NCBI GenBank assembly: GCA_029959555.1
Contig: JASCPI010000008.1
Span: 1 to 64,000 of the forward strand
DNA: 64,000 bases
From: Lysobacteraceae bacterium PS02065
GTDB lineage: Bacteria; Pseudomonadota; Gammaproteobacteria; Xanthomonadales; Rhodanobacteraceae
Direction of reading: 5' to 3'
Part shown: piece by piece, positions 1 to 64,000 of the stretch
How positions within the stretch are numbered: position 1 is the stretch's first letter
Layout: every line of letters starts with the position of its first letter
The notes under the pieces: model-generated
What the model saw: the letters and a program-made list of their open reading frames with translations, nothing else
The model's database searches: none
What the model was told of the DNA's origin: nothing
Translations under genes and position numbers: made by a program

Positions 1-415
1 CCCGGCAACTGTTCGGGATGTGAGGAAGGTAACCCGCACCGACCCACGCTCTCCCGCGATCTTCGAGATCAAGGGGTCAACGGTCTGGTGCAGGCTGGGA
101 ACAACTTACAAGGGGTTGGGGAGAGGGTGCGGGATCGAGACCACGTCCGATCATCGTAGCGATCCCGGACCCTCATCCGGCCCTGCGGGCCACCTTTTCC
201 CGGAGGGAGAAGGGAAACCACGCGCGTCATGTCGTGCTGCAGGCAGAACGAGTCGGCATCACGGCATTCGACGCCGGATGCCTGAAGCGGCTACACGTTC
301 GAGCGTTCGCTTCAAACTGTCCCCGGACAGCAGCGCACGCGCATCGGCATGGCAGGATCGTCGTCCATGCGGCGTTGTGAGACGGCAGCCGATCCCGGCC
401 CTCGTGGAGTCCGTC
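1..415. other. non-coding leader region before the first gene
   Basis: I see no convincing gene in this stretch. The reading frame of the first protein is open upstream to position 20, but the translated sequence there is low-complexity and arginine/proline-rich, and a signal peptide begins only at 416. The one recognisable element is a repeat copy at 168-214. The promoter of the first gene should lie in the last 200 bases, but I could not pick out convincing hexamers. Confidence 0.6.
168..214 (-). repeat. dispersed repeat family A, copy 1
   Basis: This 47-base element reads as the reverse complement of the copy at 41073-41119 with very few differences. Its core contains the arm pair CTTCTCCC/GGGAGAAG around a CCTCC-type loop, followed by a second GC-rich arm pair GGCCC/GGGCC. 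Such elements can fold as hairpins and often sit just after genes. It is intergenic here. Confidence 0.75.
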
Positions 416-1828
416 ATGCCGTCGTCCCGCTTTTCGCGCACGCGCGCGTCCCTCGTCGCGGCATCCCTGTGCCTCGCAGCCGCCACCGCATCGGCACGCG
501 ACGGCGACCTCGATCGCCGCTTCGGCACGAACGGCATCGTCGAGCGTCCGTTCCCCGGCGGCTACACGACGGAGGAGATCTTCCAGGACGTACGCGTGCT
601 GCCCGATGGCAAACTGCTCGTGTCGGGCACGGCGAATATCAGCGTGCAGGCCTCGACCGACATGGCCGTCATGCGCCTGAATGCAAGTGGTTCGCTCGAT
701 ACGACATTCGGCGTCGGCGGCGTGAGCCTGGTCGGATTCGATCGTCCCGGCAGCAACGACGGCGACATCGCGCGCGGCCTCGACGTGCAGGCCGATGGAC
801 GCATCCTGCTGTTCGGCCAGGCCGCCGGCACCACGGGCGGCTCCGACATGGCGGTCGCTCGACTCCTGCCCGACGGCACGCTCGACAGCAGCTTCGGCAA
901 CGGCGGCAAGGTTACGATCGCGTTCGATCTGGGCGCGACGCCCGACAGCCGCAACGACCAGGGCGTGCGCGGACTCGCCCTGCCCGACGGCCGCATCGTC
1001 GTGGGCGGCCTCGCCTACACGGGTGCGGGCGCCGTGATGGCGCTCGCGCGCCTGAACGCGAACGGCACGCTCGACACGAGTTTCGACGGCGACGGCAAGC
1101 GCATCCTCGACTTCGGGGGCGGCCCCACGGACACCTCGCTGGCCTACGCGATCATTCCCGCCAACGATGGTCAGCGCCTCTACGCGGTCGGATCGGCGAC
1201 GATCGGCGGCAACCAGCAGATCGCGATCGCGCGCCTGCTCGCCAACGGCACACCCGATCCCTCGTTCGCGGGCGACGGCACGCTCGCGTTCGCGTTCGAC
1301 ATCGGCGGCAATCTCGCCGAGACGGCCACCGGTGGTGTCGAACTGCCCGACGGCAGGTTCCTCGCCTGCGGTGCCGCCCAGGTCTCGGCGACCGGCAACG
1401 ACATGATCTGTGCGCAGTTCCTCGCCAACGGCACGCCGGACAGCGGATTCCCGCCCGTCGTCGTGCCGCTGGATGTCGACAATCGCGGCATGGACCAGGC
1501 CTACGCGATGCGCCGCGATCCGTCGGGACGCATCGTGCTCGCGGGTTTCGCGTCGGTGGACGAGACGACGTTCGATGTCGCCGTCGTGCGCCTCATGCCC
1601 AACGGGCAGGTCGACGCGAGTTTCGGCGACGACGGCCGCCAGCATTACGACGGTTCGACATCGGGCCGCACCAACCGCGCCTCGTCGCTCGCGCTGCAAC
1701 CCGACGGCTCGATCGTGCTGGTCGGATCGGTCAACACCGCTACGCCCAACGAGTACCACATGCAGGTGATGCGCCTCATCGGCGACACGATCCACGACCA
1801 CGGGTTCGAGTACACGCAGGAAGAATGA
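416..1828 (+). CDS. secreted delta-60 repeat beta-propeller protein
   Basis: 470 aa. The start at 416 was chosen because it opens a signal peptide (hydrophobic core residues 11-26, cleavage after A-S-A at 27). The mature part is built of repeats of about 55-60 residues, each carrying a signature like LxxNGxxDxSFGxxG (LNASGSLDTTFG, LLPDGTLDSSFG, LNANGTLDTSF, LMPNGQVDASFG), the delta-60 / FG-GAP-like propeller unit. Function is unknown; such proteins are extracytoplasmic and presumed binding scaffolds. The C terminus carries HDHGFE, a variant of a GFE tag shared with five other secreted proteins of this window. A second delta-60 protein lies at 43097-44518. Confidence 0.88.
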   Translation: MPSSRFSRTRASLVAASLCLAAATASARDGDLDRRFGTNGIVERPFPGGYTTEEIFQDVRVLPDGKLLVSGTANISVQASTDMAVMRLNASGSLDTTFGVGGVSLVGFDRPGSNDGDIARGLDVQADGRILLFGQAAGTTGGSDMAVARLLPDGTLDSSFGNGGKVTIAFDLGATPDSRNDQGVRGLALPDGRIVVGGLAYTGAGAVMALARLNANGTLDTSFDGDGKRILDFGGGPTDTSLAYAIIPANDGQRLYAVGSATIGGNQQIAIARLLANGTPDPSFAGDGTLAFAFDIGGNLAETATGGVELPDGRFLACGAAQVSATGNDMICAQFLANGTPDSGFPPVVVPLDVDNRGMDQAYAMRRDPSGRIVLAGFASVDETTFDVAVVRLMPNGQVDASFGDDGRQHYDGSTSGRTNRASSLALQPDGSIVLVGSVNTATPNEYHMQVMRLIGDTIHDHGFEYTQEE

Positions 1829-1882
1829 CGCCAGCGCCGCGTGGGCACCTGCACGCACGCGTGCAGGATCGCTCCGGGCGGT

Positions 1883-2746
1883 TCAGTTCCGCCGTGACGC
1901 TGCCATGGGCAGCCCGAACAGCCGCGCGGCGTTCTCCGAGCGGATCTTCGCCTTCTCCTCGCTCGTGAGGTCGAGGCGCTCGAACGCGTCGACCGTGCGG
2001 CCGAGCGTGATCTGCGGGTAATCCGAGCCGAGCAGCACGCGGTCGATGCCGACGTTGCGCAGCGTCCACACGAACTCGGCTTCGAGCGGCGAGTCGGCCG
2101 CGAGCAGCACGGTGGCCGAGATGTCGAAGTGGATGTTGTCGGCGAAGAACGCCTCGGCCGTACGCGCGAGCGCGAGGATGTTCCAGAAGCGGAAGTTGAG
2201 CCCGCCGATGTGGGCGAACACGAACCGCGTCTTCGGCGCCTGCACGGCGAGGTTGAACAGCCGCTCGCTGTCGCCGGGCAGGATGTTGGCGTTGTCCATG
2301 AGCACGACCATGCCGAGCGTGCCCGCATGCTTCACCGTCGCGAGCACGCGCGCATCGGAAGCATCGAAGCCTTGCGTATGCGCGTGCAGCTTGACCACCT
2401 TGACGCCCTTAGCAGCGACGCGCGTGAGTTCGTCGAGCGCGGCCTGGCCGTCGTACGGATGCACGGTCGCGATCGGTAACACCTTCGCGTGTTTCGCGGC
2501 GAGCGCGATGACGCCGTCGTTGCCGACGCGAATCGTCGCGGTGTCGCCCTGCCTGGCCTGGTGCGGACCGCCGAACCACATCGCGCCGACGCCGGCGAGC
2601 TCGAGTTTCGCCGAAGCAACGTCGGCTTCGTAGGCACGCAGCGAGGTCTCGCCCTCGCGCAGGTGCACGTGCACGTCGAACACCGGTGCCTGGGCCGAAG
2701 CCGTCTGTGCGAATACGGCGGCGAACGAAAGGATCAGGCTGCGCAT
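1883..2746 (-). CDS. exported amidohydrolase (TIM-barrel metal-dependent hydrolase)
   Basis: 287 aa from the ATG at 2746, which opens a signal peptide (cleavage near A-S-A at 18); the frame is open further upstream but without a plausible N terminus. The mature protein begins almost at once with the metal-binding HxH (DVHVHL), and near its end has LLGSDYPQ, the Asp-containing strand typical of amidohydrolase family 2 (PF04909). A single metal ion is expected to activate water for hydrolysis or decarboxylation; the substrate cannot be told. Monocistronic, convergent with the preceding gene and divergent from the small secreted protein at 2898. Confidence 0.82.
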   Translation of the reverse strand: MRSLILSFAAVFAQTASAQAPVFDVHVHLREGETSLRAYEADVASAKLELAGVGAMWFGGPHQARQGDTATIRVGNDGVIALAAKHAKVLPIATVHPYDGQAALDELTRVAAKGVKVVKLHAHTQGFDASDARVLATVKHAGTLGMVVLMDNANILPGDSERLFNLAVQAPKTRFVFAHIGGLNFRFWNILALARTAEAFFADNIHFDISATVLLAADSPLEAEFVWTLRNVGIDRVLLGSDYPQITLGRTVDAFERLDLTSEEKAKIRSENAARLFGLPMAASRRN

Positions 2747-2897
2747 GGCGAGGGCCGTCGTGACGGGACAGCGTCGCAGTGTAGCGACGACTTCGGCGCA
2801 CGCGGTATGCACGGACCAGAGCGGGTGGCATGCCTTCACCTCGCGTACGGGTCGGTTCGCCCAGGCTGCGCGCCCCTTCATGAGATGGAGATCGACC

Positions 2898-3161
2898 ATG
2901 ACGAAGCCGACCGTGCTCGCCTGCAGCCTGCTCGTCCTCGCCGCCAGCCAGGCCGCCTCGGCCGCGGTATCCAACGTGACCGGCAATGGCGAAGGCGACA
3001 CGAAGGAGGCCGCCATCGCGAAGGCGCAGCAGAATCTCGAGGCGAGTTGCACCTCGTTCCGCGGCACCGCCGTCGAAGGTTCGCTCAAGGTCACGTTCGA
3101 GAAGCCGTTGTCGAACGGCAAGGTCTACGTCGACGCGACGATGCAGTGCGAGATCCCGTAA
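2898..3161 (+). CDS. small secreted protein, unknown function
   Basis: 87 aa. The ATG at 2898 has a GGAG ribosome site seven bases upstream; an in-frame ATG at 2880 is less well placed. A signal peptide covers residues 1-22 (cleavage after A-S-A). The mature 65 residues contain two cysteines (one mid-protein, one four residues from the end) that could form a disulphide, and alternate polar/hydrophobic stretches suggesting a small alpha/beta fold. I do not recognise the family. A strong hairpin follows the stop. Confidence 0.7.
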   Translation: MTKPTVLACSLLVLAASQAASAAVSNVTGNGEGDTKEAAIAKAQQNLEASCTSFRGTAVEGSLKVTFEKPLSNGKVYVDATMQCEIP

Positions 3162-3174
3162 CCACGGGATGTGC

Positions 3175-3200
3175 AGGCGCCGTCGTGCGCGACGGCGCCT
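3175..3200. terminator. bidirectional hairpin terminator between convergent genes
   Basis: Perfect 10-bp stem AGGCGCCGTC / GACGGCGCCT with a six-base loop (GTGCGC), placed 13 bases after the stop of the small secreted protein and 16 bases beyond the end of the convergent bacterioferritin gene. There is no clear U tract on either strand, so termination may rely on the very stable stem or on Rho. Confidence 0.7.
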
Positions 3201-3216
3201 CTCGCGGGACCGGAGA

Positions 3217-3690
3217 TCAGGTCCCGCCCATGCGGCTCTGCAGGTAGAGCGGCAGGCCGAGCATGCGGATCAGGCGCAGCTGCTGCTCGAGCCAGTGGGT
3301 GTGGTCTTCCTCGGTGTCCTTGAGCTGGGCGACGAGGATGTCGCGTGTGACGTAGTCGCCGTGCTTCTCGCACAGCACGACGCCCTTGGCGAGGTTGCCG
3401 CGCACCGCGTACTCGACGTCGAGGTCGCGCTGCAGCATGGTCTCGACCGTGTCGCCCGCCTCGAACGCGTCCGGCGTCATGTCCGGCGTGCCCTCGAGGA
3501 ACAGGATGCGCTTGAGCAGCGCATCGGCATGCTGGGTCTCTTCCTCCATCTCGTGATGAATGCGCTCGTGCAGCAGCTTGAGGCCCATGTCCTCGTAACG
3601 GCGCGAATGGATGAAGTACTGGTCACGCGCCGCGAGCTCGCCGCGCAGCAGGAAAACAAGGTAATCGACGATCTCGGGATGGCCCTTCAT
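3217..3690 (-). CDS. bfr: bacterioferritin, lacking the haem-ligand methionine
   Basis: 157 aa, the usual length, starting MKGHPEI, which matches the family N terminus. Four-helix ferritin-like fold: E18 and the E51xxH54 pair of the ferroxidase centre are present, as is the later EEDH motif. Iron is oxidised and stored in a 24-mer shell in the cytoplasm. Aligned without gaps to E. coli Bfr over the first 65 residues, the position of haem-ligating Met52 is Thr here, so this subunit should not bind the inter-subunit haem by itself. Monocistronic; separated from the convergent gene by a hairpin. Confidence 0.93.
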
Positions 3691-3822
3691 CGCGCTGGCT
3701 CCGTGGAAAACCGCGACAGTCTGCCGGAACCCGGATGCCGATGACGGGATGAGAATGGTTGCGTTTCGCCGTCGCAACTCGGCGCCCTCAGATAGCGCGC
3801 TGGCCAGCACCACATGACGGCC

Positions 3823-4452
3823 TTACATCCCGCGCCAGCCCACGAACGCGCTGTAGACGCCCATCGCGACGAGCAGCACACCGACCGCACGCGTCGCCAC
3901 GAGGCTCGCCCCGGGGCGCCTTCGCGCAGTGTCGCGAAGGCGATCGCCCGCGAGCGCGATCGCACCGTACACGACGACCTGCGCAAGCGCCGTGATCGCG
4001 CCGATCGCCGCGATCCGCCACCAGAAGCTCCCCGAGCCCGGCACGACGAACGGCGGCAACACCGCGAGCGTGAACAGGTAAGCCTTGGGATTGAGCAGAC
4101 AGGTCAACAGGCCTTGCGAGAACGTGCGTCGACGCGAAGGCGTCGCCGTCGCCGCGGATCCGGTCGAAGCGGCTTCGCTGCGTATCAGCGACACACCGAT
4201 CCAGCCGATGTAGGCCGCGCCCGCGAGCAGCACGAGGTTGAACGCCATCGGCACGATACGCAGCACGGTCGCGACGCCGAGCGCGCCCATGAGCACGTGG
4301 AAGACCCCGCCGAGCACGATGCCACCGAGTGCCGCGATGCCGTTGCGTCGCCCGCCTGCCACGGCACTTGCCATTACGAAGGCCATGTCCAGACCCGGCA
4401 GCAGCACGATGCCGAACACCATGACCGCATACAGCCACAAGCTCGGTTCCAT
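3823..4452 (-). CDS. LysE/RhtB-family amino-acid exporter
   Basis: 209 aa, typical for the family, starting at the ATG at 4452, two bases after the end of the upstream NIPSNAP gene. The N-terminal segment carries the LysE signature GIVLLPGLDMAFVMASA followed by a small-residue helix, and about six hydrophobic membrane segments can be drawn (roughly 5-30, 38-60, 65-85, 115-135, 145-165, 185-205). Members export amino acids or analogues from the cytoplasm. Substrate unknown. Likely co-transcribed with the NIPSNAP protein. Confidence 0.87.
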   Translation of the reverse strand: MEPSLWLYAVMVFGIVLLPGLDMAFVMASAVAGGRRNGIAALGGIVLGGVFHVLMGALGVATVLRIVPMAFNLVLLAGAAYIGWIGVSLIRSEAASTGSAATATPSRRRTFSQGLLTCLLNPKAYLFTLAVLPPFVVPGSGSFWWRIAAIGAITALAQVVVYGAIALAGDRLRDTARRRPGASLVATRAVGVLLVAMGVYSAFVGWRGM

Positions 4453-4454
4453 GC

Positions 4455-5288
4455 TCAGAGCCCCCGCGGCAGGCGCGAACGCGGCGTGGGCTGCAGGCGC
4501 AGCGTCTGTGCGGGCGCCGTCGCATGCCCGGTGAACGCTGCCTCGAGACGCGACCACGCCGCATCGGCCGCAAGAGCGGCCTCGTGACGCGCGAAAGCCT
4601 CCATGTCCTTGACCTGCACAAGCCAGACGATCGCGTGCTCGCCCTCGCGGACCGGAAGGCGCGGAAACCCGTTCGGCGACGGCTCGGTCGCAAGCACCGC
4701 GAGCACGTCGACGCCGCGTTGCCTCAGCATCGGCACGATGTCGTCGACGAAGGCCTGCACGCGGGCATCGAAACCGTCGGCGGGCAGGAAGCGGATCTGC
4801 GCGACGACGAAACCTTCCGGCCCGACGACACTGTCGACCGGACGCAATGTCGAGGCCGCCGCGAAGCCTTCGGTCTGCCACACCGGGCGCAACAGGAACA
4901 CGTCGTCGGAGTCGATCATCGTGCGGTTCGCGGACTCGCGATGCGCGCGCCACACGTCACCGCCGTAGAACGCCTCGAGCGCCTGCGTGCGCGCCTGCAT
5001 GTCGGTGAAGCCGCGCAGCCACACGAAGCGATCCGGTGCGTCGAGATCGCGGAACGTACCGATGATGTGGATGCCGAGCGCCTCCTGCGGCTCGACGAAC
5101 ACGCGCTCGAACAGGTCGATCAGCACGTCGCGCTTGAACGGGTGCAACGTGTAGCGGCGCAGTTCGACGACGGCACAGCACGCGTCGCCGTGTTCCGTGG
5201 CTGCTCCGTGCGTCGTCTCCGCTGTCATGCCCTGCGACGGCAACGCCATGGCCATCGCCATGCCCAACATGCCCCAACCTGCCGCCAT
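4455..5288 (-). CDS. exported NIPSNAP-family protein
   Basis: 277 aa. A hydrophobic N terminus (GWGMLGMAMAMALP) suggests a signal peptide or anchor. Two ferredoxin-like (dimeric alpha/beta barrel) halves follow: the first begins AVVELRRYTLHPF and ends near the phrase FVWLRGFTDM, the typical NIPSNAP arrangement; a second, weaker copy occupies residues 165-245. Function in bacteria is unknown. The gene is immediately upstream of the LysE exporter (2-bp gap) and divergent from the WYL regulator at 5370, which could control both. Confidence 0.8.
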   Translation of the reverse strand: MAAGWGMLGMAMAMALPSQGMTAETTHGAATEHGDACCAVVELRRYTLHPFKRDVLIDLFERVFVEPQEALGIHIIGTFRDLDAPDRFVWLRGFTDMQARTQALEAFYGGDVWRAHRESANRTMIDSDDVFLLRPVWQTEGFAAASTLRPVDSVVGPEGFVVAQIRFLPADGFDARVQAFVDDIVPMLRQRGVDVLAVLATEPSPNGFPRLPVREGEHAIVWLVQVKDMEAFARHEAALAADAAWSRLEAAFTGHATAPAQTLRLQPTPRSRLPRGL

Positions 5289-5369
5289 GTCCGTAGTCCT
5301 CCGCCCCGGTCATCGGGTGAGCCGCAGGATCCGCCACCATCAGGACAGAATCCGCCCTGATTCGATGGC

Positions 5370-6365
5370 ATGCTCGGCATCATGGAACGACCGGCCACGC
5401 GCATCCTTGCCGTCCTCGAGCTGCTGCAGGCGCATCGGCGCATCGGCGGTACCGAGCTCGCCGCGCGCGTCGGTGTCGACGGCCGCACCCTGCGCCGTTA
5501 CATCGTCGCGCTCGAGGAGCTCGGCATCCCGATCCTCAGCGAGCGCGGCCGCTACGGTGGCTACGCGCTGGCTGCGGGTTTCAAGCTGCCGCCGATGATG
5601 TTCACGAACGACGAAGCACTTGCGCTGTCGCTGGGCCTGCTCGCCGCGCGCGCCCTGGGACTCGCCGACGCGACGCCCGCGATCGCGAGCGCGCAGGCCA
5701 AGCTCGAGCAGGTCATGCCGGCGAGCCTGCGCCGCCGCGTGCGTGCGATCGACGAGACCGTGGCGCTCGACCTGACCCACCCGCCCGTCGCGTCGGGGCA
5801 TCCCGAAGCGCTCATGCGCCTCGGCGAAGCCGCGCAGGCCCGCCAGCGCCTGCGTGTGACCTATCACGGCGTGCGAGGCGAGGACAGCGAACGCGACCTC
5901 GACGTCTACGGCCTCGCGTTTCGCGGCGGGCGCTGGTACGCGGTCGGCCACTGCCACTTGCGCGCAGGCATCCGCACGTTCCGCGTCGACCGCATGCTCG
6001 CCCTGCAGGCCTTGCCGCAGAGCTTCGGACGACCCGATGGTTTCGATGCCCTCGCCCACCTCGCACGCTCGCTGGCCACGCTGCCGCGCGCATACCGCAT
6101 CCAGGTGGTCCTGCATGCCGACCTGAAGACCGCGCGCGCCGCGCTGTTCGACACGATCGGCACGCTGGAACCACACGCCGACGGCACGCTGCTCGCCGTG
6201 CAGGCGGATGACCTCGACTGGTTCGCGCGCGAACTCGCACGCCTGCCGTTCGATTTCCGGATCCTCGCGCCGGACGCCTTGCACGATGTCGTGCGGCATC
6301 ACGCCGAACGCCTGCAGCGCCTCGCTCGTCGCACGCCTTCGCGTCGACGCCAGCCCTCTCCGTGA
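5370..6365 (+). CDS. YafY-type transcriptional regulator (HTH_11 + WYL)
   Basis: 331 aa from 5370 (an alternative ATG lies at 5382). Residues 5-60 form a winged helix (RILAVLELLQ, TELAARVGVDGRTLRRYI), with a basic/aromatic wing (GRYGGYAL). The second half carries the WYL ligand-sensing domain, with LDVYGLAFRGGRWYAVGHC and the arginine-rich FRVDRM motif. Such proteins are one-component cytoplasmic regulators. It is transcribed away from the NIPSNAP-LysE pair across an 81-base gap, the usual arrangement for a regulator and its target. Confidence 0.9.
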   Translation: MLGIMERPATRILAVLELLQAHRRIGGTELAARVGVDGRTLRRYIVALEELGIPILSERGRYGGYALAAGFKLPPMMFTNDEALALSLGLLAARALGLADATPAIASAQAKLEQVMPASLRRRVRAIDETVALDLTHPPVASGHPEALMRLGEAAQARQRLRVTYHGVRGEDSERDLDVYGLAFRGGRWYAVGHCHLRAGIRTFRVDRMLALQALPQSFGRPDGFDALAHLARSLATLPRAYRIQVVLHADLKTARAALFDTIGTLEPHADGTLLAVQADDLDWFARELARLPFDFRILAPDALHDVVRHHAERLQRLARRTPSRRRQPSP

Positions 6366-6571
6366 CAAGCGGCGGAGGCGCGAGCTTGCGACTCCCCGGG
6401 AACATGCAGCGGCACTGCGTACATGCCGGTCGTGCGGCCACGGCCAATCATGGACGGTGATGCCACGAGGCCCGAGCCGGGTGATCGTGCCGTCCGCCCA
6501 GCGCACGGAAATTGAACCCGTCCCCATCGGAGCGCGCGCTAGCATGAGGGTTTGGTCAACCGGAGAAGTCC

Positions 6572-7243
6572 GTGTCGTTCAATGATCCGCAGGCCGTCGC
6601 GCGCTACGCCGACGGCCCCGTGCGACAGGTCCCGGGCTTCCACGCTCTGCAGGCAATGACGACGCTGCTGCTCGCCGAAGCGGTACCCGACGACGGGCAC
6701 GTCTTCGTACTCGGCGCGGGCGGCGGCCTCGAGCTCAAGGTGTTCGCCGAGACGCATGCCGGCTGGCGCTTCACCGGCGTCGATCCCTCGGCCGAGATGC
6801 TGCGCCTTGCCGAGTCGACACTCGGTCCGCTCGCGTCGCGTGTCGCCTTGCATGAGGGCTATGTCGATACGGCACCCGAGGGCCCGTTCGACGCTGCGAC
6901 CTGCCTGCTCACCCTGCACTTCCTTCCCGCCGAGGAACGCCTGCGCACGCTGGTCGAACTGCGACGGCGCCTCAAACCGGGCGCACCGCTCGTCGTCGCG
7001 CACCACAGCTTCCCGCAGGACGAGCCCGCGAAGACGCGCTGGCTCTCGCGTTACGCCGCATTCGCCGCGGCGTCGGGCGTCACCGGCGTCACCACGGCGA
7101 GCGCGATCGCCGGCATCGGTACGCGCCTGCCGACACTGGCACCCGAACACGACGAGGCCCTGCTGCGTGAAGCGGGTTTCGGGCAGGTCGAGCTGTTCTA
7201 CGCGGCGTTTTCGTTCAAGGGCTGGGTTGCACGGGCGCCATGA
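6572..7243 (+). CDS. class I SAM-dependent methyltransferase
   Basis: 223 aa from a GTG at 6572, with GGAGA six bases upstream. The glycine-rich SAM-binding loop appears as FVLGAGGGLELKVF near residue 50, followed by an acidic strand end (FTGVDPSAEML) that would hold the ribose, and a later FDAATCLLTLHFL strand. Substrate unknown; the closest general resemblance is to small-molecule methyltransferases. It stands alone, 34 bases before the predicted upstream end of the next open frame, and could share a transcript with the serine hydrolase downstream. Confidence 0.85.
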   Translation: MSFNDPQAVARYADGPVRQVPGFHALQAMTTLLLAEAVPDDGHVFVLGAGGGLELKVFAETHAGWRFTGVDPSAEMLRLAESTLGPLASRVALHEGYVDTAPEGPFDAATCLLTLHFLPAEERLRTLVELRRRLKPGAPLVVAHHSFPQDEPAKTRWLSRYAAFAAASGVTGVTTASAIAGIGTRLPTLAPEHDEALLREAGFGQVELFYAAFSFKGWVARAP

Positions 7244-7351
7244 CGGCGCTCCGCGCGGACGATGCTCTGAGCGCCGGTGATCGCCCCGCCCTGTAAACCC
7301 GGCAGCGCCGACCGTCATCCCACGCCCGCCTTCCCACTGCCGGACGTTGCC

Positions 7352-8464
7352 GTGAAGACACCGATGCGAATGCTCGTGGCCTTGTCAATCGTTGCGGTCC
7401 TCGCGATACCCGTGCATGCCCGATCCCTCGCCGAGACCGTCGCGGATGCCCGCGCAGGCGCACCGGCGCTCGGCGCGGTCGTGGTGTCGTGCAAGGGTGA
7501 TGCGGCCGTCGCGGTGGAGGGCGTGGCTCGCATCGATCGCGACGGACATCTCGGCGAGGATGCGCGCTTCAACATCGGCTCGAACGCGAAGTCGATGCTC
7601 GCGAGCCTCGCCGGCGTGCTCGTGCAGGAACGCAGGATCACCTGGACGACGACGATCGGCGACGTCCTCGGCAAGGACATTCCCGATCTCGATGCGACGG
7701 TCGCGCATGCCACGCTCGCGCAACTCCTGTCACATCGATCGGGGCTCGCGGGTTTCGACACCGGTGACGAACTGGGCAAGGTCGTCGTCGACGGTGACAC
7801 GCCGTCCGCGCAACGAAGGGCGTTCGTCCGCCAGGTCGTCACGCGTCCACCTGCGCAGGCGCCAGGCAAGGGCTTCGTCTACTCGAATGCGGGCTACGTC
7901 GTGGCCGGCGCGATGCTCGAGCATGTCGGTGGCAAGCCGTTCGACCAGCTCATGGAGGAGAAGCTGTTCCGACCGCTCGGCATGACGCCGCGTTTCGGCT
8001 CGCAGGTGCCAGCCGGCGTCGGCCAGCCTTGGGGCCATCGCCTGCGCGAGGGTCGACTCGCACCCCACGACGACCCCGATCCCGCGATCCCTGCGTTCCT
8101 GCAGCCGGCGGGCGACGTATCGCTCACGCTCGCCGACTACGCACGTTACCTGCGCGAGCACCTGTGCGGCCTGCGCGGCCAATCCACCCGTGTGCTCGAC
8201 GCCGCGACGATCCAGGCACTGCATGCGCCGCAAGGCGAGGACGGGGCCGGCATGGGTTGGGGGCATTACGAACTCGGCGGCACGCATGCGAGCGTGCACG
8301 TAGGCGGTACCGGCATCTTCTCCGCATTCGTCGCCGTGCAGCCAGGCGTCGACCGTGCCGTCGCAACGGTCACGAACACAGGCGACGAAGCCTCGCGTGC
8401 AGCGGCGCTGGCCTTGCTGCGCCAGCTCGCCACGCAGCGGGAACCTGCCCGCAGAGGGCCGTGA
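7352..8464 (+). CDS. secreted serine hydrolase, class C beta-lactamase fold
   Basis: 370 aa from the GTG at 7352 (an ATG at 7364 gives a slightly shorter signal peptide, cleavage after V-H-A). All three active-site motifs are intact: SxxK as SNAK (nucleophile Ser and general base Lys), YxN as YSN within GKGFVYSNAGYVVAG, and HxG as HVGGTG near the C terminus. Members are periplasmic or exported peptidases/esterases related to D-Ala-D-Ala carboxypeptidases; beta-lactamase activity is not implied. A second, motif-degenerate homologue lies at 41267-42733. Confidence 0.88.
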   Translation: MKTPMRMLVALSIVAVLAIPVHARSLAETVADARAGAPALGAVVVSCKGDAAVAVEGVARIDRDGHLGEDARFNIGSNAKSMLASLAGVLVQERRITWTTTIGDVLGKDIPDLDATVAHATLAQLLSHRSGLAGFDTGDELGKVVVDGDTPSAQRRAFVRQVVTRPPAQAPGKGFVYSNAGYVVAGAMLEHVGGKPFDQLMEEKLFRPLGMTPRFGSQVPAGVGQPWGHRLREGRLAPHDDPDPAIPAFLQPAGDVSLTLADYARYLREHLCGLRGQSTRVLDAATIQALHAPQGEDGAGMGWGHYELGGTHASVHVGGTGIFSAFVAVQPGVDRAVATVTNTGDEASRAAALALLRQLATQREPARRGP

Positions 8465-8510
8465 CCAGCGTCGTGCGATGCAGCGAGGTCACGAGGCACG
8501 GCGGAAGCAC

Positions 8511-8578
8511 CTGCGGCGGTTCCGCCCTACGCTCCGGTGCTGACGCGTAGGGCGGAACCCGCACAGCGGATTCCGCCG
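8511..8578. repeat. dispersed palindromic repeat family B, copy 1
   Basis: Two arms, TTCCGCCCTACG and CGTAGGGCGGAA, flank about 15 bases; outer sequence GCGGATTCCGCC completes a second palindrome. The element lies just after the serine hydrolase stop and can fold into a long hairpin, so it may also end transcription. Related copies lie at 38247-38354 and 38481-38587, and a half copy at 51356-51387. Confidence 0.8.
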
Positions 8579-8631
8579 TTGAAGGACGAACACCGCTCGC
8601 GCGATGCCCTTGCCCAAGATCTCCCTTCGCC

Positions 8632-8958
8632 TCAGGAACCGCGCCGCTCGCCCAGCAGGTTGAAGCGGCGGTAGGCGATCTCGAGCGGCACGGTCACGAG
8701 TGGCGGCACCGCGGCGAGAAGCGCGAGCAGCAGCGCCCATGCCGGCCAGCGCAGGCGTACGCCGACCAGCACCGTGACCACGACGTAGAACAGGAAGGCC
8801 GCGCCGTGCAGGCGTCCGAACAACCACACGCCGAGTTCGGTCGTCTGCGTGCCGTACTTGAGCAGCATGCCGATGAGCAGGCCGGCCCAGGTGAAGCCTT
8901 CGGCGAAGGCGGCGATCGCGAACCAGCGACCGGCGGGCGACAACGGGGGTGTCGGCAT
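8632..8958 (-). CDS. DUF3817-family membrane protein
   Basis: 108 aa from the ATG at 8958. Three membrane segments can be drawn (roughly 10-32, 42-65, 70-92). The pattern GRWFAIAAFAEGFTWAGLL, then LKYG and GRLHGAAFLFYVV, matches the DUF3817 family, small inner-membrane proteins of unknown role often found next to transport or biosynthesis genes. Nothing in the neighbourhood explains its job. Confidence 0.82.
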   Translation of the reverse strand: MPTPPLSPAGRWFAIAAFAEGFTWAGLLIGMLLKYGTQTTELGVWLFGRLHGAAFLFYVVVTVLVGVRLRWPAWALLLALLAAVPPLVTVPLEIAYRRFNLLGERRGS

Positions 8959-9158
8959 CGGATGTCCTGCATGCGAGCGCATCGCAGGATGCGCGGGATC
9001 GACGATTCTAGCCGCAGGCGCATGGTGTTCGTCGCGTCCCGTCGCCGCACCTCGACCGCTCTGCGCCGACGTCCGTCGAGCCTCGACAACGCTCTCCCAT
9101 GGACTCGTAAGATCGAGGGCTGCCGGGTCCGGCACATTTCAATCTTCGGGAATCGTCG

Positions 9159-10187
9159 ATGAGCTACGTGATCCACATCTGGGAAGATCGTCTGCCGCGT
9201 TCGCTCCGGGAGTCGGCGGAAGACCAGATGCGACTGGGATCGAGGCTCACCTACCCGAACCCGAAGTGGCGGCGCCTTCGCGACGAGGTCGAATCACGCA
9301 TGACGGCGCTCGGCCTCGAAACGATCTGGGGCGAAATGCCTTTCGACATCGACAACCTCGATCGCGTCTACGGCCTCGAGGTGGACGGTCAGCCCGAGGG
9401 GTTCCTCAGGACGCTGGTTCGTGTCGCGACCTCACTCGGGTTCTGCGTGCTCGATGACGTCGCCGCCATCTGCTACCTGCCCTTCGGCATCATCTTCACC
9501 CACGACGGGCGCAAGCGACTCAAGTGGATCGACGACACCGCCACTCCCGTCACGACCGCCGACCGTGAAGCGGTCATGGCCCGATGCGTGACCGCCTGGC
9601 AGCCTCGATTCGAGGCACTCGGCTTCACGCTGCGCCGCGATGATCCGTTTCGCGACGAGATCCCCTGGCTCGCCGAGCGGGAGTCACCGGCAGGCCGGCA
9701 GATCATCAGGATCGCGTTCTCGACCTGCAACGACGCGCTGTCCTTCTCCGTGCGTGCCACTCTGAATCCCGTACTGCCCGATCCCGTACGGGCCATTCCC
9801 ACGCTGACGTTCATCCAGGTTCGTGGTTCCGAACTGCGCGGCATGTCGGCCTTCATGGACAGCTCGCGGTGGTCGATGCTTTCGATCGGTGGTTCGCTCG
9901 AGACCAGCGAGCACGTGGACCGCGCTGTCGATGCGGTGTTCGAGTACCTCGACGACGAGATCCTGCCGACGTTCGAGGCGTGCTCCACACATGCCGGCAT
10001 CCTCCGCCTCGCGCTCGACGACAAGGGCAAGCCGGGCTATCTCGTGCCTAGCGAAATGATCCTCGCGATGGCCTGGATGGAGGGCGACGACATGCTCGAG
10101 CGCCTCCATGCGGCCTACCGGACATCGGACCCCGACTGGGAGGGCAATGCCAAGGCCCATGCGGCGCTGAAGACCTTGGCTCGCTGA
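9159..10187 (+). CDS. conserved-looking cytoplasmic protein of unknown function
   Basis: 342 aa, no signal peptide or membrane segment. The sequence is rich in tryptophan, acidic residues and predicted alternating strands and helices. The first third (MSYVIHIWE, then YGLEVDGQPEGFLRTLVR) has the look of small immunity-like or SUKH/Imm domains that occur beside polymorphic toxins, and the last 50 residues read like an acidic helical tail (AYRTSDPDWEGNAKAHAALKT). I cannot assign a family with confidence. No toxin gene is adjacent. Stand-alone between oppositely oriented genes. Confidence 0.75.
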   Translation: MSYVIHIWEDRLPRSLRESAEDQMRLGSRLTYPNPKWRRLRDEVESRMTALGLETIWGEMPFDIDNLDRVYGLEVDGQPEGFLRTLVRVATSLGFCVLDDVAAICYLPFGIIFTHDGRKRLKWIDDTATPVTTADREAVMARCVTAWQPRFEALGFTLRRDDPFRDEIPWLAERESPAGRQIIRIAFSTCNDALSFSVRATLNPVLPDPVRAIPTLTFIQVRGSELRGMSAFMDSSRWSMLSIGGSLETSEHVDRAVDAVFEYLDDEILPTFEACSTHAGILRLALDDKGKPGYLVPSEMILAMAWMEGDDMLERLHAAYRTSDPDWEGNAKAHAALKTLAR

Positions 10188-10219
10188 CTCTCGCCGAGTG
10201 ATGCCGTCGCGCGAGGCCG

Positions 10220-10564
10220 TCATCCTGTCGCCGTGCGGATGTCCACGAGCGAGAGCGTGAGTGCCCAGGCGAGTGCGGCGCCGAGCCACAGGATCGCGCC
10301 GTAGGCGATGCGACGCGGCCACGCGCCCACGCCGTATCGTTCGAGCCGTATCGCGATCCAGCCTGCGGCGAGAAAACTCGGTGCCCACAGCATGCCCGCC
10401 GAGAGTACGGCGGGCCACACGTTGTCGCCCTGCCAGTCGTCGAGGTTGCCGAAGGACGGCGCGAACACCGGATACACGGCGTAATAAAGCACTCCGCCGA
10501 GCAGGCCCATGCTCAGCAGGGCGAGTGCGAACGCGACGACAGCGGCGAGGATGGAGCGCTTCAC
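10220..10564 (-). CDS. small membrane protein, unknown function
   Basis: 114 aa with three hydrophobic segments (about residues 5-30, 50-72, 85-107), the first ending in a YYAVYPVF stretch. The pattern (helix, WPAVLSAGMLW, IAYGAILWLGAALAWAL) recalls DUF1761-like small integral membrane proteins, but this is weak. It starts five bases after the end of the upstream exported protein and is probably translated from the same message. Confidence 0.72.
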   Translation of the reverse strand: MKRSILAAVVAFALALLSMGLLGGVLYYAVYPVFAPSFGNLDDWQGDNVWPAVLSAGMLWAPSFLAAGWIAIRLERYGVGAWPRRIAYGAILWLGAALAWALTLSLVDIRTATG

Positions 10565-10569
10565 GCCGA

Positions 10570-11052
10570 TCAGTGCTCGCGCGTGAAGTGGTTCGTGCGC
10601 AGCAACGGCAAGCCGTCCGCACCGACGTAGGACGCGATCTCGGTCATCAAGTGGCCGTCGGCCGCGACCGTGTAGACGCGTGTCGACGCCGGCATACCCT
10701 GCCGACCGAGGCCGAGCACGAGCACGTTCGGTGCAGGCATCGTCATGGCCGAGGCATCGGCTTCGACGTTGCGCTCGAAGCGGATCGGTGTCGCGTCGAG
10801 CGGTGAGGTCGATTCGAAGTGCGTGGTCGCACCGGCCGCGTCGACGATGTCGACCGCCATGCCGAGCCTGCCCACCTCAGGCAAGGCGAACGCGATCGTC
10901 ACGCGCTTCGGTCGCGCTTCGGGCGGTTGCGTCATGCGCGACGTGTCGAGGGTCCAGCGTCCGATCAGCGGTGATGGCGGCGCCTTCGCGGCATGTACCG
11001 ATGCGCTGGCGACGACGAGACCGGACAGCAATGCGGCGATGCCATGACGCAT
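10570..11052 (-). CDS. exported lipocalin-like protein of unknown function
   Basis: 160 aa from the ATG at 11052, preceded by GAGGAG. The signal peptide spans about residues 1-21 (cleavage near V-H-A). The mature part begins LIGRWTLDTSRM, a G-x-W motif typical of lipocalin-like barrels, and continues with alternating strands. No cysteines that would suggest lipidation. Forms a two-gene unit with the small membrane protein just downstream. Confidence 0.72.
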   Translation of the reverse strand: MRHGIAALLSGLVVASASVHAAKAPPSPLIGRWTLDTSRMTQPPEARPKRVTIAFALPEVGRLGMAVDIVDAAGATTHFESTSPLDATPIRFERNVEADASAMTMPAPNVLVLGLGRQGMPASTRVYTVAADGHLMTEIASYVGADGLPLLRTNHFTREH

Positions 11053-11213
11053 GGGAATGCTCCTCGGTGAAGGATGGCATCGTGGCCAGCATGCGCACGA
11101 CGCGGGAGTGATGACGATCGCCCGCAGACTCGCACAGGCGATGGTGCGCGTCATCTCCCTGCCCTGCGTACGCCGCAAGCGATCGCGCGCGGGTGCGACG
11201 CGCACGACCGTGA

Positions 11214-12083
11214 TCAGGGAGCGCGTGGGCGAGCCGGATACGCCCAACGCAACGCGTCGTACTCGGATGCGTTGTATATCGTGTCGTGGCGCTCGGTCGG
11301 GCGCGGCACGTACGTCCATGCGAGGTCCTTCGATGCGGTGCGCGAGAGGATCGCGGCCAGCGCGGCGACGTGAGGCACGATCGTGTCCTCGTCGGCGGAG
11401 GTGAGGTAGAGCCGGCGCGGCGTGGCCGGTGCGGCTGCGAGCAGCGCCGGCGCCTCGCGCACGAGCGCGGCATCGTTCCACCACAGGCTCGGGCTGATCG
11501 CGATGACGACGTCGAACAGCGCCGGTTCGCGCAGGAAGCCCTCGATCGCGAACAGGCCGACGAGCGACTCGCCGATGATGCCGCGCCGACCATCGACACG
11601 ATAGCGCCGCGCGACCTCGGGCATGAGCTCGTCGGCGATGAAGGCGCGGAACGCGGCCGATCCGCCGACACGCGGCGCGATGGCCCGGTCGGCGTCCACG
11701 GTCGTCGGCCCGGTCATGTCGCGACGACGCTCGGTGTTCTCGATGCCGACGAGCAGGACCGGCTCGATCTCGCCGGCCGCGTCGCCGTCGTCGATCGTCT
11801 TCGCGACGTGCGGGAAGTCCTCGGCGAGGCCACCGTCAGGCATGACCAGCATGGCGAACCGTGCCTGGCCGTCCGCGTAGCCGGCCGGCACGTGGACGTT
11901 GATGCGGCGCGTTTCGCCGAGGGCCTTGCTCGCGAACTCGAAGCTTTCGTGCGTGGGCACGTCCGCGGAGACCTGCGCCGAGGACGTGGACGTGATGCCG
12001 AAGAAGCACGCGCACAACCATCCCATCCACCATGCCGAGCGCACCGATCCGCCACCCGGTACGCGTCGCCTGCCTGCCTTCAT
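11214..12083 (-). CDS. exported alpha/beta-hydrolase, esterase D / IroE-like
   Basis: 289 aa from the ATG at 12083, the first start that gives an N-terminal membrane/signal segment (residues 16-35). The ORF remains open upstream only because it runs in the wrong frame through the neighbouring gene. The nucleophile is Ser173 in IGESLVG; the acid is probably in SADEDTIVPH and the base His in RPTERHDTIYNASEYDALRW. The family cleaves esters, including siderophore and acyl esters, in the periplasm. The downstream His-containing phrase is typical of this group. Confidence 0.85.
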   Translation of the reverse strand: MKAGRRRVPGGGSVRSAWWMGWLCACFFGITSTSSAQVSADVPTHESFEFASKALGETRRINVHVPAGYADGQARFAMLVMPDGGLAEDFPHVAKTIDDGDAAGEIEPVLLVGIENTERRRDMTGPTTVDADRAIAPRVGGSAAFRAFIADELMPEVARRYRVDGRRGIIGESLVGLFAIEGFLREPALFDVVIAISPSLWWNDAALVREAPALLAAAPATPRRLYLTSADEDTIVPHVAALAAILSRTASKDLAWTYVPRPTERHDTIYNASEYDALRWAYPARPRAP

Positions 12084-12184
12084 GCCGTTGCCTCGCCGTC
12101 GGACGCGACAGTATGGACGAAGGCAGCCCGACACGGACCCGTGGACCGATGGTGTGCCGGACTTCGCGTGCCGCGTGCGGACTG

Positions 12185-13535
12185 TTACGGCTCGAACCCG
12201 GCCTTGAAGATGCGGTCGCTCTGCAACAGCAGAACCGCGAGTCCCGCGTTGAATGCCCTTGCCGTTCCCGCTCCCGAGAAGCGGCGACCGATCAGGTTGA
12301 ACTGCCGCGTGCCGGCACCGACGTCGCGCGTCGCGTTGACGGCCATGGTGCGGACGGTGCCGTCGCCGTCGTCGGCGTACACGTTGACCCAGCGATCGGT
12401 CGGCGCAAGGCCGACGAGATCGTCGATGGCGAGGCGGAAATTGGCCTCGTACGGCTGGTCGGTCAGCACTATCGAGGCCGAACCGAACATCATCGCGCGC
12501 GCCGGCTGAGCCAGCGACAGGCTGCAGGTGCGCGCCGCCGAAAACGCGTTCGAGGTGCTCGTGAAGATGAGGCTGCCCTGGCTCTGGCAGAACAATCCGG
12601 CCGTCGTCGGCACGACGATGACGTTGATCGCGGTGTCGTACATCGTTGGGGTTGCCCGAACCCGAGAAGCGGCCGGCGCGTACGGCGAACGTGCGCGTGC
12701 CCTCGCCCACATCGAACGCGTACTGCGTGGCGATCGACTCGTCGGTACCGTCGCCACTGTCTGCATACGTATTCACCCAGCGCTGCGTACCCAGCATCGG
12801 CTCGCCGTCCAGTGCCAGCGCCATGCGCACCTCGCTCGCCGCCGTGCCGTAGCCCACCGACGCCGAGGACGAGACGAACGCCGTGCCCGCAGCCGCCACC
12901 GGGATGCTGCACGTCACGATGTCCGCATCGGCCGCGAGCGAGACCATGTCACCGCTCGTGACGCCGCACGTCGTCTGTTGCGCGAGCGATGCCGGCACGA
13001 ACACGACCGAGAGCTGCGGATCGAACAGGTTGATGGAACCCGGGCCCACATAGCGCGAGGCGAGGAAACGCACGGTGTGCAGGCCGGCCGTGACGGCCGT
13101 GTAACGGTTCAGCGCGAGCGACTTGTCGGTACCGTCGCCCGCATCGGCGTAGATGTTGAGCCAGCGGTCACCGAAGGTGTCGAAGGTCGGGTTGTCGACC
13201 GTGATCGCCGCACGCAGCTCGTAGTCGCCATCGCTGTAGCTCGCCGACGCGGATCCATAGGCGAGCAGCACGCCGTCGACCGGCGCCGCGGGGCTCGCGG
13301 ACTGGAAGCCCGAGGCTTCGGCCGCACAGGACAGGTACTGCGCCGGCAAGGCCTCGACCTCGCGCGGCGGCTCGGCGGACATCACGGGCGCCGACGGCAT
13401 CGCGAGCGCGATCACGTCGGCCTCGGCGTTCTTGTCCTGGGCGCCGGCCGAAGCCGCCACGACCATCGCCACGGCGGCCAGGACGACGCGCGAGCGCGAC
13501 CGGTGCGCGCCAGCGGAGGACAGGTGGATCATCAT
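12185..13535 (-). pseudogene. secreted three-repeat protein interrupted by a frameshift
   Basis: Start at 13535 (tandem Met-Met) with a signal peptide (AAVAMVVAASAGA). Three similar domains of about 100-120 residues follow, each with the phrase RW-x-N-x-YAD-x-GDGT and a later arginine-aromatic strand, the look of choice-of-anchor / beta-sandwich domains. Near 12645-12660 the frame shifts by one base: domain two reads RFSGSGNPN and the continuation (YDTAINVIVVPTTAGLF) is found in the next frame down to 12185. The site includes a run of four G, so a sequencing slip or a genuine mutation are both possible. The last residues are RIFKAGFEP, the GFE tag. Confidence 0.78.
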
Positions 13536-13685
13536 GCAGCACCTCGCAGGGATCGGGTGCCCGGGGAGCACGCAAGCCGGGGCCCGATCGGGACATGGCT
13601 CGAACCCGTCGCCCCGTGTCGATTCCCCCTTTCCCGGATCGTCGCGACGAGAGCAGGCCAAGCAAACCGATCCCGGGAGGATGAG

Positions 13686-14078
13686 ATGCGCGTACTGGTA
13701 CTCGTCAAAGCCACCGACGCCAACGAGAACGGCGTCACGCCGCCGGCGTGGACGCGCGACATGCTCGAGGCGATGGGACGCTTCAACGACGATCTGCGCC
13801 GCGCCGGCATCCTGCTGGACGTCGCCGGCCTGGCCTCGTCGGCGCACGGCAGGCGGGTGGTGTTCGACGGCGAGGAGCGCACCGTCGTCGATGGACCCTT
13901 CCAACCCGCCGCGGAGCTCGTCGCCGGCTACTGGCTCTGGCAGGTAACGGACATGGACGAGGCCGTGGCCTGGGTCAGGCGCTGCCCGAATCCGATACCC
14001 GTGCCGAGTGTGATCGAGATCCGACCGCTGCACGAAGCAGTCGACCTTCGAAGTGCACGCGCCGAGGATGCGAGCTGA
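13686..14078 (+). CDS. YCII-related protein
   Basis: 130 aa. The ATG at 13686 gives MRVLVLVKATDANENG, the normal N terminus of the family; GGGAGG lies upstream. Ferredoxin-like YCII fold (PF03795), with the usual phrase RVVFDGEERTVVDGPF and a C-terminal strand containing GYWLWQV. Members bind small ligands and often accompany sigma-70 ECF genes, but none is here. The stop abuts the stop of the convergent lipoprotein gene at 14079 with no gap. Confidence 0.9.
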   Translation: MRVLVLVKATDANENGVTPPAWTRDMLEAMGRFNDDLRRAGILLDVAGLASSAHGRRVVFDGEERTVVDGPFQPAAELVAGYWLWQVTDMDEAVAWVRRCPNPIPVPSVIEIRPLHEAVDLRSARAEDAS

Positions 14079-15089
14079 TCAGCGGCGCCGCACCGGCAAC
14101 GTGCGCACGTCGGCGATCGGGACGATGTGCCAAGGCTGGTCGAGGCGGTCGACCGATTGCCACTCGACACGCGGCTCGCCGAACGAGCCCTCGTGCTCGG
14201 GTGGCGACACGTCCCAGTGCGTGGTCGCGAGCGCATCCATCGTGCCGCTGTCTGGCGGGCATCCCCACGGCTTGCCGGCCTCGTCGGTGCGCGTCGTCTC
14301 GGCGGCGCGCGACACGACGGGCTTATCGTTCGACGTGCGCCACGGCTGCACGAGCCGCGCACACACCGGCCTTGCCTGGAAATTGCCGAAGAACACCGGC
14401 ACGCGCGAGCCGTTCATCCAGTGTCCGCGCTGCAGGCGCACGCCTTCGAGCGCGGTCACGGCATCGATGTCGGCGGCCGCGCGCACCTCCCAGCGGCGCC
14501 AGTGCATGCGGCTCGTCTTGCCGAGCGAGGCGCTCGCGTCGCCCCAGCCGATGGTCTCCTCGAACGCGGTCTTCGTGCCCGCGATCAGTGCGCCGCCCTT
14601 GTCGAGGCCGAAGCGCAGCTCCTCGTACTTCGTGCCCTCGACCTCGACCTGCTGACGCGCCAGGCTGTAGAGCCAGCCGTTGCTGCAGGTGTAATGGTCA
14701 CCGTAGCGGATCGTCACCGCGCTTCCGCGTCCCGCGTAGGCGCGTTCGCCCTTGGCCTGTTCCTCGCGCACCGCACGCATGCCGCGCGCGTTGAGCGCGG
14801 GTTCGATGCGCAACCACGAGCCGTCGTCGGCCTGCGTGATGCGCGCATGGTGATCGTGCCAGCGATCGACCGACGAGCCGGTGCCGAGCATCCGGAACAG
14901 TTCGTACGAGACGTCGTCGTAGTCACCCTCGAGGTTCGGGCACGACCAGCCCTTGCGCGCGGCGAACATGCCCTTGGGCGACGCCCATTCGTCGGGGTAG
15001 CCATCCGTCCCGCAGCCGGCGAGCAGGCAAGACGCGACGGTGAGCATGCCGACCTGCAGCACGCGGCTCCGTCGTAGCGGCCTCGTCAT
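14079..15089 (-). CDS. lipoprotein, paralogue of the next gene upstream
   Basis: 336 aa from the ATG at 15089. The signal peptide ends in a lipobox (LLAGC), so the protein should be lipid-anchored. The mature protein shares with the product of 15229-16323 an ordered set of phrases: YPDEW/YPEEW, KGW-x-CPNLEG, HHARITQADDGS-x-LR, IGWGD, FFGNFQA, CARLVQP, and a C-terminal RVEWQSVDRLDQPWHIVPIADVR. Six or more cysteines are in conserved places, suggesting disulphides. Family and function unknown; same transcription direction as its paralogue, 139 bases downstream. Confidence 0.8.
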   Translation of the reverse strand: MTRPLRRSRVLQVGMLTVASCLLAGCGTDGYPDEWASPKGMFAARKGWSCPNLEGDYDDVSYELFRMLGTGSSVDRWHDHHARITQADDGSWLRIEPALNARGMRAVREEQAKGERAYAGRGSAVTIRYGDHYTCSNGWLYSLARQQVEVEGTKYEELRFGLDKGGALIAGTKTAFEETIGWGDASASLGKTSRMHWRRWEVRAAADIDAVTALEGVRLQRGHWMNGSRVPVFFGNFQARPVCARLVQPWRTSNDKPVVSRAAETTRTDEAGKPWGCPPDSGTMDALATTHWDVSPPEHEGSFGEPRVEWQSVDRLDQPWHIVPIADVRTLPVRRR

Positions 15090-15228
15090 GAGCTGAGACG
15101 ACGTGGGCACAGCGGGCGAACGGCGCTTTGGGAGATGGAGCATGGAGGTAGACTCGTCGAGGAATGGCATGGGGCATGGCGCGAGCGCGGTTTCCGCCTG
15201 TCGTCGCAGGGATACACGCCACGCCCGC

Positions 15229-16323
15229 TCAGAGCGACGGCTCGCGGTATTCGGGAGCGGGCAGCTCGCGCACGTCGGGGATGTCGATGACGTGCCACGG
15301 CTCCTCGACCCGGTCGAGTTGCTGCCATTCGACGCGGTAGGCGCGAACCGAACCGCGGTAGTCGGTCGGCCTCATTGCATGCATCTTGCCGCTGATCGGA
15401 CCGACAGCGTCGCTGTCGGCCGGACATTCGCCCGGTTTGCGCTCGACCGTGAGCGGCTTCTGTCGGGTCCAGAAGTCGGACGTGAGGTCGGCCGGGTTGC
15501 TGACCCTGTCCTCCGGTTGCACGAGGCGCACGCAGAGGGCTTGTCGATGAAAGTTCGCGAACCAGGTCTTCACCTTGTCGCCATCGAGGAAACCCGTACG
15601 CCTGAGGGTGATGCCCTCGAGCCCCGCCGCCTCCGCTTCATCGGAAGGGGCACGCGCTTCCCAGCGGTACCAGCGATGCCTCGAGCCGCGTCCCAGCGCG
15701 ATGCGCGGGCTGTCGCCCCAGCCGATGCTCTGGTCGTCACTCACCGTCTCGTCGACGATCAGCGCGCCGCTGCGGTCCTTGCCGATGCCGGTTTCCTCGT
15801 GCGCGAAGCCGGAGCCCCCCGTCCCGCCCCTGTCGAAGTTGCGGATGTAGAGCCAGCCCATCGTGCAACGGTAGTCGGTGCCCTGCTTCAACGTGAAGCT
15901 GGTGCCGCGCGTCATGGACATCTCGCCTGCACGCACCGCACGCATGCCTTCGGCACCGAGGGAGAAGTCGAGGCGCAACGACGAGCCATCGTCGGCTTGC
16001 GTGATGCGCGCGACATGCCTGCCCCATTCGGCACGTCGGGGCCCCACGCCGAACACGTACGCGAAAGCCCAGTTCGCGTCTCGGTACTCGCCTTCGAGAT
16101 TCGGGCACCACCATCCCTTGCGGTCGATCAGGAGGCCACGCGCGCTCGGCCACTCCTCGGGATAGTTCTTCGTGTCGCGCAGGCAGCCCTTGAGTGCCCA
16201 GGCCAGCACGAACAGCACGATCAGCAGCGGCCAGTTCTTCACGAGGAACCGTGCCGCCGACACGATCCTCCCACCACGTGAGCGATCGCGTGGTTGCGCG
16301 TGTTGCCCATTTTCGTCCGTCAT
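15229..16323 (-). CDS. membrane-anchored paralogue of the neighbouring lipoprotein
   Basis: 364 aa. Unlike its paralogue, it has no lipobox but a single N-terminal membrane segment (about residues 30-46, NWPLLIVLFVLAWALKG) with a basic cytoplasmic side, then a periplasmic domain with the shared phrases KGWWCPNLEG, HVARITQADDGSSLR, IGWGD, CVRLVQP and EWQQLDRVEEPWHVIDIPDVREL. The pair arose by tandem duplication and then changed its anchor. No known domain recognised. Confidence 0.8.
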   Translation of the reverse strand: MTDENGQHAQPRDRSRGGRIVSAARFLVKNWPLLIVLFVLAWALKGCLRDTKNYPEEWPSARGLLIDRKGWWCPNLEGEYRDANWAFAYVFGVGPRRAEWGRHVARITQADDGSSLRLDFSLGAEGMRAVRAGEMSMTRGTSFTLKQGTDYRCTMGWLYIRNFDRGGTGGSGFAHEETGIGKDRSGALIVDETVSDDQSIGWGDSPRIALGRGSRHRWYRWEARAPSDEAEAAGLEGITLRRTGFLDGDKVKTWFANFHRQALCVRLVQPEDRVSNPADLTSDFWTRQKPLTVERKPGECPADSDAVGPISGKMHAMRPTDYRGSVRAYRVEWQQLDRVEEPWHVIDIPDVRELPAPEYREPSL

Positions 16324-16390
16324 TCCCGAAGCCTTCCGCGTTCCTGTCCTTCCAGCCGTCCCGTGAAACGGTGCAGCGTCGCCTGTGGCA

Positions 16391-17572
16391 TCACGCGTCG
16401 AGCATCGCCTTGACCCGCCGCTCCACGTCCCGATCCTTGAGCGCCGCGATCAGCGCATCGACATCCGCCACGGTCGGGAAATCTTCGGGTTTGCGGTGGA
16501 TGTTGCGCTGGATCTGGACGTGCAGCTGCTTGACGAGCTCCGGTCCTTCGCCCCCGTACAGGCGGTTCGTGTACACCGACAGCAGCACGATGCGCGCGAG
16601 CACTTCCGGACCCTTCATGAAGCCGAGCTGCTGGCGCAGCCGGATCACCTGGCCTTCGTAGGTGACCTGCTTGCCGAGCTCCGCCACGGTGCGCAACGCG
16701 TCCATGCGCGGACGTACCCGGTCGCGGTAGTGCGCGAGCGCGATCTGACCCTGCTGGTCGAAACCTTCGGGAATGCTCTTGTAGTAAGGCGATAGCGTGG
16801 CGGTCACGTGGCTGAGCGAGAAATCGTCAGCATGGATGTCCGGCATGTTGCGCACGTCGGCGCTGTAGGCCGGCGGGGGCGACGCACGCAACGACGCGTC
16901 GCAGAGGCCCAGCCAGGCATCGCGCACGCGCTCGCTGCCAAGGTAGACGAACAACGCGAAACCCGCATGACTACTGTAGGTGTTGGCCATGTAGAGCAGT
17001 TTCTGCTCGATCACGCCGTGATGCCGCTCGGCGCGCATCTTGCCGTGCCCCTCCGGTACCAGCGTGTAGCCGTCGGCGACGAGTTCCGGGAAGAGCTCAC
17101 GCTCGAAGAACGCGTAGATGTCGGCGGCGGTCGGCTTGGCCGGTTTCGGCGTATCGACTCGTGGCTTTGCCCGCCAGGCGACCAGTCGCTCGTGCAGGAA
17201 CGGCTTCAGGCGCGTCGACGATGCCGGCGTGTCGGGCACCGAGCACAGGGCGTCGCCGCTGTCGTCGGTGATGCGGAAGCAACGCCGGTAGTCCGCGATG
17301 TACGACGTCGCGTAGTAGGCCTCGGTGAAGGCCGCACCTTCCTCGTTGAGCTCGTCCGTGGTCAGCTTGCCATCGGCGAGGTCGAACAGGATGTCGGCGG
17401 CCGACTGGCCCCGCTCGCGGCGTGCCGCGATGTCCTTGGCCAGTGCCTCGTCGACGAGCCCGGCGCCGGCCGCCCAGACCCAGTACAGGCCGATCGGGAT
17501 GCCGCCCGCCTCGTTCGGAAGCTCCGACGTGAAATCGAGGAAGTACATCTCGGCATCGTCGAACTTTTGCAT
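16391..17572 (-). CDS. two-part cytoplasmic protein with immunity-like N-terminal domain
   Basis: 393 aa. Residues 1-120 (KFDDAEMYFLDFT, then GGIPIGLYWVWAAGAGLVDE, a helical middle, and YIADYRRCF) resemble the DUF7832-type domain that occurs near polymorphic toxin loci. After a proline-rich linker (residues 140-150) the remaining 240 residues form a mostly helical domain that I do not recognise (FFERELFPELVADGYTLV, HHGVIEQKLLY). No toxin lies nearby. It precedes the two paralogous envelope proteins on the same strand (67-base gap). Confidence 0.72.
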   Translation of the reverse strand: MQKFDDAEMYFLDFTSELPNEAGGIPIGLYWVWAAGAGLVDEALAKDIAARRERGQSAADILFDLADGKLTTDELNEEGAAFTEAYYATSYIADYRRCFRITDDSGDALCSVPDTPASSTRLKPFLHERLVAWRAKPRVDTPKPAKPTAADIYAFFERELFPELVADGYTLVPEGHGKMRAERHHGVIEQKLLYMANTYSSHAGFALFVYLGSERVRDAWLGLCDASLRASPPPAYSADVRNMPDIHADDFSLSHVTATLSPYYKSIPEGFDQQGQIALAHYRDRVRPRMDALRTVAELGKQVTYEGQVIRLRQQLGFMKGPEVLARIVLLSVYTNRLYGGEGPELVKQLHVQIQRNIHRKPEDFPTVADVDALIAALKDRDVERRVKAMLDA

Positions 17573-17791
17573 CGCGAAACATCCCCCTTGGATGGCGCGG
17601 GATTAGAACATGAACGCGATCGATGCAAAGGAGGTGTTCAAGGACATGTTTTCCGTTTCGTGACGCCTTCACGAAAGTCGTCCCGGCGCCGCGCTCCCCG
17701 CACTTCACCGTCCGCCACCGATTTCGCCTATGCTCGCGCCGGCCACGCCACACATGGCGCTCGGCCACTCGCTTCATCACCAGGGGACATC

Positions 17792-18133
17792 ATGCTCACC
17801 ATCCACACGATCCGTGCCGCTTTCGCGTGCGCGGCGCTTGCGCTTCCGTCGATCGGCCTCGCCGGCCAGTGGTACTTCAACGTCACCAACGACACCGAAT
17901 CGCGCATCACCAAGCTCGAGGTTTCCGAGAACAAGAAGGACTGGGGCAACTTCGACATCGGCCGCGGCATCGATGGCGGCGACACCGTCAAGCTCGAGTG
18001 GGACAGCAGCACGGATTCCGAGTCGTGCGACCAGTGGATCCGCGCCACGTTCAGCGACGGCAGCAAGAGTCCGGCGACCAAGCAGAACTTCTGCGCGGAC
18101 CTGGACAACCCGATCGTCTTCGGCGAGGAGTAA
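17792..18133 (+). CDS. small secreted protein, unknown function
   Basis: 113 aa. The ATG at 17792 follows an AGGGGAC ribosome site. Signal peptide residues 1-24 (cleavage after L-A-G or nearby). The mature part is a short beta-rich domain (QWYFNVTNDTESRITKLEVS) with two cysteines (in SESCDQW and NFCADL) that could pair. Phrases such as VTNDT and KLEVSENKKDWG suggest an Ig-like or jacalin-like small sandwich. Family not recognised. Confidence 0.75.
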   Translation: MLTIHTIRAAFACAALALPSIGLAGQWYFNVTNDTESRITKLEVSENKKDWGNFDIGRGIDGGDTVKLEWDSSTDSESCDQWIRATFSDGSKSPATKQNFCADLDNPIVFGEE

Positions 18134-18209
18134 CTTCATCCATCGCCACGCCCATCCCCGGATGGACGTGGCGAAGGAAGCGACAAGCCCCTCCGGCGAG
18201 ATCGCCGGT

Positions 18210-18686
18210 CTACTTCTCTGCGCCGGCAGGTGGCACGAGGCGCTCGTGCGTTTCCGGTATCAGCCCGAGCGCGGCCGTGCCGTACCACTCACGGTACTCG
18301 GCGACCATCTCGCCCTTCGTGATGACCGGATCGGTCTCGGCCAGCGCGCGCGCCGCATCGATACCGTCCACCGCGAACACGTAGAGGCCGCGCCATCCGG
18401 ACGGATCCTTCGAGAACGGACCGGCCAGCACGAGCTGGCCGGCCTTCGACCAGCGCGTCATGTTGGCGAAGTGGCCCGCGAACATCGCGTCGCGTTCGGC
18501 GCCGTCGGGAACGCGGGTCGGGCCGGTCCTGAGCAGCACCAGCACGTACGTGCGCATGCCGCGCTCGTCGGCACCGAGGCGCTTGGCCAACGCCGCATCG
18601 AAGACGGCTGTCGGTGGTTCCTCCGCGGCAGCGGTCACCGGGAACATCGCGAGCAGCACGAGGACGAGCAGTGACGGCATGCGCAT
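18210..18686 (-). CDS. exported YCII-domain protein
   Basis: 158 aa from the ATG at 18686 with GGAG upstream. A signal peptide covers residues 1-21 (cleavage after A-A-A). The mature protein has the YCII pattern: TYVLVLLRTGP, an HFANMTRWSKAGQLVLAGPF stretch typical of the family, and a last strand. Export is unusual for YCII proteins but known for this subgroup. Divergent from the GFA-family gene at 18813. Confidence 0.85.
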   Translation of the reverse strand: MRMPSLLVLVLLAMFPVTAAAEEPPTAVFDAALAKRLGADERGMRTYVLVLLRTGPTRVPDGAERDAMFAGHFANMTRWSKAGQLVLAGPFSKDPSGWRGLYVFAVDGIDAARALAETDPVITKGEMVAEYREWYGTAALGLIPETHERLVPPAGAEK

Positions 18687-18812
18687 GGACCATCTCCGCA
18701 AGGGGATCGAGGGCCGGATCGGTACGCCGATCGTCGCCCCGCCATCCGATGTACGCAAGCGCAATCCGATGACGTACCCTCGCCGCCACGCTTGCCCGTC
18801 CGCGAGGATGCC

Positions 18813-19226
18813 TTGGACACTCCTGACCTCATCGGACGCTGCCACTGCGGCGCCACGGGCTGGATCCTGACCGGCGACCCCGGATCGATCACCGCGTGCA
18901 ACTGCACCTTGTGCCGCCGCTACGGCGCACTCTGGGCCTACGACTTCGAGGGCGAGCGCATCACCCTCGACGGCGACACGGGACGCTACACGCGCATCGG
19001 CAAGGACGATCCGGCGCTCGAGATCCGCTTCTGCCGATCCTGCGCCTGCGTGATTGCCTGGCGTGGCCTGCGCCTGCCCGAGGACGGCCGACGGCGCATC
19101 GCCGTCAACGTGCGGCTCGCCGATCCCGAAGCCGTCGCCGACCTGCCGATCGACCACTTCGACGGCCTCGACAGCTTCGACGACCTGCCCTCCGACGACC
19201 GTTGCGTGCGCGACCTGTGGTTCTAG
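18813..19226 (+). CDS. GFA-family zinc protein
   Basis: About 137 aa if the TTG at 18813 is used, which has GAGGA at the correct distance; another TTG at 18792 would add seven residues. The GFA fold (PF04828) is recognised from GRCHCGATGW, then CNCTLCRRYGALWAYD, and FCRSCACVIAW, which together place two Cys clusters for zinc binding. Described as glutathione-dependent formaldehyde-activating-like, but most members are uncharacterised. Its stop overlaps the convergent M23 gene's stop by 4 bases. Confidence 0.88.
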   Translation: MDTPDLIGRCHCGATGWILTGDPGSITACNCTLCRRYGALWAYDFEGERITLDGDTGRYTRIGKDDPALEIRFCRSCACVIAWRGLRLPEDGRRRIAVNVRLADPEAVADLPIDHFDGLDSFDDLPSDDRCVRDLWF

Positions 19227-20377
19227 GACGGATCCTTTGCCGAACCGACGTCCCACGTCAGCACGCTCATGCCGGACGGCATCGTCGCCTTGCGTGACGC
19301 GTCCTCGCCTTTCGGAAGCGGTGTCCACGGCGTCGAGCCGATCTGCGCGACATCGTCGTAGCGACCGAGCATGCGGTAACGGTCGAACGTGTAGGCGAGG
19401 CCTTCGCTCGCGTACTCGTCGGCACCGTCGGTCAGCGCGAAATGCAGTTGCGGATCCGACGCGCTGCCGCTGAAACCGACCTCGGCGATGCGCTCGCCCG
19501 CTTTCACACGCGCGCCTTCGCGCACCACCGCGCTGCCGGGTCGCAGGTGGCCGTAATGCGCGAAGCCGCCGCCGTCGAGCGCGATCACGATGTCGTTGCC
19601 TTCGACGCCGCTCATCGCATCCGACAGCCGCTCGCGCTCAGGGGAGGTATCGCGGACCTTCACGACGCGCCCACCACCGACGGCGAACACGGCCTCGCCG
19701 TGGCTGAAGGTCCGTGCCGCGAGGGCGTTGCCGGCGGGTGCCTTTCTCCCCTCCGCATCGAGCTTGACCCAGTCGGCCGCATGGCGGCCGGGCGTGCGCA
19801 ACGTGCCGCCGACCGCGTAGCCGGCACGGCGATGGCCGCGATCCCAGCGCGGGCTGTAGATCGCGACCCACGGGCCACCCTCGAGCGGCGGCGACAGGAC
19901 CGGTGCCTGTGCAGCGGCCATCGGCGTGACACCGCCCTCGATCGTGCGCACGTCGCTGCCGGCGGCCTTGTCGACGTAGCCGACACGATGGCGCAGCGAG
20001 GCCGGCACCTTGCCGGGCAAGGTCAGGTCGACGAACACGACGCCACGGCGCCCCGAAGGGATCGCCTCGTAGGACTCGCCTTTCCACTGCAGGCCCGAGC
20101 GATCAAGACGCTCGTCGAGCGCCGCACCTTCGTAGGACGCGAGCACGCGCCCGTCGTCCGCCGCGAGCACCTCGACGCGGACGGGCATGAGGTCGCGACG
20201 CGCGAAGTTGGCGAGATGCAGCTCGTAGACGAGCTCGCGACCATCGTCGACCGCGCGCGGCATCGGCGGCGACGGAACACGCAGGTCGAACGACTCCTGC
20301 GGCGGTGCGGCGGCGGCCTGCAGAACGAGGGCCGCGCTGACAGCGAGCAGACCGAACCATGCGACACGTGACGACAT
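19223..20377 (-). CDS. secreted M23-family (LytM) peptidase-like protein
   Basis: 384 aa from the ATG at 20377. Signal peptide residues 1-23. An N-terminal beta domain (residues 30-180) precedes a C-terminal LytM domain with HAADWVKLD (metal His and Asp), the strand GNDIVIALDGGGFAHYGHL and DPQLHFAL. In active M23 enzymes the last motif is HxH; here the first His is Gln, while the second, metal-binding His is kept. The protein may be a peptidoglycan peptidase with altered activity or an activator in the style of NlpD. Confidence 0.83.
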   Translation of the reverse strand: MSSRVAWFGLLAVSAALVLQAAAAPPQESFDLRVPSPPMPRAVDDGRELVYELHLANFARRDLMPVRVEVLAADDGRVLASYEGAALDERLDRSGLQWKGESYEAIPSGRRGVVFVDLTLPGKVPASLRHRVGYVDKAAGSDVRTIEGGVTPMAAAQAPVLSPPLEGGPWVAIYSPRWDRGHRRAGYAVGGTLRTPGRHAADWVKLDAEGRKAPAGNALAARTFSHGEAVFAVGGGRVVKVRDTSPERERLSDAMSGVEGNDIVIALDGGGFAHYGHLRPGSAVVREGARVKAGERIAEVGFSGSASDPQLHFALTDGADEYASEGLAYTFDRYRMLGRYDDVAQIGSTPWTPLPKGEDASRKATMPSGMSVLTWDVGSAKDPS

Positions 20378-20491
20378 GCGGCTTCTCCTCGGATTCCGGT
20401 CGTAAGGACGCGGCTCGGACCGGTGACGTCGCACGACGGTTCCCGGTCGGACCGGGTCGAGCCGGGAAACGTCTTCGCCCGCCGTCGCGGC

Positions 20492-21508
20492 TCAGTCCGG
20501 CACGCCCGCGAACGGTTCCGGCACGTCGATGTCGATACCGAGCACGCGCGCCATCGCCTCGTCACTGCGGTCGGTCGAGAACTCGATCCACAACGGCAGA
20601 TGGTCGCTCACGCGCGGCGACACCTGCGCCTGGGGCAGCCCCTTGTAGACCGCGCCGGCGAAGTCGATCGTGCCGGCCCGGCCGGTCGGCCGCAGGCCGA
20701 AATCCTGGCCCTGGAACCACGCGATCTGGTCGTAGTGCTTGGCCTCCTTGCCCGTGGTCGTCTTCACCGATTGCAGCGCCTCGGGCACGCGCAGGCCGGT
20801 CTCGACGAACGCATCGAACAACGGGTTGCCCTGGCGCTTGTCGATGTTGAAGTCGCCGAGCACGAGCAGGTTCGGCTCCTCGCGGCTCTGGCCCGTGCGC
20901 GTGCGCTCGCGCAGCTCGTGCGCAGTGAAACGCCCGATCTCCCTCAGTTCCTGCAGGCGATCGGCCGGCACGTCGCCGTAGCGGATATGCGCCGTGAGCA
21001 GCGTGAAATGCTCGTTGCCCGCGCGGAAGCCGGCGATGTAGGGCGTGCGGTCGAACTGTTCGGGCAGGCCGTCCGGCGTCGGGCCGAGCACGATCTCGCC
21101 CGACAGCCCCGAGAGCACCACGCGACGCGTGTCGTAGAGGTAGGCCAGACGCTCGGAGTTGCCCTTGTCGCCGACGGTCACGTCGGTCAGCAGCACGGCC
21201 CAGTGCGGGCCGAGGACGTGCTCCATCAGGTAGCGCAACGCGGTCGTCTCGCGCTGCACCTCCTGCAGCGCGATCACGTCGAAGCAGCGGATCACCTCGG
21301 CGATGATCGCAAGCGAACGCATGTTGCGCTTGGGGCTGCCCGGATTCTCGGTCCATTCCGGATGCAGGCCTCCGAATTTCTGCAGATTCCACGTGCCGAT
21401 GACGACGTTGGCGTCGGTGCGCCGCGCCGGGATCCCCGAAGCCTGGATGCGCCGGCGCATGCGCACGATGTCCTCGACGACGTTGGCGGGATACAGGGCA
21501 TGGTCCAT
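20492..21508 (-). CDS. endonuclease/exonuclease/phosphatase (EEP) family protein
   Basis: 338 aa from the ATG at 21508, preceded by GAGGGA. All diagnostic motifs of the DNase I-like fold are seen in order: GTWNLQKFGG, ALQEVQRE (metal Glu), the TAHIRYGD strand, LGDFNID (catalytic Asp and Asn), and SDHLPLWIEF (Asp-His pair). No signal peptide, so probably cytoplasmic. Substrate could be DNA, RNA or phospho-esters. It lies downstream of nothing obvious and is separated from the M23 gene by 114 bases. Confidence 0.88.
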   Translation of the reverse strand: MDHALYPANVVEDIVRMRRRIQASGIPARRTDANVVIGTWNLQKFGGLHPEWTENPGSPKRNMRSLAIIAEVIRCFDVIALQEVQRETTALRYLMEHVLGPHWAVLLTDVTVGDKGNSERLAYLYDTRRVVLSGLSGEIVLGPTPDGLPEQFDRTPYIAGFRAGNEHFTLLTAHIRYGDVPADRLQELREIGRFTAHELRERTRTGQSREEPNLLVLGDFNIDKRQGNPLFDAFVETGLRVPEALQSVKTTTGKEAKHYDQIAWFQGQDFGLRPTGRAGTIDFAGAVYKGLPQAQVSPRVSDHLPLWIEFSTDRSDEAMARVLGIDIDVPEPFAGVPD

Positions 21509-21786
21509 GGCGAGTCCCTCCGGCGGGCGCGGTGACAACCGCGTGCTGACACTCTACGTGCTGGCACGGCCGACCATGACAGTCTCATGGCGGACGGACC
21601 CTCCACGGCCGATGCCGTGGGTCGGATCGATCCTGCATCCCGGCACGCCGTCCCGCGACCGACCGCGTATCCAATGAGAAAAACGCCACAGGTTCACCCG
21701 CGAGCGATCCGGGAGCGTAAGCTCGCATCGCTGGAGAACACCATCGCCTTCGGGCGCCCGAACGTCATCGTGCCAGGGAAGAATCC

Positions 21787-22473
21787 ATGAACCGCATCGC
21801 CATGCTCTCCGCAGTCCTCGCCCTCGCCTGTCCCGCCTCGACCGGCTGGGCGCAGAGCACGCTCAAGCTCGACGATTACAAATCGTTGCATCCGCGCCTC
21901 TCCAACGAAGAACGCGCCGCCTACGACAAGGCCCTCGCCGAGCAGTACGCGGTCGAAAGCAAGGACTGGGAACGCCCGCGGAGTCCGGTGGAAGGCGATC
22001 TCTGCACGCCGCCCTCTCCCACCCCGGTCAATCCGTTCACGATCTCCTCGACGACCATCGGCGCGACGAACAACTACGACATCGCAACGACCTGCGGCGT
22101 CGCGCAGACCCTGTTCGCCGGCACCGGCGCATCGCTCGACGTGGCCTACGGCGTCGTCACGGACAGCGATTGCTCGGTCACCGTGAGTGCGGATCCGACA
22201 GGTACCAACTGGGATCTGGCGCTGTACGTGCTGCAGGCGCCCGGTGCCGCGTGCACACAACTTCCCGCATTGGCCGACCCGCAATGCATCACGATGGACG
22301 ACGACGGCGCTGCCAACACGACCGAATCCGTCACGTTCAACGCCGTGGCGGGTACCGAGTACTTCGTCATCGTCGACGGCTTCAATGCGGCCGTTGGAAC
22401 CTTCGACCTGACCATCACCGGCACCGGCTGCAACCTCGTGCCGGTCGGACTGCAGTCGTTCTCGGTCGACTGA
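21787..22473 (+). CDS. secreted protein with PPC-like beta-sandwich
   Basis: 228 aa. Signal peptide residues 1-22 (cleavage after G-W-A). Residues 28-65 are charged and helical (YKSLHPRLSNEERAAYDKAL). From residue 95 a beta-rich domain has strands ending in WDLALYVL and TEYFVIVDGFNAAVGTFDLTI, typical of bacterial pre-peptidase C-terminal (PPC) or related sandwich domains that follow secreted enzymes. Three or four Cys may pair. No catalytic domain is present, so it is probably a binding protein. Followed by a near-perfect hairpin. Confidence 0.8.
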   Translation: MNRIAMLSAVLALACPASTGWAQSTLKLDDYKSLHPRLSNEERAAYDKALAEQYAVESKDWERPRSPVEGDLCTPPSPTPVNPFTISSTTIGATNNYDIATTCGVAQTLFAGTGASLDVAYGVVTDSDCSVTVSADPTGTNWDLALYVLQAPGAACTQLPALADPQCITMDDDGAANTTESVTFNAVAGTEYFVIVDGFNAAVGTFDLTITGTGCNLVPVGLQSFSVD

Positions 22474-22481
22474 CCTCCGCT

Positions 22482-22516
22482 CAGGCTGCCCCGTCCGGAC
22501 CGGACGGGGCAGCCTG
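22482..22516. terminator. near-perfect palindromic hairpin
   Basis: 17-base arms CAGGCTGCCCCGTCCGG and CCGGACGGGGCAGCCTG separated by one A, so a hairpin with at least 15 paired bases and a five-base loop. It begins nine bases after the stop of the secreted PPC-like protein. There is no U tract, but the position and stability suggest a transcription end or 3' protector. Confidence 0.75.
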
Positions 22517-22640
22517 ACGACCTGCGCGGCGGCCCCTCTCGCCTTCGACGGGTCCGCTCCCCGCACGCTTCCGCACGTGCCGACGCGCTCGCGTCACTCC
22601 TGCTCGGCTAGACTTTCCGGCTTGCCCGGAACTCCAGCTC

Positions 22641-23702
22641 ATGCCCTTGCCCGCGTCCCGTGAACAGCTGGTCCACCGCGCGAGCATGGCCACCCTGGCG
22701 TCGACCGCCCTCGCCGGCTGCATCGCCACGCTGATCCACTGGACCGCACCCGTGCGGCAACCGATGGACCTCGTCATTCCGCCCACGGTCTGCGTGGTCT
22801 TCGTCGGCCTCATGCTCGCGCTGATGCGACACCCCACGCATGTCGTGACGATCATGCGTGCCGGACTGCTGGCCGGCCTGCTCGCGCTGGTCGCGCCGGC
22901 TTGGTTCTACCTGTGGCAGGCGATCCACGTGCCCGGCGTGCAGCTCGTCGCGACCTACCCGCCGGTCGCCGCGCTGTTCCTCGCGCTCATGGTCATGGTC
23001 ATGATCTTCCTGCCGCCGCGCGGCGCGCTCGTGGTCATGGTGTCGGGCTGGCTGCTCGTCGCCTTGCCCGTGCTGGTCTACCTGTTCACGCATCCCGCGG
23101 AACTTCGTACACCGCGCGGTACGGACCTCGTCATGGCGTACGGTCCGGTGTTCGTGCTCGTCGCGGTGCTGCTGCCCGTGCAGCGCCTGCTCGGCGGACG
23201 CATCCGCCACCTCGTCTCCGAGCATGCGCGCATGGAGATCATGGCCAACCGCGATCCGCTGACCGGTCTCTACAACCGCCACTTCGGCGAGCATGTGCTG
23301 CGCGACATGCTGGAGCGTCAGGCGCCGGGCGGCGTGATCATGTTCGACATGGACCGCTTCAAGGCCATCAACGACACCCACGGCCACCCGGTCGGCGACG
23401 CGGTCCTGCAGCAGGTCGCCCGGCGCTGCCAGGATCTGCTCCGCAAGGACGAATGCATCGCACGTTGGGGAGGAGAGGAATTCCTCGTCGCCGTACCCGC
23501 CGTCGACGCCTCGAGCCTGCATGCGCTGGCCGAGCGCCTGCGCACGGCGATCGCCGAACTGGTCATCCCGCCCGTCCCCGCGATCAGCGCCTCGCTGGGC
23601 ACCACGCTCATCGAACCCTGCGACGGCTTCGACAGCCTGCTCCAGCGCGTCGACAAGGCGCTCTATCGGGCCAAGCAGCGCGGTGGGGATGTGGTGGTGT
23701 GA
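22641..23702 (+). CDS. membrane diguanylate cyclase (GGDEF)
   Basis: 353 aa. Five or six N-terminal membrane segments (residues 15-190) form an uncharacterised sensor. The GGDEF domain follows from about residue 200: DPLTGLYNRHF, FDMDRFKAINDTHGHPVGD and the active GGEEF. It should make c-di-GMP from GTP. The inhibitory I-site, RxxD five residues before GGEEF, reads RKDE here, so the canonical RxxD is absent and product inhibition may be weak. The window ends with an EAL phosphodiesterase fragment. Confidence 0.92.
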   Translation: MPLPASREQLVHRASMATLASTALAGCIATLIHWTAPVRQPMDLVIPPTVCVVFVGLMLALMRHPTHVVTIMRAGLLAGLLALVAPAWFYLWQAIHVPGVQLVATYPPVAALFLALMVMVMIFLPPRGALVVMVSGWLLVALPVLVYLFTHPAELRTPRGTDLVMAYGPVFVLVAVLLPVQRLLGGRIRHLVSEHARMEIMANRDPLTGLYNRHFGEHVLRDMLERQAPGGVIMFDMDRFKAINDTHGHPVGDAVLQQVARRCQDLLRKDECIARWGGEEFLVAVPAVDASSLHALAERLRTAIAELVIPPVPAISASLGTTLIEPCDGFDSLLQRVDKALYRAKQRGGDVVV

Positions 23703-23781
23703 GGCGTCGTGAGCCCATGCCTGTCGCGACTCGAAACCCATTGAGCGCTACACGACGTCGACTTCCTCCCAGGCCGGCGGC

Positions 23782-24729
23782 ATGATCCCAGACATGGGAA
23801 CGCCGACAAGCCTGGACGACGAGCGCATTCGCACGGCAGCGTTCGCGCATGTCAACGCACTCAGCGCGATCCGTGACCATCTGAGCTCGTCTGATCTGTC
23901 AGCCGGCTTCATCGTGGATGGCGAGCGCATTCCACTGGTCAATCCCCAGCGCGGCATCTTCAAACCCCGTCAGTTGAAGCATTTGCTGTCGATCCGCACG
24001 GTGTTTCCACGACCGGGTGCGAAGATCTGGTACGACGATCAGCGCCGCGTGCATCGGCAGCTGTATGACAGCCATGATTTCGTCGACTACGCGTTCATGG
24101 GTGACAAGCCGGAGGCCGCCGACAATCGGTGGCTTCGTGAGGCATACGAGCAGCGCATCCCGATCATCTATTTCATCGGTGTAGCGCCCGGGCGCTTCAT
24201 GGCGGTGGTGCCTGCGTACATCGCCGACTGGAATCCGAACCTGCTGAAGGCTTCCGTAGGTTTCGGAAACCCCGCTCAGTATGACGAGGCCAGATTTCCC
24301 GACACGGCGCCTGCTCGCCGCTATGCCATTCGATCGGTGCAGCAGCGCCTGCATCAATCCTCGTTTCGCCAGGCGGTCATCCAGGCCTACGGCATGCGCT
24401 GTGCACTTTCCGGCATGCCCGAACCGCTGCTTCTCGACGCCGCGCACATCGTGTCGGACAAGCACGAGACCATGGGGCAACCCGTCGTACCCAACGGCAT
24501 TCCGCTGACCAAGCTTCATCACGCCGCGTTCGACGCCCATCTGATCGGCATCGATCCGGACTACCGCATCCATGTCTCCGAGCGCCTCCTGGTCCAGCGT
24601 GACGGTCCCGTTCTTGAAGCCATGAAACAACTGCAGGGTTCCTGCATACGATTGCCCGACCGTGTCAGGGATCGACCTGACCGTGACAGGCTCGCCGAGC
24701 GCTACGAAGCCTTCGTGAGATTGGGCTAG
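23782..24729 (+). CDS. HNH endonuclease
   Basis: 315 aa (starts at 23782 or 23794). Residues 1-185 form an N-terminal region with the phrase FIVDGERIPLVNPQRGIFKP, seen in stand-alone nucleases of this type. The C-terminal HNH domain has YGMRCALSGMPEPLLL, then AAHIVSDKHE, then GIPLTKLHHAAFDAHLIGI, giving the His-Asn-His metal site with the LEAAHI-like element of the HNH_2 group. Members are predicted restriction nucleases. No partner methylase is adjacent. Confidence 0.88.
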   Translation: MIPDMGTPTSLDDERIRTAAFAHVNALSAIRDHLSSSDLSAGFIVDGERIPLVNPQRGIFKPRQLKHLLSIRTVFPRPGAKIWYDDQRRVHRQLYDSHDFVDYAFMGDKPEAADNRWLREAYEQRIPIIYFIGVAPGRFMAVVPAYIADWNPNLLKASVGFGNPAQYDEARFPDTAPARRYAIRSVQQRLHQSSFRQAVIQAYGMRCALSGMPEPLLLDAAHIVSDKHETMGQPVVPNGIPLTKLHHAAFDAHLIGIDPDYRIHVSERLLVQRDGPVLEAMKQLQGSCIRLPDRVRDRPDRDRLAERYEAFVRLG

Positions 24730-25011
24730 TCGCGCCCTCGGCAACGACGCCCTCCGGCCAGGCAGAACCTCCTCAAACGAATGTCCCGTTCTGTCGCCTG
24801 CCGACAGAACGCTGCGACAGCCTCGTGCCACCATCAAAGTCAGGGGAAACACACACCAGCAGCACACGGCGGCAACCGGCATGCGCAACGCGCGAGCCGG
24901 TGAACGAGCACCGGGGAATCATCGAGGCAGCGCTTTCCAGCACGTCCATCGGGCACGCGGCGCCCGCACGGCGCGCGCTCTTGCGAAGACGATGTCACAG
25001 GGGATGTCGGC

Positions 25012-26337
25012 ATGAGCACACCGGGAACCGCGGCGCTGCAAGCGACTCTGGCACGGCCGACGATGGTGCGATGGCGCATCCTCTCGGTGCTCGTACTGAT
25101 CTCCCTCGCCTCGTACCTGCTGCGCGGCAATCTTTCGATCGCCGCGCCGTCGATGATGGCCGACCTGCAGCTCAGCGAGATCCAGTGGGGCTGGGTCATG
25201 TCGGCCTTTCCGCTGACCTACGCGATCTTCCAGTTCCCCGGCGGCGTCTGGGGCGGACGCATCGGCGCGCGCGCGGCACTCGCGGTGATCCCGGTCGCCT
25301 GGGCGGTGCTTACCATCGCAACCACACTGGTACCCGGCCGCGACATCGCATCGACGGCGACCATCATCGGCAGCCTGATCCTCGTGCAGGCGCTCGTCGG
25401 CGCGGCCCATGCGCCCGTGTTCCCGGTCATGGCGACGAGCATCGAGCGCTGGTTCCCTATCGGCAACTACGCCTTCCCGAATGGTCTCGCGAGCACCGGC
25501 ACCACGGTCGGCCTCGCGGCACTGGCCTCGACACTGCCGTGGCTGATCGCCGCGTTCGGCTGGCGGCAGGCGTTCCTGCTGCTCGCCCCCGCAAGTGCGC
25601 TGATCGCCGCGCTGTGGTGGTGGTACGCGCGCGACACCCCGCAGCAGCATCGGTCCGCCAACGCTGCGGAGATTGCCTTGATCGGCACGGGCATGCACCA
25701 TGCGGGGACGGCCGCCCCGGCATCGCAGCCAGCCTGGGTGCGCGCGCTCAGGGATCGCAACATCCTGCTCGTCACGCTCAGCTACGCGTGCAGCAACTTC
25801 GTGTTCTACCTGGTCTTCAGCTGGGGCTTCTACTACCTGGTCCAAGTGCGCGGATTCGCCGAGCAGGAAGCCGGTTTCCTGACCTCGCTGCAATGGCTCG
25901 GTGCCGGCGTCGGTGCCGCGCTGGGCGGTTGGTGCTGCGACCGGATGTGCCGTCGTCACGGACTGCGTTCCGGCTGCCGATGGCCGATCGCGATCGGCAC
26001 GAGCATCACGGGCGTGCTGATCCTCGGGGTCGCGTTCCATCCCAACTCCCATGTTGCGGCGGTGATGCTGGGCTTCTCGTTCGCCTTCGGGGTGTTCACG
26101 GACGGCCCCTACTGGGCGGTCGCCACGGCCATCGGTGGCCGTCACGCCGGCGCTACCGGTGGCCTGCTCAATACCGGCGGCAATGCGATGGGCTTCGTGA
26201 GCGCCGTGCTCGTCGCGGTGGTCGCTCAGGACCTCGGCTGGGACATCGCCGTCGCACTCGGCGCCGTGTTCGCGTTCCTTGCGGCCGGCCTCATCCTGCT
26301 CGTCGATGCCGGTCAGCAGATGGACCAGGCCGACTGA
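25012..26337 (+). CDS. MFS transporter, anion:cation symporter (ACS) type
   Basis: 441 aa with 12 predicted helices. The start at 25012 follows GGGATGTCGGC without a strong site. The first loops have the ACS pattern: a YLLRGNLSIAAPSMMADLQLSE stretch (kept here in two parts around residue 40), FQFPGGVWGGRIGAR in loop 2-3, and NYAFPNGLASTGTTVGLA in helix 4. Likely takes up an organic anion with protons in the inner membrane; substrate unknown. A 280-base gap precedes it in which I see nothing. Confidence 0.9.
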   Translation: MSTPGTAALQATLARPTMVRWRILSVLVLISLASYLLRGNLSIAAPSMMADLQLSEIQWGWVMSAFPLTYAIFQFPGGVWGGRIGARAALAVIPVAWAVLTIATTLVPGRDIASTATIIGSLILVQALVGAAHAPVFPVMATSIERWFPIGNYAFPNGLASTGTTVGLAALASTLPWLIAAFGWRQAFLLLAPASALIAALWWWYARDTPQQHRSANAAEIALIGTGMHHAGTAAPASQPAWVRALRDRNILLVTLSYACSNFVFYLVFSWGFYYLVQVRGFAEQEAGFLTSLQWLGAGVGAALGGWCCDRMCRRHGLRSGCRWPIAIGTSITGVLILGVAFHPNSHVAAVMLGFSFAFGVFTDGPYWAVATAIGGRHAGATGGLLNTGGNAMGFVSAVLVAVVAQDLGWDIAVALGAVFAFLAAGLILLVDAGQQMDQAD

Positions 26338-26434
26338 GGCTAAAGACTTTCCGCGTGGCGATGGCCGTCACGCAAGCGCGCGATCCGACACGCTAGGCTG
26401 CTCGCTCGTGTCCACGGAAGGTCGGGGTTTCGCC

Positions 26435-28042
26435 ATGCACCTGCCACGCATCCTGATGTTGCTGCTCCTCGCGTGTCCCGTCGCGGGCTTCGCACAGGCC
26501 CTGCAGACCTTCACGCTGCCGGTCACCAATCCCGCCAACGGCGCGTACCACCCGGACATCCAGGCCAGTTTCCCGAGCGTGCAATGGGCGACGCTCGATC
26601 GCCTGTATCTGCCCGCTGGCCACTACAAGTTCCTGCGCATCGGCAACCTGCCCGTTCGCAGCGCCTCGCGTCCGCTCGTGATCACGAACCTCGGCGGCCA
26701 GGTGCGCATCGGCGGCCTCGGTCACTACTACGTGTTCCCGATCGGCGGCGGTTCGAACTGGCGGCTGACCGGTCATTACGATGCCGCCGCCGCGACCGGC
26801 GATGCGGCCTACCAAGGCCACGCGGGCGGCGCCTACGCAACCTCGCGCGGGCGCTACGGCATCCTCGTCGACGACGGCCGCATCGAGAACGAGGACGGCA
26901 CGGACACGGGCTACAGCGGTGTCTCGGTCGGCGGCGGTGCGACCGACTTCGAGATCGACTTCATCGAGGTCACGCGCGTCGGTTTCGCCGGCATCGTGCT
27001 CAAGACCGACAACAATGGCGATGCGCACATGCGCAACGTGCGCATCCACGACACCTACGTGCACGACACCGGTTCGGAAGGCTTCTACATCGGCAGCACG
27101 CAGGCACAGCCGCAGCACCGCATCGAAGGCCTCAAGTTCTACAACAATCGCGTCGTGCGCACGGGCACCGAGATGTTCCAGCTCGGCCAGGCCGGCGGCG
27201 GCAGCGACATCCACCACAACGTCTTCATGCTCGGCGCACTGGACTGGAAGAGTCCGTTCCAGAGTTACCAGGACAACGCGATCCAGCTCTCGCCGCGCGC
27301 GGGCTCGCTGCGCTTCCGCAACAACATCGTGATCGGCGGCGCGGGCTCGCTGCTCAACATGCTCGGCGCCAACATCACCGGCGATCCGCACGCGGCCGGC
27401 GACCTCGTCGAACTCTCGGACAACCTGTGGTCGCATTCGCGGCACTTCGGCCTGTACGTCGCACGCCTCACCGACGGCGTCACGAACTACCGCTTCGAGC
27501 GCAACCGCATCTCGGACATCGTCTTTACCTACACCGAACTCACGCCCGGTGCGACCAACTACAACCAGGTGTTCCGCATGGGCAGCGGAACCGGCGTGGC
27601 CAACACCAACCCGATCACGCTGCGCGAAAACCGCTGGCAAGGACCGCAGGTGTTCGTGTTCAACTGGACCAATCCGAACCAGACGGTCGGCAACGTCACC
27701 TCGACCGGCAACGCCAACGTGGCGACGATGCCGTCGCCGCGCTTCGTCGACAGCGGATTTCCCGACGGCTTCGACTGGTTCCGCATCGAACAATGGGGCC
27801 GCCAGACGCCATCGGGCACGGCGATCACCTACCAGCCCGGCGACTACGCGACCTACCAGGGCAAGCTCTACCGCAGCATCGCGACCAGCGCGCACAGCGG
27901 CCAGCGCCCGGACCAGAATCCCTCGACCTGGCAGCTGCAACCCGATCCCGCCGACGACCTGCGTCTCGCCACCGACTCGCCCGTGCAAGGCGTCGGCCTG
28001 CTCGACGGTGTCGGGGCGATCTTCGCTCACGGGTTCGAGTGA
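26435..28042 (+). CDS. secreted right-handed beta-helix protein with carbohydrate-binding tail
   Basis: 535 aa from the ATG at 26435. Signal peptide residues 1-20 (cleavage after F-A-Q-A). Residues 30-440 contain short strands with repeated N/G ladders (IHDTYVHDTG, FYNNRVVRTG, IHHNVFMLG, FERNRISDIV), the pattern of parallel beta-helices (PbH1), as in pectate-lyase-like or polysaccharide-binding proteins. Residues 475-510 (YQPGDYATYQGKLYRSI) resemble a CBM5/12 chitin-binding module. Ends in AIFAHGFE, the GFE tag, as its last residues. Catalytic residues cannot be assigned. Confidence 0.83.
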   Translation: MHLPRILMLLLLACPVAGFAQALQTFTLPVTNPANGAYHPDIQASFPSVQWATLDRLYLPAGHYKFLRIGNLPVRSASRPLVITNLGGQVRIGGLGHYYVFPIGGGSNWRLTGHYDAAAATGDAAYQGHAGGAYATSRGRYGILVDDGRIENEDGTDTGYSGVSVGGGATDFEIDFIEVTRVGFAGIVLKTDNNGDAHMRNVRIHDTYVHDTGSEGFYIGSTQAQPQHRIEGLKFYNNRVVRTGTEMFQLGQAGGGSDIHHNVFMLGALDWKSPFQSYQDNAIQLSPRAGSLRFRNNIVIGGAGSLLNMLGANITGDPHAAGDLVELSDNLWSHSRHFGLYVARLTDGVTNYRFERNRISDIVFTYTELTPGATNYNQVFRMGSGTGVANTNPITLRENRWQGPQVFVFNWTNPNQTVGNVTSTGNANVATMPSPRFVDSGFPDGFDWFRIEQWGRQTPSGTAITYQPGDYATYQGKLYRSIATSAHSGQRPDQNPSTWQLQPDPADDLRLATDSPVQGVGLLDGVGAIFAHGFE

Positions 28043-28051
28043 TCCGACCGC

Positions 28052-28114
28052 GGTCAGGTTCATTTTCTTGCCTCGACATGCCGGCCGGCACGTCGAAGAA
28101 ATGAATCTGACCCC
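28052..28114. repeat. miniature repeat family D, copy 1
   Basis: Inverted ends GGTCAGGTTCATTTTCT and a matching end with AATGAATCTGACC (one change), about 63 bases in all, ten bases after the beta-helix gene stop. Related copies are at 33084-33155 and, within icmF, 58162-58232, plus a half at 30411-30428. The layout (short terminal inverted ends, no coding content) fits a non-autonomous element. Confidence 0.8.
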
Positions 28115-28139
28115 GGGTTGCTGTCGGGCGTCACTTACA

Positions 28140-28172
28140 TGCAATTGACACTCATTCGCATCGACATCTAAA
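28140..28172 (+). promoter_or_regulatory. promoter of the TonB receptor with overlapping Fur-like dyad
   Basis: A -35 element TTGACA (28145-28150) is followed after 16 bases by TCTAAA (28167-28172), a 4/6 match to the -10. Overlapping the -35, 28140-28160 reads TGCAATTGAcacTCATTCGCA, an imperfect dyad with TGA/TCA halves. It matches 11 of 16 positions of the AATGATTCTCATTATC-type Fur core by eye. Repression by iron-loaded Fur would fit the receptor gene downstream. Inference only. Confidence 0.5.
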
Positions 28173-28320
28173 GTGGCGATCCCTTTGGAGGGAGGAGGCG
28201 CACCACGCCTCCCGTGATCGCGCCGGTGTCCTGCCGGTGCTCCAACCCCGCGGGTCATTCGCCAACACGCACGGCCGGGGGGTCGCGCGGCGGAGGAGCC
28301 GCGCTGCCAGGAGATCCACC

Positions 28321-30366
28321 ATGAACGTGTCATCGCGGTACCGACGCCCGAGAGTCGGTCTGCTGCCGTGGGCGATCCTCGTCGCCCTGAGTCCCTGCGC
28401 CGCGATGGCCCAGGCCCTTCCCGACGACGAAGACAAGGACAAGGACGACCGCACGCTCGAGGTCGTCGAGGTCATCGGCGAACGCCCGCTACCGAACATC
28501 AAGGACCGCCTCCAGCGCGGCCAAGCCTCGACCGTGCGCGACCTGTTCGATCTCGACGCCCGCGTCGACTTCGGCGGTGGCACGCGCAACGGCCAGCGTC
28601 TCTACCTGCGCGGCGTCGAAGGCAGCAACCTCAACGTCACCGTCGACGGTGCACGCCAGGGCCAGAACCTCTACAACCACCGCGGCGGCCAGGGCAACGT
28701 CGATCCGGAAATCCTCAAGCGCGTCGACATCGCGCCGGGCCCGGTCGCGGCCGATGCGGGCTACGGCGCACTCGCCGGCAGCGTGCGCTTCACCACCGTC
28801 GATGCGCAGGACCGCCTCGCCGACGGCGACACGTTCGGCGCCGCGGCCAAGCTCGGCTACGCCTCGGCCACCGAGGCCAAGCGCGCCTCGGCCACCGCCT
28901 TCGGCCTCGCCGGCGACACGCTCGGCGTGCTCGTGCATGCCTCCGCGCAGGATTACGACGACCTGCGTGTCGGCGGCGGCAGCCACATCCCCTACTCCGG
29001 CGGCGAAGACCGCAGCGCGCTCGTCAAGCTGAGCCTGCTCGCGATCGAAGGCCACGAACTGCGCGTCGGCCTCGAAGGCAACCGTGCCGAAGGCTTCAAC
29101 TACATGCAGCGCGGCGACTACCCGTGGCAGGTGCAGCCGCCGGTCGGCACGCGCCCGCCGCAGGACCAGACCCTCACGCGCACCGCGCAGACGCTCAACT
29201 ACCGCTTCTCGCCCGGTTCGGATGTCGTCGACCTGCGCGCGACGTTCGCCAACTCGCGCGATGATTTCCACGCGCCGGACAGCAACGGCGAGCGCTTCAT
29301 CAGCGACGGACGCACGTTCGACCTGCGCAACATCATGCGCTGGAATAGCGGCACGATCGCCACCGACCTCACCGTCGGCCTCGAGTACGTCGACCAGGAG
29401 GGCACGGCCGAGCAACGCACCGGCACGACGTTCTTCCGCACCGCGAGCGACAACTTCGGCGCCTACGCGCAGGCACGCGTGCACGGCACGCGGTGGGACG
29501 TGAGCCTCGGCGCGCGTCGCGATGCCTACGACAGCGACTACGGCACCGCGAGCAGCGACGGCGAGGAAACCTCGCTCAACCTGCAGGCGCAGTGGCGTTT
29601 CGAGAACGGTCTGCGCGTGCACGGCGGCTACGGCGAGGCGATCCGCGGCTTCGGCACGATCCCGCTGCAGTTTACGCGCAACATCGCGCCGAACCTGCTG
29701 TTCAACGGCTCACCCGACGGCACGCTGCGTCCCGAGCGCGGCCGCCAGAGCGAAGTCGGCATCGCCTGGGCCGGCGAAGGCGTGCTCGGTGCGCGCACCT
29801 TCGAGATCGGCCTCAAGCGCTACCTCACGCGCCTGCAGGACGTGATCGCGTTCGACCAGCCCGGCACGGGCGGCCTCGGCGGCCGACCGGTACGCGGCTT
29901 CTCCAACCTGCATCCGTCGGTGCGCTTCGAAGGTACGGAGCTCACCACGCACTGGCGCGGCGAGCGCTTCGAGACCTCGCTGTCGGTGATCGACGCCGAA
30001 GCGAAGAACCTCGCGATGCAGCCGCAGTTCCTCGCCCGCGCCGGCGCGCCGACGCAGGGCAAGCTCGTGTGGGATTCGCGCTTCGCGCTCGCGCCACAAT
30101 GGACCGTCGGCTACACGTTCACGACCGTCGAAGGCCTCGACAGCCCGCCTGCAGGCCAGACCGTCTTCATCGAGCGCCCCGGCTACTCGCTGCACGACGT
30201 CCAGCTCAACTGGCGCGCACCGGGTGCACGCGACTGGGGCGTCGCCCTGGCCGTCAACAACCTGTTCGACCGCCGCTACAGCACGCTCACCACGTTCACC
30301 GAACTCGGCTTCGCCACAGAAGAACCGGGCCGTGACGTGCGCGTGACGGTCGACGTGGCGTTCTGA
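28321..30366 (+). CDS. TonB-dependent outer-membrane receptor, probably iron or haem uptake
   Basis: 681 aa. The ATG at 28321 follows AGGAG. Signal peptide residues 1-32; a TonB-box-like VVEVIGER near residue 50; plug domain with the phrases RLYLRGVEGSNLNVTVDG and YNHRGGQGNVDPEILKRVDI, closest in style to haem/haemoglobin receptors; then a barrel with LRPERGRQSEVGI (the NPxLKPE-like landmark) and a final VTVDVAF ending in Phe as needed for barrel assembly. Energised by TonB-ExbBD, not in this window. A Fur-like dyad covers its promoter. Confidence 0.9.
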   Translation: MNVSSRYRRPRVGLLPWAILVALSPCAAMAQALPDDEDKDKDDRTLEVVEVIGERPLPNIKDRLQRGQASTVRDLFDLDARVDFGGGTRNGQRLYLRGVEGSNLNVTVDGARQGQNLYNHRGGQGNVDPEILKRVDIAPGPVAADAGYGALAGSVRFTTVDAQDRLADGDTFGAAAKLGYASATEAKRASATAFGLAGDTLGVLVHASAQDYDDLRVGGGSHIPYSGGEDRSALVKLSLLAIEGHELRVGLEGNRAEGFNYMQRGDYPWQVQPPVGTRPPQDQTLTRTAQTLNYRFSPGSDVVDLRATFANSRDDFHAPDSNGERFISDGRTFDLRNIMRWNSGTIATDLTVGLEYVDQEGTAEQRTGTTFFRTASDNFGAYAQARVHGTRWDVSLGARRDAYDSDYGTASSDGEETSLNLQAQWRFENGLRVHGGYGEAIRGFGTIPLQFTRNIAPNLLFNGSPDGTLRPERGRQSEVGIAWAGEGVLGARTFEIGLKRYLTRLQDVIAFDQPGTGGLGGRPVRGFSNLHPSVRFEGTELTTHWRGERFETSLSVIDAEAKNLAMQPQFLARAGAPTQGKLVWDSRFALAPQWTVGYTFTTVEGLDSPPAGQTVFIERPGYSLHDVQLNWRAPGARDWGVALAVNNLFDRRYSTLTTFTELGFATEEPGRDVRVTVDVAF

Positions 30367-30382
30367 CGACCGCCTTCATCGT

Positions 30383-30405
30383 GCACGTCCCGGGAACGGG
30401 CGTGC
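30383..30405 (+). terminator. hairpin after the TonB receptor gene
   Basis: GCACGTCCCG / CGGGCGTGC with loop GGAA and one bulged T, 16 bases after the receptor stop. A plausible intrinsic terminator stem, with no strong U tract. Confidence 0.5.
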
Positions 30406-30410
30406 CCGAT

Positions 30411-30428
30411 GAAATGAATGGGGTCAGG
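30411..30428. repeat. repeat family D, half copy
   Basis: GAAATGAATGGGGTCAGG is one terminus of the family D element joined directly to part of the other, apparently the remnant of an internal deletion. The rest of the 388-base gap up to trmY holds a 72-codon minus-strand open frame (30435-30653) with a valine/glutamate tail that I do not call as a gene. Confidence 0.55.
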
Positions 30429-30754
30429 CCGTCGTTACGGCACGCTCTCGACTTCGACTTCGACCTCGTTGCCGCCCTGTCCGGCCATCGCCGTGCGCCA
30501 GAGCGTGTCGAGCTGATTCGCCGCTCCGGCACTCACGGCGCCTTCGGCGGAGGCGATCGATGCGAAGCATGGCGTGGTCGGCATCGTGCAGGCTCCCCCG
30601 GAAGTCCTGCGAGGTTCCGGGAATGCGGAACGGCGCGCAAACGTCGCAGCCATGCCCGTCGTTCGGCGACATCACCATGCCGCGCGGTGCATCCATCCGC
30701 GCGCCACGTATCAAAAGCATCGCCCCTCAGCAATTTCGAGGCGACAATGCGCGC

Positions 30755-31348
30755 ATGAGAACCTTCGTCCTCCGCGCCCGCGCGGCCCCCACCGACAGCG
30801 CGACCCTGCTGGCTTCCGTCGGCCAGGAGGCGCACACCGAGATCCTCGCGCACATGCTCATGAACGCGATCTTCGTGGCGCAGTCGCATCGCCCCGATGT
30901 CGTCGTCTACCTGGTGCTCGAGAGCACGCGCGACTTCTCGCGCACGATCCGTTTCGACGCCAACGCCATGCACGACATCGGCGGCTTCGACGAACGCGCC
31001 CTGCTCGGCAAGGTCGCGAGGGCGCTCGATGTCTCGCGCGGCATGGACAAGGAGGAAACCCGCCCGGTCGAATCGGGCGTCACCGTGCAGACGATCAGCT
31101 TCGAGCGCCTCGTGCAGGGCCTCGCCACGGATCATCAGCTCTACGTGATGGACCGCAAGGGCACGCCGATCCGCGAGCAGGTGTTCGAGGGCAACCCGTG
31201 CTTCCTGCTCACCGACCACATCCCGATGCCGAAGAAGACCTTCCACAGCCTCGAGCGCCTCGGCGCGCAGAAGCTCGCGCTCGGCGCGACGATGCTGTTC
31301 GCATCGCAATGCGTCGTGCTGATCCACTACGAACTGGATCAGGCCTGA
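30755..31348 (+). CDS. trmY: TrmY-type SPOUT RNA methyltransferase (DUF358)
   Basis: 197 aa from the ATG at 30755, giving MRTFVLRARAAPT, the family's N terminus. Features of COG1901/DUF358: the buried strand VVVYLVLESTRDFSRTIRF, a middle IGGFDERALLGKVARAL, and the C-terminal SPOUT knot with FLLTDHIPMPKK and LGATMLFASQCVVLIHYELD. In archaea TrmY methylates N1 of pseudouridine-54 of tRNA. Bacterial tRNAs normally carry ribothymidine there, so the target of bacterial homologues is unclear. Stand-alone. Confidence 0.88.
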   Translation: MRTFVLRARAAPTDSATLLASVGQEAHTEILAHMLMNAIFVAQSHRPDVVVYLVLESTRDFSRTIRFDANAMHDIGGFDERALLGKVARALDVSRGMDKEETRPVESGVTVQTISFERLVQGLATDHQLYVMDRKGTPIREQVFEGNPCFLLTDHIPMPKKTFHSLERLGAQKLALGATMLFASQCVVLIHYELDQA

Positions 31349-31391
31349 CGACAGCGACTGGCAGGCATCCTTGCCCGCAGGCGCACGAGCG

Positions 31392-32282
31392 TCAGCAGCG
31401 CTCGATGCCGACTTTCCAGGCTCCACCTTCCTTGCGCATCATCACGTCGCACTGCATCTCGTAGCGATCCGCGGCACTTCCGGCCTGCGCCTTGAGCTGG
31501 GCCACTGCGGCATCCCCGAGCACGCGCATCGTGCCGATCGCAGGCTTGCCGCTGTGCGCAGGCACGAACATGCGCACGAACATGTGCTCGACCTCCGCAC
31601 CGTACTGCTCGGCCTGACGCCGTGCATCCGCGCGGCGCGTCGCCGTGAAGGAGCCCTCGATGTCCTTCGAGGACTTCGCTTTTCCGGCGGCGGTCCAGTA
31701 GGTGAGCAGCGCCGCGCGCGCGGCTTCGACATCGGGGCCCGTCGTGAGGCCCGACGCCAGCGTGCGGTCGACCAGCGGCGGCGGCGCGAGTGGCACGTCG
31801 ACGGTGTATGTGCCCAGCACGTCGCACCATGCGTCGTTGCAGCTGCCGCTGCCTTCCTCGAGCGTGCCCGTGACACGCGTGCCGCTCGTTTTCAGCTTGG
31901 CCACCGCGCTGGCGAGGTCGTTGATCACGTTGACACCGCGCACAGAGCACGCCCCGCCGGCGTCGCATTCGTAGATGGCTTCGACGTTTCCATCGGCCTT
32001 GATCGACCAGCGCAGCAGCGGAGCGTTGGCCTTCTGGCGCCACGCGAGGATCTCGTCGTTGCGGTCTTCGGCGTCGGCCCACGCGTCGGCAGGAACCGCC
32101 CTGTCGAAGAGGTAGATCGTCGTGATCGCGCCGGAGCGCGAAGACTCGCTCCAGGCGTAACCGTGGGTGGGCTTGAACCCGCCGTCGGCGGATTGGCCGG
32201 ACACCGAGCCGGCCGGCGCGGCCGCGGCATGGATCGACATCGTGGCGAGCACGAGCAAGGTGGAAAGGCGGCGCGTGAACAT
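31392..32282 (-). CDS. exported protein with NTF2-like C-terminal domain
   Basis: 296 aa. Signal peptide residues 1-22 (cleavage in H-A-A-A-A). The middle has three or four closely spaced cysteines (YECDAGGACSV and CNDAWCD) that suggest disulphides. The last 110 residues (TYWTAAGKAKSSKDIEGSF, ending MRKEGGAWKVGIERC) resemble DUF4878/SnoaL-like NTF2 folds found in periplasmic proteins. No catalytic residues assigned. Convergent with trmY (43-base gap). Confidence 0.75.
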   Translation of the reverse strand: MFTRRLSTLLVLATMSIHAAAAPAGSVSGQSADGGFKPTHGYAWSESSRSGAITTIYLFDRAVPADAWADAEDRNDEILAWRQKANAPLLRWSIKADGNVEAIYECDAGGACSVRGVNVINDLASAVAKLKTSGTRVTGTLEEGSGSCNDAWCDVLGTYTVDVPLAPPPLVDRTLASGLTTGPDVEAARAALLTYWTAAGKAKSSKDIEGSFTATRRADARRQAEQYGAEVEHMFVRMFVPAHSGKPAIGTMRVLGDAAVAQLKAQAGSAADRYEMQCDVMMRKEGGAWKVGIERC

Positions 32283-32489
32283 GCAAACCTCCGGGGCAGT
32301 GTCGGTCGTGGTGCAGACGGTCGTGCACGCTCACGCGAAGACGTGGCGGCAAGGGCCAACCGCAGCGCCGACACGTCGGCTGGACACACCGCTCGGGGCC
32401 TCACGCCTCGGCTACGTTCGCGCTCCGCTAAGCCGAGGTGGCGTAGGACGTCGGTCTCCACCCACCGCGTCGATCAGCAAGGAGAAGGC

Positions 32490-32951
32490 ATGAAGATCGT
32501 GACCAGCCTCAGCTTCCAGGGCCAATGCCGCGAAGCATTCGAGTTCTACGCCAAGGTTCTCGGCGGCAAGATCACCGCCGCCTACCCGTATGGCGAGGCG
32601 CCTCCGGGCATGCCGTTCACCGACGACAAGTACAAGCAGTGGCTGATGCACGCGTGGCTCGACGTCGGCGACCAGTCGATCATGGGCGCGGACATGGACA
32701 CCGCCTGGGCGCCGAACATCGGCAAGCCCAAGAACGGCTTCGACGTGACCCTGCACACGACCGACATCGCCGAAGCGCGTCGCTGGTTCGATGCACTGTC
32801 CGAAGGCGGCAAGACCGTGATGCCGTTCGCCGAGACGTTCTGGTCACCGGGTTACGGCGCACTCGTCGACAAGTTCGGCATCCCGTGGATGGTCAACACG
32901 ATCCCGTCGGGCGACTGGAAGCCGCCGCAGGGTGCCGACGGCTTTTCGTGA
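32490..32951 (+). CDS. VOC-family protein, PhnB-like
   Basis: 153 aa. The ATG at 32490 is preceded by AAGGAGAAGG, an excellent site. The PhnB / 3-demethylubiquinone-methyltransferase-like group is recognised from the N-terminal SLSFQGQCREAFEFYAKVLG and the closing DKFGIPWMVN. Two beta-alpha-beta-beta-beta units are expected in this vicinal-oxygen-chelate fold. Metal ligands are not fully conserved in the group and the function is unknown. A second VOC protein lies at 62328-62774. Confidence 0.9.
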   Translation: MKIVTSLSFQGQCREAFEFYAKVLGGKITAAYPYGEAPPGMPFTDDKYKQWLMHAWLDVGDQSIMGADMDTAWAPNIGKPKNGFDVTLHTTDIAEARRWFDALSEGGKTVMPFAETFWSPGYGALVDKFGIPWMVNTIPSGDWKPPQGADGFS

Positions 32952-33083
32952 CCGGCTCTGCGTCGTCTCGTCGGGACCATGCACACCTCCGACCATCGCG
33001 CCTCGCATGACACGCGGGGCGCGAACAGGCGAGAAGCCTCGCGCGACATATCACGATGATCCAGCCACCCGTGTCCAAGCTCC

Positions 33084-33155
33084 GGGGTCAGGTTCATTTT
33101 CCCGATCGACGCCGCGGACATCCGCCGCCCTCTCCAGGCCAATGAACCTGACCCC
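33084..33155. repeat. miniature repeat family D, copy 2
   Basis: 72-base element with ends GGGGTCAGGTTCATTTT and AATGAACCTGACCCC, perfect inverted termini over 15 bases. A further degenerate half (ACATGAACCTGCGCCCGG) follows near 33183. It fills most of the 335-base gap between the VOC gene and the DUF1456 gene; I see no gene there. Confidence 0.85.
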
Positions 33156-33250
33156 AGCTTGCGCGTATCCGCACGTCCGAGGCACATGAACCTGCGCCCG
33201 GCTTCCACGCGCCGGCTTGCATCCCGCCCCGGCGCCCAGCTCGGGCAGAC

Positions 33251-33277
33251 GCTCACCCACGCGAAGCGCGGGTGAGC
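33251..33277 (-). terminator. terminator hairpin for the DUF1456 gene
   Basis: Outer arms GCTCACCC / GGGTGAGC and an inner CGC/GCG with GAA loop, lying 10 bases past the stop of the minus-strand DUF1456 gene. Stem of about 11 pairs with two single mismatches. No strong U tract. Confidence 0.55.
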
Positions 33278-33287
33278 TCAGGTCCGA

Positions 33288-33821
33288 TCAGCCCGCGTTC
33301 TTCGCGCGCGTCCACGCGTCGCCCGCCGGCTTCGGCGATGACGCACCCGCCGGAACATCACGCACGCGCTGCGTCAGGCCCTTGAGGAAGTTGCGCAGCA
33401 TCTGGTCGCCGCATGGACGGTAGTTGCGATGTCCGGGCTGGCGGAACAGCGCCGACAGCTCCGGCTTGGACACCGGGAATCCCGCGTCGGCGAACACCTC
33501 ATGCATGTCCACGTCGGCGAGTTCGAACGCGATGCGCAGCTTCTTGAGCACGAGGTTGTTGGTCATGCGCGTCTCGAACGGACGCGCCGGCTGGCGATCG
33601 TCGCGACCGCGCCGGTGCACGATCAGCCCGTCCAGGAAACGCGCGAGCACCGCGTCGCTGCACGTCACGTGCGCGGGATCGTCTTCCTTCATCAGCATCG
33701 GCCGCACGTCGTCGCGTTCGAGCACGAACGCCGGGTCGACCAGATGCACGATCTCCACCACCTTGTGATCGCTCAGGTCGAGCATGTAACGAACGCTGCG
33801 CAGCACATCGTTGTGGATCAT
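33288..33821 (-). CDS. DUF1456 (YehS-like) protein
   Basis: 177 aa, beginning MIHNDVLRSVRYMLDLSD, the standard N terminus. Two tandem DUF1456 repeats of about 65 residues: the first with DDVRPMLMKEDDP and FLDGLIVHRRGRDDR, the second beginning TNNLVLKKLRIAFELADVD and ending PCGDQMLRNFLKGL. The family is widespread in gammaproteobacteria and of unknown function. Monocistronic, with a hairpin after the stop. Confidence 0.93.
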   Translation of the reverse strand: MIHNDVLRSVRYMLDLSDHKVVEIVHLVDPAFVLERDDVRPMLMKEDDPAHVTCSDAVLARFLDGLIVHRRGRDDRQPARPFETRMTNNLVLKKLRIAFELADVDMHEVFADAGFPVSKPELSALFRQPGHRNYRPCGDQMLRNFLKGLTQRVRDVPAGASSPKPAGDAWTRAKNAG

Positions 33822-33933
33822 GGGCCTTCGTGACGCCGGGGAAAGACGCGCAGTGTAGCGGGTGTGGTGCCCTGGCCCGTCGACGCGGCTCCTCTAGCCC
33901 GATCTCCGTATCACGCCGCCAATCCGGAACACC

Positions 33934-34125
33934 GTCATCCCGGCGGAAGCCGGGATCCCCTTGAGCGTCCGTCGAAGCGGAACTCGGTTGGGCAACGATG
34001 CTTGAACACATCGTCTCGATTCGGAAAACGTCACAGCACGTGCATTCCGACCAGACTCCCGACCATCGACAAGGTGCAATTCGCCGATCGATGCTCAAGG
34101 GGATTCCGGCTTTCGCCGGAATGAC
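33934..34125. repeat. REPIN-like inverted pair of repeat family C (copies 1 and 2)
   Basis: Copy 1 (33934-33966) carries GTCATCCCGGCGGAAGCC and the flank CCCTTGAGC. Copy 2 (34093-34125) is its reverse complement with CGGCTTTCGCCGGAATGAC. Each copy is itself a palindrome (CCGGC...GCCGG around GAAA/GGAA), and the pair faces each other over about 126 bases, the architecture of REPINs. The 489-base gap between DUF1456 and the SPFH gene holds nothing else I can recognise. Confidence 0.8.
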
Positions 34126-34310
34126 GAGCTGACTGACTGCAGCGGGTCTGCGCCAGTTACTCCATGACCGAGCCGTTATGCACAAGCGCGGGAGAACGCA
34201 CGCGCCATGTCCTCCTTCCCCGCCACTCCACGTTTCCTCATCGGCGGGTTGTATAGTCCGCCGGCACGCCGGGTGCTGCACCCGGCCACATGAAAGGTGA
34301 AGGAATCGTC

Positions 34311-35453
34311 ATGGGTCTCATTCAAGCGGCGGTGGGTGCGGTCGGCGGCATGCTCGCGGACCAGTGGAAGGACTTCTACACGGTGCCGGCGGGGCTGCCG
34401 TCGACGGCGGCGCTGTTCGCGGCCGTGCCACATGGCACCAACGCCGGGCGCGGCTCGAACACCAAGGGTTCGTCCAACATCATCACCAACGGCTCGAAGA
34501 TCGTCGTGCCGGAAGGCTACGGCCTGCTGCTCATGCAGGACGGCGCGATCACCGGCTTCGTCGCCGAGCCGGGCGGCTACGAGTGGCGCTCGGACGATCT
34601 CAACTCCAAGTCGATCTTCGCCGGCGACGGCTTCGTCAGCCCGCTGATCACGCAGAGCTGGGAGCGCTTCAAGTTCGGCGGCCAGCCGGGTTCGCAGCAG
34701 GCCGCGTTCTTCGTCTCGCTCAAGGAGCTGCCGGACAACCGCTTCGGCACGCAGTCCGAGATCTACTGGGACGACGCGTTCCTCAACACGCAGGTCGGCG
34801 CGGTCACGCGCGGCTCGTATACGCTCAAGATCGTCGACCCGATCCTGTTCGTGAAGAACTTCGTGCCGGCGCAGTACCTGCAGTCGGGCCAGGTGTTCGA
34901 TTTCACCGACATGGACAACGCGGCCGCGAGCCAGCTGTTCAACGAGGTGGTCGGTTCGCTCGCGCCGGCCTTCAGCCTGTACTCGAACGATCCGGCCAAG
35001 GGCAACCGCATCACCAAACTGCAGCAGGATTCGATCGGCTTCGCCAAGAGCCTGTCGGATGCCGTAGAGCAGGCCTACCAGTGGAAGTCCGATCGCGGCC
35101 TCGTGATCGTCAAGACCGCGATCGTCTCGATCGAGTACGACGCCAACACGCGCGAGCTGCTCAAGACCGTGCAGCGCGCCGATGCGCTGTCGGGTGCACG
35201 CGGCAACTCCAACCTGCAGGCCAGCGTCGCGCAGGGCATCCAGTCGGCCGGCGAGACCGGCGGCGCGGCGGGCCTGGTCGGCATCGGCATGGCCTCGGGC
35301 ATGCTCGGTGGCGTCGGCAATCTGCAGCAGCCGGCTGCGCCCGCCGCGGACGATCCGGTCGCCAAGCTCAAGAAGGCCAAGGAGATGCTCGATCTCGGCC
35401 TGATCACGCAGGGCGATTACGACGCGCTCAAGGCCAAGGCGCTCGGCCTGTAA
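34311..35453 (+). CDS. SPFH-domain membrane-associated protein, YdjI-like
   Basis: 380 aa from the ATG at 34311 (GAAGG upstream). Residues 55-260 form an SPFH/band-7 domain: IVVPEGYGLLLMQDGAITG, then FFVSLKELPDNRFGT, QVGAVTRGSYTLKIVDP and a VIVKTAIVSIEYD strand. The last 32 residues (DPVAKLKKAKEMLDLGLIT) form a SHOCT module. No membrane segment beyond a weak N-terminal helix, so membrane binding may depend on the partner encoded next. In B. subtilis, YdjI is recruited to membranes by YdjG/YdjH and works with PspA. First gene of a three-gene operon. Confidence 0.88.
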   Translation: MGLIQAAVGAVGGMLADQWKDFYTVPAGLPSTAALFAAVPHGTNAGRGSNTKGSSNIITNGSKIVVPEGYGLLLMQDGAITGFVAEPGGYEWRSDDLNSKSIFAGDGFVSPLITQSWERFKFGGQPGSQQAAFFVSLKELPDNRFGTQSEIYWDDAFLNTQVGAVTRGSYTLKIVDPILFVKNFVPAQYLQSGQVFDFTDMDNAAASQLFNEVVGSLAPAFSLYSNDPAKGNRITKLQQDSIGFAKSLSDAVEQAYQWKSDRGLVIVKTAIVSIEYDANTRELLKTVQRADALSGARGNSNLQASVAQGIQSAGETGGAAGLVGIGMASGMLGGVGNLQQPAAPAADDPVAKLKKAKEMLDLGLITQGDYDALKAKALGL

Positions 35454-35474
35454 CCGTCCAGGTACGTCGCGACC

Positions 35475-36788
35475 ATGTCCAACACCAACCTCCCGCCGGT
35501 GCCGCCGCCTCCGGGCATTGGTCCCGGCTCGCCGCGCGACGTGCCGCCGGTGCCGGGCAGCCATCCGATCGATCCGGCCACGCTGCCCAAGCCGATCCGT
35601 GACGAGCTGCTGGCACCGGATCCGCTCGCCATCGACACGTCGGCCGCCGAACTGAAGGACGGCCTCAACCGCTGCCCGAAGTGCGGCGCGACCGACATCC
35701 GCCACAAACTCGGCACCGATCTGTTGATCTGCCAGTACTGCCGCCATGAGTGGGACGGCGCGCGCGTGGAAGAAGCGTTCGGACTCGGCGAAGGCCTCGC
35801 CGACCTGCGCGGCACGGTCGTCGCGTCCGGCGCGCGCGACATCGCCGCCGACGCCGCCGCGCTCATGACGTTCAAATGCACGGGCTGCGGCGCCGAGGTC
35901 ACGGTCAACACGTCCACGTCGATGACGGCACGCTGCCACTGGTGCCGCCACGTGTTCGGCGTCAACGAGCAGGTGCCCAACGGCGCCGTGCCCGATGCGG
36001 TGCTGCCTTTCCATATCAAGAAGGACGACGCCGTCGCGCGCATCCGCCAGTTCGTCGACAAGCGCCGCCTGTTCGCGCTCAAGGCGTTCAAGGAGGAATT
36101 CACGCCCGAGAACGTCGTCGGCGTCTACCTGCCCTACATGATCGTCGACGGCAACGTCAGCGCCGCGGTCGCCGGCAAGGGTGAGATCAAGACGCGCGAG
36201 TACCAGCGCGGCACCGACAAGAACAAGACCACCTATTACGACGCCGACATCTACCAGGTCGAGCGCCAGGTCTCGTTCACCGTCGACGACCTGCCGCTGG
36301 AATCCTCGACCGAGCGCGGCAACCTCGACACCAAGGTCAACACCAACAACATCATCAACACGATCCTGCCGTTCGACACCAAGAACGCGGTGAAGTGGAA
36401 CGCCTCGTACCTGTCGGGCTTCACCTCCGAGAAGCGCAACAGCAACATCGAGCAGATGCAGCCGCGCCTCGAGGACCAGTTCCTGTCGATCGCGCGCGCG
36501 CAGGTCGAGAGCTCCGTGCGCCGCTACGACCGCGGCGTGCGCTGGGAGCAGGAGCAGCTCGACGTGCACGGCACGCGCTGGGTGTCGATGTACCTGCCCG
36601 TGTGGCTGTACTCCTACCACCAGCCCGGCGCCAACGGCGGCATGCTCCACTACATCGCGGTCAACGGCCGCACCGGCGAGACCATGGGCAGCGTGCCCGT
36701 GCAGCAGTGGAAGCTGCTGCTCGCCGCCCTCACCACCGGCACGGTCATCGAAGGCATCGTGCTCTGGATCCTGGCGACGTCATCATGA
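35475..36788 (+). CDS. TFIIB-type zinc-ribbon membrane protein, YdjG-like
   Basis: 437 aa. A proline-rich N terminus (residues 7-40) is followed by two zinc ribbons: C67/C70/C86/C89 (CPKC...CQYC) and C135/C138/C154/C157 (CTGC...CHWC). A long alpha/beta region follows, with LPYMIVDGNV and WVSMYLPVWLYSY, and one C-terminal membrane helix (residues 415-434). This domain order fits YdjG of B. subtilis, which anchors an SPFH partner. Starts 21 bases after the SPFH gene and overlaps the next gene by 4 bases. Confidence 0.85.
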   Translation: MSNTNLPPVPPPPGIGPGSPRDVPPVPGSHPIDPATLPKPIRDELLAPDPLAIDTSAAELKDGLNRCPKCGATDIRHKLGTDLLICQYCRHEWDGARVEEAFGLGEGLADLRGTVVASGARDIAADAAALMTFKCTGCGAEVTVNTSTSMTARCHWCRHVFGVNEQVPNGAVPDAVLPFHIKKDDAVARIRQFVDKRRLFALKAFKEEFTPENVVGVYLPYMIVDGNVSAAVAGKGEIKTREYQRGTDKNKTTYYDADIYQVERQVSFTVDDLPLESSTERGNLDTKVNTNNIINTILPFDTKNAVKWNASYLSGFTSEKRNSNIEQMQPRLEDQFLSIARAQVESSVRRYDRGVRWEQEQLDVHGTRWVSMYLPVWLYSYHQPGANGGMLHYIAVNGRTGETMGSVPVQQWKLLLAALTTGTVIEGIVLWILATSS

Positions 36789-37045
36789 GCGACGATGGTG
36801 GGCTCTGGCTTCTCGCGGCCGGTCCGGCCGGCGCGTCCGCGCTGTACTGGTACCTCTACCGCTACTACCGCAACACCGACAAGTCGCACGCGTTCGAACG
36901 CGAGACGACCGTGGAGGCCCAGCCCGTGACGGGCTCGGACGCCCAGGTCGGCGACATCAAGGGCACGCGCGAATCCCGCATCCGCGGCGACAACGTGCGC
37001 GCATTCCGCGAGCGCGTGCAGCGCGTGCGCAGCGATTCGAGCTGA
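36785..37045 (+). CDS. small membrane protein of the SPFH operon
   Basis: 86 aa. The ATG overlaps the stop of the zinc-ribbon gene (ATGA), so translation is coupled. One membrane helix at about residues 6-26 (LWLLAAGPAGASALYWYLY) with a following charged region rich in Arg/Glu (residues 32-86). It could be the counterpart of a YdjH-like third component, but I see no sequence relationship that proves this. Confidence 0.72.
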   Translation: MSDDGGLWLLAAGPAGASALYWYLYRYYRNTDKSHAFERETTVEAQPVTGSDAQVGDIKGTRESRIRGDNVRAFRERVQRVRSDSS

Positions 37046-37390
37046 GCGGAAACGCGGCGTCGGCACATGAGGCGGCGCCCTTCGCGCATCCATCGGTTCT
37101 CCCCTCCACCTGCACACCCGGGCGTCGTGATCGGCGACCGGGCCCATGCCGCTGCCGGGTTGCTTCTGGCGGTACGTCACCATGAAGTCGAGCGGGCGCA
37201 GGACGCGCCTTGAGCGACAGCGTCCTGCCCTCGTACGTCCGCTCCACGAGCATGACGACGTCCGCGTAGTCCGCCGATCACAGCGTGCCTTTGCAGGCAT
37301 CGTCCTTCACGGAGCATCACGCCGCCGACACGCTGGATCCGATCACCCGCCGCCACACGCGAGGTCAACGGCCTCGCAGCGCGCCCCGGA
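37046..37390. other. 345-base gap with no convincing gene
   Basis: No start-to-stop frame here has a convincing protein. On the minus strand, two adjacent frames read MLVERTYEGRTLSLKA and PLDFMVTYRQKQPGSG, which together look like a short decayed gene with a frameshift near 37200. This is too short to name. Confidence 0.4.
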
Positions 37391-38143
37391 TCAGTGGTAG
37401 ACCCACTTCCCCGACGGATCCCAGCGCACGATCATGCGCTTGGCATCGTCGAGTGCCTCCTCGCGGGACGGATTGCAGTCGCCCAGGCAAGAACGCACCT
37501 TGAGCAGCACGCCGCATTCGAACTCCCCGACCTCGGCGCGGCGCACCTTGCACGACTCCACCGTCACGTCGGCGAGCTCCATGTGCACGACGGCCGACTT
37601 GCCCGTCGCGGTCAGCGTCAGCGGCACACCGCCTTTGGACTCGAAGTCCTCGTACATCGCGTAGGTGAGCTTGCGCACCACGGAGAGCGGCGGTCCACCC
37701 TCCGGCACCGGCTTGCCCTTGGCCACCCGAGCCGGCTTGGGCGGCGCGGCGGGCACTGACGCGAGCGCAGCCGGCATGCCAACGTCGTCCGTCGTGGCGA
37801 AGGTCACCGACGCGGCGTTCGAAAACGCGCTCGACCACTGCAGCTCGAACCCCTCCGGCACGATCACCACGAGCACGCCGCGCGCCGTGGTGCCGGCCAG
37901 CGACAACCCGTAACGCACGAGCAGGCTGACCACCGCATCCTGCTCGCCTTGCTTCGGCGTGACCAGCACGCGCCCCTTCGCGACCCTCGACGGCGTCGGT
38001 TCGCGCGGATAGTCATTGCCGTCGACCCTCAGCGATTCCCCGCGGTAACGCACGGCATCGTTGTTGCGCGGATCGCTGCTGCAGCCGACGAGCATGACCA
38101 GAGCGAACATGACGGCGACGATGCCGTGACGCGAAGCACGCAT
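37391..38143 (-). CDS. lipoprotein of unknown function
   Basis: 250 aa. Signal peptide with a lipobox (VMLVGC) near residue 21. The mature protein is proline/alanine-rich in the middle (residues 128-148). The last 100 residues contain four cysteines in the order CKV, ECGV, SCLGDC, probably two disulphides, and end in a tryptophan strand (RWDPSGKWVYH). No family recognised. The gene stands alone between repeat clusters. Confidence 0.72.
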   Translation of the reverse strand: MRASRHGIVAVMFALVMLVGCSSDPRNNDAVRYRGESLRVDGNDYPREPTPSRVAKGRVLVTPKQGEQDAVVSLLVRYGLSLAGTTARGVLVVIVPEGFELQWSSAFSNAASVTFATTDDVGMPAALASVPAAPPKPARVAKGKPVPEGGPPLSVVRKLTYAMYEDFESKGGVPLTLTATGKSAVVHMELADVTVESCKVRRAEVGEFECGVLLKVRSCLGDCNPSREEALDDAKRMIVRWDPSGKWVYH

Positions 38144-38246
38144 GGAGCGGATCCTTGCCTGGTGGGAGGGTGCGGCACTCTGGCATCGATGTCGGCGGAC
38201 GTCACGCGCGCCGACGAAGTCCGGTGACAGGCTTCACGACCCCGCG

Positions 38247-38354
38247 CCGGCGGAATCGCCTTCGGCGGTTCCGCCCTACGCAAAGCAGCGCCGTCGACCG
38301 ATCCAACACGAATCCCGCTCCCGTAGGGCGGAACCCTCGCAGCGGATTCCGCCG
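38247..38354. repeat. palindromic repeat family B, copy 2
   Basis: Outer GGCGGAATCGCC, inner arms TTCCGCCCTACG / CGTAGGGCGGAA separated by about 45 bases (AAAGCAGCGCCGTCGACC region), closing CAGCGGATTCCGCCG. Together with copy 3 (38481-38587) and the shared preceding CAGTGACAGGC-like flank, it forms a direct duplication of about 235 bases. Confidence 0.82.
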
Positions 38355-38480
38355 CAAGCATGTCACGCGGCAGCATCGTCGGATGCAGCTCATGGCGGTG
38401 CTACGGGATGACGCCACACTCCAGCATCGATTCGAAAGGAGTCACGCGCAGGCCAGTGACAGGCATCACGACTCCGCGAC

Positions 38481-38587
38481 CGGCGGAATCGCCTGCTGCG
38501 GTTCCGCCCTACGCAAAGCAGCGCCGTCGACCGATCCGACACGACTCCCACTCCGTAGGGCGGAACCCGCGCAGCGGATTCCGCCGC
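38481..38587. repeat. palindromic repeat family B, copy 3
   Basis: Same structure as copy 2, including the internal AAAGCAGCGCCGTCGACC spacer, with only a few changes. Copies 2 and 3 occupy most of the 637-base gap before the di-haem oxidoreductase gene; no gene is seen in the gap. Confidence 0.82.
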
Positions 38588-38780
38588 AAACGTGTTCCGA
38601 GGCAGCATCCTCGTCATCGCCGTCGGATCTCCTGCCCTGCGCCCATCGCATCGCCCAGCCATCCAGACGCCCGAACATTCGACTGTCATCACGATTCGGT
38701 GACCGCCATCGCGTACACGAATGACGCGATGCACCACCATCGATCCACCGCCGGATCCGGCACGCCCTTTCGCCACGACC

Positions 38781-41051
38781 ATGCGCAGCGAACGCCGCTT
38801 CCGACTCGCCCCCTCCGCGTCGATGCTCGCCGTCACGATGCTTTGCGCGGGACCGGCGTCCGCCGTAGATCCGGCACCCGCCGGCACCGGCGCGACGTCT
38901 GCCGCGTCGCCCGTCGCCTACGCGCCGCTCTATGCCGAAGGCACACCGGCCACCGAGGACATCCAGTACTCGGAACCCGACGGCACGCTGGTCACGCTGG
39001 CCGGCTTCCGTCCGACCAACCGCCATGCGCGCGAGCGCGGCGAGCCGTGGTACCTGTCCGGCACGCAGACCTTCAATCCACGCGACGTCGGTCCCGGCAA
39101 CTACTTCACGTTCCCGACCTTCTACTTCCAGAACCGCACCTACGGCCTCATGGTGCGCGACGAGGTGCCGGCCGGGCGCTCGCGCGTGACGTTCTACCTG
39201 CGCGTCAGCAACGGCACCTTCATCAACAACGGCATCAGCCTGTTCCGCCGCGTCGATCCGAACGTCGGCGAATACGGCTGGATGAACAACCAGGGCTTCA
39301 CCAACGTCGTCGAGAACAACCGGCGCTGCCATCACACCTCGGCGCCGCTCGACTGCCGCATGGACGGCCCCGTGCTCGACAACTGGCGCGCGCCGCAAGG
39401 CGGCACGCCGTTCCAGATCGGCGACAAGATCGAGGTCGCGCCCGCGCAGTTCCTCGACAACACCGACGGCGCGCATGCGCTGATCGACGGCGGCGGCATC
39501 CGCTACTACTCGTTCGAACAGCTCTACGTGGTCGGCCACGGCATGGCGCCGTGGTATGGCGTCGCGCCGCTGCTCGATTCGCATCCGCTGCCCGCCGCGT
39601 CCCTGCTCGGCGGCCAGGCCAGCGTCTCGTACAACTATTCCGACGAGCCGATGCGCAACTTCCAGCAGTCGGTCAACAACATCGGCTTCACCAACATGCA
39701 GCGCTTCGTCGAAGGACGGCGTCTGTTCCATACCTCGTTCGCCGACGGAAAACATTCGGAAAGTCCGAACGTCAATCCGGTGTTCACCGCACACGCCGGC
39801 CAGCTCGGTCCACGCTTCAACGCCGAGCGATGCCTCGGCTGCCACCAGCTCAACGGCCGCAGTCTGCCGCCGCGCGTCGGCCAGCCGCTCGACACGCTGT
39901 CGGTGTTCACGGCCACGACCAGTTCCGCCGCCGGCACCGTGCCCGATCCGACCTACGGCATGAACGTGCAGCAGCGCGCATCCGCTGCGGGCGCAGTCGA
40001 CTACACCGTGCGCCTCTCCTCGCACACCGCGCAGACGCGTACGCTCGCCGACGGCACGATCATCGAGCTGCGCAAGCCCGCCTACGCGTTCAGCGGTCCC
40101 ACGCCGACGCAGTTCTCGGTGCGCCAGGCCTCGCAGGTGATCGGCATGGGCCTGCTCGAAGCGGTGGACGAGGCGACGATCCTCGCCTGGGCCGATCCGG
40201 GCGACACCAACGGCGACGGTGTGCGTGGCGTGCCGAACTGGGTGACCGATCCGCAGACCGGCGACACGCGTCTCGGCCGCTTCGGCTGGAAAGCCGGCAA
40301 GGCCAGCGTGCGCCATCAGGTCGCGAGTGCGCTCATGCTCGACATGGGCGTGACCTCGCCCGTGTACCGCTCACGCGCCTGCCAGCACGATCCCGCCTCG
40401 TCGACGTGCACGTCCGCCACGCAGGCCGTGTCCGGCGTCAACGACGACGAGCTGCTGCGCCTCGCCCAGTACATCGAACTGCTCGGCGTGCCTGCGCAAC
40501 GCAACCTGCGCAGCGGCTACGGCCCCGGCCAACGCGTGCCGACCGAGCACGACATCGATCCCGCGCGCATCGCCAACGGCGAGGCCGTCTTCGCGCAGGC
40601 GCAATGTGGTGCCTGCCACCGCGCGCAGCTGACCACGGCCAGCCACCACCCGATGGCCGAACTGCGCGACCAGACCATCCGCCCCTACACCGACCTGCTG
40701 CTGCACGACATGGGCGAAGGTCTCGCCGACACGCTCGCCGAAGGCCAGGCCAGCGCGCGCATGTGGCGCACACCGCCGCTGTGGGGCCTCGGCTCGCTCG
40801 CCTACACGCAACGCACCGCCGCGCAGATCGCCGCCGCCGATCCGTCCACGATCTTCACCTCGAGCTTCGACATCGGTGAACTGCCGCGCGACCCCGTCTC
40901 CAACGCGCGCTTCCTGCACGACGGCCGCGCCCGCACGATCACCGAGGCCATCCTCTGGCACGACGGCGAAGCGCAGCAGAGTCGTCAGCGCTTCGAGCAG
41001 TTGAGTACGCAGGACCGCAACGACCTGCTGGATTTCCTGAGGTCGCTGTAG
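38781..41051 (+). CDS. secreted di-haem oxidoreductase (DHOR family)
   Basis: 756 aa from the ATG at 38781, where a signal peptide begins (cleavage after A-S-A). The first 250 residues form a beta domain (THxxY-free, YFTFPTFYFQNRTYG). Two c-type haem motifs follow: CLGCH at about residue 353 and CGACH near residue 617, the pattern of DUF1111 / thiol oxidoreductase-like di-haem proteins such as those linked to imelysin. The region ending RMWRTPPLWGLGSLAY is also diagnostic. Acts in the periplasm as an electron carrier or oxidase; partner unknown. Confidence 0.87.
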   Translation: MRSERRFRLAPSASMLAVTMLCAGPASAVDPAPAGTGATSAASPVAYAPLYAEGTPATEDIQYSEPDGTLVTLAGFRPTNRHARERGEPWYLSGTQTFNPRDVGPGNYFTFPTFYFQNRTYGLMVRDEVPAGRSRVTFYLRVSNGTFINNGISLFRRVDPNVGEYGWMNNQGFTNVVENNRRCHHTSAPLDCRMDGPVLDNWRAPQGGTPFQIGDKIEVAPAQFLDNTDGAHALIDGGGIRYYSFEQLYVVGHGMAPWYGVAPLLDSHPLPAASLLGGQASVSYNYSDEPMRNFQQSVNNIGFTNMQRFVEGRRLFHTSFADGKHSESPNVNPVFTAHAGQLGPRFNAERCLGCHQLNGRSLPPRVGQPLDTLSVFTATTSSAAGTVPDPTYGMNVQQRASAAGAVDYTVRLSSHTAQTRTLADGTIIELRKPAYAFSGPTPTQFSVRQASQVIGMGLLEAVDEATILAWADPGDTNGDGVRGVPNWVTDPQTGDTRLGRFGWKAGKASVRHQVASALMLDMGVTSPVYRSRACQHDPASSTCTSATQAVSGVNDDELLRLAQYIELLGVPAQRNLRSGYGPGQRVPTEHDIDPARIANGEAVFAQAQCGACHRAQLTTASHHPMAELRDQTIRPYTDLLLHDMGEGLADTLAEGQASARMWRTPPLWGLGSLAYTQRTAAQIAAADPSTIFTSSFDIGELPRDPVSNARFLHDGRARTITEAILWHDGEAQQSRQRFEQLSTQDRNDLLDFLRSL

Positions 41052-41072
41052 CCAGGAAACGAAGCGCGCGCT

Positions 41073-41119
41073 CCCTTCTCCCTCCGGGAGAAGGTGGCCC
41101 GCAGGGCCGGATGAGGGTC
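41073..41119 (+). repeat. dispersed repeat family A, copy 2
   Basis: Forward copy of the element at 168-214, beginning 21 bases after the di-haem oxidoreductase stop. The CTTCTCCC / GGGAGAAG stem with a short loop could end transcription of that gene. Confidence 0.78.
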
Positions 41120-41266
41120 CGGGTCTCGCGACGAGGATCGGTGTCGGCACGATCTCGCCTCCCTCTTCCCGACTCGCTCTCGAAGATGGAATGGCTCAAG
41201 CGAGAATGCAGCGCCGGAGCCGTGCATCCCGCAGTACCACGCGCGTCGCAACCCTCCGGACCTCGC

Positions 41267-42733
41267 CTACTCCGCTTTGCCGGCCAGCGCTGCTTCGGCC
41301 TCGACCGTGTACCAGCCACGTGGCATGTTCGGCGCGACGACGATGGTCTCGTAGTGCACACGCGCGGCCACGTGCTCGCCTCGCGAGGCATGCAGCGACG
41401 CGAGGTAATAGTGCGCATACACGTTGCCCGGATCGCGCGCGAGCACCGCAGAGGCCTTGGCCTCGATCGCGGCATCGAAGGCTGTCACCCGGCGCTGCTG
41501 ATGGCGCCACGCCGCATCACGCAACGCGACGAGCGCATGGACCATGACGAGGTCCGGCGTGGCGCGCTGGTCGGGATGGCGATCGAGGACACGGGTCGCG
41601 GCGTCGATCGCGGGGTCGAGCCGCTGCGGATGCGCGGCCGAGAAGAACGCCTCTCGCAGGATCGCCGAGCGCGCCTGCCAAGGTGAGTCCTCCGCTACGC
41701 CGAGCCACGCGAGGGCGAGCGGCGACGCGCGCACATCGCCGTAGAGCAGACGTGCCGAGTCGCTCGGCGTGCTGTCGTTGGCGAGGAACACCATGCCGTC
41801 GCCCGTCGTGGTGTCCATCAGCGTGAGCGCGGCGTAGCAGTCGTACTGGCCGTACGCCCAGACGAGCTGTCGGCCGTCGACCCTCTGCACGAAACTGCCG
41901 AGGCCGGTCGGTCCGTCCTGCAGATACGGCATCACGATCCTCGCGCGTTGCGCCGGCGCCAACAGATCACCGCGCCACAGCGCACGGTTGAATGTCGCCA
42001 CATCACGCGCCGTCGTCACGAGGCCGGCCGAAGCGCTGTGCCCGTACTCGATGTCGCAGCGCGTGCGGGTGCCTTCATCGCGATAAGGCAAGGCCAGTTC
42101 GTCGAGGCGCGGCGTGTCCGCGGCCGAGTCTCCGAGCACGAACGTGTCGCGTAGGCCGAGCGGCACGATGATGCGCTCGCGCAGCACCTCGGCGAACGGC
42201 GTGCCGGTCACACTCTCGACGATGCGCCCGAGCGCGCCGTAGCGGCGTCCGTCGTAGTGGAACGCGCGTCCCGGTGTGCCGTGCGAGGTGTGCGACAGCA
42301 GGTGCTGCACCTGCACCGTCACGGGCAGCCGGCTCGTCGGCAACAGTTCGAACACGGGCTGGTCGAGACGCAGACGGCCCTCGGCGACCAGTTGCAGCAC
42401 GACCACGGCCGACCAGGTCTTGGTCAGCGACGCGACCGGAAACAGCGTCGCCGCCGTGACCGGCCGACCCGATTCGAGATCGGCCGCGCCTTCGTAGCGC
42501 TCGCCGAGCACGCCGGAGCGGTCGAACACGACCACGGCATGTCCCGGCAGCACGTAGGCCTGCGCCGCACGCTCGATACGCGCGAGCGTCGACGCGATGT
42601 CATCTCTTGTGTCATCGGTACGCGCAGCGTGATGGCAACCGGTCATCGTCAGGCTGGCGGCGAATGCCAGCGCGAGATTGCGCACGAGCACGCGCGCCTG
42701 TCGCAAGGTCCAGCGGGTCGTCGTATGCGTCAT
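41267..42733 (-). CDS. lipoprotein, class C beta-lactamase fold with degenerate motifs
   Basis: 488 aa from the ATG at 42733. The signal peptide ends in a lipobox-like LTMTGC. The SxxK motif is intact (SLTK), but YxN appears as YDG and the third HxG motif as YGQYD, so catalysis is uncertain. After about residue 390 a helical tail follows that reads like one or two TPR units (RDPGNVYAHYYLASLHASRG, then ARVHYETIV). Divergent from the delta-60 protein at 43097. Confidence 0.8.
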   Translation of the reverse strand: MTHTTTRWTLRQARVLVRNLALAFAASLTMTGCHHAARTDDTRDDIASTLARIERAAQAYVLPGHAVVVFDRSGVLGERYEGAADLESGRPVTAATLFPVASLTKTWSAVVVLQLVAEGRLRLDQPVFELLPTSRLPVTVQVQHLLSHTSHGTPGRAFHYDGRRYGALGRIVESVTGTPFAEVLRERIIVPLGLRDTFVLGDSAADTPRLDELALPYRDEGTRTRCDIEYGHSASAGLVTTARDVATFNRALWRGDLLAPAQRARIVMPYLQDGPTGLGSFVQRVDGRQLVWAYGQYDCYAALTLMDTTTGDGMVFLANDSTPSDSARLLYGDVRASPLALAWLGVAEDSPWQARSAILREAFFSAAHPQRLDPAIDAATRVLDRHPDQRATPDLVMVHALVALRDAAWRHQQRRVTAFDAAIEAKASAVLARDPGNVYAHYYLASLHASRGEHVAARVHYETIVVAPNMPRGWYTVEAEAALAGKAE

Positions 42734-43096
42734 CGCCGAGATCGTGGGTGGATGAGGAAGGGCGCGAGCGCCATGATCGCAGCGCCCAGCTCCCGGACGT
42801 GGATCATGGCGAACCCGTCGCAGGATCATGAGTAGGTGAGCGAAGCACGATCGTGCGCTCCGCGGTCGAACAACGCCACGTCCGACAATGCAGACGCGTC
42901 CATCCAGGCCGGGAACACGCGGCAAGTGGAAACGATTCGGCGCGCCACGCCTTGCGAGCCGATCGCGAGCGACCACCACGCGCGATGATCGAAACGAGGC
43001 CAAGCCAAGCCGTTCCGACGCGCTCTCCTGTCCGATGTCCCCTCTCGCCTCCGAACGGTGTTCTCCACACGGACTCACCCTCGACAGGAGCGTTCC
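42734..43096. other. 363-base intergenic region between divergent genes
   Basis: It must contain the promoters of the beta-lactamase-fold lipoprotein and the second delta-60 protein. I see no gene, repeat or clear promoter hexamers. The only clear signal is CAGGAG before the ATG at 43097. Confidence 0.55.
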
Positions 43097-44518
43097 ATGC
43101 GGATGGCAGCGATCGGATTGGCGTTGGGCTATGCGACGGCCGCGGCAGCGGCGAATGACGGAGGCCCGCTGCGCGACCTCGGCTGGGGCGCGGTGCCGGC
43201 GGACAACGGCATCGCGTACCTGCCATTCGACATCGGCGGAGACCTGGGCGACCGGGCCAGGTCCGCTGCGCTGCAGCCGGACGGCAAGCTGCTGATCGGT
43301 GGCTCCGCGACCACGTCCAGCACCAGCGTCGACGTGGCGATCGCGCGCACGCTGCCGTCACGCGGCGCACCGGATCCAACCTTCGGCAGCAACGGACGCG
43401 TCCGTCTCGGGCCGACCGAGGGAGGCTGGATCAACAGCATGGCCGCCATGTCCGACGGGCGGATCGTCTACGCCGCCCCGCTGACCGGCAGCACGTTCGT
43501 CGTCGGCCGCCTGCTCGCGGACGGAACGCCGGACACCTCGTTCGATCTCGACGGTCGCCGCGTCTTCTCGGCGACGGCGTTCGTGCCGCAGAGCTCCGTC
43601 GTGACCTACCCGGCGCTCATCGTGCAGCCGGACGGCAAGATCGTCCTCTTCCTAGGCGCCGGTCGCACGTCGCCGGATATCGAGGTCTACGCCGCCACCA
43701 CCCGCCTGGACATCGACGGCGCCACCGATACCAGTTTCGGCGGCCAGGGCACCGGTTACGCCACCTATGCACCGGCCTACGGCAACGCGCCCCAGGCCCA
43801 TGCGACGACCGCCGTACGCATGGCCGATGGCCGCTTCATGGTGGGAGGTTCGGGTTACCGCAACGGTGGATCCAGCCTGGACATGATCACCTTCAGGCTG
43901 TCCGCCAACGGTGTGCTCGATACCGCGTACGGCAGCAACGGCTTCGGTGTCGTCGCGCTCGACCAGGGCGGCTTCCTCGAGGACAACCTCACCGATCTCG
44001 CCGTCGATGGCGCAGGCCGCGCGGTCGTCATCGGCGGCTTCCGCAACATCAACGGCCAGCAGCGCGCGGCGATCGCGCGGCTGACGACGTCGGGCCAGCT
44101 CGACCCGACATTCGGCGCCGCCGGACGCGTGCTCTACGAGATTCGCGGGACTTCCCAGAGGGAGCAGAACCGATCGGTCGCCGTGCTGCCCGACGGGCGC
44201 ATCCTCGTCGTGGGCAGTATCTGCTGGTGTCCCGCCGGCAACGGTGCCATCGAGTTCGGCACACTGACCCAGTTCGCACCCAACGGCCAGATCAACCGCT
44301 TCTTCGGTATCGACGGCACCGAGCACCTCGGCCGCCAAGCCGGCCCTCTCGCCCAGATCCTCAAGGCGGACCGGATGGTCGTCTCGGGCGACTACGCTTA
44401 TGTGGTGGGCCATACCACCAGCCCCACGAGCAACAGCAATCTGGAATTCGCCTCGACCCGCGTGATCGTTCCGCTGTTCCGCGGCGGCTTCGAGGCCGCA
44501 TCGCCGGCGCTGCCGTGA
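43097..44518 (+). CDS. second secreted delta-60 repeat protein
   Basis: 473 aa from the ATG at 43097 (CAGGAG site). A short signal peptide covers residues 1-19. Delta-60 units with LLADGTPDTSFD, LSANGVLDTAYG, LTTSGQLDPTFG and FAPNGQINRFFG, and the intervening strand LQPDGKLLIGG typical of the family. Forms a propeller outside the cytoplasm; function unknown. Ends in PLFRGGFE plus eight residues, the GFE tag. Related to, but not a recent copy of, the protein at 416-1828. Confidence 0.88.
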   Translation: MRMAAIGLALGYATAAAAANDGGPLRDLGWGAVPADNGIAYLPFDIGGDLGDRARSAALQPDGKLLIGGSATTSSTSVDVAIARTLPSRGAPDPTFGSNGRVRLGPTEGGWINSMAAMSDGRIVYAAPLTGSTFVVGRLLADGTPDTSFDLDGRRVFSATAFVPQSSVVTYPALIVQPDGKIVLFLGAGRTSPDIEVYAATTRLDIDGATDTSFGGQGTGYATYAPAYGNAPQAHATTAVRMADGRFMVGGSGYRNGGSSLDMITFRLSANGVLDTAYGSNGFGVVALDQGGFLEDNLTDLAVDGAGRAVVIGGFRNINGQQRAAIARLTTSGQLDPTFGAAGRVLYEIRGTSQREQNRSVAVLPDGRILVVGSICWCPAGNGAIEFGTLTQFAPNGQINRFFGIDGTEHLGRQAGPLAQILKADRMVVSGDYAYVVGHTTSPTSNSNLEFASTRVIVPLFRGGFEAASPALP

Positions 44519-44873
44519 GGAACGTCCAAGCCTGAGTGAGCGCGCTCCCCTTGGCGGAGGCCGATCGCGGCGTCGACGGCGCACGCGATCCGCGCACGCC
44601 TCGAAGCCACCAACCGCCCCCTCGCGCTCCCTGCGTGCCTCGCGGGTGATCCATCGGCAGGCGCGGAGTCGAGCCCCACCTGTCCGCACTGTTCACCACC
44701 GGACGCCACCTGTGTGCGCGGGCGGACAGCGCGGCGTTCGCATGAGCCTTCCACCCGCATCGTGACGCAGTTCCCGCGCTGGCACGCCGCTTGCGTTGCA
44801 GGGGGACGATCCGCGCCCGGCGTGGCGGGTCGACATGCCTTCAGGCGGCCCCCGCGGATCACGAGGACACCCC
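44519..44873. other. 355-base intergenic region upstream of the ABC permease
   Basis: I see no gene. The permease frame is open from 44796, but those residues do not resemble the family N terminus. The GCGTTGCA-type sequence near 44790-44800 is not convincing as a promoter. Confidence 0.5.
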
Positions 44874-47303
44874 ATGCGTCTTGCCCACTGGTTCGCCGAT
44901 CTGCAGCGTGCCGCGCGCACGTTGCGCCGTACGCCGGGTTTCGTCGGCATGGCGGTCGGCATGCTCGGCCTCGCCATCGGCGTGACGGCGGGCATGTTCA
45001 GCGTGGTCAACACGGTGCTGCTGGATCGCCTGCCCTACGCGAACCCCGATCGCCTGGTCTTCATCTCGGCCAGCGCGCCGGGTTCGGACATGCCGGCCGA
45101 ATTCCAGGTGTCGCCGGAGCTGTTCCTGCAGTACCGCGAGCAGTCGCGCCTGCTCGAGGACAGCGCCACGAGCGCCTCGGGCACCTCCACACTGCGCGTC
45201 GGCGATCGCGTCGAGCGCGTGCGCATGGGCTGGCCGACCAACTCGCTTTTCTCGACGCTCGGCGCGGTGCCGGTGCTCGGCCGCCTGCCGCTCGACAGCG
45301 ACGAGGACAACGCCGTGGTGATCAGCTACGGCCTCTGGAACGACTGGTTCGGACGCGATCCGAACGTGGTCGGCGCGCGCTACTTCGTATCGGATAAAGA
45401 CCGCACCATCGTCGGCGTGATGGGGGCGGACTTCCGCTACCCGTACGCCGACGTGAGGCTGTGGGTGTCGGGCACGATGAAGGCCTCCGACATCAAGGAA
45501 ACCGGCGATTTCGATTACGACATGGTCGGCCGCATGGTGCCCGGCGCGACGCACCAGGCGCTCGCCGAGGAACTGACCACACTGGCCCGGCGCGTGCCCG
45601 AGCGCTTCGGTGGCACGCCCTCCTACCTGCGCACCATCGAGCAGCACCGCGCCGTGGTGCGCTCGCTCGAAGACCGACTGCTCGGCGCCTACGCACGCCC
45701 GCTGTGGGTGCTGCTCGGCGCGAGCGTGATCGTGCTGCTGATCGCCTGCGCCAACGTCGCCAACCTGTTCCTCGTGCGCAGCGAAGGGCGTCGCCGCGAG
45801 CTCGCGGTGCGCAACGCGCTCGGCGCCTCGCGCGGTGCGCTGCTGCGGCTGCAACTGGCCGAGGCCACGCTGATCGCGCTGCTGGCCGGCGGCGTCGCGA
45901 TCGTGCTCGCCGCGTTCACGCTGCCGCTGTTCCTGCAGGCCGCGCCGCGCGGTATCCCTCGACTCGATGCGGTCGGCGTCGATGCGTCGATGATCGTGTT
46001 CACGGCCTTCGCTGCCGCGGTGTCGGCACTGGTCTGCGGCGGCCTCGCCGCGCTGCGCGATGCGACGCCCGACATGTCGCGCCTGCGCGAAGGCGGACGC
46101 GGCTCGACCGCCGCGCAGCACTGGCTGCGCAATGCCCTCGTCGCCGGGCAGACCGCGCTCGCGCTGGTGCTGCTGATCGGCTCCGCGCTGCTGCTGCGCA
46201 GCGTCTGGGAGCTGCGCCAGGTCAAGACCGGCTACGACACGCGCGACATCCTGAGTTTCCAGATCGCCCCGGACCGGCCCGAGCTCAACAGCCCGCTGAC
46301 CTACGCGCACTTCAACCTCGCCTTCCTCGAGCGACTGGCGGCTCTGCCGAGCGTGCAATCGGTCGGCCTGATCGAGAACGTGCCGATCGACGAAGGCACC
46401 GCCACGCTCAAGATCCGCACCGAGGCCGGCGCCGCCGATACCGGCGAAGGCATCCCGCTGCATGCCACCTACAGCGCCGGCGATTACTTCAAGACCATGG
46501 GCATCGCCCTGCTCGGCGGCCGCCCGTTCACCACCGACGACCAGATCGGCGCACGCGGCAACGTCATCGTGAGCCGCTCCGCCGCGGAGCTGCTGTGGCC
46601 CGGCAAGGATGCCGTCGGCCAGCGTCTGCAACGCGCCGGCAGGACGAGCTGGGAAACCGTCGTCGGCGTGGTCGACGACGTGCTGCAGGATGGCCTGCAA
46701 GGCAAGCCCGAAGCGCTCGTCTACTTCCCGATGGTCGGCCCCGCGGCCGACTTCAAGCGCCAGGTGTCGTCGCCCGGCTATGTCGTGCGCACCACGCGCG
46801 CCGACACGATCGCGCCGCAGATCCGCGCACTGGTCAAGGAGATCGCTCCCGAGGCACCGATGTACCGCGTCAACACGATGGAAGCGCTGGTCGAGCGCTC
46901 GATGACGCAACTCAACTTCACCCTTCTCACGCTCGGCATCACCGCCCTGCTCGCCCTCGTGCTGGGCGCGGTCGGCCTGTACGCCGTGCTCTCGTACATC
47001 GTCGCCGAACGCCGCCGCGAGATCGGCGTGCGCATGGCCCTCGGCGCCAACGCGATGCGCGTGCGCGCGATGGTCGTCGCGCAAGGCGCCCGCGTGGTCG
47101 GCGTCGGCCTCGTCATGGGCCTGCTCGTCGCCTTCGCCACGACGCGCGCGCTCGGCAGCCTGCTCTACGGCGTACAGGCCACCGACGCCGCGACCTTCAT
47201 CATCGTACCGCTGCTCATGGCGATGGTCGGCGTGCTCGCGAGCTACCTGCCCGCAAGGCGCGCATCGAACCTCGATCCGATGGAGGCGTTGCGGCGGGAG
47301 TGA
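44874..47303 (+). CDS. ADOP-type ABC permease (MacB/FtsX fold)
   Basis: 809 aa from the ATG at 44874 (GAGGA upstream; in-frame ATGs exist at 44796 and 44835). N-terminal helix with LRRTPGFVGMAVGMLGLAIG, then a MacB-like periplasmic core domain, then four-helix FtsX blocks; a second core domain and FtsX block repeat (AERRREIGVRMALGA near the end; LDPMEALRRE as C terminus). Duplicated permeases of this type are called ADOP (acidobacterial duplicated orphan permease). No ATPase gene is adjacent, so it is an orphan. Probable mechanotransmission or efflux role in the inner membrane. Confidence 0.9.
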   Translation: MRLAHWFADLQRAARTLRRTPGFVGMAVGMLGLAIGVTAGMFSVVNTVLLDRLPYANPDRLVFISASAPGSDMPAEFQVSPELFLQYREQSRLLEDSATSASGTSTLRVGDRVERVRMGWPTNSLFSTLGAVPVLGRLPLDSDEDNAVVISYGLWNDWFGRDPNVVGARYFVSDKDRTIVGVMGADFRYPYADVRLWVSGTMKASDIKETGDFDYDMVGRMVPGATHQALAEELTTLARRVPERFGGTPSYLRTIEQHRAVVRSLEDRLLGAYARPLWVLLGASVIVLLIACANVANLFLVRSEGRRRELAVRNALGASRGALLRLQLAEATLIALLAGGVAIVLAAFTLPLFLQAAPRGIPRLDAVGVDASMIVFTAFAAAVSALVCGGLAALRDATPDMSRLREGGRGSTAAQHWLRNALVAGQTALALVLLIGSALLLRSVWELRQVKTGYDTRDILSFQIAPDRPELNSPLTYAHFNLAFLERLAALPSVQSVGLIENVPIDEGTATLKIRTEAGAADTGEGIPLHATYSAGDYFKTMGIALLGGRPFTTDDQIGARGNVIVSRSAAELLWPGKDAVGQRLQRAGRTSWETVVGVVDDVLQDGLQGKPEALVYFPMVGPAADFKRQVSSPGYVVRTTRADTIAPQIRALVKEIAPEAPMYRVNTMEALVERSMTQLNFTLLTLGITALLALVLGAVGLYAVLSYIVAERRREIGVRMALGANAMRVRAMVVAQGARVVGVGLVMGLLVAFATTRALGSLLYGVQATDAATFIIVPLLMAMVGVLASYLPARRASNLDPMEALRRE

Positions 47304-47481
47304 TTGCGCGGCGGATCGGTGTGGGAGGCCGCAATGACGCGGCTTCCGGATGCCGGAGCTGGATGCGCGGATCGCTCACGTGATGCGTTGCCGTGATGCT
47401 ACGGAGCGACACGACGGCGACACCGCACATGGCCGGTGGCGCGCTTTCCCGCAGTGACGCGATCTCCGCGATAAGCCGCGC

Positions 47482-48357
47482 TCAGCGATAGAGCGCGGCG
47501 TAACCCTCGGCATCGACCGCGCTCAGGCCCAGCGTGTGGAACTGCTCCCACATTCCGCGCCAGCGCTCGGCATCGCGCTCCACGGGGCAGACGAGACGCG
47601 GGCAGGTGTCGGCGAGGATCGCGTCCATGAGCGCGCTCGGCTCGGTGCCGCTGTAGCGGTACCAGAGCGCTGCCGCCTGGGTCGGATCGTCGCGGCAAAG
47701 CTGCGCACCCTGCCCAATCAGCCGCGTGACCGTCGCGACGACGTCCGCGTGCTCGGTCAGGAAACGCTCCGAGGTGAACAGCTCCAGCGCCGAGAAGTTA
47801 TGCAGCCCGACCTCGGTGCTCGTAATGAAGTGTGTGTCCATGCCCTCGAGCCGCGCCTCGACGCCCTCGAAGTTGGCGAAGCACAGCCACGCGCCGTCGA
47901 AACCGGCCCGCAGGTTGGCCAGATGCTCGAAACCCGCACCTTCGATCTGCACCTGCTCCGGCGAGAACGCCGCGCCACGCTGCGCACACCAGCGCGCCAG
48001 GATCTCGCGCGCGATCGTGTCGGTCACGCCACCCGCCACCGGCGACGCGAGCCGCACCGTGCCGCCCGCGAGCAGACGCTCGCCCGCCGCACGCTGCAGC
48101 AGGATCCCGCCATCGGTCTCAAAGAAGCAGCCCAGCGCCTTCAGCCCCGGACGATGCGCATCGATCATGTGCAACGGCTCGTTGCACGCGAACGCGATAT
48201 CGCCGCTCACCGTCGCCGCGAGACCATCGTAGTGGTCATCCGGCACCAGCAACTCGAGCTCGAGGCCCGCATCGCGGAACCAGCCGAGTTCGATGCCGGC
48301 GATCAGCGGCAGGTGGTCTGGGTTGAGGAACCATTCGAGGGAGACATGAAGATTCAT
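47482..48357 (-). CDS. THI5/NMT1-like substrate-binding protein without signal peptide
   Basis: 291 aa from the ATG at 48357, giving MNLHVSLEWFLNPDHLPLI, which is the normal start of this cytoplasmic subgroup. Type II periplasmic-binding fold (SsuA/THI5-like): AGIELGWFRDAGLELEL, then ACNEPLHMIDAHRPGLKALG, and CFFETDGG. No signal peptide and no ABC permease or ATPase next to it. The gene begins 14 bases beyond the stop of the low-GC ORF, exactly where base composition jumps back to high GC. Confidence 0.82.
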   Translation of the reverse strand: MNLHVSLEWFLNPDHLPLIAGIELGWFRDAGLELELLVPDDHYDGLAATVSGDIAFACNEPLHMIDAHRPGLKALGCFFETDGGILLQRAAGERLLAGGTVRLASPVAGGVTDTIAREILARWCAQRGAAFSPEQVQIEGAGFEHLANLRAGFDGAWLCFANFEGVEARLEGMDTHFITSTEVGLHNFSALELFTSERFLTEHADVVATVTRLIGQGAQLCRDDPTQAAALWYRYSGTEPSALMDAILADTCPRLVCPVERDAERWRGMWEQFHTLGLSAVDAEGYAALYR

Positions 48358-48371
48358 TATAATAACGTCAA

Positions 48372-48956
48372 CTAATCTTGCCACATAGAAATATGAGCCC
48401 GCGAAGGAGATCGTGAATAGAAATTGCTATTATTAGACCACCTTAGCGAACTGTAACCAGAATTCAGTCTATGCCCAACCCATCTAGAATCAATTAAAGG
48501 TGACTCATTTGGGAAATTAAGAAGCAAAAGTCGACCCATGTAACTCACCCAATCACCTCTCGCCATTAACTCACTCGAATATGCATGAAAACTTCTTCCG
48601 CTGTCGAAAATTACAAAGCTCTTCGCAAGCTTCCTTCCAATAATATCGTAAAATCTTGAGTCGCGGAAAAACGAGGACTGCCTACCCACAAAATCAATCA
48701 TCGGTATATGAGAAGCGCGCCCACGTTTATTAATCACAAGAGAATCAATAGCTAACTCCCATGATTCAGGCAGACAGCTTATCATCGACTCTAGCCAGTC
48801 ATCGTTAACATCGAGTATTGGGACTTTAATAATCTTGCGCTCGTCCATGACTGATTGGGGTCTATACTTATACATAGAAAACTGAAGAATGAGATCATCC
48901 CTCCCGTCGTAGACGAGAGACTTCACAAACTCAATAGGATGACCGCTCCAGCTCAT
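48372..48956 (-). CDS. uncharacterised protein with primase-like (AEP) motifs, coupled to dGTPase
   Basis: 194 aa, no signal or membrane segment. ATG overlaps the dGTPase stop (ATGA), so translation is coupled. Three short motifs occur in the order and rough spacing of archaeo-eukaryotic primase (AEP) folds: a hydrophobic strand ending in Asp (HIPMID, D88), SGRSFH at 119-124 (AEP motif II is SGxGxH), and PLIDSRW (D156) followed by RLNSGYSSLRWSNN. Motif I has only one Asp instead of DhD, so catalysis is doubtful. Tryptophan- and serine-rich C terminus. Could be a nucleic-acid or nucleotide sensor working with the dGTPase. Family assignment is an inference. Confidence 0.72.
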   Translation of the reverse strand: MSWSGHPIEFVKSLVYDGRDDLILQFSMYKYRPQSVMDERKIIKVPILDVNDDWLESMISCLPESWELAIDSLVINKRGRASHIPMIDFVGRQSSFFRDSRFYDIIGRKLAKSFVIFDSGRSFHAYSSELMARGDWVSYMGRLLLLNFPNESPLIDSRWVGHRLNSGYSSLRWSNNSNFYSRSPSRAHISMWQD

Positions 48957-50377
48957 TTAACCCCCGTCAAAATCTGATAAGTCTGCAAAGCAAAGACATC
49001 AGTCATTCCGGATACGAAGTCTATCACGAGCCTCACACGATGACACCACGAAACTTCTTCAGATGAAATCGATTCGCATGATCGCCTGTATGCAGCCAAA
49101 TACTTTGGCGGTAGCAATGAGTAAAGGCGCTGAGCCCCAATCAATGATGAAGTTACACGCGATCCCCCGAGACGATCAAAATCGGAGGAGGAGAGATCTA
49201 TAAGATCCTCATACTTATTCAATATTCCGAGTATAGCAGCATAACCAGTCAACTCAAGTTCAACTGAAGCCCTACGTCCATATAGTTTCGTTCCCACCGT
49301 TCTTCGTATAGCACTTAACAGTATGTAGTGGTCGCTGCTGGCGTCAAGTAGATTCGTTGCCTTACCTTCAAATATTTCCGAATGCTTCTGCACGTAGGCC
49401 TCAGCAGCCTCGTCCACAAGAGCTCGAACAAGCATCGTTCTAAGGAATACGGTTCTTTCCACAGATTGCGCTTTTTCATTAGCTCTATTAATCGATTCAT
49501 CAAGTAGCGCCGTGCTCTTACCCTCACTAACAAGCAAGTTATGCACAGCGCCATAAAAATCATCATGCGTTGTGTAACATTTCTCTATACCATCCTCGAT
49601 GTCGCTAAGACAATAAGATATGTCGTCAGCTGCCTCCATCAAAAATGCGAGTGGGAAGCGAGCCCGCTCAGCCAGTCCGAATTTATCGCGCACCCAGGCC
49701 CAAGATCCCATCTCTGATGAGAAAATTCCAGCCTTCTTGAGGATAGGATTATCTTTGTCCATACCTCCCGCACCGCAAGGATACTTAACAAGTGACGCAA
49801 GTTGCGCCGCTGTTAAGTTCATACCGTAGCCATCGACGCCAGCCAAACTGCATACAATACGAAAGCCCTGAGGATTACCATCAAATACCGTAAAATCTTT
49901 TGTTGAATCGTCATGCATTATAACCTTAGGATCAAAGCCAGACTGACAGTTCTTAAGCTTCTTACTTACAAAGGAATCGGCCCACTTGGCGATTGCTGCC
50001 TCGCCAAAGTGACCAAAAGGAGGATTTCCTATGTCATGAGCTAAGCACGCAGTATCTACGACGTTCGCCAAAGCAAGCCTTTCATCAGGACCGAGCTTAT
50101 ATTTCGTTAGAAATTTCTTCTTATCGATCTTTTCTACCACACTTGTTGCTATGTATCTTCCAACATGAGCCACCTCCAGTGAATGCGTCAGTCTAGATCT
50201 AACAGCTGCATTCTCCTCCAAAGGAAAAACTTGCGTCTTTCTTTGCAATCTTCGAAAAGCAGCAGAGTAAAGAATTCTTGACCGATCACTCTCATACTCT
50301 TCAACCATGCTTCGAGGGCCACGCGAGCTTACCCGCTGGCGAACTGGCGCAAGCAAATCTTTATAGTTCTCTCGCAC
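48953..50377 (-). CDS. dgt: deoxyguanosinetriphosphate triphosphohydrolase (HD domain)
   Basis: 474 aa from a GTG at 50377 with GAGG upstream. dGTPase family: RSRLTHSLEVAHVGR (metal His65), LAHDIGNPPFGHFGE (H114-D115) and MEAADDISYCLSDIEDG (Asp251/252), plus the N-terminal RRLQRKTQVFP. The enzyme hydrolyses dNTPs, mainly dGTP, to the nucleoside and triphosphate in the cytoplasm. Its low GC and its unlinked, two-gene setting differ from a housekeeping dgt and match dGTPases shown to protect bacteria from phages by draining dNTPs. First gene of the island operon. Confidence 0.93.
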   Translation of the reverse strand: MRENYKDLLAPVRQRVSSRGPRSMVEEYESDRSRILYSAAFRRLQRKTQVFPLEENAAVRSRLTHSLEVAHVGRYIATSVVEKIDKKKFLTKYKLGPDERLALANVVDTACLAHDIGNPPFGHFGEAAIAKWADSFVSKKLKNCQSGFDPKVIMHDDSTKDFTVFDGNPQGFRIVCSLAGVDGYGMNLTAAQLASLVKYPCGAGGMDKDNPILKKAGIFSSEMGSWAWVRDKFGLAERARFPLAFLMEAADDISYCLSDIEDGIEKCYTTHDDFYGAVHNLLVSEGKSTALLDESINRANEKAQSVERTVFLRTMLVRALVDEAAEAYVQKHSEIFEGKATNLLDASSDHYILLSAIRRTVGTKLYGRRASVELELTGYAAILGILNKYEDLIDLSSSDFDRLGGSRVTSSLIGAQRLYSLLPPKYLAAYRRSCESISSEEVSWCHRVRLVIDFVSGMTDVFALQTYQILTGVK

Positions 50378-50497
50378 AGAAAAACCTCACATTAATTAAT
50401 AATTTAGCTGTAAATTTGAAAACTAAAGTTAATTATGTTTCTACCAAGCCCCTCATATCGCGGATAATTTTTAGGTGCAACCATGCTGCCGCTCGCC

Positions 50498-51133
50498 TTA
50501 TCGCTTCTGCATTGCCTTGAAGGTGTCGCGCGTCTCCGCGTCAACCACGTCGACCTGGCGCTTGCGCTGCAACATCGCCCTCTGCCCTTCCGGCAACTGG
50601 CAGTTGCGCGACAGCGTCATCGCCTCGTCGCCGTTGCGCGCGGTCGCGTCCTGCAGGTTGACGACGACGGCGAGCGTGTCGCCGAGTGGTTCGAGCGTCA
50701 CGCAGACCTCGTCGATCATGTCCATCGTGCGATGGCGCTGGCCGTCGACCATGACGATGAGGTTGTCGCGATCGAGCCAGACCACGGATTTCACGCCGGC
50801 CAGCGGACGCACGGCGGCGCGTGCGGCTTCGCGATGGATCGGCCGTGTGGCATCGGGCAATCGCGCCGAACGGCGCATGTCCTCGGCGACGGCGCGGGCG
50901 TGGCCTTCGACGGCCTTCTGGTCGCCGAGCACGGCCGACACACGTGCGCCGACGATATGCGCGGCGGTCTTGGTCGGATCGAGCGGCTGCCCGGCCTGCT
51001 GCGGTTTGCGTGGCGGCGGTGCGCGCTCTTCATCCGCCTGGCGCGCGCAGGCGCCGAGCATCGAAGCCGCCAAGCCGAGGCCAAGCCATGAAGCACGCGC
51101 ACGATGCGCGTGGAGTCCCTTCCCCATCTCCAC
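50498..51133 (-). CDS. lipoprotein of unknown function
   Basis: 211 aa (starts at 51133 or 51127). Signal peptide ending in the lipobox MLGAC. After a short proline-rich spacer a single domain of about 150 residues follows, with a strand SVVWLDRDNLIVMVDGQ and a DEVCVTLEPLGDTLAVVVNLQD strand pair; two cysteines remain (EVC and NCQ), probably paired. Unknown family. Its stop lies at the right edge of the low-GC island. Confidence 0.72.
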   Translation of the reverse strand: MEMGKGLHAHRARASWLGLGLAASMLGACARQADEERAPPPRKPQQAGQPLDPTKTAAHIVGARVSAVLGDQKAVEGHARAVAEDMRRSARLPDATRPIHREAARAAVRPLAGVKSVVWLDRDNLIVMVDGQRHRTMDMIDEVCVTLEPLGDTLAVVVNLQDATARNGDEAMTLSRNCQLPEGQRAMLQRKRQVDVVDAETRDTFKAMQKR

Positions 51134-51297
51134 CCCCTGTGGTGTCGATGGGTCGAGTTCACTACGGAACGGGCGCGTACGGCAAGTGGCGGTGCGGCAA
51201 TGTGGTCGCCGCCAGAGCCGCGTCGTGCCGACACGGGCTGATGTACTTCCCGGATTCCCGACGTCAGCTGACCTGGCGACGCTTCACGGCGCTGATG

Positions 51298-51331
51298 TGC
51301 TTGAGGGGATTCCGGCTTTCGCCGGAATGAC
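51298..51331. repeat. repeat family C, copy 3
   Basis: Single copy, CTTGAGGGGATTCCGGC and CTTTCGCCGGAATGAC, palindromic core CCGGC-TTTC-GCCGG, in the 280-base gap between the lipoprotein and the Ig-like protein genes. Twenty-four bases further on is a half copy of family B. Confidence 0.8.
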
Positions 51332-51355
51332 GAGAACGTTTGGCGACGCGCTGCA

Positions 51356-51387
51356 CGGCGGAATCGCCTGCGGCGGTTCCGCCCTAC
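51356..51387. repeat. repeat family B, half copy
   Basis: CGGCGGAATCGCC and GCGGTTCCGCCCTAC, the left half of the family B element without its right arm. It ends 26 bases before the stop of the minus-strand Ig-like protein gene. Confidence 0.75.
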
Positions 51388-51413
51388 TCGTTCAACGTAC
51401 CCGGCTGTCTCTC

Positions 51414-52685
51414 TTACGGCTGCACCGTCACCTCGAACCCGTGCGCGAACAGCGCGAGCTGCACGCGTGTGACCACCTGCGTCGCGGCGTTGTAATTGGC
51501 GTTGCCGGCCTGGTTCGCGGCGAGCGTGCAGGTGCCGAAGGCGACCATGGTCACGGTGGTGCCGTTGACGGTGCAGACGGCCGGATCGAGTGAGGAATAG
51601 ACGATGGCTTGGCCCGCATTCGGCGTCGCGCTGGTGGCGATCGGCGCGATCGCGAACGTGCCGCCGGGCACGAGCGTGCGACTGCCGACCGCCTGCGCGG
51701 GGAACGTCAGCGTCTGGCTCGCGCGAGCGATGTTGAACGATTGCGTGCGCTGCGCCGCGGCGGCCCACGAGGCGTTGCCGGCCTGGTTGGCCGTGAGCGT
51801 GCAGGTGCCGGCCGCGACGACGGCGACGTTGCTTGCGCTGACCGTGCACACCGTCGGCGTGGTCGAGCCGTAGGTGATCGGCAGGTTGGAATTGCTCGTG
51901 GCGGGCGGGTTGATCGGGAAACCGTAGCCGGGGCCGTAGATGCGCGCGGGTTGCGCCGGGAAGGTGATGGTCTGGGTGCCTTGCGTGGCGTCGCCCTGCA
52001 GGGTCAGGAAGAAGGACGGCCCATATTCCGCCGGTACCTGGACGGGCACCACCTGCCGTTGCCCGGTGCCGATCTCCACGGGCGAGTACGTGTAGATCAA
52101 CGAACACGCCGCGCCCGAGGCGAGCACGAACGGCGGCGTGGCGCAGGTGCCGCCGACGCGTGCGAAAGGCGAGTTCGCGGTCGCGATCGACGTCACCCGG
52201 ACCGGGCCGCTGCCGATGCTGGCGAGTTGCACAGTGCGCTCGGCGCTGGTGGCACCGACCGGCGTCGTCGGGAACGAGACCGCCGTCGACGGCACGATGT
52301 CGAGCAGGCCGCGCACGCCCGTGCCGGTCAGGTGCACCTGCCCCACGCTCTGGCCACTCGACAACATCGTCATGGTGTCGCTGTAGGGCTGCTCGCGCGT
52401 CGGCATGAAGAGGACTTCGACCGTGCACGTGCCTTGCGGGGCGACCGGGAAGAACCTGCTGCAGTTGCCGCCGACAACCACGAATTCCTGATTGATGGAG
52501 GTGCGGTCGTCCACCGTTACGGGCTGGCTGCCGGTGTTGCGCCACGCGATCACCCTGTGGACCTGGGTGTGGACCTGCACGCCACCGAAAGCCACGGGCG
52601 ACGGCTCCGCGACGAGCTGCGCACGGACACTCGCGGCGCTGCACAGCAGCAGCACGCCGATCAGCGGACGGACGAAGACGTGCAT
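51414..52685 (-). CDS. secreted choice-of-anchor/Ig-like protein, tandem copy 1
   Basis: 423 aa from the ATG at 52685 (AGGAGCTTCCGC before it). Signal peptide residues 1-22. Two choice-of-anchor D-type Ig-like domains (residues 25-230; AFGGVQVHTQVHRVIAWRNTG) precede two MBG-like domains with the landmark phrases QTITFPAQ, YGPGYGF, VCTV, VVAAGTCTLTANQAGNASW. Ends LALFAHGFE plus five residues, the GFE tag. Very similar to the next gene upstream, from which it was duplicated. Possibly a surface or extracellular binding protein. Confidence 0.85.
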   Translation of the reverse strand: MHVFVRPLIGVLLLCSAASVRAQLVAEPSPVAFGGVQVHTQVHRVIAWRNTGSQPVTVDDRTSINQEFVVVGGNCSRFFPVAPQGTCTVEVLFMPTREQPYSDTMTMLSSGQSVGQVHLTGTGVRGLLDIVPSTAVSFPTTPVGATSAERTVQLASIGSGPVRVTSIATANSPFARVGGTCATPPFVLASGAACSLIYTYSPVEIGTGQRQVVPVQVPAEYGPSFFLTLQGDATQGTQTITFPAQPARIYGPGYGFPINPPATSNSNLPITYGSTTPTVCTVSASNVAVVAAGTCTLTANQAGNASWAAAAQRTQSFNIARASQTLTFPAQAVGSRTLVPGGTFAIAPIATSATPNAGQAIVYSSLDPAVCTVNGTTVTMVAFGTCTLAANQAGNANYNAATQVVTRVQLALFAHGFEVTVQP

Positions 52686-52761
52686 GCGGAAGCTCCTTGG
52701 ATGACGTGACCGATCGGAACGCGCGGGCGTCCGCCAATACCGGCGGGACAGCCCCTCATGC

Positions 52762-53105
52762 GCTTGAACGACGGAAGGGGCACGGGACTGCCATCGGGTT
52801 TCGGCGGGATGGCGAAGGCGGCGTGTGCGCAATCGCTCCGGGGATTTCGGAGGGGGGCGTCGGCATGCGATCCATGTCGGCAGCCCCTTGCGACGACGGA
52901 TTCACCCAGCGTGACGCCGATCCTCACGACACGTCGCCCCGGCCCAGGCCGGGGCCAGCGCCTTTCTGGGTGATGCGTGGCCATGCCCGCTTGCCGAGAT
53001 GCCGCTTACGCGGCCCAACCCAGCACACATCGCCCTCGCCGTCGCATCGAAGGCACGGGGCCCCGGCCTGCGCCGGGGCGACGAGCGTTCCATGTTGTTG
53101 TGAAG
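52762..53105. repeat. duplicated upstream block with family E inverted pair (copy 1)
   Basis: Block of about 340 bases repeated at 54510-54850. It contains GGACTGCCATCGGGTTTCGG, CAATCGCTCCGGGGATTTCGG and the two family E units: CGTCGCCCCGGCCCAGGCC (52932-52956) and the inverted GGCCCCGGCCTGCGCCGGGG (53059-53083). The two E units face each other over about 100 bases. The rest of the gap holds nothing else. Confidence 0.8.
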
Positions 53106-53178
53106 CGCTCCGGCGAGCGCCGGGAGCGGCTGAGCCTGAAAGCATGACGACGTCCCGCCGGGATCGAGTAGCCGCGTA

Positions 53179-54447
53179 CTACTGCGACAACACCTCGAAC
53201 CCATGCGCGAACAGCGCCAGCGGCACGCGCGCGATCACCTGCGTGGCGGCGTTGTAGTTGGCGTTGCCCGCCTGGTTCGCGGCGAGCGTGCAGGTGCCGG
53301 AGGCGAGCATCGTCACGGTGGTGCCGCTGACCGTGCAGACGCTGGTGTCGAGCGACGAATAGACGATCGGCTGGCCGGCGTTCGGCGTGGCACTCGTCGC
53401 GAGCGGGCTGATCGCGAACGTGCCTCCCTGCACGAAGGTGCGGCTGCCCTGCACCGGGAACGTCAGCGTTTGCGCAGCGCGCGCGATGGCAAACGACTGC
53501 GTCTGCTGCGGAGCGGCACCCCACGAGGCGTTGCCGGGCTGATTGGCCGTGAGCGTGCACGTGCCGGCCGCGACGACGGCGACGTTGCTTGCCGCCGTGG
53601 TGCAGACGCCCGGCGTGGTCGAGCCGTATGTGATGGCGAGGCCCGAGGTCGCCATCGCCGGTGGGTTCACGGGGAAGCCGTAGCCGGGGCCGTAGATGCG
53701 CGGGGATTGGGCCGGGAACGTGATCGTCTGGATGCCTTGCGTGGCGTCACCGCGTAGATCCACGCTCCAGGGGCTGCCCACATGGATCGGCACCTCCACG
53801 ATCAGGGTCTGCTGCTGCGCCTCGCCGATCGCCACGGGCGAAAAGGTGTAGGTCAGCGAGCAGCGATCCTGAGCCTGGAGCACGAACGGCGTCTGGCCGC
53901 AGGTGCCACCGACGCGCGCGAACGGAACCGTGGCCGAGGTGATCGACAGCACCTCGACAGAGCCACTACCGACGCTGATCAGTTCCACCGTCTGCGACAC
54001 ACTGGTGGTGCCCACCGCCGTGGACGGAAAGTTGATCGACCCGAACGGAGACACCTGCAGCTGTCCCTGCACGCCTCGGCCGCTCAGGTGGACGGGCGTG
54101 GGATTGAAGCCGCTTACTGTCAGGGCGACGGTGTCGCTGTACGACACCGCGGTAGGGGGACGGAAGGTGTAGTCGAGCGTGCAGCTGGCTTGCGGCAGGA
54201 TGACGAACGGTGCCGCGCCGCAGCTCCCGCCGGAGCGCGTGAAGACCGGGTTGACGACTGACATCGCGCTCACGATCAGCAGCTGGCCGCCGGTATTGCG
54301 CAAGGTGACGATCTGCGGCGCGCTGGTGGCGCCGACCTGCTGGTCACCGAAGTCGGTGAACGGAGGCGACACGCTGAGCTGCGCATGCACACCGGCAGCG
54401 CTGCACAGCAGGAGCACACCGACGAACACACGGAGGATGGACGGCAT
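53179..54447 (-). CDS. secreted choice-of-anchor/Ig-like protein, tandem copy 2
   Basis: 422 aa from the ATG at 54447, with the same signal peptide pattern (VGVLLLCSAAGVHAQ). Same domain order as copy 1: two Ig-like domains, then two MBG-like domains with YGPGYGF and GTCTLTANQPGNASW. Divergence is concentrated in the Ig-like half, while the MBG half is almost identical, suggesting recent duplication with or without gene conversion. Ends LALFAHGFE plus four residues. Same direction as copy 1; likely its parent. Confidence 0.85.
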   Translation of the reverse strand: MPSILRVFVGVLLLCSAAGVHAQLSVSPPFTDFGDQQVGATSAPQIVTLRNTGGQLLIVSAMSVVNPVFTRSGGSCGAAPFVILPQASCTLDYTFRPPTAVSYSDTVALTVSGFNPTPVHLSGRGVQGQLQVSPFGSINFPSTAVGTTSVSQTVELISVGSGSVEVLSITSATVPFARVGGTCGQTPFVLQAQDRCSLTYTFSPVAIGEAQQQTLIVEVPIHVGSPWSVDLRGDATQGIQTITFPAQSPRIYGPGYGFPVNPPAMATSGLAITYGSTTPGVCTTAASNVAVVAAGTCTLTANQPGNASWGAAPQQTQSFAIARAAQTLTFPVQGSRTFVQGGTFAISPLATSATPNAGQPIVYSSLDTSVCTVSGTTVTMLASGTCTLAANQAGNANYNAATQVIARVPLALFAHGFEVLSQ

Positions 54448-54509
54448 GCGGAAGCTCCTTGCAGGATGGATGCGGGGTGCGCAACGCGCAACGCGCGCGA
54501 AGCTCCTCA

Positions 54510-54850
54510 TGCTGCTGAACGACGGAAGAGGCGCGGGACTGCCATCGGGTTTCGACGGGATGGCGGAGGCAGCGTGTGCGCGATCGCCCCGGGGATTTCG
54601 GAGGCGTAAGTCGGCATGCGCTCCATGACGGCGATGCCTTGCGACGACGGATTCACCCGCGGACACGCCGATCCTCACGACACGTCGCCCCGGCGCAGGC
54701 CGGGGCCAAGCGCCCTTCTGCGTGACACGCCCATGACCGCTTGCCGAGATGCCGCATACGCGGCCCGACCCCGCACCCCGCCCTCGCCATCGCATCGAAG
54801 GCACTGGGCCCCGGCCTGCGCCGGGGCGACGAGCGTTTTACCTGCGAGCG
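54510..54850. repeat. duplicated upstream block with family E inverted pair (copy 2)
   Basis: Partner of 52762-53105. Contains the family E units at 54683-54707 (CGTCGCCCCGGCGCAGGCC) and, inverted, at 54807-54831 (GGCCCCGGCCTGCGCCGGGG). The intervening sequence is about 75-80% identical by eye to copy 1. Confidence 0.8.
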
Positions 54851-54939
54851 CGACGCTCCCAAGGCCCTAGACGACCGCGCCACGGGGTGTAGCCAGATCC
54901 CTTCAGCGGTCCAGCCATGCGCCTCGAGCCGTAAAAGCG

Positions 54940-55230
54940 TCAGGCCGCGAGGCGCTCGATGGCCTTGACGGCCTTGCCGAGATTTCGTCTCGCTTCTTCG
55001 AGATCGTGCTCGGCCTGAAGGCTCAACCAGAAGTGTTCGCTCGTGCCCAGGGCGATGGCCAAGCGGATGGCGGTATCGGCGGTGACGCTGCGCTTGCCGA
55101 GCACGATCTCGTTGACGCGGCGTGGCGGGACGCTCATGGCCCGAGCGAGTGCGTTCTGGCTGATGCCGAGTGGGGCGAGGAAGTCGTGGCGAATGACGTC
55201 GCCGGGGTGCGGGTTAGGAATGGATGTCAT
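54940..55230 (-). CDS. higA: HigA-type antitoxin, no adjacent toxin
   Basis: 96 aa from the ATG at 55230, starting MTSIPNPHPGDVIRHDFLAPL, the typical N terminus. XRE-type helix-turn-helix (GISQNALARAMSVPPRRVNEIV), then the family's TADTAIRLAIALGTSEHFWLSLQ. HigA binds HigB and represses the operon. In higBA loci the toxin lies directly upstream; here the 558-base upstream region has only family C repeats, so this antitoxin is solitary. It may be a remnant or act on a toxin elsewhere. Confidence 0.88.
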   Translation of the reverse strand: MTSIPNPHPGDVIRHDFLAPLGISQNALARAMSVPPRRVNEIVLGKRSVTADTAIRLAIALGTSEHFWLSLQAEHDLEEARRNLGKAVKAIERLAA

Positions 55231-55393
55231 GGGAGATGCCTTCCGATGGTGTCTTCGCGACCTTTCCATGGTCATTCCGGCGGCTCTCGACAGCCGAATA
55301 GTTGGTCAAGCCGGGGACGCTTCACAACAGCGCGAGGCGCTGGTCATCCATCCAAGCGTGTGGATGATATGGTCGTGCTGCCACCTCTCCATC

Positions 55394-55666
55394 GTCATTC
55401 CGGCGGAAGCCGGAATCCATTCAAGCGTGTGGAAGAGTGCGGCTGGCGGGATCCTTCGCGAGAAAGCTTCTTCTGACGAAGAAAATGACACGAAGAAGCG
55501 ATCGCCAGGCATCAGCCCCGCACCTCCACCGAACCTCTCGTCCGCTCCTTCAAGCCAGACCTGCGTCCAGGAATGTGGGCGCGCTTCGTATCAAGAGAAT
55601 CTCGCAAACGGCCACGATGCCTCAGCGCTGCAGTGCTTGAATGGATTCCGGCTTTCGCCGGAATGA
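55394..55666. repeat. REPIN-like inverted pair of repeat family C (copies 4 and 5)
   Basis: Copy 4 at 55394-55427 (GTCATTCCGGCGGAAGCC) and inverted copy 5 at 55634-55666 (CGGCTTTCGCCGGAATGAC), facing each other over about 207 bases. A further fragment GTCATTCCGGCGG lies at 55271. They occupy the gap between icmF and higA where a higB toxin gene would be expected; no gene is seen. Confidence 0.8.
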
Positions 55667-55788
55667 CGGTGTACGTTGATTCCTCGTCTTCGCACGGAAA
55701 GGGAGGACCTTGCCCCTGCGATCCAGACGCCCTCGACGTGCTCAAGACGGCACGTCACGCACTTTTTCGCGTGACGCACCGTCGATGA

Positions 55789-58700
55789 CTACATGTTCCG
55801 CCGATACTCCCCGCCCACGTCGTACAGCGCGTGGCTGATCTGGCCGAGGGAGTGGGTCTTGACGGCTTCCATGAGTGCGGCGAAGACGTTCCTGCGGTCG
55901 CGGGCGGTCTTCTGCAGGTAGGCGAGGCCGTGACCGTCGTGGACGAAGCCTTCGGGTTCCTCGGCGCCGGCGATGTGGCCGAGGTCGGTTTCACCGGCGG
56001 GCGCGAGCGCGTTGCGGTTGGTCTGCCAGCCGAGCACGTTGGCGATCTGCTGGCCCTTCTCTTCCTCGGTCGAGCGGATCAGTTCGATCTCGGTGACGAC
56101 TTCGCCGGCGTGTTCCTTGGGCAGGAACGTGTTGACGCCGACGAGCGGCAGCGAGCCGTCGTGCTTCTTGTGCTCGTAGTACATCGACTCTTCCTGGATC
56201 TTGCCGCGCTGGTACATCGTGTCCATCGCGCCGAGCACGCCGCCGCGCTCGCTGATCGCCTCGAACTCCTTGTAGACAGCCTCCTCGACGAGGTCGGTGA
56301 GGTAGTCGACCGCGAAGCTGCCCTGCCACGGGTTCTCGATGAAGTTGAGGCCCATTTCCTTGTTGATGATCATCTGGATCGCGACCGCGCGGCGCACGCT
56401 CTCCTCGGTCGGCGTGGTGATGGCCTCGTCGTAGGCATTCGTGTGCAGGCTGTTGCAGTTGTCGAACAGCGCGTACAGCGCCTGCAGCGTGGTGCGGATG
56501 TCGTTGAACTGGATCTCCTGCGCGTGCAGCGATCGGCCCGAGGTCTGGATGTGGTACTTCATCATCTGGCTGCGCTCGTTGGCGCCGTAGCGCTCGCGCA
56601 TCGCGCGCGCCCAGATGCGCCGCGCGACGCGGCCGATCGCGGTGTACTCGGGGTCCATGCCGTTGGAGAAGAAGAACGAAAGGTTCGGCGCGAAGTCGTC
56701 GATCTTCATGCCGCGCGCGAGGTAGTACTCGACGATCGTGAAGCCGTTGCTCAGCGTGAAGGCGAGCTGGCTGATCGGGTTCGCACCGGCTTCGGCGATG
56801 TGGTAGCCCGAGATCGACACCGAGTAAAAGTTGCGCACCTTCTGGTCGACGAAGTACTGCTGGATGTCGCCCATCATGCGCAGCGCGAACTCGGTGCTGA
56901 AGATGCACGTGTTCTGGGCCTGGTCCTCCTTGAGGATGTCAGCCTGCACGGTGCCGCGCACGGTGGTGAGCGTCTCGGACTTGATGCGTGCGTAGGTTTC
57001 GGCATCGACGAGCTGGTTGCCGGTGATGCCGAGCAGGCCGAGGCCGAGGCCGTCGTTCGTCGGCGGGAGATCACCGTGGTAACGCGGGCGCTCGCGGCCT
57101 TCGAAGAACCGCGCGATGGTCGCCTGCGCCTCGGCCCAGCGCGCATCGTCGGCCTTGAGGTATTTCTCGACCTGCTGGTCGATCGCGCAGTTCATGAACA
57201 TCGCGAGGATCATCGGCGCGGGGCCGTTGATCGTCATCGACACCGACGTGGTCGGCGCGCACAGGTCGAAGCCCGAGTAGAGCTTCTTCATGTCGTCGAG
57301 CGTGGGGATGTTGACGCCCGAGTTGCCGATCTTGCCGTAGATGTCCGGGCGTGGCGCCGGATCCTCGCCGTACAGCGTGACGCTGTCGAACGCGGTGGAC
57401 AGGCGCGCCGCCGGCTGCCCGACGCTGAGGTAATGGAATCGGCGGTTGGTGCGCTCGGGCGTGCCCTCGCCCGCGAACATGCGGATCGGATCCTCGCCCG
57501 TGCGGCGGTACGGATAGACGCCGCCCGTGTACGGGTAGCTGCCCGGCAGGTTCTCCTTGCCGAGGAAGGTCAGCAGCTCGCCCCAGGACTTGTACGTGGG
57601 TGCCGCGATCTTCGGGATCTTCTGGTGCGAGAGCGAATCGCGGTAGTTGTCGACGCGGATCGACTTGCCGCGGACTTCGTAGGCGGTCACCTCGTCGGTG
57701 ATCGCGGTGAGGCGCGCAGGCCAGTCGCGCAGCAGCTTGAGGTTGTCGCTCGACAGCGACTGCACGGCGTCGTTGTAGCGCTGGCGCAGGGTGAGGAGGG
57801 AGCGGTCGACACCGCCTTTGTCATTCCGGCGGAGGCCGGAATCCAGTGCCTCCGCATTGGCACCGTCCGCATCACGCTGGGCCCCGGCCTGTGCCGGTGC
57901 GACAGAAAGGAGGTCTTCGCCGGCGTAGAGATCGAGCGCCTTAGGCAGGCGCGGATCCTCGAGATCGCGCAGCGAGTGCCAGTAGGCCTGCGCGCGGTCG
58001 GCGATCTCGGCCTGCTTGCCGATGCCGGCGTTGATCGCGCGGCCCTGCTCGGCGATCTCGGCGAGGTAGCGCACGCGGCTGCCCGGAATCAGCACGGTCG
58101 CGCGCGGCTCCTTGAGCGAGGTGTCGTAGTCGGGTTTGAAATCGCAGGCGGGCGAAAGCATGGGGTCAGGTTCATTTTTCCCCGATGCCGCATGCGCCTG
58201 GGATGCCTCACCCGAAAAATGAACCTGACCCCGGTCTTGACCAAGGTTGTCGTTCGGCTCGGCGGCCACCGGCACGCGGATCACGTCACCCGCCGCCTGT
58301 GCCTGGATCCACTTCTCGCTGCCCTTCTCGCGCAGCAGGCGGCACAGATTGACGAACATCCACGTCACGCCGGGATCGTTGAACTGGCTCGCGATGGTCG
58401 GGTAGACCGGAACCTCGTCGTCCTTGAGCTGGAACGCGACGCGGTTGCGCTTCCACTGCTTGCGCACGTCGCGCAGCGCGTCTTCGGCACCGCGCTTGTC
58501 GAACTTGTTGAGCACGACGAGCTCGGCGAAGTCGATCATGTCGATCTTCTCGAGCTGGCTGGCCGCGCCGTAGTCGCTGGTCATCACGTACATCGGGAAA
58601 TCGACGAGATCGACGATCTCCGAATCGCTCTGGCCGATGCCGGCGGTCTCGACGATGACGAGGTCGTAGGCCTGCGCCTTGAGGAACGCGACGCAGTCCT

Positions 58701-59580
58701 TGAGCACGACGCTGGTTGCCGCGTGCTGGCGGCGCGTGGCCATCGAGCGCATGAACACGCGCGTGGAGCGCAGCGAGTTCATGCGGATACGGTCGCCGAG
58801 CAGCGCGCCACCGGAGCGGCGGCGCGTCGGATCGACCGCGAGTACGGCGATGCGCATGCGCGGGAACGCGTGCAGGAAGCGCAGCAGCATCTCGTCGACG
58901 ACGCTGGACTTGCCCGCGCCGCCGGTGCCGGTGATGCCGACGACCGGCGTGCGGCTGCCCGCGAGCTGCCACTCCTTGCGCAGGCGGTCGAGCAGCCCGG
59001 CCTCGTGGCGGCCTTCCTCGATCGCGGTGAGCGCGTGGCCGACCGCGATCTCGTCGTCGATGTCGACCGCGGCGGGCACCACGCCGTCGGGACCGGCCAT
59101 GCCGGGATCGCGCGCATCGGCGCCGACGCGTGCACGGCGCACGACGTCCTCGATCATCTCGACGAGGCCCATCTTCATGCCGTCGTTCGGATGGTAGATG
59201 CGCTCGACGCCGTAGGCCTGCAGCTCGCGGATCTCCTCGGGCGTGATCGTGCCGCCGCCACCGCCGAACACGCGGATGTGGCCCGCGCCGCGCTCCCTGA
59301 GCATGTCGACCATGTACTTGAAGTACTCGACGTGGCCGCCCTGGTAGGACGACAGCGCGATCGCGTCGGCATCCTCCTGCAGTGCCGCGCGCACGACATC
59401 CTCGACCGAACGGTTGTGGCCGAGGTGGATCACCTCCGCACCCTGCGACTGGATCAGGCGCCGCATGATGTTGATCGCCGCGTCGTGCCCGTCGAACAGG
59501 CTCGCGGCGGTCACGAAGCGCAGCGGCGCGCCTTCGGTCGACGGCTCGTGCTGGGGAAGGCTCTGGGCAGTGGTGCTCAT
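55789..59580 (-). CDS. icmF: fused isobutyryl-CoA mutase IcmF, with repeat-derived insertions
   Basis: 1263 aa, longer than the roughly 1,090 aa of characterised IcmF. Order: B12-binding domain (residues 25-150; DGHDAAIN with base-off ligand His32, later FGGGGG); MeaI-type GTPase chaperone (210-440; P-loop GTGGAGKSS at 218); linker; mutase TIM barrel (about 620-1263; [45 protein letters not shown]). It interconverts isobutyryl- and butyryl-CoA using adenosylcobalamin. The linker contains two translated repeats at about residues 449-473 and 559-588. Gln of the ICM-type DILKEDQAQ is kept. Alternative substrates (e.g. pivalyl-CoA) are possible. Confidence 0.93.
57820..57904. repeat. intragenic composite of repeat families C and E inside icmF
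   Basis: GTCATTCCGGCGGAGGCC (family C, 57820-57849) followed after about 30 bases by GGGCCCCGGCCTGTGCCGG (family E, 57879-57904), lying in the icmF linker. On the coding strand it is read as APAQAGAQ ... [11 protein letters not shown], the well-known look of translated REP elements. The frame stays open throughout. Confidence 0.85.
58162..58232. repeat. intragenic repeat family D element inside icmF
   Basis: 71-base element with inverted ends GGGGTCAGGTTCATTTTTC / AAAAATGAACCTGACCCC, located between the GTPase and mutase parts of icmF. It is read as [21 protein letters not shown]. Same family as 28052-28114 and 33084-33155. Its length is not a multiple of three, yet the gene stays open, so target duplication or later changes must have restored the frame. 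Confidence 0.85.
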
Positions 59581-59885
59581 GGCGTTCGGCTTGCAAAGGC
59601 GGAAACCCCGATTCTACCCCGCGCGGCCGAAAGGCCTGTTTTGCAGCGCGGCGAGGGCTCGACCGATACCTCCTGCCGCCACGGCCGGGCCGACTCGCCG
59701 TCGTGCGACGTGCACGGTGTCGGCGCCCGCACCGCCGCGCCCGAACGGCGTCTTTACACCCCCGTGTTACGATGGTCCGTCGGGTCCAAGCCGATACATG
59801 CGTTCTGAGCGACGTTTCCTGTCGCGCCCCTCGCTTCCTCCCATGCGTCATCGCCCCTCGCGGGCGACGCTCCCCAGGAAGCGCC
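59581..59885. other. 305-base region between divergent icmF and methyltransferase genes
   Basis: Expected to hold both promoters. On the minus strand TAGAAT (near 59613-59618) is a good -10 candidate for icmF, without a clear -35. I see no cobalamin riboswitch elements (no B12 box). AGGAAG precedes the GTG at 59886. Confidence 0.45.
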
Positions 59886-60557
59886 GTGTCCGGATTCCAC
59901 ACCCGCCAGATCATCGTCGACGTCGATGGCGACGCGTTCCGCCTCCGTGTGCTCGCCGATCTGATGCAGTTCTCCGATCCCGACGGGCACGGTGCCCGCA
60001 TGGGCATCTCGTCCGCGCAATGGAGCCTGTTCGGCCAAGTCTGGCCGGCGGGTCGCCTGCTCGCCGACACGATGGGCCGCGTCGACATCGCGGGCAAGCG
60101 CATCCTCGAGATCGGCTGCGGCATCGGCCTCGCCAGCCTCGTTCTGATGCGCCGCGGTGCCGACGTGGTCGCGTCCGACGTGCATCCGCTCACCGAAGGC
60201 TTCCTCGCCTACAACGCCGCGTTGAACGGATTGCCCGCCCTGCACTACCGCCACATGCGCTGGGACGAGGCGCTGCCCACGCTCGGCGACTTCGACATGA
60301 TCATCGCGAGCGACGTGCTCTACGAGCGTGACCACGCCGAGCTGGTCGCGGGCGTCGTGTCGCGCCATGCAAGGCCACGCGCCGAGGTGTTCGTGACCGA
60401 CCCGGGACGCGGCAACAGCGGCATGTTCACTCGCCTGCTCGCCTCGCACGGCTTCGACGTCAGGGAATCGCATCCGGCGATGGAGGGCGACGACGGCGAG
60501 ACGCGTCGAGGCCGCCTGCTGCACTACCGCCGCGGAACTGCGAGATCCGTGGCGTGA
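59886..60557 (+). CDS. METTL21-like class I methyltransferase
   Basis: 223 aa from a GTG at 59886 with AGGAAG at the right distance. Typical sequence for the lysine-methyltransferase-like family: SAQWSLFGQVWPAGRLLADT before the SAM loop, LEIGCGIGLASLVLMRRGA (motif I), VVASDVHP (acidic post-I), and IIASDVLYERDH (motif like DxxY). Such bacterial homologues methylate proteins or small molecules; substrate unknown. Followed by a small unknown ORF, perhaps on the same message. Confidence 0.85.
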   Translation: MSGFHTRQIIVDVDGDAFRLRVLADLMQFSDPDGHGARMGISSAQWSLFGQVWPAGRLLADTMGRVDIAGKRILEIGCGIGLASLVLMRRGADVVASDVHPLTEGFLAYNAALNGLPALHYRHMRWDEALPTLGDFDMIIASDVLYERDHAELVAGVVSRHARPRAEVFVTDPGRGNSGMFTRLLASHGFDVRESHPAMEGDDGETRRGRLLHYRRGTARSVA

Positions 60558-60608
60558 CGATGAGCTTTCGCACCACCTTCCACGCGCCACCGATACGGAG
60601 ATGGCCCC

Positions 60609-60893
60609 ATGGCACGCCCCCCGAAGCAGATCGACCCTCTACCCGCGACGAGCTATCACGCACCGCGCAAGTCCCACGAACGCGTCACGCCGATCACGCG
60701 TGAGCGCATCGCCTCCGATCTCGCCGCGTTCCGCGAAGCCGGTGGCCATATCGAGGTGCTCGGCATCACCCGCGTCGTCACCGAAGTCGGTGCGGACGGC
60801 AAGGTGGTCTTCAAGCCGAGCCACCGCCCGGGCGTGACCGCACCCGGCAAGGCCTCGCCGGGCACGCGCAGGACGCCTTCGTCGGACCGCTGA
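60609..60893 (+). CDS. small basic protein, unknown function
   Basis: 94 aa. Starts MARPPKQIDPLPATSYHAPRK and has a short helix-strand core (ERIASDLAAFREAGGHIEVLG, then VTEVGADGKVVFKP) with a disordered, lysine/arginine-rich tail. This could be a small DNA- or RNA-associated protein, but I recognise no family. Only 51 bases after the methyltransferase; possibly an operon. Confidence 0.6.
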   Translation: MARPPKQIDPLPATSYHAPRKSHERVTPITRERIASDLAAFREAGGHIEVLGITRVVTEVGADGKVVFKPSHRPGVTAPGKASPGTRRTPSSDR

Positions 60894-61211
60894 CCGCGGG
60901 CGAAGCGTCCCCGAGCACACCCGCAAGGACCGGAAAGCGCACGCCGGACTGCGGGTTCGAAGCCGTGCGCTGCCATCGCCGGTCGCGATGTCGTCCTGCA
61001 CGGACACCGCGTCGGCCTCGCCCATGACATCCATCCCGTGATGCCACCGTGCCACGGATCCACGGCATGGCCATCGACCGCCGTGGAGGCTCGCCGCAAC
61101 GGAGGCGGCGACACCGTTCACTCGAACCTCGCTCCGGCGAAGACACGAGAACGCTGCGGAGCTCTGCGCGCGGACGAGCCGCCTCGATCGCCACGCGCGT
61201 AAGATGGCCGC
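60894..61211. other. 318-base gap before the AraC regulator
   Basis: I see no gene, repeat or strong terminator. Frames open on the minus strand (up to 376 codons through 60639-61769) are arginine/alanine-rich shadows of the AraC gene. Confidence 0.5.
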
Positions 61212-62033
61212 ATGATGCTCGAACGCCCGCCCTGTCCCGCGTTGCGGCCTTTCGTGCGCAGCCTCTGGTACGCCGCGTCGGCGACCGGTGCGGCGGACGC
61301 ACGCGAGCACCTGTTGCCGACGGGCGAAATGCATCTCGTGATCCGGTTGTCGGAACGCGGCGTGCGCGTGTTCGCGGGGGTCGACGACACGGCGGGCTCG
61401 CGCCTGTCCCCTGCCCTCGTCGCGGGCCTGCGCGACCGCTTCCATGTACGCGGCACAGGCGAGGCCTCGACGAGCGTCGGCGCGCAGCTGCGTCCCGGCG
61501 CGGCGGGCGCGCTGTTCGGACTCGAGGCGTGCGAACTCGCGAACCGCCATGTCCCGCTCGATGCGCTGTGGGGCGCGGCTGCGGCGCATGCGCGCGAGCA
61601 GCTCCAGGAGGCCGCGACGCCGGAGAAGGCACTCGACGTGTTCGAACGCGTTCTGCTCGCGCGCGTCGGCCGCGTGCGTGGCGTGCATCCCGCGATCGCA
61701 CGTGCGCTCTCCGATGTGGATGGTGCGTGGCGCGTCGCGGCAGCCGCGGCCGCGAGCGGCCTCAGCCACCGGCGCTTCGCGACACTGTTCGAACGTGCCG
61801 TCGGGTTCACGCCCAAGCGCTATGCTCGCGTGCTGCGCTTCGGCGACGCGCTGCGCCTGCGCGCGGGCGATCCGTCACGGCCATGGTCCGCGATCGCAGT
61901 CGACGCCGGCTACAGCGACCAGCCGCATCTGCAGCGCGAGTTCGTCGCGATGGCGGGCATGACGCCGGCGACGTATGCGCGGCGCGGCGTGCGCGCGGTG
62001 CATCACGTGCCGATCGAGCGGGCCAGGACCTGA
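61212..62033 (+). CDS. AraC-family transcriptional regulator
   Basis: 273 aa. Residues 1-165 form a DUF6597-like N-terminal domain (CPALRPFVRSLWYA, LLPTGEMHLVIRL, VGAQLRPGAAGALFG). The C-terminal AraC/XylS DNA-binding domain starts near residue 175: AAAAAASGLSHRRFATLFERAVGFTPKRYARVLRF for the two helix-turn-helices, and WSAIAVDAGYSDQPHLQREFVAMAGMTPATY. Residue runs are split here around glycine-rich turns. It lies 295 bases before a VOC protein, a combination commonly seen, so that gene is a possible target. Confidence 0.9.
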   Translation: MMLERPPCPALRPFVRSLWYAASATGAADAREHLLPTGEMHLVIRLSERGVRVFAGVDDTAGSRLSPALVAGLRDRFHVRGTGEASTSVGAQLRPGAAGALFGLEACELANRHVPLDALWGAAAAHAREQLQEAATPEKALDVFERVLLARVGRVRGVHPAIARALSDVDGAWRVAAAAAASGLSHRRFATLFERAVGFTPKRYARVLRFGDALRLRAGDPSRPWSAIAVDAGYSDQPHLQREFVAMAGMTPATYARRGVRAVHHVPIERART

Positions 62034-62327
62034 GGCGAGTGACGACGGCAGTCGGATACCGACGTCGTTCCGATACGAGCCTCAGCGGGCTGCACCTCGG
62101 AACATGTGACCTGGGACGCGAAGCCGAGCGGACGCTTCATGGGCACGCCGCGTTCCGCGGGTAAGTCGCTCGTGAACGCCCGTCGCCTCTCGCCGCGCGA
62201 GGTGACTTCCGAGTACAGGGGGGCACGCTCTCCCTGAAGCGCATCGGTGAAGACCTGTTCCATTTCGTTCAAGAAACGCCCAGCGCACAGGCGCATGCTG
62301 CGGCCTCCCGACACCGAGGATGCCGCC

Positions 62328-62774
62328 ATGTCGAAGCACGAGCTGTTCCCGTACCTGCACATCAAGGACGCCGCCGCGGCGATCGACTTCTATCTCGCCG
62401 CGTTCGGCGCGAAAGAGAAGTTCCGCCTCGTCGAACCCGGCACCAGGCGTGTCGGCCACGCCGAGCTCGACTTCGGCGGCACGACGATCATGCTCGCCGA
62501 CGAGTTCCCCGAGTACGGCCTTCACTCGCCGAGCTCGATCGGCAACACGAGCGTGACCCTGCACCTGCACGTCGACGATGCCGACGCGGTGATCGCACGT
62601 GCCGTCGAAGCCGGTGCCACGCTCGAACGCGCGCCGAGCGACGCGTTCTACGGTGAACGCTCAGGCAGCGTCCGCGACCCGTTCGGCCATCGCTGGAGCA
62701 TCGGCCACAGCATCGAGGAGGTCACTCCCGAGGAGATGCAGAGGCGGTATGACGCGTTGATGGAAGGGAGTTGA
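62328..62774 (+). CDS. VOC-family protein (glyoxalase/bleomycin-resistance fold)
   Basis: 148 aa from the ATG at 62328 with GAGGA upstream. PhnB-like: LFPYLHIKDAAAAIDFYLAAFGA, then HAELDFGGTTIMLADEFPE, a central SVTLHLHVDDADAVIARAVEAGA, and the closing YGERSGSVRDPFGHRWSIG with the usual metal-site Glu/His neighbourhood. Function unknown; possibly controlled by the AraC regulator upstream. Confidence 0.92.
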   Translation: MSKHELFPYLHIKDAAAAIDFYLAAFGAKEKFRLVEPGTRRVGHAELDFGGTTIMLADEFPEYGLHSPSSIGNTSVTLHLHVDDADAVIARAVEAGATLERAPSDAFYGERSGSVRDPFGHRWSIGHSIEEVTPEEMQRRYDALMEGS

Positions 62775-62956
62775 GGGGTTTATCGACGACGGCGAAGCTT
62801 TATCGCGGGTGCTCGACCTCAACGCAGGAGATCGAAGTCGAGTTCGGATGACCGGCGTTGTCGATGGGTGCGAGGCCGTTCGCTGTCAGGCATGAAGCGC
62901 GAGCCATGCCTGCGAAGGCACCGATGGCTCGCGGGCTCGTCACAGTCGGTAGCGCC

Positions 62957-63123
62957 CAAGTGGATTCCGGCTTTCGCCGGAATGACGGGGTAGGAGAGGT
63001 TCACTTTCGGTGCTGCTACCAAAGCGTTGGATCGTAGCCTCAGGTCTTGACAGAAGAACGCTGCAAGACACTCGAGCATTCATTTCCTTCGTCATTCCGG
63101 CGAAAGCCGGAATCCCCTTGAGC
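62957..63123. repeat. REPIN-like inverted pair of repeat family C (copies 7 and 8)
   Basis: Copy 7 (62957-62986) reads CGGCTTTCGCCGGAATGAC and copy 8 (63091-63123) is its inverse with GTCATTCCGGCGAAAGCC and the CCCTTGAGC flank. They lie about 105 bases apart, back to back relative to the first pair. The 539-base gap between the VOC and EAL genes holds no gene that I can support. Confidence 0.8.
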
Positions 63124-63313
63124 TCAACCTACTGCGACGAAATTCCGAGCCATCGATGACAGCACGAGCATGGCTCGGGCTTCATCCCTTTGAGCCTGTC
63201 AGGATGCAGGAACCCGCAAGACCACCGGGGATCGACAACGAAGCCGCACTCTGCAAATTCTCATTAAGCGGTTTCCATCGAATGACGAGCGGAGACCGAA
63301 AACGGGAGCGCCC

Positions 63314-64000
63314 CTACCCCACCGCCTGGTAATCCTCTCTGCGCTCGCGCACGCCGAAGATGTCGTTGAGCGAACGTGGCATCGAGAACAGGAAGCCCTG
63401 GCCGATCGAGCAGCCGAGGTCGAGCAGGATGGCGCGCTGGGCTTCGGTCTCGACGCCTTCGGCGATGACCTCGATGCCGAGCGAGTGCGCGAGCGTGCTG
63501 ATGGCGCGGACGACGGCGACGCTGGGGCTGCCGTCGCCGAGGTTGCTGATGAACGAGCGGTCGATCTTGAGCGCGTGGATCGGGAAGCGGTGCAGGTAGC
63601 TCAGCGACGAGTAGCCGGTGCCGAAATCGTCGAGCTGCACGCGCACGCCCGCGTCGCGCAGGCGCGAAAGCGTCTGGTGCACGTGCTCGGATTCGCCGAG
63701 CAGCGCGCCTTCGGTGATCTCGAGGCGCACGCGGCGCGGCGACACGCCGGTCTCGGCGATCAGGTGCAGTGCCAGATCGGCGAAGGCGGTGCCGTGCAGC
63801 TGGCGCGGCGAGACGTTGATCGAGACGTAGCTGTCACCGGGCAGGCGCGTCGCGGCCTCGCAGGCGAGTTCGAACATGCGCCAGTCGATCGCCTCGATGC
63901 AGCCGTTCTCCTGCGCCGCAGCGAGGAATTCGTCGGGCGCGAGCAGGCCACGCACCGGATGGCGCCAGCGCAGCAGCGCCTCGTATCCGGCGACGCGCGC
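63314..64000 (-). CDS. EAL-domain c-di-GMP phosphodiesterase, C-terminal part
   Basis: 228 codons visible; the gene enters from beyond the window end. The frame at the edge reads GYEALLRWRHP, the EAL signature itself, then INVSPRQL (Asn), LEITEG (Glu), DDFGTGYSSLSYL (double Asp and loop 6), LKIDRSF (Lys-Asp), AEGVET (Glu) and GQGFLFSMP. All metal and catalytic residues are present, so it should hydrolyse c-di-GMP. Upstream domains are unknown; many such proteins also carry PAS and GGDEF domains. Confidence 0.93.
   Translation of the reverse strand, partial: ARVAGYEALLRWRHPVRGLLAPDEFLAAAQENGCIEAIDWRMFELACEAATRLPGDSYVSINVSPRQLHGTAFADLALHLIAETGVSPRRVRLEITEGALLGESEHVHQTLSRLRDAGVRVQLDDFGTGYSSLSYLHRFPIHALKIDRSFISNLGDGSPSVAVVRAISTLAHSLGIEVIAEGVETEAQRAILLDLGCSIGQGFLFSMPRSLNDIFGVRERREDYQAVG

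Follow-up and report, generated by a model that had tools for sequence, protein, structure and literature searches.

A two-gene defence system built on a dGTPase has been described under the name of Clover (Yamaguchi et al. 2025, PMC12265719). dTTP activates its dGTPase, CloA, and p3diT restrains it. This dinucleotide is made by the second component, the Pol-beta nucleotidyltransferase CloB, and the loss of the CloB activity is toxic (PMC12265719). In the human dNTPase SAMHD1, oligonucleotides in the allosteric sites inhibit the dNTPase activity (PMC7854603).

Here an AT-rich gene pair is compared with Clover and with other dGTPases. It was found in a stretch of 64,000 nucleotides of Lysobacteraceae bacterium PS02065 (contig JASCPI010000008.1), which is called the window below. 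The initial annotation considered the pair a two-component dGTPase system not described before; this is out of date, since in Clover a dGTPase and a regulatory nucleotidyltransferase already make up a two-gene defence system. The new element is the partner of AEP (archaeo-eukaryotic primase) fold, which is undescribed in the openly readable literature searched. In the same literature no experiments on either of the genes were found.

The gene pair and its borders

The following features were assigned in the window:

48340..50495 (approximately), no strand: low-GC island, apparently an acquired two-gene cassette (GC profile and border search)
48372..48956, minus strand: AEP-like partner, 194 aa, PF24387, ATG start (Pfam, invariant residues, AlphaFold2, Foldseek)
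48953..48956, minus strand: ATGA overlap of the stop and start codons, translational coupling (sequence)
48953..50377, minus strand: HD-superfamily dGTPase, 474 aa, GTG start (NCBIfam PRK04926, PADLOC, catalytic residues, tree)
50378..50497, minus strand: AT-rich leader upstream of the dGTPase, to the right island border (GC 38% at 50400, 63-70% from 50500)

The dGTPase gene comes first and the second gene follows on the same minus strand with an overlap of 4 nt (ATGA), the junction being GTTAAATGAGC. The GC content of the pair is 44.7% against 68% in the flanks; it drops from approx. 68-70% to 43-47% in 500-bp windows, and to 38-54% in 100-bp windows. The gene arrangement and the GC drop had been recognized correctly in the initial annotation, while the value of 35-40% given there was too low.

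On the right the island reaches to the flanking gene's stop codon, and the homology to the relatives ends there (50493-50507). In the leader (50378..50497) no sigma-70 promoter-like site was found by a simple scan. On the left the island ends about 15 bp inside the beginning of an NMT1/THI5-like gene, whose ATG is at 48357. This high-GC gene (47482-48357, minus strand) starts 15 bp past the stop codon of the AEP-like gene. It was absent in all the 30 relatives searched, thus the left-side comparison gave no empty site. There were no clear repeats at the borders of the island, the longest shared word being 8 nt. Farther along the window, two adjacent genes of the minus strand (51414-52832 and 53179-54804) code for paralogous ASH-domain proteins with similar repeats, which probably arose by tandem duplication.

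The dGTPase reached 446.2 bits with the NCBIfam Dgt equivalog model PRK04926 (cut-off 405), but only 177.9 bits with the anti-phage model NF041026 (cut-off 400). The PADLOC dGTPase model matched it with 224 bits (E = 8e-67). In the alignment with CloA and Dgt, H65, H114-D115 and D251 correspond to the metal-binding residues, and H123/E126 complete the catalytic set. These six residues, i.e. the HD motif and the HE dyad, are invariant in the dGTPase alignment. As judged from the alignment, the enzyme is catalytically complete, with all the catalytic residues kept. Using it as query, no second dGTPase was detected in the genome of the window.

The AEP-like partner and its pairing with the dGTPase

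The second gene had been regarded as uncharacterised, but its family can be assigned: the Pfam entry PF24387 ('AEP-like', 'Archaeo-eukaryotic primase 1D-like') matches it with 118.7 bits (cut-off 27, E = 2e-34). The AlphaFold2 model of the partner had a pLDDT of 79.7 and a pTM of 0.79; the pLDDT of the first model was 53, and it rose to about 80 when virus and archaeal rows were added to the alignment. The best PDB match of the model by Foldseek was the primase RepB' (probability 0.99, E 7.8e-3, TM 0.46), followed by H. pylori HP0184, the RepB' catalytic domain, human Pri1 and the LigD polymerase domain, and among viral models it matched RepB-type primases. Since the TM-scores are modest (0.37-0.46), the model supports the fold class and not the details of the active site. 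The sequence-profile search of the partner against the PDB gave no AEP match. The AEP fold of the partner is supported by Pfam and by a predicted structure of fair confidence. HP0184 (PDB 2atz), an H. pylori protein of unknown function, was in the top two matches of both AEP-like models, and may be an unrecognized AEP relative.

An alignment of seven PF24387 members from bacteria, archaea and viruses revealed P85, D88, G120, S122, H124, Y126, D156, W159, L171 and R172 as invariant residues. Motif II of the AEPs (sxH) is present as G-x-S-x-H-x-Y (S122-x-H124), motif III is represented by D156, and the region of R172 possibly corresponds to the downstream Arg motif IV described for AEPs (PMC5862659). 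In motif I the partner has HIPMID-F with D88 but without the second acid: in place of hhhDhD/E, all the PF24387 members aligned carry PMIDF-V/N/C/A with a single Asp. The partner resembles the AEP superfamily (RepB' and the LigD polymerase domain by fold) in its fold, in the sxH of motif II, in the Asp of motif III and in one Asp of motif I. It differs from the superfamily by the missing acid, by having no helicase, ligase or zinc domain and by its coupling to a dGTPase.

In all the seven bacterial PF24387 genes found, a dGTPase gene is located immediately upstream on the same strand. They come from Proteobacteria, Acidobacteria and Gemmatimonadetes and from one plasmid: three of the 398 genomes of the phylum sample (that of the window included), one Gemmatimonadetes genome, two genomes of the Acidobacteria sample and one Pantoea plasmid. 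The pairing rests on these seven pairs from sampled, not exhaustive, genomes. The gene order is conserved in the other six genomes or plasmids, where the identity is 28-45%, and the two genes overlap by 4 nt in five pairs (L025, L026, L027 and L028 among them) and by 8 nt in one (L029). The dGTPase and the AEP-like gene form a conserved, overlapping operon. In the Pantoea megaplasmid (L007 10430-12603) an in-frame TAA interrupts the dGTPase, which is annotated as two genes and is possibly decayed. Apart from this plasmid, no further copies were found in the named phages, plasmids and E. coli genomes searched.

In the maximum-likelihood tree of 40 dGTPases the seven AEP-linked enzymes formed one clade (98/90), present in 98% of the bootstrap trees, and none of the sampled dGTPases outside this clade had an AEP neighbour. 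The pairwise distances of the dGTPases and of the AEP-like proteins correlate (r = 0.59, permutation p = 0.009). When 274 genomes of the class were searched for the dGTPase, no clade member lacking the AEP neighbour occurred among the matches; the best match without such a neighbour had 213 bits, as compared to 256-333 bits for the remaining paired enzymes. Dgt-type enzymes encoded on plasmids have similar scores in tblastn (about 260-277 bits), but those sampled branch elsewhere in the tree, and no AEP gene is annotated next to them. The earlier assumption that the second gene is an operon-coupled partner is therefore borne out: it stands beside all the seven clade dGTPases found, and among the matches in the 274 genomes it was not missing beside any dGTPase of the clade.

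Every pair is more AT-rich than its surroundings, the pair/flank GC values of the seven loci being 45/68, 35/46, 39/65, 45/51, 49/73, 53/57 and 33/51%, and no neighbour gene family is common to the loci. AT-richness together with neighbours varying by locus is expected of a mobile cassette, and in terms of base composition the pair looks horizontally acquired at every locus, in line with the initial proposal. A conserved third gene was considered because of the upstream genes of 914-970 aa in four loci; this was rejected, as these are mutually dissimilar (polA-like, nrdA-like, restriction-methylase, and an unrelated or spurious frame).

The L027 pair comes directly after a gene for a type IIG restriction-methylase, the sole restriction-gene neighbour in the seven loci, while beside most of the copies PADLOC recognized no defence gene; ten neighbours scanned singly gave none, and of the PADLOC matches to mad3, mad8, AriA and others, that to the restriction-methylase was the only one assigned to a neighbour. 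The association with defence islands is thus weak in this sample. In L027 (9493-15134) the type IIG-like restriction methylase, a 219-aa gene with no Pfam or PADLOC match, the dGTPase and the AEP-like gene form a same-strand run.

PF24387 relatives were also seen in viruses and in an archaeon:

L013 601-1230; L067 6001-6573; L068 5761-6636: stand-alone viral AEP-like genes (L068 weak, below the Pfam cut-off)
L003 8720-9967: AEP-like domain of a Pacearchaeota MAG, fused behind about 230 residues

The three virus contigs (160-180 kb) have no dGTPase detected in their records, and none was found in the Pacearchaeota genome of L003; the N-terminal part of about 230 residues in the archaeal fusion gave no Pfam match. 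The family consequently has at least one use without a dGTPase. The viral copies could be counter-defence genes or genes of viral replication.

Comparison with Clover and with the Dgt enzymes

The pair resembles Clover in having two genes, a dGTPase with all the catalytic residues kept and a small adjacent partner of nucleotide-polymerising fold. However, CloB is a Pol-beta nucleotidyltransferase with the signature [D/E]h[D/E]..h[D/E]h, while the window partner has the PF24387 AEP fold of another superfamily. In the CloA-clade controls L045 and L056 an NTase-like neighbour with SDIDLVV and SDVDTVV, respectively, was found, thus the comparison can tell Clover from the AEP-linked system.

The residues were compared with those of PDB 9p8s, taken as the Salmonella CloA since its residue numbering fits PMC12265719. 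From the p3diT pocket (R29, R34, D37, N75, Q311, R314) only the last Arg is kept in the window dGTPase, as R313, the other positions being V25, S30, S33, H71 and V310. R34, D37 and Q311 are absent from all the seven AEP-linked dGTPases, and R29 and N75 are not conserved. In the dTTP activation site (R47, D61, K256, S418, N420) R43 is kept and the others are A57, E265, P423 and K425; D61, K256, S418 and N420 are absent from the whole AEP-linked clade. The sampled CloA clade keeps R29, R34, D37, N75, Q311, D61, K256, S418 and N420 throughout. In the tree, CloA and its relatives form a separate clade (100/100) which does not include the window dGTPase. Since the pocket residues of both ligands are lost, the clades are separate and the partners belong to different superfamilies, membership in Clover was rejected; the layout is the same.

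By sequence, the nearest relatives of the window dGTPase are the housekeeping Dgt enzymes (E. coli Dgt and P. aeruginosa PA1124, PRK04926), with which it has S30, A57, A58 and C256 in common. The AEP-linked dGTPases are not placed inside the Dgt clade; they are a sister clade to E. coli Dgt, PA1124 and the Pseudoalteromonas and Aliarcobacter enzymes, and differ from the housekeeping type by being always accompanied by the AEP partner, by their AT-rich islands and by their rare and patchy occurrence. The single-gene anti-phage dGTPases (NF041026; PADLOC dGTPase) are of the same superfamily, but the window dGTPase has a dedicated partner.

The possible function of the pair

We consider it moderately probable that the pair is a mobile anti-phage module which works like Clover without being Clover, and which has a regulator of AEP fold. 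The dGTPase would be the effector, its depletion of dGTP stalling the DNA synthesis of the phage. The AEP-like protein would be the regulator, by which the dGTPase is kept off in healthy cells and released or activated in infection. It may read or make a ligand derived from dNTPs or DNA that acts on the allosteric interface of the dGTPase, candidates being a primer-like pppNpN dinucleotide or a bound dNTP or ssDNA. Since the pocket residues are missing, p3diT bound in the manner of CloA is an unlikely ligand. Precedents of such a control are the dinucleotide which governs CloA and the oligonucleotides acting on SAMHD1. Points against the module are that most of the copies have no defence gene recognized next to them, and that an AEP-like gene occurs in three virus contigs and in an archaeon with no dGTPase detected. 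The initial interpretation is partly supported, and phage defence by the pair is plausible.

With regard to the regulator, there is some chance that the AEP-like protein derives from a primase and now acts as a second-messenger enzyme, which would join two or a few dNTPs into an oligonucleotide controlling the dGTPase. Primases begin by making a dinucleotide (PMC10345425), and such a de novo synthesis could produce a pppNpN ligand closely resembling p3diT. The missing second acid of motif I is against a catalytic AEP, and mutation of a motif I or III residue ablates canonical Prim-Pols (PMC10345425).

An AEP without one of its metal-binding acids makes a non-catalytic sensor a serious rival, to which we give a similarly tentative standing. 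The loss of the motif I acid would remove the catalysis, and the protein would read dNTPs or ssDNA, binding them via motifs II and III and holding the dGTPase inactive by contact. The release of the dGTPase, on this tentative reading too, would occur when phage replication shifts the nucleotide pool or exposes ssDNA. D88 is the single motif I acid in all members, and the nucleotide-binding S122, H124, D156 and R172 are invariant. The sister position of the AEP-linked dGTPases to E. coli Dgt is also in favour of a sensor, as E. coli Dgt is stimulated by ssDNA. However, the remaining active-site residues are kept as strictly as in an enzyme, H83, which is invariant among the cellular copies aligned, could replace the lost metal ligand, and other AEP families stay active despite altered diagnostic motifs (PMC5862659).

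A function outside defence is improbable: the pair would be a mobile nucleotide-pool or repair module close to housekeeping Dgt, combining dGTP control with primase-like gap repair. One pair is located 52 bp after nrdAB-like genes and another 72 bp after a polA-like gene (neighbours named from sequence, not by family search), which counts against a defence module and also fits nucleotide metabolism. The dGTPase is above the NCBI Dgt equivalog cut-off, it adjoins the Dgt clade and it is the only one detected in its genome. On the other hand, the pair is patchy and rare (3/398 phylum genomes), and AT-rich pairs in surroundings of 46-73% GC with changing neighbours are what is seen with accessory genes, of defence or selfish, rather than with core metabolism. 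Still less probable is a toxin-antitoxin-like cassette selected for the maintenance of mobile DNA, with the dGTPase as toxin and the AEP-like protein as antitoxin: the genes are two, small, overlapping, AT-rich and mobile, and the loss of the partner activity in Clover makes the dGTPase toxic (PMC12265719), but six of the seven copies lie on genome contigs, next to unrelated genes and without any recognized plasmid or integrase gene, the effector comes first in the gene order, and this reading overlaps with that of defence.

If the anti-phage module with its AEP-fold regulator is real, defence by regulated depletion of dGTP would have at least two evolutionary origins, its regulators being unrelated but alike in biochemical type (nucleotidyl polymerases), and primases would join the folds used in immune signalling or sensing. 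If the primase-derived messenger also proved true, the control of a dGTPase by a nucleotide signal would have arisen twice, from Pol-beta (Clover) and from a primase. In case the AEP makes a ligand controlling the dGTPase, the viral genes of L013, L067 and L068 would be counter-defence candidates that provide this same ligand. The NCBI models would label this dGTPase as a plain housekeeping Dgt and leave its partner nameless. The seven diverged pairs are a ready test set.
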